Below are positions 1-37,535 of a DNA stretch of 37,535 nt, one piece after another. A program made the translations under genes and the position numbers. Numbering within the stretch: position 1 is the stretch's first letter; each line of letters begins with the position of its first letter. Below the pieces are notes generated by a model. It had not been told where the DNA came from. It saw only the letters and a program-made list of their open reading frames with translations, and did no database searches. The DNA lies in assembly GCF_017599345.1 (NCBI RefSeq), contig NZ_JAGFVL010000028.1:1-37535 (forward strand). Reading direction: 5' to 3'. The stretch is from Gracilibacillus suaedae. Its GTDB lineage: Bacteria > Bacillota > Bacilli > Bacillales > Amphibacillaceae.

Positions 1-65
1 GGGAGTATAAATTATTTTGTGTAAATGGGAATTGCACTCAACTAACATCTAAAGGCTTTACGTGG

Positions 66-155
66 AGAGGCGGGCGTGATACACTCATCTTTTCCGTTGG
101 CGATAGCTTTGTTTTTTAAAGGTATCTCCATCGCCAAACCATCACGCCCGCAGAG
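66..155 (-). other. Long stem-loop in the IS 3' non-coding region
   Basis: An 11-bp perfect inverted repeat, gcgggcgtgat (70-80) with atcacgcccgc (141-151), encloses a second one, ttggcgat (98-105) with atcgccaa (130-137). The transcript of the transposase strand would fold into an interrupted rod of about 80 nt. There is no U-run directly after it, so it is not a classical intrinsic terminator. It could block transcription or translation entering the IS, or be a small nested repeat. The function is unknown. Confidence 0.7.
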
Positions 156-186
156 GCTCCATGTCAAGCCGGCACTCTACTAGAGG

Positions 187-1407
187 TCATAGTGACAGCT
201 CCGATTCTAGCCTCTCTCCAAAATAGATGGCAAGTTGTGATATACATTCTGTCCATCCTCTTATCGGCATAGTCCATTTTTTAGAAATTGCCATCGTAGT
301 AAGGTAAATCATTTTGCGCAAAGCTTCATCTGATGGAAAGGCTGATTTTGTTTTTGTTACTTTTCGCAGTTGGCGATGATAGCCTTCTACGATATTAGTT
401 GTATAAATCGCTCTCCGTATTTCGTGTGGATACTGAAAATATGTCGTTAATTCTAACCAGTTTTGTTCCCAAGAGCGTATGATGATAGGGTGCTTTTTGC
501 CCCAAGTTTCTTTGAATGTCGCAAACTCCATTTCTGCTTCTTCTAAAGTGAGCGCTTGATAAACCTTCTTCAAGTCTTTCATCACCACTTTTTGTTCTTT
601 GTAGGAAACGTATTTCATGGAATTTCTGATTTGATGAATCACACAAAGTTGTATCTCTGTGCGTGGAAAGACTGAGTTTATAGCTTCAGAAAAACCAGAA
701 AGCCCGTCTTTACAAGCAATTAAGATATCTTCCACCCCTCTATTTTTTAGATCGGTACATACACCAAGCCAAAAGCTAGAACTTTCACTTTCGCCAATCC
801 AGATACCTAAAATCTCCTTCTGGCCCTCCATATTAATCGCTAATACCGTATAAGCTGCTTTATTGACAATTCGATTTTCTTTCCGAACCTTGAAGTGAAT
901 CGCATCTAAGAAAACAATCGGATAAACACGATTTAGCGGTCGATTTTGCCATTCGGTCACCAGAGGCATGATTTTATCGGTAACTTTACTAACCAATGTA
1001 GGAGAAATGTCGATGCCATACACATCTCTCATTTGATCTTCAATATCTCTTGTGGACATCCCTTTGGCATATAACCCTAATATTTGTTCTTCAATTCCGT
1101 TTACCGTCTTTTCGTGTTTCTTAACAATTTTCGGTTCATAATCGCCATTTCGATCTCTTGGAATATGAAGATCTACTTTTCCAAACTTTGATTGGATCCC
1201 TTTCTTACTGTACCCATTTCGACTATTACCTGTGTTATTTCCTTTTATACTGTGTTTCTGGTAGCCTAATTCTTCTTCTAATTCGGCTTCAAATACCTGT
1301 TGAAGCGTGTCTTTAAACAATTGCTTCATCATCTCCTGAACATCCTCTACTGTACGACAATCCTTCGTTAGTTCTTTAATCGTTTTGTCATAAAAAAAGT
1401 CTTGCAT
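187..1407 (-). CDS. IS256-family (MULE-type) DDE transposase
   Basis: This 406-residue protein is full length for the family. The predicted catalytic triad is D168 (in FLDAIHFK), D234 (in CKDGLSGF) and E341 (in NIVEGYHRQLR). The family C/H motif CVIHQIRNS sits at 255-263 between the second Asp and the Glu. The N-terminal third, with the AELEEELGY motif near residue 41, matches the DNA-binding part of IS256 transposases. A strong Shine-Dalgarno sequence (aaaggag) precedes the ATG. No frameshift or internal stop is present. It catalyses copy-out/paste-in transposition of the surrounding element through a circular intermediate (family knowledge). It is the only obvious transposase in the window. 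Confidence 0.96.
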   Translation of the reverse strand: MQDFFYDKTIKELTKDCRTVEDVQEMMKQLFKDTLQQVFEAELEEELGYQKHSIKGNNTGNSRNGYSKKGIQSKFGKVDLHIPRDRNGDYEPKIVKKHEKTVNGIEEQILGLYAKGMSTRDIEDQMRDVYGIDISPTLVSKVTDKIMPLVTEWQNRPLNRVYPIVFLDAIHFKVRKENRIVNKAAYTVLAINMEGQKEILGIWIGESESSSFWLGVCTDLKNRGVEDILIACKDGLSGFSEAINSVFPRTEIQLCVIHQIRNSMKYVSYKEQKVVMKDLKKVYQALTLEEAEMEFATFKETWGKKHPIIIRSWEQNWLELTTYFQYPHEIRRAIYTTNIVEGYHRQLRKVTKTKSAFPSDEALRKMIYLTTMAISKKWTMPIRGWTECISQLAIYFGERLESELSL

Positions 1408-1518
1408 AAATGATCATCTCCTTTTTGGTAAGTATAACCATTTACACAAAACTTTTTACGCTCTCTAGTTGGTGAAGAAATTGTTATTCCGAATATTGAA
1501 AAAAAATGAAAATCATTT

Positions 1519-1548
1519 ACCCCCGAAACAGTTGAGCTTGACGGGGGT
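1519..1548 (-). terminator. Probable terminator of cotJABC
   Basis: Stem ACCCCCG (1519-1525) pairs with CGGGGGT (1542-1548) just beyond the cotJC stop. On the minus strand an A/T-rich tract with a T-run follows within about 15 nt. It lies between cotJC and the insertion sequence. Confidence 0.6.
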
Positions 1549-1566
1549 ATTGTTTTATTACAGCTA

Positions 1567-2136
1567 TTAAAATACTTTTTTGCGATCGCGTTCTTCTTTT
1601 AATATTTCCACCGCTTCATGGAATCGTTGGGAGTGGACAATTTCTCTTTCGCGCAAAAATTTTAATGAATCGTTTATAAAGGGATCATCAGATATATCGA
1701 TAATCCATTGATATGTTGCGCGGGCTTTTTCTTCTGCTGCAATATCCTCGTACAAATCGGCTATCGGATCACCTTTAGCTTGGATATATGTTGCCGTCCA
1801 AGGAGCCCCAGCTGCGTTGTGATAATATAAAGCGTGGTCGTGATTAACGAAGTGAGCACCTAAGCCTGCAGCCTCCAATTGCTCAGGAGTAGCATCCTTT
1901 GTTAATTTATAAATCATAGTAGCTATCATTTCCAGATGTGCAAACTCTTCTGTACCAATATCATTTAATAAACCTACGACTTTGTCAGGTATGGTATAAC
2001 GTTGATTTAAGTAGCGCAAAGCAGCGGACAGTTCTCCGTCTGCTCCTCCATACTGTTCAATTAAATATTTTGCTAACATCGGATTGCACCTACTTACCTT
2101 AACCGGATATTGCAATTTTTTTTCGTAATACCACAT
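1567..2136 (-). CDS. cotJC: CotJC, spore coat protein of the manganese-catalase family
   Basis: This 189-residue protein closely resembles B. subtilis CotJC. It is a ferritin-like four-helix protein related to dimanganese catalases, with family metal-ligand segments such as EEFAHLEMIATM and EEKARATYQW. It is part of the inner coat layer. The start was set at MWYYEKKLQYPVKVS because this matches the family N-terminus and follows gggagg at a good distance; the frame is open 28 codons further upstream, but that part overlaps cotJB and is not conserved. It is the last gene of the cotJABC operon, 19 nt after cotJB. Mother-cell sigma-E control is known for B. subtilis cotJ. Whether it still has catalase activity cannot be judged from sequence alone. 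Confidence 0.96.
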   Translation of the reverse strand: MWYYEKKLQYPVKVSRCNPMLAKYLIEQYGGADGELSAALRYLNQRYTIPDKVVGLLNDIGTEEFAHLEMIATMIYKLTKDATPEQLEAAGLGAHFVNHDHALYYHNAAGAPWTATYIQAKGDPIADLYEDIAAEEKARATYQWIIDISDDPFINDSLKFLREREIVHSQRFHEAVEILKEERDRKKVF

Positions 2137-2155
2137 TTCTAATATACCTCCCTTT

Positions 2156-2425
2156 CTATACTTGCCAAGGCCATGGAGCCTCTTTCCAATTCCATGGATA
2201 ACTGGAATAACTTTGACCATACTGCATCAGAGGGCCGAATTGATCCTCGAATTGATTCTTTAATTGTCTACTCTCGTAAGCAGCTTGATTAAATTGTTTA
2301 ATGGCATCTAAATCATGGGGGTGGGTATCAAGGTATAGTGTTAACTCAACTAAGACAAAATCTACAGCCTGTATTTGTTCCATCAACTGATAATAACTGT
2401 CTGGTAGTGGTTTTTTCTGTGTCAT
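2156..2425 (-). CDS. cotJB: CotJB, spore coat protein
   Basis: This 89-residue protein is the middle gene of the coat operon. The start at [21 protein letters not shown] follows a gggggaat Shine-Dalgarno sequence and overlaps the end of cotJA by 4 nt (ATGA), which suggests translational coupling. The protein is helical and acidic, and ends in an aromatic/proline-rich tail ([15 protein letters not shown]), as in CotJB relatives. In B. subtilis the CotJ proteins depend on each other for incorporation into the coat. There is no catalytic motif. Confidence 0.93.
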
Positions 2426-2646
2426 TCGATTGATTCCCCCCTTTTTGAATAGTATGGATCGTACAAACATGGCCATAACGTTCCTGCATATAGTGCTTCC
2501 CTAGCAGTTGGAAATTGTTCTATATTGTTCGGCTGAAAACCTATATATAAATTAGGCGGAGTAGAATAACACTTGGTTAAGATAGGTTTACATGGGTCAA
2601 ATTTGCTCACGAACGGCGAGTAACATTTTGTTAATGTAAAAGACAT
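2422..2646 (-). CDS. cotJA: CotJA, spore coat associated protein
   Basis: This 74-residue protein is the first gene of cotJABC. The sequence [27 protein letters not shown] is the signature of the CotJA family: a short protein with a conserved middle ([18 protein letters not shown]). The N-terminal half is less conserved and has a repeated TKCYS/PxxxKFDPCKP pattern with four cysteines, more than is usual for a coat protein of this size. Shine-Dalgarno aaaggag lies 5-6 nt before the ATG. The stop overlaps the start of cotJB. Confidence 0.93.
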
Positions 2647-3072
2647 GATTTTCTCCTTTCTTTCGTATAAAGTGAGACTTCCTTCAGTGGCTTTTAATTC
2701 CCTACTTCACTTCTTCCATTTACTTGAAGCTTAATGTGGAGAATTACCACCGTGATAAATTATCGTCAAGTACAGGCGCTAGCTTAAGTTTTCTTTCCTT
2801 TTATTGTATGGAGGTGTCACCATGTCCTATTACAATTCTGTATTAATCCATTTGAAATTTTAACATAAGGAAACAGACATTTAATAAATTTTTATCAACT
2901 TCATTACTCAAGCGATCAAACAAGTTTACTATGTTTCTGAAAATAAACATGTTAATATATATATGGTCCGTTATTCAATTGGTTTGAAAGAAATCAAGCT
3001 AAGGTTGCGCATTTCAAAAGCAGAATGAGATCATACATAACTATGTGAAGTGTTGAAGGAGTGTAACGTTTT
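2647..3072. other. Intergenic region between divergent cotJABC and ypdA
   Basis: These 426 nt hold the possible cotJ promoter and, on the plus strand, a 13-codon frame at 2822-2863 (MSYYNSVLIHLKF) behind a near-perfect ggaggtgtcacc ribosome site. The first six residues recall the N-terminus of small YjcZ-type sporulation peptides, but the hydrophobic tail of that family is missing, so it may be a remnant. The ypdA promoter was not identified. Nothing else is evident. Confidence 0.5.
2803..2810 (-). promoter_or_regulatory. Candidate sigma-E -10 box for cotJABC
   Basis: On the minus strand the octamer CATACAAT, a perfect match to the sigma-E -10 consensus, lies about 157 nt upstream of cotJA. 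No convincing -35 (ATATT-like) lies at the right distance, and the leader would be long, so this is tentative. The B. subtilis cotJ operon is sigma-E dependent. Confidence 0.3.
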
Positions 3073-4056
3073 ATGCAACAAGAAAAAGTGATTGTGATTG
3101 GGGCAGGGCCATGTGGTATGTCCGCGGCAATTGAGTTACAGAATATAGGAATAGATCCATTACTGATTGAAAAGGGGAATATTGTTGACTCCATTTATCA
3201 ATATCCAACCCACCAAACCTTTTTCAGTTCTAGTGATAAATTGGAGATCGGTGATGTTGCGTTTGTTACGGAAAAAAATAAGCCTGTCCGAAACCAAGCA
3301 TTAGCTTATTACCGAACAGTCGCAATTCGTAAAAACTTAAGAATTAATAGCTTTGAAGAAGTAACCAAAATAGAAGAAACAGATGATGGGTTTCAATTAG
3401 AAACGAAAAATCAACATAACGAAATAAATAAGTATCACACAACATATTGTATTATTGCAACAGGCTATTACGGTCAACCCAATTATATGGGAATAAAAGG
3501 GGAAGAATTGGATAAAGTATCTCACTATTTTAAAGAAGCGCACCCTTTTTATCAACAAAATGTTGCAGTAATTGGTGGAAAAAACTCTGCAGTAGATGCT
3601 ACAATCGAATTACATAAAGCTGGTGCAAATGTCACAGTGCTTTATCGAGGAAGTGAGTATTCTCCAAGTGTGAAGCCATGGATTTTACCGGAATTTGCTT
3701 CACTTGTAAAGCATGGTAAAGTCAAGATGGAATTTAATGCAACGATAGAGGAAATAACAAAGGACGAGATTATTTATCTAGTAAAGGGCGAGAAGAAATC
3801 GGTTAAGAATGATTATGTATTTGCAATGACAGGATATCAACCGAATCAACGCTTTCTTAAACAGGTAGGAATTAAGATTGATCAAGAAACAGGTAGACCT
3901 ACCTTTAACTCAGATACAATGGAAACAAATATTGAAAATATATATATCGCTGGTGTTATTGCTGCCGGATATGATAATAACGAAATATTTATTGAAAATG
4001 GTCGTTTCCACGGCGGATTAATCGCAACTTCCATCAATAACAAAGAAAAATCATAA
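3073..4056 (+). CDS. ypdA: YpdA, FAD/NADPH bacillithiol-disulfide reductase family protein
   Basis: This 327-residue single-domain flavoprotein belongs to the thioredoxin-reductase-like group. The N-terminal FAD-binding motif IGAGPCG (residues 9-15) carries Cys14, the residue reported as active in Staphylococcus YpdA. A second Rossmann motif for NADPH, IGGKNSAVDA, is at 167-176, and the C-terminal FAD contact region (ENIYIAGVIAAG) is near 295. The CxxC of true thioredoxin reductases is absent, which fits YpdA, a reductase that recycles bacillithiol disulfide in the Brx/YpdA redox pathway. Shine-Dalgarno gaaggag lies 11 nt upstream of the ATG, a rather long spacing. In B. subtilis ypdA also lies next to prsW and sleB-ypeB. 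The gene converges on the asparaginase gene across a shared hairpin. Confidence 0.93.
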   Translation: MQQEKVIVIGAGPCGMSAAIELQNIGIDPLLIEKGNIVDSIYQYPTHQTFFSSSDKLEIGDVAFVTEKNKPVRNQALAYYRTVAIRKNLRINSFEEVTKIEETDDGFQLETKNQHNEINKYHTTYCIIATGYYGQPNYMGIKGEELDKVSHYFKEAHPFYQQNVAVIGGKNSAVDATIELHKAGANVTVLYRGSEYSPSVKPWILPEFASLVKHGKVKMEFNATIEEITKDEIIYLVKGEKKSVKNDYVFAMTGYQPNQRFLKQVGIKIDQETGRPTFNSDTMETNIENIYIAGVIAAGYDNNEIFIENGRFHGGLIATSINNKEKS

Positions 4057-4063
4057 TCACCAA

Positions 4064-4089
4064 ACCCTCCACATTCCAATGTGGAGGGT
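4064..4089. terminator. Shared hairpin between convergent ypdA and asparaginase genes
   Basis: A perfect 12-bp stem, ACCCTCCACATT with AATGTGGAGGGT, has a 2-nt loop and lies 8 nt after the ypdA stop and 15 nt past the asparaginase stop. No strong U-run follows on either side, so termination may be partial, but the placement fits a bidirectional terminator. Confidence 0.65.
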
Positions 4090-4103
4090 AATAAATGAAT
4101 ATA

Positions 4104-5066
4104 TTAATCTCTGAAAGCTTTCATTAGTTCATGTTGAGACGCACCATTTTCCAATAACAGCATGAGTTTCAAACGAGCTTTTGGACCATTTAAATGATTA
4201 GCAAAGATGACACCGTCCTCTAGTAAAGTTCGTCCACCGCCTTCGTATTGATAAGTAGGTTGTACAATTCCTTTGTAGCAACGAGATACAAATAATACCG
4301 TTATATTATGTTTAATAAAGTTTTTTATGGCAGGGACGATTGCAGGAGGAACATTACCTTGCCCTAAAGCTTCAATAATAAGTCCATCGATGTGCGAAGG
4401 TTGAATATATTCTAATATTTCATTTGACATACCAGCATATGCTTTCAAGAGAAGTACGTTTTTCGTTAAATCTCGAATATGAATGGTTTCGTGGTGATAT
4501 GTTTTTTGGTAGAAGTAAACATCTTGTTTCGTGACCATACCGACAGGTCCAAATTGCGGACTTTGAAAGGTTGCGACATTACTGGTAGAAGTTTTGGTGA
4601 CATATTGTGCGGTATGGACTTCGTCATTCATAACAACTAATACACCTCGATCATATGACTTAGGGTTAGATGCTACTCGAATGGCACAGATCAGGTTATA
4701 TAGACCATCTGAACCGATTTCATTACTTGATCGCATTGCACCCGTAAATACAATAGGAATACTTGTTTTTACACACAGATCTACAAAATAAGATGTTTCT
4801 TCTAAAGTATCTGTACCATGTGTAACAACAATCCCATTATAATAATCTTTTTCTATGTTTTCCTTAATAAAGTCTGCTAATTGAAGCATGTGTTTCGGTG
4901 TAATATGTGGTGATGGCAAGTGAAATAAATTTACTTCTTCTACAGGGAAAGAATGTAATATTTCCATTTTGGATAAGGGGTGTGTTTCAGTTTCTACAAC
5001 ACTCCCATCTAGATTCTCTTTCATCGATATTGTACCACCAGTATGAATAATTAATGTTTTTTTCAT
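4104..5066 (-). CDS. ansA: Cytoplasmic L-asparaginase (AnsA type)
   Basis: This 320-residue protein hydrolyses L-asparagine to aspartate and ammonia. Both catalytic Thr motifs are present: HTGGTIS with Thr12, and THGTDT at 82-87 with the Thr85-Asp86 pair. The conserved FTGAMRSSNEIGSDG segment follows. No signal peptide is seen, so it is cytoplasmic. The start at MKKTLIIHTGG follows a ttgggag Shine-Dalgarno sequence. It is transcribed alone, divergent from prsW and convergent with ypdA. The symbol is given by family; B. subtilis has more than one asparaginase, and this locus is not in an ansAB operon. Confidence 0.92.
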   Translation of the reverse strand: MKKTLIIHTGGTISMKENLDGSVVETETHPLSKMEILHSFPVEEVNLFHLPSPHITPKHMLQLADFIKENIEKDYYNGIVVTHGTDTLEETSYFVDLCVKTSIPIVFTGAMRSSNEIGSDGLYNLICAIRVASNPKSYDRGVLVVMNDEVHTAQYVTKTSTSNVATFQSPQFGPVGMVTKQDVYFYQKTYHHETIHIRDLTKNVLLLKAYAGMSNEILEYIQPSHIDGLIIEALGQGNVPPAIVPAIKNFIKHNITVLFVSRCYKGIVQPTYQYEGGGRTLLEDGVIFANHLNGPKARLKLMLLLENGASQHELMKAFRD

Positions 5067-5165
5067 AATACTCCCAACTTTCTTTTATTACATGTATATT
5101 TTGTTTAATAAATTCTTTTGATATTATGCCATAATTATTGGGAGATAGAAAGTAGGTGATATCAG

Positions 5166-5822
5166 TTGTTTGCTCTTATATCAGTCTCCATTGCTCCAGC
5201 ATTTGCTCTGTTGTCTTTTTTTTATTTAAAGGATGAATATGAACTAGAGCCGCTTTATGCTATTTTTCGTACGTTTATATATGGAGCATTATTAGTATTT
5301 CCAATTATGTTTATTCAATATGCATTTCAAGAAGAAGGTATCGCACAAACTCCTTTTCTACAATCATATTTTATTTATGGATTATTTGAAGAGTTTTTTA
5401 AATGGTTTATATTTATTTTCACCACCTATAAATACTCGAAGTTTAATACCGTTTATGACGGTATTGTATATGGGGTTTCCATAAGTTTAGGGTTTGCAAC
5501 TGTTGAAAATATACTTTATTTATTTGCGCATGGTATTGAATTTGCCTTTAGTAGAGCGATTTTCCCTGTATCATCTCATGCATTGTTCGGAGTAATAATG
5601 GGTTATTACTTGGGAAGAGCAAAATTTTCTACTAACAATGGAGTGCTCTCACTGTTAGTAGCATTATTATTACCTACTTTCTTACATGGGACGTATGATT
5701 TTATATTAGAAGTAATTGAGAATCAATGGATTTACGGACTCATCCCATTTATGGTTATACTATGGTTGCTTAGTCTACGAAAAGTAAAAGTAGCTAACGA
5801 AATCAGTCACCAGCAAGTATAA
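5166..5822 (+). CDS. prsW: PrsW, intramembrane metalloprotease (site-1 protease of anti-sigma factor)
   Basis: This 218-residue membrane protein has several hydrophobic segments. Signature motifs of the PrsW/CPBP-related family are visible: EEFFKW at 75-80, FATVENILY from 110, and SSHALFGVIMGYYLGRA from 136. In these motifs the Glu pair and His residues are the expected active-site groups. In B. subtilis PrsW makes the first cut in the anti-sigma-W factor RsiW. Translation appears to start at a TTG (after agtaggtgat); no ATG is available nearby. Its position beside ypdA and sleB is the same as in B. subtilis. A long hairpin at 6426-6471, beyond an inserted repeat, was probably its original terminator. 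Confidence 0.92.
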   Translation: MFALISVSIAPAFALLSFFYLKDEYELEPLYAIFRTFIYGALLVFPIMFIQYAFQEEGIAQTPFLQSYFIYGLFEEFFKWFIFIFTTYKYSKFNTVYDGIVYGVSISLGFATVENILYLFAHGIEFAFSRAIFPVSSHALFGVIMGYYLGRAKFSTNNGVLSLLVALLLPTFLHGTYDFILEVIENQWIYGLIPFMVILWLLSLRKVKVANEISHQQV

Positions 5823-5830
5823 ACCACTCA

Positions 5831-6376
5831 CAGTAGATACATACTGCGAAGTAATGAAAACTCTGTTTAGTGAGCTTTCTTCCATTCTTCTGAAGTGGAG
5901 TGCTCATTCGTCGCTGCGGAAAAACACTCCCTTTCCGGGGGCACGGCCTCAGCTAACTTGGTGAAGAAGACCACTTCACCAAGTGGATCTTCGGCTCGCG
6001 CTGTTCCCCCAGGAGTGTCGCATTTTTCCGCAGCTTAGTGTGTATTTCTTATCAAGTAAGAAGAAATTTACAGAATATATCTACCAAAAGTTCTCTTCTT
6101 TCGAAAATCAGAACACTACGCTTAGTGGAGGCAGAATACGGAGAATCCTATGGGAACTCACGCGAGTCTTAAGACCCTGTGATGCAACTGCGTCTTCTAG
6201 TAACGCTTCGAAGTGGCCTCCTCGGTGCAAGGGAGCAAAGAAGATAATTCCAAGTTGTTCCCGGCTAAGGCCGTGCCCGTGGAAAGCGTAGTATCTTGCC
6301 GGAGTGCATGTAAGCACTTATCAAAATTCAGAATGGGGGGGGAGTAAATCCATGTCCAGTTTCTGCGCAGTTTATG
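5831..6376 (+). repeat. Composite repeat, copy A (putative non-autonomous mobile element)
   Basis: The left end, cagtagatacatactgcg followed by aagtaatg (5831-5856), matches the ends of the copies at 31108-31685 and 37167-37535. Two hairpin modules follow. Module 1 (5913-6034) is closed by gctgcggaaaaa/tttttccgcagc and contains the family cores CAGCTAACTT and AAGTGGATCTTCGG. Module 2 (6127-6302) is inverted: its outer arms match the family (ggcagaatacgga..., ctaaggccgtgcccgtggaaagcg) but its centre is divergent. The right end, gcgcagtttatgg near 6366-6376, is a degenerate version of the other terminus. No credible gene lies inside; the open frames here are side effects of the palindromes. The target duplication is not clear. 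Confidence 0.75.
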
Positions 6377-6425
6377 GATATTTTGAAATAATTTATATTT
6401 TTATTAGTAAAGATTTCATGAATGG

Positions 6426-6471
6426 ATACCCGTTTCCTTTTTTAATTAAAGAGGGAAACGGGTATTTTTTT
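6426..6471 (+). terminator. Strong intrinsic terminator
   Basis: Stem ATACCCGTTTCC (6426-6437) pairs with GGAAACGGGTAT (6454-6465), followed by a run of T. The nearest upstream gene is prsW, ending about 600 nt earlier, with repeat copy A in between. It is most simply the original prsW terminator, displaced by the insertion. Confidence 0.85.
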
Positions 6472-6601
6472 GAGCACTTTTTGGGTGGTCTAGCGTTCAA
6501 TAGATATAAAAGTTGTCAGTTTTGAATGAATAAATTTCATTTTTTATTAAAAGCTATCCATAACAATATGTTACTTAGATATTAATTTGGAGGTAGCTTT
6601 A

Positions 6602-7510
6602 ATGAAAAAAAAGATAACGATTTGTCTTATCATTTTTACCATAAGTTCTTTTTTCTTCATTGATGGAAAAAACGATCAGGTCCATGGTTTTTCGAATCAA
6701 GTGATTCAGCATGGTGCCACAGGTGATGACGTCATTGAACTCCAGGCGAGACTTCAATATTTAGGTTTTTATAATGGCAATATTGATGGAGTTTTCGGTT
6801 GGGGTACGTATTGGGCATTACGTAATTTTCAGTACGAATTTGGTATGGAAATAGATGGTTTAGCAGGCCAGGAAGTTAAGCAAAAACTAGAGGATGCAAG
6901 TGAATTTGATAAAGCATACGTGCATGAGCAAATTCAACAAGGCAAGAAATTTACCCATTATGGTGGAGTAGACAATGAAAAACAAACAGAGCCATCTCCA
7001 ACAAAACAAAAAGAGACTGATCGAGGTCAACAGGGTGGCAATCAGCAACAAGAAAGTAATCAGCAGCAAAATCAACAAGTTCAACAAGAAAACGATCAGC
7101 CGGAAGCTACAGAGGAAGATATAGAACCAACAGCTGTCAATATGCCACAAGGATTTTCACAAAATGATATACAAATCATGGCAAATGCAGTTTATGGTGA
7201 GGCAAGAGGAGAGCCCTATGAAGGTCAGGTAGCAGTAGCCGCAGTTATTTTAAATCGTGTGGAAAGCTCCACTTTTCCTAACACGGTATCAGGGGTGATC
7301 TTTGAACCGCGAGCTTTTACAGCGGTTAGTGATGGCCAAATTTGGTTAACACCAAATGAGAACGCAAAAAATGCCGTACTAGATGCAATCAACGGCTGGG
7401 ATCCGACTGGAGAAGCATTGTATTACTTTAACCCAGACACGGCTACTTCGAGTTGGATATGGTCACGACCACAAATCAAGCGAATTGGTAAACATATATT
7501 TTGTATGTAA
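6602..7510 (+). CDS. sleB: SleB, spore cortex-lytic enzyme (lytic transglycosylase)
   Basis: This 302-residue exported protein starts at MKKKITICLIIF, giving an N-terminal signal segment of about 20 residues; the frame extends 5 codons upstream, but the ggagg site fits this ATG. A peptidoglycan-binding domain of the PG_binding_1 type spans about 35-97 (GDDVIELQARLQYLGFYNG). A long Gln/Asn-rich linker spans about 125-180, then comes the SleB catalytic domain (about 186-302) with Glu200 in VYGEARGE, the expected catalytic acid. The protein ends in GKHIFCM. SleB cleaves muramic-lactam-containing cortex during germination and needs YpeB, encoded 18 nt downstream. In B. subtilis the pair is made in the forespore under sigma-G; I did not find a convincing promoter here. 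Confidence 0.96.
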   Translation: MKKKITICLIIFTISSFFFIDGKNDQVHGFSNQVIQHGATGDDVIELQARLQYLGFYNGNIDGVFGWGTYWALRNFQYEFGMEIDGLAGQEVKQKLEDASEFDKAYVHEQIQQGKKFTHYGGVDNEKQTEPSPTKQKETDRGQQGGNQQQESNQQQNQQVQQENDQPEATEEDIEPTAVNMPQGFSQNDIQIMANAVYGEARGEPYEGQVAVAAVILNRVESSTFPNTVSGVIFEPRAFTAVSDGQIWLTPNENAKNAVLDAINGWDPTGEALYYFNPDTATSSWIWSRPQIKRIGKHIFCM

Positions 7511-7528
7511 ATATTTGGAGGTGAAAAA

Positions 7529-8863
7529 ATGTTTCGTTGGTCGCTTATTACGCTTTTAAGCATTGCTGTTATTGGTGTTTCTGTATGGGGATATCAAGAG
7601 CATCAAGAAAAAAATGCAATTCTCATTCAAGCTGAAAATAATTATCAACGCTCTTTTCATGATTTAACCTATAACCTAGATCTTTTACACGACAAAATTG
7701 GATCTACTTTAGCGATGAATACCAGAGAACAACTGTCACCACAATTGGCAGAGATATGGCGGTTAACTTCTATGGCTCATAATGATGTTGGGCAATTACC
7801 ACTAACATTATTGCCTTTCAATAAGACAGAAGAGTTTTTACAACAGATGGGTGATTTTAGTTATCGAACAGCAATAAGAGACTTAGATAAAGAGCCGCTT
7901 TCTGATGATGAATTGGAGGCCTTAGAATCTCTCTATGAAGTATCAGGTGGCATTGAACAAGAATTACGTAAAGTACAAAACCTGGTGTTAGATGATAATT
8001 TGAGGTGGATGGATGTACAACTAGCATTAGTTAATAATGATGAGCAAGCAGATAATACGATTATAGATGGTTTCGAAACAGTAGAAAAAACAGTTGAAGG
8101 CTATTCAGAAGGAAAACTGAATGCAAGTATGATGGGGACGTCAAGTAAGAAAGATGGCTTCGCGATTCTTGGAGATGAAAAGATATCAGAGGAAGAAGCA
8201 AAGAAAAAAATGCGATCACTGCTACGAATTGATGAGGAAACTAAAATTACTGTTGCATCAACAGGTGAGGGAGCTAATGTTCCGCTATATAGCGGATCCT
8301 ATAAAGCGGATGATACAACTGGATATATGGACGTAACACAAAACGGTGGATATCCTATTACGTTAATGATTAATCGAGAAGTAGAAAAAACCAATAAAAG
8401 TCTACATGAGGCGATGCAAAATGCTAAAGATTACTTATCGAAATTAGATTTCACTAAAGACCTTGCTTTGGTCGAAAGTAATCAATATGACAATGTCGGG
8501 GTATTTCAATTCGTACCAAAGTATGAGGATGTCTGGATTTATCCAGATGCGATACAAATCAAAGTGGCTTTAGACAATGGAGAAGTACTTGGTTTTGTGG
8601 CAAAAGATTACTTGGAGAATTATCATGAAAGAGAAGTACCGGAAGTCGAATTATCAGAAGAGGAAGCACGAGATAAAGTGAATCCTAATTTAAAAATCCA
8701 AGAAGACCACCTTGCCGTCATTGAAGATGATATGGGTGAAGAAGTATTAACCTATGTGTATTTAGGGACATTAAACCAAGACACATACAAAATTTTTATC
8801 AATGCTTCTGATGGAAGTGAAGTGAGAGTAGATAAACTGAAGCAAGCTGAGATGAAATATTAA
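7529..8863 (+). CDS. ypeB: YpeB, germination protein, SleB partner
   Basis: This 444-residue protein (B. subtilis YpeB is about 450) has one N-terminal membrane anchor (residues 4-21) followed by a helical region. The C-terminal half carries repeated PepSY-like modules; the paired openings SEEEAKKKMRSLL and SEEEARDKVNPNL are visible. YpeB and SleB stabilise each other in the spore, and YpeB is degraded on germination. The ggaggtg ribosome site is 7 nt upstream. It forms an operon with sleB and is closed by a terminator at 8870. Confidence 0.95.
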   Translation: MFRWSLITLLSIAVIGVSVWGYQEHQEKNAILIQAENNYQRSFHDLTYNLDLLHDKIGSTLAMNTREQLSPQLAEIWRLTSMAHNDVGQLPLTLLPFNKTEEFLQQMGDFSYRTAIRDLDKEPLSDDELEALESLYEVSGGIEQELRKVQNLVLDDNLRWMDVQLALVNNDEQADNTIIDGFETVEKTVEGYSEGKLNASMMGTSSKKDGFAILGDEKISEEEAKKKMRSLLRIDEETKITVASTGEGANVPLYSGSYKADDTTGYMDVTQNGGYPITLMINREVEKTNKSLHEAMQNAKDYLSKLDFTKDLALVESNQYDNVGVFQFVPKYEDVWIYPDAIQIKVALDNGEVLGFVAKDYLENYHEREVPEVELSEEEARDKVNPNLKIQEDHLAVIEDDMGEEVLTYVYLGTLNQDTYKIFINASDGSEVRVDKLKQAEMKY

Positions 8864-8869
8864 AAAGTG

Positions 8870-8902
8870 AGAAAGAAGGACTTTTCCTTCTTTCTTTTTT
8901 TT
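8870..8902 (+). terminator. Terminator of sleB-ypeB
   Basis: Stem GAAAGAAGG (8871-8879) pairs with CCTTCTTTC (8886-8894), with a 6-nt loop, followed by eight T. It begins 7 nt after the ypeB stop. Confidence 0.9.
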
Positions 8903-8939
8903 GCGATAATAAGAATTGAACTGGTTTCCATTTTTATCA

Positions 8940-9056
8940 TGGTGCTAAACGTCTATAAGCACACCACTTCAAGCTTTATGAAGGACAAGTTTAGGAATAG
9001 CTGTCGCTAAACACAGATAAGTTTCGCTAGTGATCAGTGGGGAGCCCTACTGATCA
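8940..9056 (+). other. Cluster of short hairpins upstream of dgrA
   Basis: Inverted repeats follow one another: GTGCT/AGCAC (8942-8962), CTTC/GAAG (8967-8983), GTTTAG/CTAAAC (8989-9012), and a strong one at 9031-9056 with TGATCAGT/ACTGATCA plus GGG/CCC around a GAG loop. None has a T-run. It could be a structured leader of the dgrA-cmk-plsC operon or a degenerate repeat. It does not match the c-di-GMP riboswitch cores that I know. Confidence 0.4.
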
Positions 9057-9108
9057 TAGTCCGCTTTATCACTCATACAAATACTTATAAAGAGAAAGAG
9101 GATGAACA

Positions 9109-9756
9109 TTGATTAAAATCGGCACATTTTTGCATCTTGAACAGATAAAAGAAGAGAGGAGAACTTATAAATGTAGGGTAATCGAAACAAAAAAAGATAA
9201 GCTATATATTGATTATCCTATTGAAGAGCAGACTAAACGCTCTGATATCTTTCCTGTTGGCACACATTTTCAAGTTCACTTTATTGAGAACAATTCGGTA
9301 TATAGTTTTCCAAGTGAAATCATCGGTAAGGCTAAAATAAAGAATATACCAACACTAATTCTTTCTGTTGAATTAAATAATCTAGAAAAAATTCAACGGC
9401 GAGAGTTTGTGCGAGTTGAATCTTTGCTGGATGTATCTGTGCAAAGTGTGGATAAAAAGTTTGATGCCTTTACTACTGTGACTCACGATATCAGTGGTGG
9501 AGGAATGGCTATTCTAGTGGATAAAAAATTTGATGTAAAACAAGGCGAGTTACTGGATATTATGTTAGTATTACCTTTAGAAAAAAAGATAGAATATTTA
9601 CATATCATTGGGGAAGCAGTACGAATACAAGAGAGAAATGAAGATAAAAATATCTTATCTGTAAAATTTAATGAAATGGATATACAGGATCAGCAGTCCA
9701 TTGTTCAGTATTGCTTTACAAGACAATTAGAAGATCGGAGAAAAGGTCTTTCGTAG
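9109..9756 (+). CDS. dgrA: DgrA/YpfA-type PilZ-domain c-di-GMP receptor
   Basis: This 215-residue protein has an N-terminal YcgR-like domain (1-90) followed by a PilZ domain with both ligand motifs intact: RxxxR at Arg98-Arg102 (RREFVR) and DxSxxG at 127-132 (DISGGG). In B. subtilis DgrA (YpfA) binds c-di-GMP and slows the flagellar motor. The start appears to be TTG at 9109 behind agagga; an ATG 7 nt upstream in another frame stops after four codons. It lies 19 nt before cmk, the same pairing as in B. subtilis. cheR at 24 kb suggests a chemotactic, motile organism. Confidence 0.92.
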   Translation: MIKIGTFLHLEQIKEERRTYKCRVIETKKDKLYIDYPIEEQTKRSDIFPVGTHFQVHFIENNSVYSFPSEIIGKAKIKNIPTLILSVELNNLEKIQRREFVRVESLLDVSVQSVDKKFDAFTTVTHDISGGGMAILVDKKFDVKQGELLDIMLVLPLEKKIEYLHIIGEAVRIQERNEDKNILSVKFNEMDIQDQQSIVQYCFTRQLEDRRKGLS

Positions 9757-9775
9757 ATAGAAGGGTAGGATTATA

Positions 9776-10447
9776 ATGAGCGAGAAAGAAATAGCGATCG
9801 CAATTGATGGACCAGCAGCTGCAGGAAAAAGTACTGTAGCAAAAATTGTAGCAAAAAAATTAGGTTACATATACATTGATACCGGTGCAATGTATAGATC
9901 ATTAACTTTTTCAGTGTTAACTAATCAAATTGATATAAACAATTCTGACTTAGTTATTCAACACCTCCATGACATTGCCATTGACATCAATGTTAATCAA
10001 CAAGTGTTTATTGACCATAAAGATGTAACAGATGCTATTCGAACAGATGAAGTGTCCAAAAACGTTTCTACTGTAGCTTCGATTCCGGAAATTAGAAAAG
10101 AAATGGTAAAAAGACAAAAGAAACTCGCTGAAAAACGAGCGGTTGTAATGGATGGTAGAGATATTGGTACACATGTAATTCCTGATGCCGAAGTAAAAGT
10201 CTTTCTGGTTGCAAGTGTGGAAGAACGTGCTGAACGAAGACATACAGAAAATTTACAAAAAGGATTTTCATCTGACTTGGATCAAATTAAACATGATATT
10301 GAAAAGCGAGATAAAATGGATTCAGAACGAAAAGTCTCTCCGCTAAAAAAAGCAACTGATGCAACCGAAATTGATACAACTTCTCTATCCATTGAGGAAG
10401 TTGCAGACAAAATATTATCTTTAGCTAATAAAAAGATGAGGAGTTAG
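9776..10447 (+). CDS. cmk: Cytidylate kinase
   Basis: This 223-residue protein phosphorylates CMP and dCMP with ATP. The P-loop GPAAAGKST is at residues 12-20. The DTGAMYRS motif near 36 and the [14 protein letters not shown] segment are characteristic of Cmk, and the LID region ([10 protein letters not shown]) follows. The length is normal for the family. The start has an agggtagga ribosome site. It sits between dgrA and plsC with 4 nt to the latter, so the genes are likely co-transcribed. Confidence 0.98.
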
Positions 10448-10451
10448 GAAT

Positions 10452-11030
10452 ATGAGTTTTTATCAATTTGCAAAAACAGTGGTGAAAATGGTTTTAAAAC
10501 CAAAGTATAAAGTAAAAGAAGAAGGTACAGAAAACATTCCAACAGAAGGTGCTGTTATTATTTGTTCCAATCATATTTCGAACTATGACCCTCCTATTAT
10601 TGGAATCACTTGTCCACGGCCGATCCATTTTCTTGCAAAAGAAGAACTATTTAAAAATAAATTATTTGGCTTTATATTAAAAAAAGTAAATACTATTGTA
10701 TTAAAACGTGGAATGAACGATCGCAACGCCCTTAGAAAAGGGCTAGAAGTTTTAAAAGAAGGAAACGTTTTAGGATTGTTCCCAGAAGGAACGAGAAGTA
10801 AAAGTGGTGAATTAAAAAGAGGGCAGGCAGGAGCAGGATTCTTTGCTCTAAGATCAAAAGCAACAGTAATTCCCTGTGCGATTGTTGGCAGCTATAAAAG
10901 TAAAGCCCCCCTCAAAGTAATTTATGGTAAACCTGTCGATATGGAGGTATTAAGAGAAAATAAAGCGTCCGCACAGGAAGTGACAGATGCGATTATGAAT
11001 GAGATAAAAAAAATCAAAGAAAATCGTTAA
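10452..11030 (+). CDS. plsC: 1-acyl-sn-glycerol-3-phosphate acyltransferase
   Basis: This 192-residue enzyme acylates lysophosphatidate to phosphatidate in membrane lipid synthesis. The catalytic HX4D motif is at His41-Asp46 (NHISNYD), and the glycerol-phosphate binding motif FPEGTRS is at 110-116. The short length without clear transmembrane spans is usual for Bacillus PlsC. It starts 4 nt after cmk and probably belongs to the same operon; gpsA, which supplies glycerol-3-phosphate, is 4.6 kb downstream. Confidence 0.95.
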   Translation: MSFYQFAKTVVKMVLKPKYKVKEEGTENIPTEGAVIICSNHISNYDPPIIGITCPRPIHFLAKEELFKNKLFGFILKKVNTIVLKRGMNDRNALRKGLEVLKEGNVLGLFPEGTRSKSGELKRGQAGAGFFALRSKATVIPCAIVGSYKSKAPLKVIYGKPVDMEVLRENKASAQEVTDAIMNEIKKIKENR

Positions 11031-11128
11031 GTTTTGTATATATAACTTGACAAATCACGCTAAATATTAGAAGTTAGAAAAAAGCACATTTATGTTTTTT
11101 GTGTTGGAAATCGAAGGAGGTCTTTGTC

Positions 11129-12274
11129 ATGGATGAAATGAATCCAGAAATTTCTGAGATTAAGGAACTTTCAGTAGGCGATATTGTACAAGGTAAAGTA
11201 GTTAAAGTAGAAGAAAAACACGTACTTGTCGATATCGGATACAAAGTAGAAGGGATTGTTCCGATTAGTGAGCTCTCTGCACTTCGCATTGAAACTGCAA
11301 GTGATGCAGTTAGTGAAGGTGACCAACTGGAATTACAAGTAAAAAAAGTAGAAGACGAGGAAATTGTCTTATCTAAAAAAGCTGTAATTGCGGAAAAGGC
11401 TTGGGAAGACTTACAAGAAAAGTTTGAAAATAACGAAATTATTGAAGCTACCGTCCGTGATGTCGTGAAGGGTGGCCTTGTAGTAGACGTAGGTGTCAGA
11501 GGTTTTATTCCAGCTTCTTTAGTAGAAACACACTATGTTGAGGACTTTGCTGATTATCAAGATAAATCGTTAACATTAAAAATTGTAGAATTAGATAAAG
11601 AACAAAATAGAATTATTTTATCTCATCGCGCTGTTATTGAAGAGGAAGAACAAAAGAAAAAAGGCCAATTACTTGATTCACTTCAAGAAGGTCAAGAGAT
11701 AGAAGGTACGGTTCAACGTATTACAGACTTCGGTGTATTTGTAGATATTGGTGGATTAGATGGATTAGTACATATCTCACAACTTGCACATACGCATGTA
11801 GAGAAAGCTTCAGATGTCGTTTCTGAAGGTGATGCACTTAAAGTAAAAGTGTTATCAGTAGATAAAGAAAATGAAAGAGTATCTTTATCTCATAAAGCAA
11901 CACAGCCTGGACCTTGGGACAATATTGAAGAGAAAATTGCCATTAATGATGTAGTAGAAGGTAAGGTGAAACGCTTAGTTAACTTTGGTGCCTTTGTTGA
12001 AGTACTACCAGGTGTAGAAGGGCTTGTCCATATCTCACAAATTTCTACAGAGCATATTGGAACACCAGGTGAGGTGCTCGAGGTTGGACAAACTGTCAAT
12101 GTAAAAGTACTTGATGTAAGTGAGAAGGATAAGCGTATTTCCTTAAGTATAAGAGAAATTGAAGAAGAGAAGAACCAACAAGAAATAAAACAGTATGAAA
12201 GTGATGACGATCAATCAGGATTCCAATTAGGCGATATGATCGGAGATAAATTAAATAAATATAAAGACGATTAA
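11129..12274 (+). CDS. ypfD: YpfD, S1-domain RNA-binding protein (ribosomal protein S1 homolog)
   Basis: This 381-residue protein has four S1 (OB-fold) repeats at about 16-83, 101-166, 187-255 and 274-342, then a charged tail. Repeats 3 and 4 have the best consensus (FGVFVDIGGLDGLVHISQL, FGAFVEVLPGVEGLVHIS). Unlike E. coli S1, with six repeats, Bacillus YpfD has four and is not a stable ribosomal subunit. The start was chosen at MDEMNPEISEIKEL behind gaaggaggt; the frame is open ten codons earlier without a ribosome site. It follows cmk-plsC as in B. subtilis. A strong terminator closes it. Confidence 0.95.
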   Translation: MDEMNPEISEIKELSVGDIVQGKVVKVEEKHVLVDIGYKVEGIVPISELSALRIETASDAVSEGDQLELQVKKVEDEEIVLSKKAVIAEKAWEDLQEKFENNEIIEATVRDVVKGGLVVDVGVRGFIPASLVETHYVEDFADYQDKSLTLKIVELDKEQNRIILSHRAVIEEEEQKKKGQLLDSLQEGQEIEGTVQRITDFGVFVDIGGLDGLVHISQLAHTHVEKASDVVSEGDALKVKVLSVDKENERVSLSHKATQPGPWDNIEEKIAINDVVEGKVKRLVNFGAFVEVLPGVEGLVHISQISTEHIGTPGEVLEVGQTVNVKVLDVSEKDKRISLSIREIEEEKNQQEIKQYESDDDQSGFQLGDMIGDKLNKYKDD

Positions 12275-12278
12275 TTCC

Positions 12279-12312
12279 AAAAAAACATGCTACGTTTTGT
12301 AGCATGTTTTTT
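12279..12312 (+). terminator. Terminator after ypfD
   Basis: Stem ACATGCTAC (12285-12293) pairs with GTAGCATGT (12299-12307), flanked by A-run and T-run, so it could work in both directions. It starts a few nt after the stop. Confidence 0.92.
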
Positions 12313-12509
12313 GTTAGTTAGGGTAAGCAAATATAAACGGAGATGTCTAGCTCCAAACACCAATTAGTTTTTCTTATTTTCTGATACAACAGGTTTAAAT
12401 ATGTAAAAATTCAAGGGATAAAAATACTATACTCGTAAAATCTTCTTCTATGTACTTAAAAAAAGATTAAAAACTAGGAAATCCGTACATACTGTTAAAG
12501 GTGATGTCA

Positions 12510-13109
12510 ATGTATCAATATTTAACAATTTATTTATGCTGGGTGTTGTGGTGTTTTGTCACTTTTTTTATGTCGAAACAAGCCAAACGTACCACCTATT
12601 CGATTGTATTGCTGTTATTTTTAATATTACTTCCTTATGAGATTATAATCATTGATATGCCAATGAATGTTTCTTTCGTGTTTCTATTAGTTTATAGTGT
12701 TTTTACTACTATTCAAAGCAAATTGCCATTTAAAAAGTATTTTTTTATTCTATTTCTCAGTTATTTATATGCTATTTACTTTATTTGGCGGATTACAAGT
12801 CCAATTCTGAATGATTTTACTTTTATTACCATTGCAGTTATAAGTGGATTTCTATTATTGCAAATATCATCCAAAAATATTCATCAACAAATAATCATTT
12901 TAATTGCAGGAGTCAGCTTTGGTCAATTTATGTACAGCATTATATGCCGAAGCTATTACTTGCAATATACGATTAATGAAACACATTTTTTCAGTATTTT
13001 ATTTTCGATACTGTTACTCATTGCTATCCAACATAGCTGGGAATATATAATCTCTAAAATAGAAAACATTGTAAGAATAGTGGAATTTAAAAAGAGGTGG
13101 AATTCGTGA
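12510..13109 (+). CDS. yphA: YphA-like integral membrane protein
   Basis: This 199-residue, very hydrophobic protein has about six predicted transmembrane segments and no catalytic motif that I recognise. The assignment as YphA rests on position (between ypfD and yphB/der), size and membrane topology. The start was set at MYQYLTIYLCW because aaaggtgat lies at the right distance; two in-frame starts lie 3-9 nt further upstream. Its stop overlaps the GTG start of yphB (GTGA), so the two are translationally coupled. The function is unknown. Confidence 0.75.
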   Translation: MYQYLTIYLCWVLWCFVTFFMSKQAKRTTYSIVLLLFLILLPYEIIIIDMPMNVSFVFLLVYSVFTTIQSKLPFKKYFFILFLSYLYAIYFIWRITSPILNDFTFITIAVISGFLLLQISSKNIHQQIIILIAGVSFGQFMYSIICRSYYLQYTINETHFFSILFSILLLIAIQHSWEYIISKIENIVRIVEFKKRWNS

Positions 13110-13990
13110 ACGAATATACATATCCGATTTTATTTGGAATTATAATTGGTACGCTTGCTCGGTTTATTATGTTAAAAACGGATTATCGACAATACCCCAC
13201 CTATTTGCATGGAAAAATAATTCATTTGGCACTAGGATTTATTGCGGCAAGTCTTGGAGCAGTTGCTGTTCCAGCGCTAATGGAAAAAGAATTTACAGCT
13301 GTAACGTTTTTAACCATTGCTGCATCTCAGTTTAGAGAAGTCCGCAATATGGAAAGAGAGACACTTACAGAAATGGACAGTTATGAGTTAGTTCCGAGAG
13401 GTAATACATATATTGAAGGTATAGCGATTGCTTTTGAAAGTAGAAATTACTTAGTAATTTTCACTTCACTATTGGCAACTTTAACGTATTTAGTTTGGAA
13501 TATATATGTCGCCATTGTTGTTTCGGTATTTTGTTACCTTATCAATCGTAAGTATATGAGTGGGTCAACCCTCGGAGAGATTGTGGATATAGAACATGCT
13601 CCAGTATCTTTTGATGGTGCAGGGTTATACGTGGATAACATTTATATTATGAACATCGGTTTACCACAGCGCCAAGAAGAAATCTTAAAATATGGTATGG
13701 GTTTCGTAATAAAACCGAAAACTTTTGATGTTCGTTCTTCTATTGCAAATTTAGGTCAACGACAGGCGATATTACATGATATTTCCGTTTCATTAGGAGT
13801 TGTTAGAGATTCTGGAACGCCTGCTTTAGTTCCACTTATTAAACGTGATTTGGATGATGGTCGTATCGGGGTATTTATCTTACCCCAAAATCAGGATTTA
13901 AATCAGGCTTTAAAAGTGCTTAAATCAGTACCGGTTTTAGAAAATGCCGTTCGAATGCCTTCTGAAGCCAATGCGCAAAATAAGGAGTGA
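13106..13990 (+). CDS. yphB: YIEGIA family membrane protein (YphB)
   Basis: This 294-residue protein contains the family-defining motif YIEGIA at 102-107 within NTYIEGIAIAFESRNY. The N-terminal half has several membrane segments (about 6-23, 38-57, 112-155). The soluble C-terminal half (160-294) shows no known fold. The family is found in endospore formers and the B. subtilis member is thought to act in sporulation (from memory, not shown here). The start is GTG at 13106 with gaggtgg 6 nt upstream. It is flanked by yphA (4-nt overlap) and a 61-residue partner gene. Confidence 0.88.
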   Translation: MNEYTYPILFGIIIGTLARFIMLKTDYRQYPTYLHGKIIHLALGFIAASLGAVAVPALMEKEFTAVTFLTIAASQFREVRNMERETLTEMDSYELVPRGNTYIEGIAIAFESRNYLVIFTSLLATLTYLVWNIYVAIVVSVFCYLINRKYMSGSTLGEIVDIEHAPVSFDGAGLYVDNIYIMNIGLPQRQEEILKYGMGFVIKPKTFDVRSSIANLGQRQAILHDISVSLGVVRDSGTPALVPLIKRDLDDGRIGVFILPQNQDLNQALKVLKSVPVLENAVRMPSEANAQNKE

Positions 13991-13995
13991 ATGCG

Positions 13996-14181
13996 ATGAA
14001 ATTAGAAAAAGCTATTCTAGCGACAATTACAACTAATTCAAATAAAGTAACAGCAGGTGCATCAATTTTTATTTGTGAAAATAAGGAAGAAATGGACAAG
14101 GTAGCTGCCAATTTAGAAGCAATATTAGACGGTATCAGCCATGCACTTAGTGATGAATTATATATTATCGTGAAGCACTAA
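13996..14181 (+). CDS. Small YIEGIA-associated protein (capping-subunit type)
   Basis: This 61-residue protein (MKLEKAILATITTNSN... to IIVKH) starts 5 nt after yphB with aaggag upstream. The sequence alternates beta strands and one helix (NKEEMDKVAANLEAILDGIS), as expected for a small alpha/beta subunit. Proteins of this kind are coupled to YIEGIA family genes in many Bacillales and are annotated as capping complex subunits (recalled, function unproven). No membrane segment is present. Confidence 0.75.
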   Translation: MKLEKAILATITTNSNKVTAGASIFICENKEEMDKVAANLEAILDGISHALSDELYIIVKH

Positions 14182-14223
14182 TGGTGAACAATAAATTTAT
14201 TATGTAAACAAATATATATTAAC

Positions 14224-14253
14224 TTGTTTTATTTATATTAATTGTGGTAATTT
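14224..14253 (+). promoter_or_regulatory. Candidate sigma-A promoter for der-gpsA
   Basis: TTGTTT (14224-14229) and TAATTT (14248-14253) are separated by 18 nt, about 60 nt before the der start. The match is moderate. Confidence 0.35.
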
Positions 14254-14312
14254 AGTAAAGTGAAACGCTAGCGGAACATTTTAGAAATTAATTTTAGGAA
14301 GGGTGTGCCTTC

Positions 14313-15623
14313 ATGAGAAGTTCAATTGTAGCAATAGTTGGAAGGCCGAATGTTGGAAAATCAACTATTTTTAATCGATTAGTAGGGGAAAGAATATCAA
14401 TTGTGGAAGATGTTCCTGGAGTAACCCGAGATCGAATTTACGCAGAAGCAGAGTGGTTAAATACCACTTTTCGTTTAATAGATACTGGTGGTATTGAAAT
14501 TGGCGATGAACCGTTATTAATTCAAATGCGTGAACAAGCAGAAGTCGCTATCAGAGAGGCTGATGTTATCATATTTCTTGCAAATGGAAGAGAAGGGATT
14601 ACAGCGGCTGATGAAGAGGTTGCTAAAATTTTGTACAAATCAAACAAACCTGTCGTATTAGCAGTAAATAAAGTGGATAACCCGGATATGCGAGAACAAA
14701 TTTACGAATTTTATGCTTTAGGATTCGGAGAACCTCATCCTATTTCAGGAACACATGGATTAGGGTTAGGGGATTTATTAGATAGCGTTGTTAGCCTTTT
14801 TCCAGAGAGAGAGAATGAACCAGTAGATGAAGATGTAATTCATTTCAGTCTCATTGGTCGACCAAATGTAGGAAAGTCCTCGTTGGTTAATGCCATTTTA
14901 AATGAAGAAAGGGTTATAGTTAGTGATATTGCTGGAACAACGCGTGATGCGATTGACACCAATTTCAGTAAAGACGAGCGTGATTTTGTTATTATAGACA
15001 CTGCTGGAATGAGAAAAAGAGGAAAAATCTATGAAACTACCGAAAAATACAGTATTTTAAGGGCCTTAAAAGCAATTGAGCGATCGGATGTTGTTCTAAC
15101 CCTAATTGATGCTGAAACAGGTATTATCGAACAAGATAAAAAAATCGCAGGCTATGCTCATGAAGCAGGAAAAGCCGTTGTGATTGTTGTAAATAAGTGG
15201 GATACAATAGAACAACATGACCAGGCTATAAAAGAATTTGAGGATAACGTAAGGGCTCATTTTCCATTTTTAGATTATGCACCGATTGTGTACTTATCAG
15301 CTAAGACAAAAAAAAGGATTCACACGCTTTTACCAAATGTGGTACAGGCTAGTGAGAACCATACAAAACGTGTCGAAACGAATGTTTTAAATGATGTCAT
15401 TATGGATGCATTAGCGATAAATCCAACACCAACCAAACACGGGAAAAGGTTAAAAGTGTTATATGCAACTCAAGTGGCGGTTAAACCACCTACTTTTGTT
15501 GTGTTTGTCAATGAGCCGGAACTTATGCACTTCTCGTATGAACGATTTCTTGAAAATCAGATACGGGAAGCATTTGGCTTTGAAGGTACTCCGATAAAAA
15601 TTTATGCTCGCAAACGAAGTTAG
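14313..15623 (+). CDS. der: Der (EngA), tandem-GTPase 50S ribosome assembly factor
   Basis: This 436-residue protein has two consecutive G domains: GRPNVGKST at 10-18 with NKVD at 119-122, and GRPNVGKSS at 182-190 followed by DTAGMRKRG and NKWD. A C-terminal KH-like domain follows (from about 350). Der is essential for maturation of the large ribosomal subunit. The start follows gaagggtgtg. It lies 11 nt upstream of gpsA, a pairing conserved across Bacilli. Confidence 0.98.
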
Positions 15624-15634
15624 AGGTGAATGAG

Positions 15635-16675
15635 ATGTCAAAAGTAGCTGTTCTAGGTGCAGGTAGCTGGGGTACAGCACTTGCCATGGTTTTATGTGAT
15701 AACCATCATGATGTAAGGCTCTGGACACATAACCCAGATCAAAAACAATCGATGGAACTCGAAAGAAAAAATCAAAAATATTTACCTAATATTGCACTCC
15801 CAGAGTCATTAGCCATTTATGATGATCTTAGTCAAGCAATTGAACAAGTAGAAGCGATTGTATTAGTTGTACCAACAAAAGCAATACGAGAAATTTGTCA
15901 AAAATTGAATCATGTTCTAGATCATAAAGTAGTAATCATTCACGGCAGTAAAGGGATTGAGCCTGATAGCCATTATCGTATTTCCCAGATGATAGAAGAA
16001 GAGCTATCCCACAGTTTATATGATGATGTTGTAGCACTTTCAGGACCTAGTCATGCTGAAGAGGTAAGTGTGAAGCACCCTACTACATTGACAGCCGCTT
16101 CAGAAAATGGTGAATTGGCCGCATTTACACAAGATTTATTTATCAATCAGTATTTTCGAGTGTACACAAGTAAAGATATTATTGGGGTAGAACTAGGTGG
16201 TGCACTAAAAAATATCATCGCTTTAGGTGCTGGAATTTCCGACGGTCTAGGTTATGGTGACAATGCAAAGGCAGCGCTTATCACCAGAGGTTTAGCTGAA
16301 ATTTCACGATTAGCGACCATTAAAGGTGCGAATCCATTAACATTTATCGGTTTATCAGGAGTTGGTGACCTTATTGTTACTTGTACAAGTGCGCACAGTC
16401 GTAATTGGCGTGCGGGTAACATGTTAGGTAAAGGAATGCCGTTACATGATATTTTGAGTAAAATGGGCATGATTGTAGAGGGAATTCGTACGACCGAAGC
16501 AGTTTACCAGCTGGCGAAGAAAGAAAATATCGAAATGCCGATAACTACTGGCATATATGACGTAATTTATGAAATAAGATCACCGAAAGAAGTGGTCGAC
16601 GATCTCATGACTAGAAACCGAACAAATGAAGTAGATGATATATCATCCTTACTTCTAAATAGGTATATGGATTAA
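15635..16675 (+). CDS. gpsA: NAD(P)H-dependent glycerol-3-phosphate dehydrogenase
   Basis: This 346-residue protein reduces dihydroxyacetone phosphate to sn-glycerol-3-phosphate for phospholipid synthesis. The N-terminal Rossmann motif GAGSWG is at 8-13. The substrate-domain signature ELGGALKNIIALGAGISDGLGYG, with the catalytic Lys, and DNAKAALITRG follow. The start at MSKVAVLGAG was chosen for the agaggtga ribosome site. It forms an operon with der. No terminator with a U-run follows; instead a hairpin lies over the ribosome site of the next gene, so read-through is likely. Confidence 0.97.
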   Translation: MSKVAVLGAGSWGTALAMVLCDNHHDVRLWTHNPDQKQSMELERKNQKYLPNIALPESLAIYDDLSQAIEQVEAIVLVVPTKAIREICQKLNHVLDHKVVIIHGSKGIEPDSHYRISQMIEEELSHSLYDDVVALSGPSHAEEVSVKHPTTLTAASENGELAAFTQDLFINQYFRVYTSKDIIGVELGGALKNIIALGAGISDGLGYGDNAKAALITRGLAEISRLATIKGANPLTFIGLSGVGDLIVTCTSAHSRNWRAGNMLGKGMPLHDILSKMGMIVEGIRTTEAVYQLAKKENIEMPITTGIYDVIYEIRSPKEVVDDLMTRNRTNEVDDISSLLLNRYMD

Positions 16676-16702
16676 CTGTTTAACTCCTCCGTGCATACTA
16701 TA
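16674..16702 (+). promoter_or_regulatory. Candidate sigma-K promoter for the SpoVIF-like gene
   Basis: The sequence CATACTATA at 16694-16702 fits the sigma-K -10 consensus CATAnnnTA, and an AC at 16675-16676 lies 17 nt upstream, as in sigma-K -35 elements. It also contains CATACTA, the sigma-G type -10. Transcription would begin near 16708, after the left arm of the hairpin at 16680-16732. B. subtilis spoVIF is transcribed late in the mother cell by sigma-K. Confidence 0.5.
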
Positions 16703-16732
16703 AGAATGACTATAGTAGTTAGGAGGAGTTAA
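16680..16732 (+). promoter_or_regulatory. Hairpin that occludes the ribosome binding site of the SpoVIF-like gene
   Basis: TTAACTCCTCC (16680-16690) is a perfect 11-base complement of GGAGGAGTTAA (16722-16732), which is the Shine-Dalgarno sequence of the TTG-started gene at 16735. An inner pair ACTATA/TATAGT narrows the loop. In a transcript reading through from gpsA the ribosome site would be buried. A transcript starting at the promoter in the loop lacks the left arm and would be free. Confidence 0.75.
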
Positions 16733-16734
16733 TT

Positions 16735-16995
16735 TTGAGTGACTTTAAACAAAACATGTTTGATCAGATTCAAAAAAATTCAAATGTCCAGCCTGATCAA
16801 ATTATGAAAGTGGCACAATCAGTACAAAATGCTGACTTTTCAGATGAAAAGACAGTAAGAAAATTAGTAAAGCAATTAGCTAAACTTTCTGGCAAGCCTG
16901 TGTCCAAACAAAAAGAAGAAAAAATTGTGAAAGCAATTACAAGCAATAATATGCCTAAAGATATGAATTCATTAAGTAAATTGTTTAAAAACTAA
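16735..16995 (+). CDS. Stage VI sporulation protein F family (coat assembly) protein
   Basis: This 86-residue protein matches the SpoVIF family in length and pattern: a basic, helical protein with the repeated structure QIMKVAQSVQNADFSDEKTVRKLVKQLAKLSGKPVSKQKEEKIVKAI. SpoVIF is needed for assembly of the spore coat in B. subtilis. This copy occupies the position of B. subtilis yphE, downstream of gpsA, so it may be the yphE equivalent rather than the yjcC/spoVIF one. Translation begins at TTG behind aggaggag. Regulation by sigma-K and by an occluding hairpin is inferred from the upstream sequence. A terminator follows at 17097. Confidence 0.8.
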   Translation: MSDFKQNMFDQIQKNSNVQPDQIMKVAQSVQNADFSDEKTVRKLVKQLAKLSGKPVSKQKEEKIVKAITSNNMPKDMNSLSKLFKN

Positions 16996-17096
16996 CATTA
17001 TAGGCACATGAGGATGCAAGGTCTTATTGCTTCGCATACAATAAATCGCACAAGCATTCACTTTCAGGGTGATGATGGGTATTTATTTAGTCATAA

Positions 17097-17133
17097 CCGG
17101 AGTAGATTTTGCCCCTACTACTTCGGTCTTTTT
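17097..17133 (+). terminator. Terminator after the SpoVIF-like gene
   Basis: Stem CCGGAGTAG (17097-17105) pairs with CTACTTCGG (17118-17126), with one G-U pair and a 12-nt loop, followed by TCTTTTTATT. Confidence 0.7.
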
Positions 17134-17287
17134 ATTGCACTTTAGAAAAATAATAAATGATCTCTCCGTGATTCCCTAGTCTTTGATGATTCTAATAGCG
17201 ATGCTTCTATACAGGAGTTCTGTATTTTTTTATACAAACCTCTAATAACAAAACACCTTGGATGCTTTCCTTTTTAAAAAAAATTTA

Positions 17288-17296
17288 TGTTATAAT
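17288..17296 (+). promoter_or_regulatory. Extended -10 promoter for DUF2768-yphF
   Basis: TGTTATAAT is a perfect extended -10 (TGnTATAAT). No good -35 lies at 17 nt. The start codon is about 50 nt downstream. Confidence 0.45.
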
Positions 17297-17348
17297 ATGT
17301 AACGATGTATTTAATATTGTAGAAATCGTAAGAAAGGATGAATGTCAG

Positions 17349-17546
17349 TTGTCAGATCCATTAATGAAAATGTGGATATCGTTTGGAGGCATGGGTGCAC
17401 TTATATTATCCATGGTTTTAATTGTACTTAGCAGGTATAAATTAAAAGGAATTTTATCAGGTATTGTGGCATTTGTAGCCTATAGCTGTTTAATTATAGG
17501 TGGCATTATCATTACGTTAGTAGTTATTAGTGGGCCATCATCCTGA
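17349..17546 (+). CDS. DUF2768 small membrane protein
   Basis: This 65-residue protein starts at TTG (MSDPLMKMWISFGGMG) behind aaaggatg; the open frame extends 29 codons upstream across the promoter and is not used. It has two transmembrane segments (about 7-25 and 34-58) separated by the conserved LSRYKLKG loop, the pattern of DUF2768 proteins found next to yphF and spoIVA in Bacillaceae. The function is unknown. It lies 23 nt upstream of yphF and is probably co-transcribed. Confidence 0.8.
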   Translation: MSDPLMKMWISFGGMGALILSMVLIVLSRYKLKGILSGIVAFVAYSCLIIGGIIITLVVISGPSS

Positions 17547-17569
17547 TAAGGAGGAAAGACAAAAAAACA

Positions 17570-18298
17570 ATGATACATAAACTTATCGTATTTAGTTTGA
17601 GTTTGATTATGCTGACTGGTTGTATGTATCCATCAGAAAACCTCAGCCAAAATCAAATTTCAAATGATACTCAACTACAGTTAGTTCAAAATGCTATAGA
17701 TCTATACGCAGAACAAAATAATGGTATTCTACCGATTGTAACCAAAGAAAGTGACACACCCCTATATCAAAAGTACCTTATTGATTTCAGTTTGTTAAAG
17801 CAGCAAGGACTTATTCAATCTATTCCTGGAACAGCTTTTGAAAATGGTGGTAGTTATCAATATGTTTTAGTTGATGTGGAAGAAAATCCAACTGTTAAAG
17901 TAATTGATTTACATTTAACAGATGAGATAAGAACTATCCAACAACGTTTAACGATATATCGGGATGAACATACATATCCACCATTTGGAGACAAAGTAGA
18001 CGATGCTGTATACGAACTAGATTATGAGGAGCTAAATTTAGATGCGGCACCAAGTGTAAACAGCCCATATTCTGAGAATCGTCTACCTGTATATATCAGT
18101 GCGGACGGTAATCTATTAATTGATTATCGAATGGAGCTGTACCAAGCTTTACAAGAAAAAAATCACTCCTACAAAAACAGTGATGATATTAGACCTATAC
18201 TCATAGAAGATCACCCCGTAGTTCCAGCCTACAGTATTCCCTTTACTGTAGAAGACAATGAACCAGTATTTGCACCAGAAATAGAAGAAGGATGGTAA
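17570..18298 (+). CDS. yphF: YphF-like lipoprotein
   Basis: This 242-residue protein has a lipoprotein signal: a hydrophobic segment then LTGC with the lipid-modified Cys18 (MLTGCMYPS). The mature part has no catalytic motif that I know, and a patterned middle (LQLVQNAIDLYAEQNNGILPI and IRTIQQRLTIYRDEHTYPP), two similar segments suggesting an internal duplication. Size and position (before spoIVA) match B. subtilis YphF. The aaggagg ribosome site is 15 nt from the ATG with a run of A in between, an unusually long spacing, and no in-frame alternative start is closer. Confidence 0.85.
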   Translation: MIHKLIVFSLSLIMLTGCMYPSENLSQNQISNDTQLQLVQNAIDLYAEQNNGILPIVTKESDTPLYQKYLIDFSLLKQQGLIQSIPGTAFENGGSYQYVLVDVEENPTVKVIDLHLTDEIRTIQQRLTIYRDEHTYPPFGDKVDDAVYELDYEELNLDAAPSVNSPYSENRLPVYISADGNLLIDYRMELYQALQEKNHSYKNSDDIRPILIEDHPVVPAYSIPFTVEDNEPVFAPEIEEGW

Positions 18299-18311
18299 TT
18301 TTAACACCATC

Positions 18312-18343
18312 AAAAAACTTATCCAGCTTGGGTAAGTTTTTTT
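18312..18343 (+). terminator. Terminator after yphF
   Basis: Stem AACTTATCC (18316-18324) pairs with GGGTAAGTT (18330-18338) around a 5-nt loop, followed by a T-run. Confidence 0.88.
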
Positions 18344-18693
18344 ACGTATTCCAGCTTTCTTTCAAAGAATGCTTTATTCTGAAAGTTGTTATTGGTTCGC
18401 AGTATTTATTTTTGATGATTCATAAGTTGTATGGGGTGTGTGGCTTTGCAGAGAGGTGTGAGGGGTAATTTGTCACCTTTTGCAACAAAGGCTCTCTGTG
18501 GCTAGAATTCGGCTTTCTAACAGGGTTATTAAGCATTAGTATTACAAATGGTATTATTAAAAAGATTCCCTTCTATGAAAGCTTTTCTAATTTTTTGTGA
18601 ATAAACAAGTTCTTTACATCATATGTTGAAGTTAGAACTGGATAATTCATAGGCGCAATACCAGGAAAAGTTTATTTATTATGCGAATATTTA

Positions 18694-18723
18694 GCATAAA
18701 TTAATAGGACAACATCATAGAAT
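18694..18723 (+). promoter_or_regulatory. Candidate sigma-E promoter of spoIVA
   Basis: GCATAAAT (18694-18701) and CATAGAAT (18716-18723), the latter one mismatch from the sigma-E -10 CATACAAT, are separated by 14 nt. Transcription would begin about 50 nt before the start codon. spoIVA is a sigma-E gene in B. subtilis. Confidence 0.45.
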
Positions 18724-18779
18724 AGAATTGTCAAAGATTCGAAGGAATGATGAGGTCGAATAGATCGGGAGGGGATCAT

Positions 18780-20258
18780 TTGGAAAGGGTAGATATCTTC
18801 AAGGATATTTCAAAACGGACGAATGGTGATATTTATTTAGGAGTTGTTGGAGCAGTTCGGACCGGTAAGTCTACATTCATTAAGAAATTTATGGAAAAGA
18901 CTGTCTTGCCAAACATGGCGAACGAAAGTGATCGATTGAGAGCACAGGATGAATTACCTCAAAGCGCAGCTGGAAAAACAATTATGACAACTGAACCGAA
19001 ATTTGTTCCTAATCAGGCAGTGTCGTTAACAGTTGAGGAGGGATTAGATGTAAATGTCCGATTAGTAGATTGTGTTGGATATACCGTTAATGGCGCACAA
19101 GGTTTTGAAGATGAAAATGGACCACGCATGATTCATACACCTTGGTATGAAGAACCTATACCTTTTCATGATGCAGCCGAAATTGGAACAAGGAAAGTTA
19201 TTCAAGAACATTCTACAATGGGGATTGTCGTTACAACTGACGGTAGTATTGGTGAAATTCCAAGAGAAGACTATGAAGACGCTGAATCACGCATTGTAGA
19301 AGAATTAAAAGAAGTTGGTAAGCCATTTATTATGATTATTAATTCCGTACAACCTTATAATCAAGAAACGGAATTGTTAAGACAAGACCTTATAGAAAAA
19401 TATGATATTCCAGTTCTGTCTATGAGTGTGGAAAGCATGACTGAGCACGATGTTAATAACGTACTAAGAGAAGTACTTTACGAATTCCCAGTGCTTGAAG
19501 TCAATGTTAACTTACCTAGTTGGGTTTTAGTTTTAGATGAGTCACATTGGTTAAGACAAAATTATCAACTTGCCATCGAGGAGACTGTTAAAGATATAAG
19601 AAGATTAAGGGATGTTGATCATGTAATTGGCCAATTTGATCAATTTGATTATATTCAACAAGCATCTTTAGCAGGAATTGAGATGGGGGAAGGTATCGCT
19701 GATATTGACCTTCATGCTCCAGATGAATTATATGATCAAGTATTAAAAGAAATTGTTGGTGAAGAAATTAGAGGCAAAGATCATTTGCTGCAATTGATGC
19801 AAGAATTTACCAATGCTAAAAAGGAGTACGACCAAATTGCTGAAGCATTAAAAATGGTAAAACAAACTGGTTATGGGGTAGCAGCTCCAGCTTTAACAGA
19901 TATGGCATTGGAAGAGCCTGAAATTATTAGGCAAGGTTCAAGGTTTGGTGTTCGTTTGAAAGCTGTAGCACCGTCTATCCACATGATAAAAGTAGATGTA
20001 GAATCCGAATTTGCTCCAATTATCGGTACCGAAAAACAAAGTGAGGAATTAGTCAGATATTTAATGCAAGATTTTGAAGAAGATCCATTATCTATTTGGC
20101 AATCTGACATTTTTGGAAGATCCTTAAGTTCAATTGTTAGAGAAGGTATTCAAGCAAAGCTATCACTTATGCCTGAAAACGCTAGGTTTAAATTAAAAGA
20201 GACACTAGAACGAATCATCAATGAAGGTTCAGGCGGGTTGATCGCTATCATTTTATAA
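18780..20258 (+). CDS. spoIVA: SpoIVA, spore coat morphogenetic ATPase
   Basis: This 492-residue protein has the same length as B. subtilis SpoIVA and is strongly conserved throughout. The N-terminal ATPase domain has Walker A GAVRTGKST (24-32) and Walker B VRLVDCVGY. A middle domain follows, then a C-terminal region (SGGLIAIIL) needed for anchoring to SpoVM. SpoIVA polymerises on the forespore outer membrane using ATP and forms the basement layer of the coat. The start is TTG at 18780 behind gggagggg, which gives MERVDIFKDI as in the family; the frame is open 11 codons upstream. Confidence 0.98.
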   Translation: MERVDIFKDISKRTNGDIYLGVVGAVRTGKSTFIKKFMEKTVLPNMANESDRLRAQDELPQSAAGKTIMTTEPKFVPNQAVSLTVEEGLDVNVRLVDCVGYTVNGAQGFEDENGPRMIHTPWYEEPIPFHDAAEIGTRKVIQEHSTMGIVVTTDGSIGEIPREDYEDAESRIVEELKEVGKPFIMIINSVQPYNQETELLRQDLIEKYDIPVLSMSVESMTEHDVNNVLREVLYEFPVLEVNVNLPSWVLVLDESHWLRQNYQLAIEETVKDIRRLRDVDHVIGQFDQFDYIQQASLAGIEMGEGIADIDLHAPDELYDQVLKEIVGEEIRGKDHLLQLMQEFTNAKKEYDQIAEALKMVKQTGYGVAAPALTDMALEEPEIIRQGSRFGVRLKAVAPSIHMIKVDVESEFAPIIGTEKQSEELVRYLMQDFEEDPLSIWQSDIFGRSLSSIVREGIQAKLSLMPENARFKLKETLERIINEGSGGLIAIIL

Positions 20259-20611
20259 AGAAGATTGAAAAAGCGTTAATGTATCAACATAACGCTTTTT
20301 TATTTTGTTTAAATTCAGATTTTTTGGAAATAATAGGTAATATCAATAAAACTTATGTCCTAATTACTAAAAATATTATGATATCAACGTTTGAAAACAC
20401 TTGCATCCCGAAATAACATGTGATAACATTCTTGATAACTTAGCAGGAAATGGAGAAAATAATAATTTTTTCTCTAAGAAATGCGAATAATTGTTGAATT
20501 ATCTTTCATTCTCAGTTATTATAAGCCTTGTCATCATTTGATGGGTGACAATTAGCTATAAGAAATTCTTTGAAAGAAGTTTATAGCTTTTATTGGGAGG
20601 AGGTGAATATC
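20259..20611 (+). other. hbs upstream region with possible promoter and two leader hairpins
   Basis: Of these 353 nt, the first part is the spoIVA terminator. TTGCAT (20401-20406) and TAACAT (20424-20429), 17 nt apart, could be a sigma-A promoter. The leader has two hairpins: TTGTCA/TGACAA with CATC/GATG inside (20528-20551), and AGCTATAA/TTATAGCT enclosing TTCTTT/AAAGAA (20554-20588). The second ends about 7 nt before the gggaggagg ribosome site. They may stabilise or tune translation of this abundant protein. Confidence 0.5.
20268..20306 (+). terminator. Terminator after spoIVA
   Basis: Stem AAAAAGCGTTA (20268-20278) pairs with TAACGCTTTTT (20290-20300), followed by TATTTT. It starts 9 nt after the spoIVA stop. 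Confidence 0.9.
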
Positions 20612-20884
20612 ATGAACAAGACAGATCTAATTAATGCAGTTGCAGAAAAAAGTGAACTTTCTAAAAAAGATGCAACAAAAGCTGTAGATGCAGTTTTTGA
20701 ATCTATCATGGATTCACTTAAAGATGGTGAAAAAGTTCAATTAATTGGTTTTGGTAATTTTGAGGTACGCGAGCGTGCTGCACGTAAAGGGCGTAATCCA
20801 CAAACTGGGGATGAAATCGAAATTCCAGCAAGCAAAGTGCCTGCTTTTAAACCAGGTAAAGCCCTTAAAGATATCGTAAAATAA
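20612..20884 (+). CDS. hbs: HU, histone-like DNA-binding protein
   Basis: This 90-residue protein has the full HU sequence: helical N-terminus ([14 protein letters not shown]), then the conserved [22 protein letters not shown] segment and the DNA-binding arm, ending in [12 protein letters not shown]. It binds and bends DNA as a homodimer. The start was set at MNKTDL with gggaggaggtga upstream; the open frame extends 14 codons into the leader hairpin. In B. subtilis hbs is followed by folE (mtrA) and mtrB; here those two are missing and hepS follows a terminator. Confidence 0.98.
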
Positions 20885-20907
20885 TATGGTATTACATATG
20901 GGCAAGA

Positions 20908-20932
20908 GAGGGTGCAGATTGCACCCTTTTTT
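20908..20932 (+). terminator. Terminator after hbs
   Basis: Stem GGGTGCA (20910-20916) and TGCACCC (20920-20926), with a 3-nt loop, is followed by six T. Confidence 0.93.
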
Positions 20933-21014
20933 CATACCAACTATCCTAATTTCTCCTCTGAAATTTTTCCTTTCATAAAACACAGTTTTATCTATCCTGT
21001 AAGATGTAAACTTA

Positions 21015-21023
21015 TGCTATACT
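21015..21023 (+). promoter_or_regulatory. Extended -10 promoter for hepS operon
   Basis: TGCTATACT fits the extended -10 pattern TGnTAtAcT; no clear -35. It is about 45 nt before hepS, between the hbs terminator and the gene. Confidence 0.45.
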
Positions 21024-21066
21024 ATGTTAATATAGAATAGGATTTTGAAGAATTGCGGTGAATCTG

Positions 21067-21849
21067 ATGACATACATAGACACAATTAATTATTATACAA
21101 ATTTAATAACGCAAACCATTAACCAAAGTTTCCTGAATAAACATTTAGATGAACCAGAGGTAGAAGTACATAAATTGATTACTCTTCATGAATTAGTCCA
21201 AGATAAACCAAACTATCAGGAATTAGTTCAGACTACCATGTTAGTTCAAATAGCGCTGAATACACATGATAAAATCACCAGTGATTTTAAAGAAGAAAAT
21301 ATAAGGAAACAGCAACTCACAGTATTGGCAGGAGATTATTATTCAGGAATCTATTATCATTTATTAGCAAACCACAATAATTTACCGTTCATTCGTTTAC
21401 TTGCTGATGGTATTAATGAAATGACACAAGCTAAGATGGCTTTTTATTATTCCAATTTTAGTGATCTAGATAGTTTTCTTGTCGACTATAAAGAAATAGA
21501 GAGTAAACTGATAGAGAAAGTAGCTGATTTTGTTCATAAAACAGAACAGCTACCGTATATTACTACGTGGCTCATGGCAAAACGTCTAGAATTCGAATTA
21601 ATAAAATTACGTAACAATAAACGTACCTTTCTCCATAAATTAATTATAGAAAATGTACAAAGTATACAAAATAATGTACAGTTGGAGAAAAAAATTCGCC
21701 AACAATTAATGAAATTTAATCAGGATTTAGATGAAATTATAACTGATAACAAGAAGACTATAGCAATTCCAAAAGATTTAGATTTATTTAATTATGATAC
21801 GTTACAGAAAAAATGGAATATGGTGTTGGAAGAAGGATTATCACAATGA
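21067..21849 (+). CDS. hepS: Heptaprenyl diphosphate synthase component I
   Basis: This 260-residue protein is the non-catalytic small subunit of the heterodimer that makes the C35 side chain of menaquinone-7. It lacks aspartate-rich prenyl-transfer motifs, as expected. The segment [15 protein letters not shown] followed by [15 protein letters not shown] is the family signature. The start was set at ATG 21067 with ggtga 5 nt upstream; a GTG at 21058 is also possible. It overlaps menH by 4 nt (ATGA), and menH-hepT follow in the same operon. Confidence 0.93.
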
Positions 21850-22562
21850 CAAAGCAATCAAAAGAAGAAAAAGTACATCAAGTTTTTGAAAAGATTTATA
21901 ATAATTATGATTTTATGAATTCAATTATTTCATTCCAGAAACATAAAAAATGGCGAAACGATGTAATGAAAAGAATGCAAGTACAACAAGGAAGTAAAGC
22001 TCTAGATGTATGCTGTGGGACAGGAGATTGGTCTTTTTCATTATCTGAAGCTGTAGGAAAAAACGGTGAAGTGATTGGTTTGGACTTTAGTCAAAATATG
22101 TTATCTGTTGCTAGAGAAAGACAATCTGATTATTCGCTTAACAATGTAGAGTTTATACATGGTAATGCAATGGAACTACCGTTTGAAGATGACTACTTTG
22201 ATTATGTAACCATCGGATTTGGTTTGCGAAATGTTCCAGATTACTTGCAAACTTTAAAGGAAATGTACCGTGTAGTTAAACCAGGAGGTATTGTTGTATG
22301 CCTCGAAACTTCGCAACCAACTGGAATCATCTTTCGGAAATTATACTATTTTTATTTTAAAAATATTATGCCTTTATTCGGTAAGCTTTTCGCGAAGAGT
22401 TATCAAGAATATGTATGGTTACATGAGTCAGCGAAAGACTTTCCAGGAAAGGATGCGTTAAAGAGTTTATTTGAAGATGCAGGACTTGTAAATGTCCAAT
22501 ATAAAAGCTATACAGGTGGGGTAGCGGCCATGCATCTAGGTGAAAAACAAGTGAAGAAATAA
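21846..22562 (+). CDS. menH: Demethylmenaquinone methyltransferase (MenG/UbiE, also called MenH)
   Basis: This 238-residue SAM-dependent methyltransferase catalyses the last step of menaquinone synthesis. The SAM-binding motif [10 protein letters not shown] is at 53-62, the UbiE motif [12 protein letters not shown] lies in the middle, and [17 protein letters not shown] follows. The start ATG overlaps the stop of hepS and has gaagga upstream. The gene is flanked by the two heptaprenyl synthase subunits, exactly as in B. subtilis, so side-chain synthesis and ring methylation are co-expressed. Confidence 0.97.
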
Positions 22563-22574
22563 AGGTGAAGTCTA

Positions 22575-23546
22575 ATGAAGCTTGCAAAAACATATGCTTT
22601 TTTAAAAAAAGATTTATCATTAATTGAAGATGCATTGGAAGACACGGTGTATGCTGACCAACCGGTTTTGCACGAAGCGTCAACCCAGTTGTTAAAGGCC
22701 GGAGGAAAAAGGCTGAGGCCAGTTTTTGTATTATTAGCATCTAAATTTGGTGATTATAACTTAAATAAAATCAAAAATGTCGCCAGTTCACTAGAATTAA
22801 TTCATATGGCATCACTTGTACACGATGATGTCATTGATAATTCTGATATAAGGCGAGGTAAACCAACAGTAAAGGCGAAATGGGACAATCAGGTAGCTAT
22901 GCTAACAGGTGATTTTATTTTCGCTAAGGCATTACAACAATTTACTGAAATAGATAAGCCTAGAGCTCATCAAATACTGGCTAAAACCATGATGGAATTA
23001 ACGGTAGGTGAAATTGAGCAAATTAAAGATAAATATAACCTAGATCAAAATTTAAGGACCTATTTAAGACGAATAAAAAGAAAGACAGCACTGTTGATTT
23101 CTTCAAGCTGTCAGTTAGGTGCTATTACGGCAAATACTGATAATGAAACAGAAAAAGCTTTATTTCGTTATGGTTATTTTATGGGGATGTCCTATCAAAT
23201 TATTGATGATATATTAGATTTCACTGCATCAGAGAAAGAGTTAGGAAAACCAGCTGGAAGTGACTTGATTCAAGGAAATATTACATTACCTGTATTATAT
23301 GCAATGGAAAATCCGTCTATTCGACAAGAGTTGAAAGATGCCTTGGCAGATAGCCGTAATATAAGTCCTAATCTATTGAGCCCTATCATCTCTAAAATAT
23401 CACAATCTGATGCCATTACAAGAGCTAGAGATGTGAGTGACCAATATCTTAAGAAAGCATATGATTCCCTTAGCTTATTACCAGATATTCAAGCTAAAGA
23501 AGCTCTAGCTAATATTGCTAATTACATAGGAAATAGAAAAATATAA
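22575..23546 (+). CDS. hepT: Heptaprenyl diphosphate synthase component II (catalytic)
   Basis: This 323-residue trans-polyprenyl synthase adds isopentenyl diphosphate units to farnesyl diphosphate up to C35. The first aspartate-rich motif is at 84-88 ([15 protein letters not shown]) and the second at 211-215 (DDILD). GGKRLRP near 43-49 is the IPP-binding loop. It starts 12 nt after menH with aaggtga. It works as a dimer with HepS. The product feeds menaquinone used by the qcrABC complex at 34-36 kb. Confidence 0.97.
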
Positions 23547-23559
23547 CGAGGTGATTATG

Positions 23560-24006
23560 ATGGAACAGACATTTTTAATGATCAAACCAGATGCTGTGCA
23601 ACGTAATTTAATTGGGGAAATTGTGACTAGATTTGAAAGAAAAGGTTTCAAGTTAGTGGCTGCGAAGCTTATGACAATTTCGGAATCTTTAGCGAAGCAA
23701 CACTATGCTGAACATGAAGGAAAGTCTTTCTTCAATGATTTAGTTTCTTTTATTACATCCGGACCTGTGTTTGCTATGGTATGGGAAGGTGAAAGTGTAA
23801 TTGAAGCTTCTAGAAAGATGATGGGGAAAACGAATCCTCAAGAAGCTGAAACAGGTACAATAAGAGGTGATTTCGGACTGGTGATGCATCGTAACATTAT
23901 TCATGGTTCTGATTCACCGGAAAGTGCGGCTAGAGAAATCAATCTCTTTTTTGGGAAAGAAGAAATACAGATCTATGAAAAAAATGTTGACTACTGGCTT
24001 TCATAG
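23560..24006 (+). CDS. ndk: Nucleoside diphosphate kinase
   Basis: This 148-residue protein exchanges phosphate between nucleoside tri- and diphosphates. The phospho-histidine is His115 in NIIHGSDS. The N-terminus [14 protein letters not shown] is typical. The ATG at 23560 was preferred over the one at 23557 because the cgaggtga ribosome site is closer to ideal distance and the length is then the usual 148. It lies 13 nt after hepT and before cheR, as in B. subtilis. Confidence 0.97.
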
Positions 24007-24041
24007 TAGCATCTGAACAGCAATATTGAGGGAGAAGAGAC

Positions 24042-24812
24042 ATGACGGATTATCAAACTTTTATAGGTCAGATATATAAGAAAACCGGTCTTGATTTATC
24101 TTTGTACAAAGAGGTACAAATGAAAAGGCGTTTAACATCTTTACGAAATAAACGAGGTTATCAATCATTTAGCAGCTATTTCCAAGCAATCAACAAAGAT
24201 CAGCAATTACTTCAGGAATTCTTAGATAAGGTTACCATTAATGTATCAGAATTTTATCGTAATCCAGCAAGATGGAGAGTGCTGGAAAGCAAAATTATTC
24301 CGACATTTAAAAACAAAAAGAGTAAAATTAAAATTTGGAGTGCAGCTTGTTCTACAGGGGAAGAACCATATACATTAGCGATTATAGCCAATCAATTCTG
24401 GAACGTAGCAGACATTGAAATTCTGGCAACGGATATAGATCCTAACGTGTTAGCTAGAGCAAAGCAAGGTATCTATAATGAAAAAGCACTGCAAGAAGTA
24501 CCTGCAGATATTAAAAAGAAATATTTTCATCAAGAAGGTGGTACATTTAAAGTTGATGATAAATTAAAACAAGCTATCACCTTTAAGGAACATAATCTAC
24601 TAGCGGATCCATATCCAGCTCAAGTAGATTTAATTGTTTGTCGTAATGTACTCATTTATTTTACAGAAGAAGCCAAAAACACGATATATCATAAGTTTAG
24701 TGATGCATTAGCTGAAGATGGTGTATTTTTTGTTGGAAGCACGGAACAAATATTTTCACCTGATAAATATGGATTTAATGTTTTGGACACCTTTTTTTAT
24801 GGAAAAAAATAA
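24042..24812 (+). CDS. cheR: CheR, chemoreceptor glutamate O-methyltransferase
   Basis: This 256-residue SAM-dependent enzyme methylates glutamates on methyl-accepting chemotaxis proteins for adaptation. A short helical N-terminal domain (1-75) precedes the catalytic domain with [16 protein letters not shown] as the SAM motif, then [15 protein letters not shown] and [12 protein letters not shown]. Ribosome site gggagaag. Other chemotaxis genes are not in the window; in B. subtilis cheR also sits alone here. No terminator is visible before the aroF promoter. Confidence 0.97.
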
Positions 24813-24858
24813 AATACATAAAAATCAGAATATTTCTACACACATTTTTCCCATGCTG

Positions 24859-24867
24859 TGTTATAGT
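24859..24867 (+). promoter_or_regulatory. Extended -10 promoter for the aromatic supraoperon
   Basis: TGTTATAGT matches TGnTATAaT and lies about 31 nt before the aroF start, in the 86-nt gap after cheR. No strong -35, no T-box and no TRAP-type leader (repeated GAG/UAG triplets) is seen. Confidence 0.45.
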
Positions 24868-24898
24868 AATACAAAAAATGATTTTGAGGGGGAGAACA

Positions 24899-26065
24899 AT
24901 GCGATATTTAACTGCAGGTGAATCGCATGGTAAACAACAAACAACGATTATCGAGGGTTTACCAGCGAGAATGCCGATTACACAAGATGATATTAATGAT
25001 TCACTTCTGCGCCGTCAAAAAGGCCACGGCAGAGGGAAGAGAATGCAAATAGAGAAAGACTTAGTAGATATAGTGGGTGGAGTACGTCATGGTTACTCTC
25101 TAGGGTCTCCTATCGCTCTAGTTGTGCATAATGATGATTTCAAACACTGGATTGATGTAATGGGAGAAGATCCAGTACCACAAGACCAAAATATTCGTCG
25201 CATAGTAACTCGTCCACGTCCAGGCCATGCCGATTTAAATGGTGCACTGAAATATGGCCATCGTGATATGCGAAATATTTTAGAACGTTCGTCTGCCAGA
25301 GAAACAACCGCTCGAGTTGCAGCTGGCGCAGTTGCAAAAACGTTATTAAAACAATTAGATATTAAAATTATTGGTTATGTGAAAGAAATTGCGGGAATTA
25401 AAGCAGAAGAAAAAACGGAATTATCAATCGATGACAAGATCCGTGTTTCAGAAGAATCACCTGTCCGCTGTTTAGATGAGATAGCTGGTAAACAAATGAT
25501 GGATGCGATCGATCAAGCGAAAAAAGATGGGGACTCAATTGGTGGTGTTTGTGAAGTTGCTATTGAAGGATTACCTGCAGGAATTGGATCCTATGTACAC
25601 TATGACCGGAAATTAGATGGCCGTATAGCCGGAGCGGTTCAAAGTATCAATGCCTTTAAGGGTGTGGAGTTTGGGATTGGCTTTGAAGCAGCTCGTAAAA
25701 ATGGCAGTGAGGTACATGATGAAATAATATGGTCTGAAGAACGGGGTTACTACCGAAGAACGAATCGTTTAGGCGGTTTTGAAGGTGGAATGACAACAGG
25801 TATGCCTGTGATCGTAAAAGGAGTCATGAAGCCAATCCCTACCCTATACAAACCGCTTCAAAGTGTTGATATTGAGACGAAAGAAGCTTTTAATGCAAGT
25901 ATTGAAAGATCTGATTCCTGTGCTGTTCCGGCCGCAGCTGTAGTAATGGAACATGTCGTCGCATTTGAAATTGCAAAAGCGATCTTAGAGCAATTCCCGA
26001 ACGATCAATTTCCGAAATTAAAAGAAGCGATTGATAAGTACCGTGAGGAAATAAGGTGCTTCTGA
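24899..26065 (+). CDS. aroF: Chorismate synthase
   Basis: This 388-residue enzyme converts EPSP to chorismate with reduced FMN. Signatures are [11 protein letters not shown] at the N-terminus, [25 protein letters not shown] and the [18 protein letters not shown] block. The start follows gaggggga; the open frame begins 7 codons upstream but that part is leader. B. subtilis names this gene aroF (aroC in E. coli). It is the first gene of the supraoperon; its stop TGA overlaps the aroB ATG by one base. Confidence 0.98.
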
Positions 26066-27141
26066 TGCATAGGCAGACAATAACAACTAGCACTAATCAA
26101 TATGATGTCTTTGTCGGTAGAGATATTTTGGGGAATTTGAAAGATTACCTTCCTAAATCATATCGAAATATACTGATTATTACAGATTCAATGGTGAACG
26201 AACTTTATACGGAAAAAGTTGTAGCGAACCTGCCAAAAGATGCAAAGGTATCTATTAGTGTAGTTCCAAGTGGCGAAGCTTCTAAAAGTATAGAGCACTA
26301 TTATCAATTGCTGACTGATGCGATTCACCATCAGTTAGATCGCAAATCGCTGATTATCGCCCTTGGTGGTGGGATGATTGGAGATTTGGCGGGATTTGTT
26401 GCAGCTACTTATATGAGAGGTATTGACTTTATACAAGTTCCTACCACCATTTTAGCTCACGATAGTAGTGTAGGTGGCAAAGTTGCGATTAATCATCCTG
26501 AGGGTAAGAATTTAATCGGGAGTTTTTATCCACCGCAAGCAGTGCTTTATGATATTGATACGTTATATACGCTACCAGGTAAAGAAAAACGATCAGGTTA
26601 TGCAGAAGTAGTGAAACATGGATTTATTAGTGACCGTGGTTATCTGGAAGATATATGGAAAGTAGACCTTACGCAAGAGATCGACCCCAATGTGATGACC
26701 GATCATCTTCAAAAAGGGATTGCTGTCAAAGCAAAGATTGTAGAACAAGATGAGAAAGAGTCTAATATTCGGAAATTTCTGAATTTCGGACACACATTGG
26801 GTCATGCCATTGAATCAGAGCTAGGCTATGGCCAAATTACTCATGGTGAAGCAGTTGCAATTGGCATGTTATTTGCTATAAAAGTAAGTGAACAAAGATT
26901 AAATAGTAAATTACCATATGAAACACTTTATAACTGGCTATCCCAAAATCATTATCCTTTAAATTTACCGGCGATATCAACTACTCAACTTGTTGAACGT
27001 ATGAAAATAGATAAAAAATCAGAGAACGCTACCGTTCAGATGGTATTATTACAAGAAATAGGTGATCCGATAACAGAAAATATACCTGATCAAGATCTCA
27101 CCAATCTTCTTAAAAACTTTATGAGAGAGTTGGGTTCTTAA
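26065..27141 (+). CDS. aroB: 3-dehydroquinate synthase
   Basis: This 358-residue NAD- and metal-dependent enzyme makes dehydroquinate from DAHP, the second shikimate step. The conserved LGGGMIGDLAGFVAATYMRGIDFIQVPTT block contains the NAD-binding loop, and GHTLGHAIE and HGEAVAIGM carry metal-ligand His residues. The start at [11 protein letters not shown] has aaggtg 8 nt upstream and overlaps the aroF stop; a GTG 9 nt earlier is less likely. It overlaps aroH by one base (taATG). Confidence 0.97.
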   Translation: MHRQTITTSTNQYDVFVGRDILGNLKDYLPKSYRNILIITDSMVNELYTEKVVANLPKDAKVSISVVPSGEASKSIEHYYQLLTDAIHHQLDRKSLIIALGGGMIGDLAGFVAATYMRGIDFIQVPTTILAHDSSVGGKVAINHPEGKNLIGSFYPPQAVLYDIDTLYTLPGKEKRSGYAEVVKHGFISDRGYLEDIWKVDLTQEIDPNVMTDHLQKGIAVKAKIVEQDEKESNIRKFLNFGHTLGHAIESELGYGQITHGEAVAIGMLFAIKVSEQRLNSKLPYETLYNWLSQNHYPLNLPAISTTQLVERMKIDKKSENATVQMVLLQEIGDPITENIPDQDLTNLLKNFMRELGS

Positions 27142-27509
27142 TGATAAGAGGAATACGAGGAGCAACAACTGTCAAGAACAATGACGCTAATGAAATGGTC
27201 CAGGCAACAAAAGAGATGATTGAAGCGATGGCTAAAGTAAACGATATAGAACCTGAAACGATTGCTTCGGTAATGATTTCAGTAACTTCTGATTTAAATG
27301 CCGCTTTTCCAGCTAAAGCGTTACGTCTTATGGATGGATGGAAATATGTACCGGTAATGTGTATGCCAGAAATTAATGTTCCTGGCAGTTTACCGAAGTG
27401 TATTCGCGTAATGATGACGGTGAATACATCAAGAGCTCAAAAAGAAATTGAACATATTTATTTAAATGATGCAGTAAAGTTAAGGCCTGACTTGCTTGAA
27501 GAGAAGTAA
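27141..27509 (+). CDS. aroH: Chorismate mutase, AroH type
   Basis: This 122-residue monofunctional mutase has the trimeric AroH fold. The MIRGIRGATTV start with the active-site Arg, the KCIRVMMTV segment with another active-site Arg, and the late Tyr (HIYLNDAVKLRPDL) match the B. subtilis enzyme. It turns chorismate into prephenate for Tyr and Phe. The ATG overlaps the aroB stop by one base. In B. subtilis the six trp genes come next; here hisC follows after 22 nt. Confidence 0.96.
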   Translation: MIRGIRGATTVKNNDANEMVQATKEMIEAMAKVNDIEPETIASVMISVTSDLNAAFPAKALRLMDGWKYVPVMCMPEINVPGSLPKCIRVMMTVNTSRAQKEIEHIYLNDAVKLRPDLLEEK

Positions 27510-27531
27510 GCACACGAAAGGAGCTATGTCA

Positions 27532-28620
27532 TTGCAAGCAAAACAAGTATTTCGAAGTATGTCACCATATACTCCAGGAAAACAAATAGAAGATGTAAAA
27601 AAAGAATATGGTTTAACAAAAATAGTCAAATTAGCCTCAAATGAAAATCCATTCGGGTATTCGAATAAAATAAAAGAAGCCATTCCAAATATGATTGATC
27701 ACTTGGAAATATATCCAGATGGGTATGCAACGGCATTAAGACAAACATTAGCTCATAAATTAAATATAGAAGAGCAACAGCTAATTTTTGGTTGCGGATC
27801 AGACGAAGTTGTCGATTTCATTTGCCGCACCTATTTAGAGCCAGGAACAAATACGGTAATGGCAACTCCAACATTTCCTCAGTATAAACATAATGCATTA
27901 ATTCAGGGGGCGAATATTGTAGAAGTTCCATTAATCGATGGTTATCATGATTTAGAAGCAATGCTAGAGAAAATCAATGGCCAAACAAGAGTTGTATGGC
28001 TATGTTCACCAAACAACCCTACTGGTTCGTTGATCAGTCGTGATAAGCTAGCCATTTTTTTAGAAAGATGTTCAAAAGATGTGATGGTTGTATTAGACGA
28101 AGCTTATTATGAATATGTCGAAGATAGCCAAAACCCGGAAAGTCTAGAATTTTTGAAAAATTATCCGAATTTAGTGATTTTACGAACCTTTTCTAAAGCG
28201 TATGGTATCGCTAATCTACGTGTAGGATACGGGATTGCATCAGAAGAGGTTGCCACTTATTTAAATATCACTCGTGGTCCGTTTAATACAACTTCGATTT
28301 CACAATTATCTGCTTTAGCAGCGCTTGAAGATGAAGCTTTCTTACAACGTACGTATGAAGAAAATCTCGAGAATAAAAAAGCGTTTATGAGAAGCTGTGA
28401 TGAGATGGGATTAAGCTACTATGATTCAGAAGCGAATTTCTTATTTGTGAAATTACCGACCTCAGGTGATGCCTTATTTGAATATTTATTAAGAAAAGGT
28501 TTCATTGTTCGCTCTGGTGAGGCATTAGGTCACCCTAATGGCGTACGGATTACCATTGGTTCTAAAGAGCAAATGAGTGAATTAGTAACAAACATGAAAG
28601 AATATTTAGCATCAATATAA
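27532..28620 (+). CDS. hisC: Histidinol-phosphate / aromatic aminotransferase
   Basis: This roughly 362-residue PLP-dependent class I/II aminotransferase has VKLASNENPFG near the N-terminus, the LCSPNNPTG motif, VVLDEAYYEY, and RTFSKAYG with the PLP-binding Lys. In Bacillus HisC serves both histidine and Tyr/Phe synthesis, which explains its place in the aromatic operon. The start is uncertain: a TTG at 27532 is 8 nt from aaaggag, while the ATG at 27526 (adding two residues) is only 2 nt from it. It lies 14 nt before tyrA. Confidence 0.95.
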   Translation: MQAKQVFRSMSPYTPGKQIEDVKKEYGLTKIVKLASNENPFGYSNKIKEAIPNMIDHLEIYPDGYATALRQTLAHKLNIEEQQLIFGCGSDEVVDFICRTYLEPGTNTVMATPTFPQYKHNALIQGANIVEVPLIDGYHDLEAMLEKINGQTRVVWLCSPNNPTGSLISRDKLAIFLERCSKDVMVVLDEAYYEYVEDSQNPESLEFLKNYPNLVILRTFSKAYGIANLRVGYGIASEEVATYLNITRGPFNTTSISQLSALAALEDEAFLQRTYEENLENKKAFMRSCDEMGLSYYDSEANFLFVKLPTSGDALFEYLLRKGFIVRSGEALGHPNGVRITIGSKEQMSELVTNMKEYLASI

Positions 28621-28634
28621 AAGGAGAATAAATC

Positions 28635-29735
28635 GTGAAACAAACGGTTTTAATAGCGGGTCTCGGATTAATAGGAGGCTCGCTTGCTTTAAGTATACGA
28701 GAAACGAAAGAAGTACGATTGATAGGGTATGATTCCAATTACAGTACACTGGAATATGCTAAAATGAATAAAATAGTAGATGGAGTCTATAGTGATTTTA
28801 CTGAGGCAGTGCTTCAGGCAGATATTTGTATTTTAGCTGCTCCAGTCTCTGTAACGATTGAGCTGATTAATTATTTAAGCACTATTTCGTTGGAAAAATC
28901 GCTCATCGTGACAGATGTTGGGTCTGTTAAAGGGCCGATTATGGAGGCTGCAAGTAAAATTGATTCCCCTCATATAGCTTTTATAGGTGGGCACCCGATG
29001 GCAGGTTCACATAAGAAAGGAATTCAAGCAGCAAAAAAGCATTTGTTTGAGAATGCGATCTATGTTTTGTCGCCAACAGAAAGCAGTAGGGAAGAGGATG
29101 TAGAACGATTACAAGCACTATTAACACCTACTAATAGTAAATTTTTAATTTTAGAACCAGAAGAACATGATGAGATGACAAGTGTCATTTCTCATTTTCC
29201 GCACTTAATTGCTTCATCACTTGTTCATCAAGCAAGAAATTGGCAAAAAACGCATCCATATATACATAAGCTTGCTGCAGGTGGGTTTCGAGATATTACA
29301 AGGATTGCTTCTAGTAATCCCTTAATGTGGAGAGATATATTTTTTCAGAACCGATCCAAAATGAGTCGATTATTAGCTGATTGGATAGAAGAAATGAGGC
29401 AATTAAAAGATTTGATTGACATGGGGGAAAAAACACAAATCCAGCAATATTTAGAGCAAGCACGTGAGTATCGTGATGGATTGGATAGTAGAAAACAGGG
29501 CGCTATTCCATCTTATTATGATATATATGTTGATATTTTTGACCAACCTGGTGCTATATTGAAAGTAATTGAGCTATTAGCTAATCACGATATTAGTATT
29601 AATAATATTGAAATATTAGAGATTAGAGAAGGAATTACTGGTGTGTTACGCTTAAGCTTCCAAAATAAAAATGATCAAGAGTTAAGTCAGGCTATTTTGA
29701 GGAAAAATCACTATGATACGGTGATTGAAGAATAG
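28635..29735 (+). CDS. tyrA: Prephenate dehydrogenase with ACT domain
   Basis: This 366-residue protein makes 4-hydroxyphenylpyruvate for tyrosine. The NAD-binding motif GLGLIGGS is at 9-16. The conserved GGHPMAGSHKKG and ISHFPHL segments mark the active-site region. A C-terminal ACT domain (about 297-366, YDIYVDIFDQPGAILKVIELL) is expected to bind Tyr for feedback inhibition. The start is GTG behind aaggag. It is followed by aroA after 13 nt. Confidence 0.96.
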   Translation: MKQTVLIAGLGLIGGSLALSIRETKEVRLIGYDSNYSTLEYAKMNKIVDGVYSDFTEAVLQADICILAAPVSVTIELINYLSTISLEKSLIVTDVGSVKGPIMEAASKIDSPHIAFIGGHPMAGSHKKGIQAAKKHLFENAIYVLSPTESSREEDVERLQALLTPTNSKFLILEPEEHDEMTSVISHFPHLIASSLVHQARNWQKTHPYIHKLAAGGFRDITRIASSNPLMWRDIFFQNRSKMSRLLADWIEEMRQLKDLIDMGEKTQIQQYLEQAREYRDGLDSRKQGAIPSYYDIYVDIFDQPGAILKVIELLANHDISINNIEILEIREGITGVLRLSFQNKNDQELSQAILRKNHYDTVIEE

Positions 29736-29748
29736 GAGAGGAATAATC

Positions 29749-31041
29749 TTGTCACAAAAAGTATTAGCATTTGAACAAAAGACGCTAACGGGTCATATTA
29801 CGGTTCCTGGAGATAAGTCTATTTCACATCGAGCAGTTATGTTCGGTTCACTTGCAGAAGGAAAAACAAAGATTACTAACTTTTTAGCTGGTGAAGATTG
29901 TTTATCAACCATCGCAGCTTTTCAAGCAATGGGTGTTTCTATTAAGCGTGAGGATAATACTGTATTGGTTGAATCTGAAGGGGTTAATGGATTGAAAGAA
30001 CCGGATCAGCCAATTAATCTTGGCAATTCCGGAACAACCGCTCGACTGTTGATGGGAATTCTAGCAGGCTTGCCATTCCACTTTACTTTATATGGTGATG
30101 ATTCGCTATCAAAACGACCGATGGACCGTATTGCCCACCCATTACGCGAAATGGGAGCAAAAATAGATGGTCGTGAGCATGGCAGGTTACTTCCAATAGC
30201 AATAAGAGGTGGGCAATTGTTGCCAATCGATTTCAAACCAAATGTCAAAAGCGCACAGGTTAAGTCAGGTGTTTTATTAGCTGGTCTTTTAACAGATGGC
30301 GTGACAACTGTTGAAGAAGTAACAAAAACACGTGATCACACGGAAAATATGCTAAAAGCGTTTGGTGCTAATATTAATGTGGAAGGTGCAAAAGTAAAAA
30401 TAACAGGTAATAAAAACTTAACAGGCTGTGATATCGAAGTACCTGGGGATATTTCATCTGCTGCATTTTTCCTGGTCGCTGCTGCTATTACAGAAGGAAG
30501 TCATGTCACTATTGAAAATGTTGGTCTGAATCCGACAAGAACAGGTATTATTGATGTCTTGAATATGATGGATGTTTCCATTGATGTTATGAAAAAAAGA
30601 ACGATTGGCGGGGAGCCGATTGGTGATATTACTGTACGAGCTTCAAAACCAAAAGCTACTGTTATAGAAGGGGATATTATCCCCCGAATCATCGATGAAA
30701 TTCCCATAATTGCATTATTGGCAACTCAAGCAACAGGTCAAACCCTCATAAAGGACGCAGAAGAATTGCGTTTTAAAGAAACAGACCGGATTGAATCAGT
30801 GGTCCATACATTATCAAAGTTAGGTGCGACCATTACTGGTACAAAGGATGGAATGATCATCGAGGGCAATACCAAGCTACATGGAGGTGTAACGAATTCA
30901 TTTGGTGATCATCGGATTGGTATGATGATTGCAGTTGCTTCTCTTTTAACAGATGAAAAAGTAGAATTACATGATGACGAATGTATCGCTATTTCTTATC
31001 CAACTTTTTTCGAAGACTTACACTCCTTATTATCCAACTAA
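29749..31041 (+). CDS. aroA: 3-phosphoshikimate 1-carboxyvinyltransferase (EPSP synthase)
   Basis: This 430-residue enzyme (named aroE in B. subtilis) joins shikimate 3-phosphate and PEP. PGDKSISHRAV at the N-terminus carries the catalytic Lys23. LGNSGTTARLLMGIL is the PEP-loop region, and RDHTENMLKAFG and RFKETDRIESVV contain the conserved Arg and Glu residues. The start is TTG at 29749 with aggagagg upstream; the frame is open 8 codons earlier within tyrA. It is the last gene of the supraoperon, closed by a 13-bp stem. Confidence 0.97.
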   Translation: MSQKVLAFEQKTLTGHITVPGDKSISHRAVMFGSLAEGKTKITNFLAGEDCLSTIAAFQAMGVSIKREDNTVLVESEGVNGLKEPDQPINLGNSGTTARLLMGILAGLPFHFTLYGDDSLSKRPMDRIAHPLREMGAKIDGREHGRLLPIAIRGGQLLPIDFKPNVKSAQVKSGVLLAGLLTDGVTTVEEVTKTRDHTENMLKAFGANINVEGAKVKITGNKNLTGCDIEVPGDISSAAFFLVAAAITEGSHVTIENVGLNPTRTGIIDVLNMMDVSIDVMKKRTIGGEPIGDITVRASKPKATVIEGDIIPRIIDEIPIIALLATQATGQTLIKDAEELRFKETDRIESVVHTLSKLGATITGTKDGMIIEGNTKLHGGVTNSFGDHRIGMMIAVASLLTDEKVELHDDECIAISYPTFFEDLHSLLSN

Positions 31042-31048
31042 ACCACCA

Positions 31049-31090
31049 AAAGCTCCAAGTTTAGTACAATTCTGAACTTGGAGCTTTCTA
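31049..31090 (+). terminator. Terminator of the aromatic supraoperon
   Basis: A perfect 13-bp stem, AAAGCTCCAAGTT (31049-31061) with AACTTGGAGCTTT (31075-31087), is followed by a short T/C-rich tail. It starts 7 nt after the aroA stop. Confidence 0.85.
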
Positions 31091-31107
31091 TGCTTAGACA
31101 AAAAACA

Positions 31108-31685
31108 TAAACTGCGAAGTAATGTGTACATGAATTTGCTCTCTTCCACACTATATTTTAAAGAGTGCTACCATTCGCTCCGGCAGAATACTGCGCTTTC
31201 CGTGGACACGACCTCAGCTAACTTGGAAAAGAAAAGCACTTAACCAAGTGGATCTTCGGCTCGCGTGAGTTCCCACAGGAGTCTCCGTACTCTGCTTACG
31301 CTATTTTTGTGCTCTGATTATAGAAAGGAATGAATTCATGGAACTAAACTTTTCTGTTTTATTACAGTGCTAACGTCTGTAAATCGCTTCACTGAGTATA
31401 TATAGTGGTGAAATCGACTTGATGAATTCGTATTAGCGTTGTTGAGCACATCTCAGCGATGGCCGCCCACTTCTACTCCTGTGGGAATCGTTTGACCTAA
31501 AGATCCACTTTTTCGAGCGGTTTTTGCTCAAAAAAGTTAGCTGAAGGGCAAACCCCACAGAAAGGGAAATGGGCAGCCAGAGTGGCGGTTATCATCACGA
31601 TATATGTCAAAATTACTTCATAAGTGACCACGCATTTATTTTCGAACAAATAGTATTTTCACTATTTCGCAGTATTTATCTAATG
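31108..31685 (-). repeat. Composite repeat, copy B (complete, opposite orientation)
   Basis: This is the best-preserved copy. The outer ends are actgcgaagtaatg (31111-31124) and cactatttcgcagtatttat (31660-31679), nearly inverted copies of one another. Hairpin module of type alpha (31176-31302) holds CAGCTAACTT and ACCAAGTGGATCTTCGGCTCGCG. The module of type beta (31461-31586) is inverted, with CCACTTTTTCGAGC and AAAAAAGTTAGCTG. The spacer between them (gtgctctgattatagaaaggaatgaa...) and the flank after the second module (cacgatatatgtcaaaattacttcat) recur in reverse complement in copy C, so the whole unit of about 0.58 kb is the repeat and not only the hairpins. No credible protein is encoded. 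It lies between aroA and ypiA. Confidence 0.8.
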
Positions 31686-31821
31686 TGTATCTTATGGATA
31701 TCGTGCAGGGACGGACTATGCATAATTTTTTGTTTTTACAAATTGTCTTAGTTGCTCGATTGGTTGTTATCAGATAAGATGAATAGTTAGAAGTATACGT
31801 TATAAAGAAAGGTTGAAATCA

Positions 31822-33093
31822 TTGAATACGATTGAACAAGCAATTGAAATGATCCATGCTGGGGAAGTAGAAAAAGCCTTATCATTGCTTAATGAAACGG
31901 CAATTTCAGCTGATATAGATACCAAGCTTGAGATTTCACAGATTTTTGTAGAATTAGGAAATCATGATTTAGCGGAAGCAGTTTTAGACGATATCTTAAA
32001 CATAGAGTCAGCTAATAGTGAGGCGAAATTATTATTAGCAGATATTATGACTGATGATAATAAAGATGAGCAAGCAATAGAACTTTTGAACGAAATACAA
32101 GAAGGTGATGATAACTACCTACAGGCACTGGTACAACTTGCAGACCTCTATCAGGCTCAAGGGTTATTTGAAGTAGCAGAACAAAAGTTGTTGATAGCCA
32201 AAAATATCGCACCAGAGGAACCAATCATTGATTTTGCATTAGGTGAATTATTATTTTCTTCGGGGGAATATCATAAATCGATTGTTTATTATGAAAAACT
32301 GAGAAGTAAAACGGAAGAATTTGCCGGTGTTAACATTGCCAGTCGCTTAGCAGAAGCATATGCGTTAAACGGTGAATTTGAAGATTCTCTGAATTACTAT
32401 CAATCATTAGATACTGAAGATCCTGAAACCCTTTTTCGTTATGGTTTTTTAGCTTATAAATCTGAACGATTTGAAATAGCAATTCAGGCTTGGGAAAAGT
32501 TATTGGAAGAAGAATTAGAATATCCTTCTGTTTATTTGTATCTAGCTAAGTCATATGAAGAAGAAGGCATGCTTGATGAGGCATATCAAGCGGCTAATCA
32601 AGGGGTGGAAATGGACCCATTTAATAAAGAAATGTGGTTTACCGCGGGCAGAATCACTCTAAAAACTGGTAACACATCCCAAGCATTTAAATTAGTGAAA
32701 AAAGCGATATCGTTAGATAATGAATATCAAGAAGCATTATTATTTCTAATCGAAGCATATAAAAAACAGGAAGACTATTCTGAAATTATTCACATTTTAA
32801 CAGAACAGGTTGATGTTGAACCATTAGATGGTATTTTTTACTGGGAGCTTGCAAAAGCTTATAATGAGGAAGAAGAGTATAAACAGGCATTAAATGCATA
32901 CCAAAGTGCATACAATAAGATAAAACAAGATACCGACTTCTTAAAAGATTATGGATATTTTCTAGTAGAAGAAGGGAGGACTAGTGCAGCTCTAGAAGTA
33001 TTTGAAGAGTATCTGGTAATAGAGCCATCAGATTTCGATATTCAACAATATGCCGAAAGGTTGAAAAATCAAAATAATGATACTCTCTTTTAA
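31822..33093 (+). CDS. ypiA: YpiA, TPR-repeat protein
   Basis: This 423-residue soluble protein is built of tandem tetratricopeptide repeats over nearly the whole length (for example SVYLYLAKSYEEEGMLDEAYQAANQGVEMDP, and LDGIFYWELAKAYNEEEEYKQALNAYQSAY). Such repeats bind partner proteins; no enzyme domain is visible. Size and position between aroA and ypiB match B. subtilis YpiA. The start was set at the second TTG (MNTIEQAIEMIHAG) because gaaagg is then 10 nt away; a TTG 9 nt earlier sits on top of the ribosome site. Highly acidic. Confidence 0.93.
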   Translation: MNTIEQAIEMIHAGEVEKALSLLNETAISADIDTKLEISQIFVELGNHDLAEAVLDDILNIESANSEAKLLLADIMTDDNKDEQAIELLNEIQEGDDNYLQALVQLADLYQAQGLFEVAEQKLLIAKNIAPEEPIIDFALGELLFSSGEYHKSIVYYEKLRSKTEEFAGVNIASRLAEAYALNGEFEDSLNYYQSLDTEDPETLFRYGFLAYKSERFEIAIQAWEKLLEEELEYPSVYLYLAKSYEEEGMLDEAYQAANQGVEMDPFNKEMWFTAGRITLKTGNTSQAFKLVKKAISLDNEYQEALLFLIEAYKKQEDYSEIIHILTEQVDVEPLDGIFYWELAKAYNEEEEYKQALNAYQSAYNKIKQDTDFLKDYGYFLVEEGRTSAALEVFEEYLVIEPSDFDIQQYAERLKNQNNDTLF

Positions 33094-33111
33094 ATGGAGG
33101 GGAAGTGAAAA

Positions 33112-33672
33112 TTGGAAACTTCAATTCGAGCGGAGGATAAGAAATCGTTTATTCATTGGTTTTTAGGGAATTATCAACTAAAAAAACGAGAAAGTGTTTG
33201 GATTCTAAATTATTTATTAAATCATGAACAATTATTAGAGCATGTTCATTTTGTATTAGAAGCACGGTTCTGTCCAAGGGCGATGATTATTTCTACACAT
33301 TGTTCAAAAGAAATAGCTTTTCGTTTTTATAAAAAACATATTGTAACAACGGATGCGGATAAATCGTTTCATGATATTCGTTTACATGCCAAAGAACCTA
33401 TATATATCCAACTTAATTTTAAAGATTCCAAACAGTGCATCCCTTATATGAAGGTATTGGAGGATAATCCATTTATTCCTGATGATTATTTTTTGACTAA
33501 AAGCGATAAAAGGATGGCCGAAGAATGGTTAGCATATTCGTTATATGAATATAAAAGAGAGAGGTTGCTCCAAAACATCAATGAGGCATTAGATCAAAAA
33601 AATCAACAATTGTTTGAACAGTACTCTGATCAATTGAAAAAACTGGAAGCTTCTTATATTATTAAGAAGTAG
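33112..33672 (+). CDS. ypiB: YpiB, UPF0302 family protein
   Basis: This 186-residue cytoplasmic protein has the UPF0302 pattern: KKSFIHWFLGNYQLKKRESVWILNYL at the N-terminus, HVHFVLEARFCPRAMIIST in the middle, and a C-terminal IDEAL-type helix (LLQNINEALDQKNQQLFEQYSDQLKKL), a short region that in other Bacillus proteins mediates protein binding. The start is TTG behind ggagggga. It lies 18 nt after ypiA and is likely co-transcribed. In B. subtilis YpiA and YpiB have been linked to cell-envelope and division processes (recalled, not certain). Confidence 0.92.
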   Translation: METSIRAEDKKSFIHWFLGNYQLKKRESVWILNYLLNHEQLLEHVHFVLEARFCPRAMIISTHCSKEIAFRFYKKHIVTTDADKSFHDIRLHAKEPIYIQLNFKDSKQCIPYMKVLEDNPFIPDDYFLTKSDKRMAEEWLAYSLYEYKRERLLQNINEALDQKNQQLFEQYSDQLKKLEASYIIKK

Positions 33673-33685
33673 ATGGAATTGTTTG

Positions 33686-33725
33686 AACGGAGCCCATTAA
33701 AATGGGATATTCCGTTTCTTTTTGT
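33686..33725 (+). terminator. Terminator after ypiB
   Basis: AACGGA (33686-33691) pairs with TCCGTT (33711-33716), with CCCATT/AATGGG inside, followed by TCTTTTTG. Confidence 0.7.
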
Positions 33726-33775
33726 GACTTTTATTTACTCAGCATTTATAGAAATCATGATAGGGAGGATAATAG

Positions 33776-34234
33776 ATGCGATGGAAAAAGAAAGATCTGG
33801 AAATGTTTTTTCAATCAAAAGAGTTTATTGATACGCTATGTATACCACTGATACCATTAGACTTACAAACAGAATCAGAGGCAATCAAACTAGCTGATCA
33901 AAATACGTCCTTACAAATTATATCAGATGAATTAGAAAGAAATTATACGGGTAGAATAATGTTAAGTCCAGCTTATACATATATACGAAGTACAAACTAT
34001 GAGAGTGAGAGTGCTATTCTTAATCAGTGGACAAGCATGCTTTCCTATGATCATTTTAAACATATATTTCTCCTTACTTATGATGTGAACTGGAAAAAAC
34101 ATGAACGTCTTCTTGATAGTAACTTGATATGGCTAACTGCTACTACGATTGATGATTATCAAACAGACCAAACAAAAAAATGGATAAACGAACAAGTAAC
34201 TCAAATTAGTGAGTTAATTAGAAGCTTTTGGTAG
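33776..34234 (+). CDS. ypiF: YpiF, DUF2487 protein
   Basis: This 152-residue protein begins MRWKKKDLEMFFQSKEFIDTLCIPLIPLD, the conserved opening of DUF2487. No membrane segment or catalytic motif is seen. The start has atagggagg upstream. It always sits just ahead of the qcr genes in Bacilli; here a separate promoter for qcrA lies after it, so the link to the bc complex is by position only. The function is unknown. Confidence 0.9.
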   Translation: MRWKKKDLEMFFQSKEFIDTLCIPLIPLDLQTESEAIKLADQNTSLQIISDELERNYTGRIMLSPAYTYIRSTNYESESAILNQWTSMLSYDHFKHIFLLTYDVNWKKHERLLDSNLIWLTATTIDDYQTDQTKKWINEQVTQISELIRSFW

Positions 34235-34277
34235 GGTTTGTTCTTAATAGAAAATAGATATTATAAATTAGATTTTA

Positions 34278-34306
34278 TTGACCAGGTTAAAAGTTTGCGC
34301 TATCAT
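34278..34306 (+). promoter_or_regulatory. Sigma-A promoter of qcrABC
   Basis: TTGACC (34278-34283) and TATCAT (34301-34306) are separated by exactly 17 nt, about 70 nt before qcrA. It is the best vegetative promoter seen in the window. Confidence 0.7.
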
Positions 34307-34376
34307 AGTAATGTCCTAGTAATATATAAGAGTTTATAATCCATGAAGTCGGAATATGTGTAGAGGGGGGTAAATG

Positions 34377-34898
34377 ATGTCAGAGAAAAAACAACAAGTG
34401 TCCCGTCGTCAATTTTTAAATTATTCATTAACAGGGGTCGGCGGTTTTATGGCTGCTAGTATGCTAGCACCGATGGTACGTTTTGCAATTGATCCAGTAT
34501 TACAAGCTGCTGGTGGAGAAGATATGCATGCGGTCGTTGATGTATCAGAGATCACTGAAGAACCTCAACGTTTTGATTGGACCGTTGAGCAAGTCGACGC
34601 TTGGTATACATCAGACGTAACTCACAGTGCATGGGTTTACAAAGATGAAAACGATGAAATTGTTGCGCTATCACCAACATGTAAACACTTAGGTTGTGCA
34701 GTGAATTGGGCTGGTAATCCAGATTATCCTGATCAATTTTTCTGCCCATGTCATGATGGACGTTATTACAAAAATGGTTTAAATGTCCCGGATACACCGC
34801 CAAATGCGGCATTAGACTTATTTGAATTCGAAGTGAAAGACGGAACATTATATCTAGGAAATGTTAAAGAGAATCCGGTTCAGGAAGGAGGGGCTTAA
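34377..34898 (+). CDS. qcrA: Menaquinol:cytochrome c reductase, Rieske iron-sulfur subunit
   Basis: This 173-residue protein has a twin-arginine style N-terminus (SRRQFLNYS) followed by one membrane anchor (about 18-33). The Rieske cluster ligands are Cys102/His104 (CKHLGC) and Cys123/His126 (CPCHDG), with Cys107 and Cys125 able to form the stabilising disulfide. It passes electrons from menaquinol to cytochrome c. Two adjacent ATGs exist; the second (34377) is better spaced from gagggggg. It is the first gene of qcrABC, 3 nt before qcrB. Confidence 0.97.
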   Translation: MSEKKQQVSRRQFLNYSLTGVGGFMAASMLAPMVRFAIDPVLQAAGGEDMHAVVDVSEITEEPQRFDWTVEQVDAWYTSDVTHSAWVYKDENDEIVALSPTCKHLGCAVNWAGNPDYPDQFFCPCHDGRYYKNGLNVPDTPPNAALDLFEFEVKDGTLYLGNVKENPVQEGGA

Positions 34899-34901
34899 TA
34901 A

Positions 34902-35576
34902 ATGCTACAGAAGATTTATGACTGGATTGATGATCGTGTAGACATAACCCCGCTTTGGCGAGACATTGCAGATCATGAAGTACCAGAGCATGTTAACCCT
35001 GCACATCATTTTTCTGCGTTTGTATATTGCTTTGGTGGCTTAACATTCTTTGTAACAGTCATCCAAATTTTATCGGGGATGTTTTTAACGATGTATTATG
35101 TGCCTGATATTGAAAATGCATGGCGCTCTGTTTATTATTTACAAACAGAAGTAGCACATGGACAGATTGTAAGAGGTATGCACCACTGGGGAGCAAGTGT
35201 AGTTATTGTGATGCTATTTTTACATACGTTGCGTGTTTTCTTTCAAGGTGCTTATAAGAAACCACGTGAGCTTAACTGGATGGTAGGTGTCCTTCTATTC
35301 TTTGTTATGCTTGCACTAGGATTAACTGGATACTTATTACCATGGGACAATAAAGCATATTTTGCAACAGTAGTAACACTTGAGATTGCGGAAGGTGTTC
35401 CTTTCATAGGAGAAATGGCTAAAACATTACTTAATGGGGATCCGTCTATTGTTGGAGCTCAAACATTAGCTCGTTTCTTTGCGATTCACGTGTTCTTCTT
35501 ACCAGCAGCACTATTCGTGTTGATGGCTATTCACTTTATCATGATCCGTAAACAAGGGATTTCTGGCCCGCTATAA
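34902..35576 (+). CDS. qcrB: Menaquinol:cytochrome c reductase, cytochrome b6 subunit
   Basis: This 224-residue protein is of b6 type (short cytochrome b with four transmembrane helices), carrying the two b hemes through His pairs (MHHWGAS and HVFF/IHFIM regions). Cys43 (VYCFGG) corresponds to the residue that binds an extra covalent heme in Bacillus and in chloroplast b6. The quinone-site region LGLTGYLLPWDNKAYFA is present. The ribosome site is aggagggg inside qcrA. It lies between the Rieske and the b/c subunit genes. Confidence 0.97.
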   Translation: MLQKIYDWIDDRVDITPLWRDIADHEVPEHVNPAHHFSAFVYCFGGLTFFVTVIQILSGMFLTMYYVPDIENAWRSVYYLQTEVAHGQIVRGMHHWGASVVIVMLFLHTLRVFFQGAYKKPRELNWMVGVLLFFVMLALGLTGYLLPWDNKAYFATVVTLEIAEGVPFIGEMAKTLLNGDPSIVGAQTLARFFAIHVFFLPAALFVLMAIHFIMIRKQGISGPL

Positions 35577-35603
35577 ACTAGAGCTTAAGAAGGAGGGATA
35601 GCA

Positions 35604-36401
35604 GTGAAACGAGGAAAAGGGATGAAGTTTGTCGGCGATTCACGAGTTACAGCTGATAAGCAAAAGTTTATTCCAAAAGATTATTCAGAGTATCCTGGTA
35701 GAACAGAAGCGTTTTGGCCAAATTATTTGTTAAAAGAGTGGTTAGTAGGGGCAGTATTTTTAGTAGGATTTTTATGTTTAACCATTGCACACCCTGCACC
35801 ATTGGAGAAAATGGCTGATCCAACTGATACTAGTTATTTACCATTACCCGACTGGTATTTCTTATTTTTATATCAATTATTGAAGTATAAATTTGCAAGT
35901 GCTCAATTCTTTGTATTAGGTGCAATTGTTATTCCTGGACTAGCATTTGGTGCACTTTTCTTAGCACCATTCCTAGACAAAGGCAAAGAGCGTCGCCCAC
36001 ATAAACGGCCAATTGCTACTGGATTAATGCTTCTTAGTTTTGTTGCTGTATTTTGGTTAACGTATGAAGCAGCAGCACATGTTGACTGGGAAGGAAAAGC
36101 AGAAAACAATAAACCAGAGTGGCCGGATGATAAACCTTCAGTCGAGATAGATGAGTCTGCTCCAGGATATGCACTGTATGAAGAGAACAGTTGTATTAAT
36201 TGTCATGGTGGAGATCTCGCTGGTGGGGGAGCAGCACCAGGATTGATTGGTATTGATTTAGATGTAGAAGAAATTAAAGATATTGCAGTTAATGGTGTTG
36301 GTTCAATGCCTGCAGATCAATTTCAAGGGACAGACGAAGAATTACAAGAGTTGGCAGAGTTTATCATATCTGTGAACGAAGAAGCTTCAGAAGAAGAATA
36401 A
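35604..36401 (+). CDS. qcrC: Menaquinol:cytochrome c reductase, fused subunit IV / cytochrome c
   Basis: This 265-residue protein is the fusion typical of Bacillus. The N-terminal part (1-155) resembles subunit IV of b6f, with three membrane helices and the PDWYFLFLYQLL quinone-site motif containing the sequence equivalent to PEWY. A C-terminal cytochrome c domain follows, with the heme motif Cys197-Cys200-His201 (CINCH) and a likely axial Met235. The start is GTG behind aaggaggg. A strong terminator follows. Confidence 0.97.
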   Translation: MKRGKGMKFVGDSRVTADKQKFIPKDYSEYPGRTEAFWPNYLLKEWLVGAVFLVGFLCLTIAHPAPLEKMADPTDTSYLPLPDWYFLFLYQLLKYKFASAQFFVLGAIVIPGLAFGALFLAPFLDKGKERRPHKRPIATGLMLLSFVAVFWLTYEAAAHVDWEGKAENNKPEWPDDKPSVEIDESAPGYALYEENSCINCHGGDLAGGGAAPGLIGIDLDVEEIKDIAVNGVGSMPADQFQGTDEELQELAEFIISVNEEASEEE

Positions 36402-36405
36402 ATCA

Positions 36406-36442
36406 AAACCCTCGCTCGTAATGCGCATGAGCGAGGGTTTTT
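36406..36442 (+). terminator. Terminator of qcrABC
   Basis: Stem CCCTCGCTC (36410-36418) pairs with GAGCGAGGG (36429-36437), preceded by an A-run and followed by TTTTT. Confidence 0.94.
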
Positions 36443-36530
36443 AATAGCGTTCAATTAATTCTGGTAAGGTGGTAAGTCTATCTTTGTTTATGGTTGTAAT
36501 TTATTCAGAAAAATAGAGGGGAAATATATA

Positions 36531-37109
36531 ATGCTGCAAAAAATATTGTTCCATCCATATTTTATTGCTCTTTTATTTATTGTGAATCTACTAGGTACTA
36601 TTTATGGATACTTCTGGTATGGTAATCAACTAAGTGATACACCTGTTCAGTTTCTTGCCTTTGTACCAGACAGTCCAACAGCTAGTCTGTTTTTTACATT
36701 GTTTTTATTTTTTTTGTTAATGGGGAAGCATGTACCAATTATTGAAGCATTAGCATTTACTTCACTTGTGAAATATGGGACCTGGGCTGTTGTTATGAAC
36801 CTATTAACACTTTACATTAGTGGAGATTTAAGCTGGCAAGGGTATATGTTAATCGCTTCTCATGGAGCGATGGCCATTCAAGCATTTTTGTACGCGCCAC
36901 TTTATAAAATTAAATTGGGCCACTTAGCGATTGCCGCAGTCTGGTTATTACATAATGAGTTGATTGATTATGTGTATGGGATGATGCCTGTTTACGGTAG
37001 TCTAACTGATTATCAACAACATATCGGATACTTTACTTTTTGGCTATCGATTATAACTATCTTTACCGTTTATCAGATATCGGTAAAGAAAAATATTAGA
37101 CAATTATAA
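36531..37109 (+). CDS. ypjA: YpjA, DUF1405 membrane protein
   Basis: This 192-residue protein has five or six predicted transmembrane segments and the DUF1405 pattern (YGYFWYGNQL, FVPDSPTASLFFTLFLFF, WLLHNELIDYVYGM). The ribosome site is gagggga. It follows qcrC as in B. subtilis, where ypjB comes next; here a repeat begins after the gene and the window ends, so ypjB may simply lie beyond. The function is unknown. Confidence 0.92.
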   Translation: MLQKILFHPYFIALLFIVNLLGTIYGYFWYGNQLSDTPVQFLAFVPDSPTASLFFTLFLFFLLMGKHVPIIEALAFTSLVKYGTWAVVMNLLTLYISGDLSWQGYMLIASHGAMAIQAFLYAPLYKIKLGHLAIAAVWLLHNELIDYVYGMMPVYGSLTDYQQHIGYFTFWLSIITIFTVYQISVKKNIRQL

Positions 37110-37166
37110 CCTGAAACATGAAACCAACCGCCATAGCCCACTTAATGTATATAAGATCATACTGTG

Positions 37167-37535
37167 CAGTAGATATATACTGCGAAGTAATGAAAATACT
37201 GTTTGTTCGAAATTAAATGCACAGTCACCTATGAAGTAATTTTGACATATATCGTGATCATAACTGCCACTCCGGCTGCCCACTTCCCTTTCCGTGGGGT
37301 TTGTCCTTCAGCTAACTTTTTCGAGCCAAAACCGCTCGAAAAAGTGGATCTTCAGGTCAAACAATTCCCACAGGAGTGAAAGTGGGCGGCCTTCGTTAAG
37401 ATATGCCCTACAACACTAATCCGAAATCAACCAATCGAATTCTCCACCATATGTATTTCCATGAGTTCTATCCTTTCTATAACCAGAGCACAACAATAGC
37501 GTAGGCAGAATACGGAGACTCCTGTGGGAACTCAC
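37167..37535 (+). repeat. Composite repeat, copy C (cut by the window end)
   Basis: It begins with cagtagatatatactgcg and aagtaatg (37167-37192), the same end as copy A and, inverted, the right end of copy B. The beta hairpin module spans 37264-37391, with arms CCCACTT...GTGGG and centre CTTTTTCGAGC/GCTCGAAAAAG. The conserved spacer follows and then the start of an inverted alpha module (from about 37508: gtaggcagaatacggag...). Compared with copy B the spacer is roughly 60 nt shorter. It runs off the window, consistent with a contig ending in a repeat. Confidence 0.8.

What the first reader, a model, noticed from the sequence alone, without database searches (positions are those of the whole stretch)
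31108..31685. A composite two-hairpin repeat family with conserved ends: likely a non-autonomous mobile element or structured RNA family
Three copies (5831-6376, 31108-31685, 37167-37535) share outer ends around ACTGCGAAGTAATG, two inverted hairpin modules and, in B and C, the non-palindromic spacer and flanks. Copy B is in the opposite orientation and the order of modules (beta near one end, alpha near the other) is kept. Conservation of the spacer means the unit moves or evolves as a whole and is not just isolated palindromes. All copies lie at operon boundaries. Hairpin modules with cores like these seem to occur in other Bacillaceae, but I cannot recall a description of this assembled unit.
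Basis: partly seen in the sequence, partly recalled or inferred. Interest (0 to 1): 0.7.

Follow-up and report, generated by a model that had tools for sequence, protein, structure and literature searches.

The report
Paired-hairpin repeats beside gene terminators
These are real copies of a scattered, non-coding DNA repeat of a Gracilibacillus bacterium: fixed ends around two swappable hairpins, usually just behind a gene's stop signal; the hairpin also turns up in most of the related genomes examined, and we found no entry for it in the RNA catalogue or the papers searched.

Summary
The window lies in a Gracilibacillus genome with 13 further copies of B spanning nearly all of it, three more cut by contig ends, and 121 end motifs against 10 reversed controls. 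The unit is left end, forward hairpin, spacer, reverse hairpin, right end; 29 two-ended copies measure 175-597 bp and show no other hairpin order. Left ends lie beside an intrinsic terminator in 41 of 64 cases, right ends in 4 of 38. No target duplication was detected. Some relatives lack the unit at a site; others keep its ends there with different hairpins. Reading: an old non-autonomous repeat, rarely inserted, with interiors overwritten by gene conversion (inferred). The hairpin is a separate module: strong covariation, matches in 105 of 121 genomes of the order, own genus included, and use by an unrelated MITE with 8-bp duplications. No Rfam 15 match overlaps it in the stretches scanned. 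The mobiliser is unknown: a relative with 91 end motifs gave no match for Y1, IS110-type or reverse-transcriptase domains.

The parts
31096..31690 (+). Copy B, complete composite repeat between aroA (3-phosphoshikimate 1-carboxyvinyltransferase) and a TPR-protein gene
   Evidence: 13 near full-length relatives in own genome; conserved end columns; gene names
31096..31125 (+). Left end of copy B (consensus gCACAAAATCC-ATAWACTGCGMAGTAACG)
   Evidence: 64 left ends profiled
31176..31303 (+). Hairpin alpha of B, forward orientation (CTTTCC...AGGAGT core); decayed as a fold in this copy (z -0.13 on +, -1.27 on -)
31304..31453 (+). Spacer, largely shared with copy C
   Evidence: inverted repeats I1 and I2
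31454..31588 (-). Hairpin beta of B, same core read on the - strand; z -4.72 on +, -7.75 on -
31658..31690 (+). Right end of copy B (consensus CATTACTTCGCAGTATRTATCTACTACGAAT)
   Evidence: 45 right ends profiled; outermost bases
31050..31089 (+). Terminator-like hairpin with T-run of the upstream gene, just before the left end
   Evidence: read by eye; left-end association tested genome-wide
5826..6387 (-). Copy A, same ends around other hairpins, between prsW and sleB
37162..37535 (-). Copy C, right part only, cut by the contig end, downstream of lhaT
   Evidence: 99.7% identical over 361 bp to copies on contigs C58 and C49

Best explanation
A family of non-autonomous, chromosomal interspersed repeats with defined ends and two hairpins facing opposite ways. 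Shown by calls: defined ends, fixed hairpin geometry, polar placement behind terminators, no detected target duplication, presence or absence at the same site among species, different interiors inside the same ends at one site, and strong pairing covariation in the hairpin. Inferred: copies arose by rare insertions made in trans by an enzyme that leaves no target duplication and prefers the downstream side of intrinsic terminators, where insertion is harmless. A copy then stays for a long time, while recombination between copies (ectopic gene conversion) overwrites its interior, so the ends persist at a site while hairpins and spacer change. The hairpin is an older, separate module of the order, whose folded form (probably as DNA, from either strand) is what selection or an unknown binding protein sees.
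For: Copies and ends. Geometry: of 29 two-ended copies 17 forward-reverse, 3 forward only, 3 reverse only, 6 neither, 0 in another order. Terminators: left ends 41 of 64, right ends 4 of 38, random windows 67 of 2000. Polarity: the longest neighbouring frame reads toward the element at 50 of 64 left ends and 10 of 38 right ends. No duplication in 29 copies. Sites without the element: site A has no end motif at up to 3 mismatches in 8 of 9 relatives; site B none in G001 and G015. Same site, other interior: site B has both ends in G014, G011 and G012, one worn end in G016 and in G002, one right-like motif in G010; site C both ends in G002 and a weak remnant in G014, while copy C itself is 99.7% identical over 361 bp to copies at two other loci. 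Within-genome similarity. Module: all five covariation measures 0 of 500 shuffles; 105 of 121 genomes; an unrelated MITE with at least 7 of 8 duplicated bases in 28 of 32 copies.
Against: No enzyme or autonomous copy was identified, so insertion itself is inferred. No insertion boundary could be fixed base by base, because flanks of species without the element are too diverged. Repeated insertion at one favoured site would also give old sites with changed interiors. The evidence for homogenisation is mixed: copy B is no closer to G000 copies than to a G014 copy (best 82% in both), and the right part of G014 site B is closest to G000 copies. Copies A and C do not follow the majority polarity. 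The hairpin pairing could be kept by template-switch mutation rather than selection; a few hairpins are perfect palindromes.
Confidence: 0.6

Rival explanations
1. Ordinary MITE of a TIR transposon whose target duplications have decayed and whose autonomous parent is lost or unsampled.
For: Inverted terminal motif at both ends, sites without the element, short forms of 175-335 bp without a recognised hairpin; partial copies 99.6-100% alike at different loci; the same hairpin rides in a MITE elsewhere.
Against: No offset shows a duplication in 29 copies, whereas 28 of 32 copies of the other-genus MITE show at least 7 of 8 duplicated bases. Paired ends in the fetched G000 stretches are at most 597 bp apart. 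In the G014 listing I saw one wider pair (922 bp) with a run of N inside, unresolved. Listings are capped, so a parent is not excluded.
Confidence: 0.2
2. REPIN-like element moved by an IS200-type Y1 (RAYT) transposase acting on folded single-stranded hairpins.
For: Two hairpins in inverted orientation with a conserved imperfect core; rare outside chromosomes: 1 of 72,556 plasmid records and 0 of 50,697 phage records matched. That such enzymes leave no duplication is recalled.
Against: Units are about 580 bp and hairpins about 130 nt.
Confidence: 0.06
3. Structured RNA family or cis element (terminator, mRNA stabiliser, sRNA) kept for host function.
For: Strong covariation, placement at gene ends, presence at orthologous sites, conserved T-G pairs on the forward strand.
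Against: Mostly placed behind an existing terminator; the two hairpins face opposite strands; the forward strand folds better in only 11 of 53 modules; hairpins are lost or swapped at orthologous sites; alpha of copy B folds no better than shuffles; no Rfam match. Transcription was not testable.
Confidence: 0.12

Closest known systems
BOX elements of Streptococcus pneumoniae (PMC3049150, passages read)
   Same: Modular interspersed repeat of 67-637 bp with outer modules and a variable interior, predicted to fold, transposing rarely
   Different: BOX has terminal repeats with target duplications and tandem boxB units; here two opposite-facing hairpins of about 130 nt, no duplication detected, placement behind terminators. 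Sequence homology not tested
SPRITE repeats of S. pneumoniae (PMC3049150, passages read)
   Same: Enriched near gene 3' ends; no target duplication established
   Different: SPRITE is itself terminator-like; here the terminator lies outside the left end
bcr1 of the Bacillus cereus group (seen only in passages and references)
   Same: Non-coding Bacillus repeat with a conserved fold and signs of mobility
   Different: 147-167 bp; sequence relation not tested
REPIN/BIME repeats (recalled, and search listings)
   Same: Inverted pairs of imperfect palindromes in chromosomes
   Different: Much larger here, flanked by their own ends, abundant in genomes without a Y1 match
Bhal-1 stem-loop family of Bacillus halodurans (table of PMC2267715 seen as a passage)
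   Same: Unexplained intergenic stem-loop repeat of a Bacillus species; could be a relative of the hairpin

Membership tests
MITE | Terminal inverted repeats | tested here: met
   Left and right ends share ATAWACTGCGMAGTAA in inverted orientation
MITE | Target-site duplication | tested here: not met
   29 two-ended copies; best z 3.2 among 4576 offset-and-length combinations, and in the 15 best at most 1 of 29 copies exact
MITE | Autonomous relative with the same ends | tested here: inconclusive
   None among pairs in fetched G000 stretches or the capped G014 listing; one 922-bp G014 pair unresolved
REPIN / RAYT system | Y1 transposase in the host genome | tested here: not met
   No match in G014, G002, G010, G004; a fragment in G000
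REPIN / RAYT system | GTAG-type tag on a 20-40 nt palindrome | not tested
   Only size compared: hairpins are about 130 nt
Group IIC intron (insertion behind terminators is recalled) | Intron RNA domain and reverse transcriptase | tested here: not met
   No Rfam match in the window at gathering scores nor a relevant weak one in copy B; G014 has the ends but no RT match
Structured RNA family | Covarying pairs | tested here: met
   21 of 30 pairs with double changes; 227 cells against 62 shuffled and 47-60 when slid
Structured RNA family | Defined sense strand and transcript | tested here: inconclusive
   Opposite-facing hairpins and conflicting strand signals; no RNA data available
BOX-type modular repeat | Fixed outer modules with a variable interior | tested here: met
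   Same ends around several hairpin types, other inserts, or no recognised hairpin
BOX-type modular repeat | Sequence homology to boxA/B/C | not tested
   BOX sequences were not fetched

The most novel reading that the evidence does not exclude
The hairpin is the recognition unit of an undescribed system found throughout the order: a conserved protein (or RNA-guided enzyme) recognises its folded core, which has let the module ride in unrelated non-autonomous elements, one kind leaving no duplication behind terminators and another leaving 8 bp. The Gracilibacillus composite would then be a natural two-site substrate.
Probability: 0.25. Interest if true: 0.78.

Novelty: new variant of a known kind. 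Interest (0 to 1): 0.52.

Why it matters
If right, a hairpin carried by most genera examined in an order has gone uncatalogued, and the composite gives a tractable system for asking how repeats without target duplications spread and how gene conversion reshapes them. The covariance model makes the hairpin findable in any genome of the order, and the same module inside an 8-bp-duplicating MITE separates what the hairpin does from what the ends do. Such repeats also break assemblies: this window ends in one.

Tried and rejected
Rfam: no match in the window at gathering scores, only irrelevant weak ones in copy B, and in 16 loci with hairpins five known RNAs, none overlapping a hairpin. Y1, IS110-type and RT domains as mobilisers: no match in G014, which has 91 end motifs; G000 itself has 12 IS110-type and 8 RT matches, so past action is not excluded. 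Wide end pairs: none in fetched G000 stretches; one of 922 bp in G014 left unresolved. The sense-strand tests conflict. Plasmids: one record, which carries yabG, rsmA and rnmV; phages: none. Nine paper searches gave no description of the composite or the hairpin that I recognised in the listings; one E. coli paper holds one 12-letter stretch, taken as chance. Four papers were seen as found passages only (PMC2267715, PMC3733652, PMC3049150, PMC12306157), all others as listings.

Limits: the terminator threshold was chosen ad hoc; left/right class was set by the outer three bases, so a few chance motifs may be among the 64 left ends; tests used ends with at most 2 mismatches. One search uses the longest stop-free frame in 700 nt, not called genes. 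The model scan scored at most 27 candidates per genome and the order is as classed by the tool, so one search gives presence, not copy number. One search compares 29 G000 copies with 7 G014 copies and three G014 site pieces only. Dropped before counts: 211 hairpins to 201 by core length, to 53 by similarity, to 46 by eye for the alignment: L012, L013 -, L196 +, L201 -, L224, L234, L111, of which L012 and L111 are near-perfect palindromes and two (L201 -, L224) had no clear fault. One search reports 86 stretches and lists 80.

Full report
What is there. The window is contig C25 of a 4.65 Mb draft genome. Its close relative G014 has contigs of the same lengths as records of Gracilibacillus lacisalsi DSM 19029 (377458 and 360562), so the genus is Gracilibacillus. 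The three copies exist as described. Copy B lies between aroA and a TPR-protein gene, copy A between prsW and sleB, copy C after lhaT. Copy C is cut by the contig end, as are several other copies.

Ends. Fetched stretches of the own genome (87 segments, 207 kb) gave 64 left and 45 right ends. The left consensus is gCACAAAATCC-ATAWACTGCGMAGTAACG, weak in its outer part; the right, read outward, is CATTACTTCGCAGT-ATRTATCTACTACGAAT (outermost bases). The core ACTKCGMAGT is nearly palindromic. The 16-base motif occurs 121 times at up to 2 mismatches against 10 for the reversed pattern, and in G002, G014, G016 and G011 68, 91, 56 and 23 times at up to 1 mismatch against 0 to 2. In Sediminibacillus halophilus (L221) two such motifs lie 504 bp apart around a hairpin core.

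Geometry. Of 29 copies with both ends (175-597 bp), 17 have a forward then a reverse hairpin, 3 forward only, 3 reverse only, 6 neither by my pattern, and none any other order. The forward core starts 87-91 nt from the left end in all 20 copies that have it. In the 17 forward-reverse copies the reverse core ends 92-94 nt from the right end in 6, 112-114 nt in 8, and elsewhere in 3. Other end motifs lead into quite different inserts: the ends are the constant, the interior varies.

Placement. A terminator-like hairpin reading into the element lies within 110 nt outside the left end in 41 of 64 cases, outside the right end in 4 of 38, and in 67 of 2000 random windows of the same segments. The longest stop-free frame in the flank reads toward the element at 50 of 64 left ends and 10 of 38 right ends. 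Copy B fits; copies A and C are exceptions, their right ends facing the 3' end of the upstream gene.

No target duplication. 4576 combinations of boundary offset and length were scanned in the 29 copies; the best had z 3.2, and in the 15 best at most 1 of 29 copies was exact. In nine copies of G033, with other ends, I saw none by eye.

Comparison of sites. Site A: the element is in G000 and G014 (its right end there damaged); 8 of 9 relatives show no end motif at up to 3 mismatches, though G002 has another insert. Site B: G014, G011 and G012 have both ends, G016 and G002 one worn end each, G010 one right-like motif, G015 no recognisable end but hairpin-like inserts, G001 nothing. Site C: G002 has both ends with other hairpins, G014 a weak right-end remnant, G016 no motif. 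So some sites are shared by species whose flanking genes are 72-92% alike. Yet copy C is 99.7% identical over 361 bp to two copies at other loci, and three more copies at different loci are 99.6% alike over 502 bp.

Gene conversion. The G014 copy at site A is closest to another G014 copy (91%), and the left part at site B to G014 copies (93, 91, 89, 89%); in neither case is the G000 orthologue among the nine best printed, although neighbouring genes are 89-92% alike. Copy A is closest to other G000 copies (90% over its length, 96% over part). Against this, copy B is equally distant from the best G014 and G000 copies (82%), and the 117-bp right part of G014 site B is closest to G000 copies (92%), its orthologue standing at 86%. 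The picture fits ectopic gene conversion, or repeated insertion at one site; it is not proof.

The hairpin module. 211 distinct hairpins were extracted and 46 diverse ones aligned. Sixteen columns are invariant, mainly in the CTTTCC and GGAGT parts of the core, while outer and inner stems change in pairs: 93% of cells pair, 21 of 30 pairs show double changes, 227 double-change cells against 62 in shuffles (0 of 500 as high) and 47-60 when slid. The model matches 105 of 121 genomes of the order, 78 of 93 genera; 16 genomes had no match. Exact matches to one 29-nt core come from Pullulanibacillus, Paraliobacillus, Amphibacillus, Virgibacillus, Aquibacillus, Sediminibacillus, Thalassobacillus and others. 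In the record named Paenibacillus bovis DE0126 the hairpin sits alone in a 183-190 bp element ending GCTCTG...CAGAGC, with at least 7 of 8 flanking bases duplicated in 28 of 32 copies (59 of 992 in the cross-paired control). So the module is independent of the ends that carry it. In G033 it forms pairs with yet other ends, with a terminator-like hairpin at the right end.

Strand. The forward strand folds better as RNA in only 11 of 53 hairpins (means -49.5 and -53.5 kcal/mol), but it holds conserved T-G pairs. With the opposite orientation of the two hairpins this gives no clear sense strand; I lean towards recognition as DNA, an inference. Copy B is partly decayed: alpha folds no better than shuffles (z -0.13 and -1.27), beta strongly (z -4.72 and -7.75).

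Mobiliser. Y1 (IS200/RAYT), IS110-type and reverse-transcriptase domains gave no match in G014, which has 91 end motifs. Plasmids gave one record, phages none. The mover is unknown, rarely active, or gone from these genomes.

Judgement. It behaves like BOX-type modular repeats (PMC3049150, passages) but meets the full definition of no family tested. The least expected parts are the order-wide hairpin and its reuse by an unrelated MITE; neither was found in Rfam 15 nor in the nine paper searches. The library lacks most subscription papers, so an earlier description cannot be excluded.

Noticed in passing
L047-L063; L094-L102 (G033): Other composite families carry the same hairpins with different ends (for example CGAAGTAGTTATTTTGA); G033 copies end in a terminator-like hairpin and several begin behind host T-runs or terminators (by eye).
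   Followed up: partly
G000 C54:195564, C19:35708, C2:4434, C59:364002, C16:1494; G014 site C (L120): The same ends lead into quite different repeated inserts (CCTTCCGAGG-type and GGACATTTGTTCCGCTATTTGTGACAA-type), so there seem to be further kinds of interior.
   Followed up: no
44 of the 80 loci listed (VEFU01 records): A genome labelled Paenibacillus bovis DE0126 supplies over half of the listed exact core matches, inside a MITE with 8-bp duplications; its label may not fit its taxonomy.
   Followed up: partly
NZ_CP088021.1 (L280): A Radiobacillus kanasensis 'plasmid' record carries yabG, rsmA and rnmV, so it may be a chromosomal piece; it is the only plasmid hit for this repeat.
   Followed up: no
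L012, L111, L227, L251: A few hairpins have an inner stem turned into a perfect palindrome (AGCTAACTT...AAGTTAGCT), as template switching would produce; the imperfect form is the rule among the hairpins seen.
   Followed up: no
G000 contigs C41-C43, C45-C49, C60 and others: Identically scoring reverse-transcriptase and IS110-type transposase matches lie near many contig ends of the draft genome.
   Followed up: no
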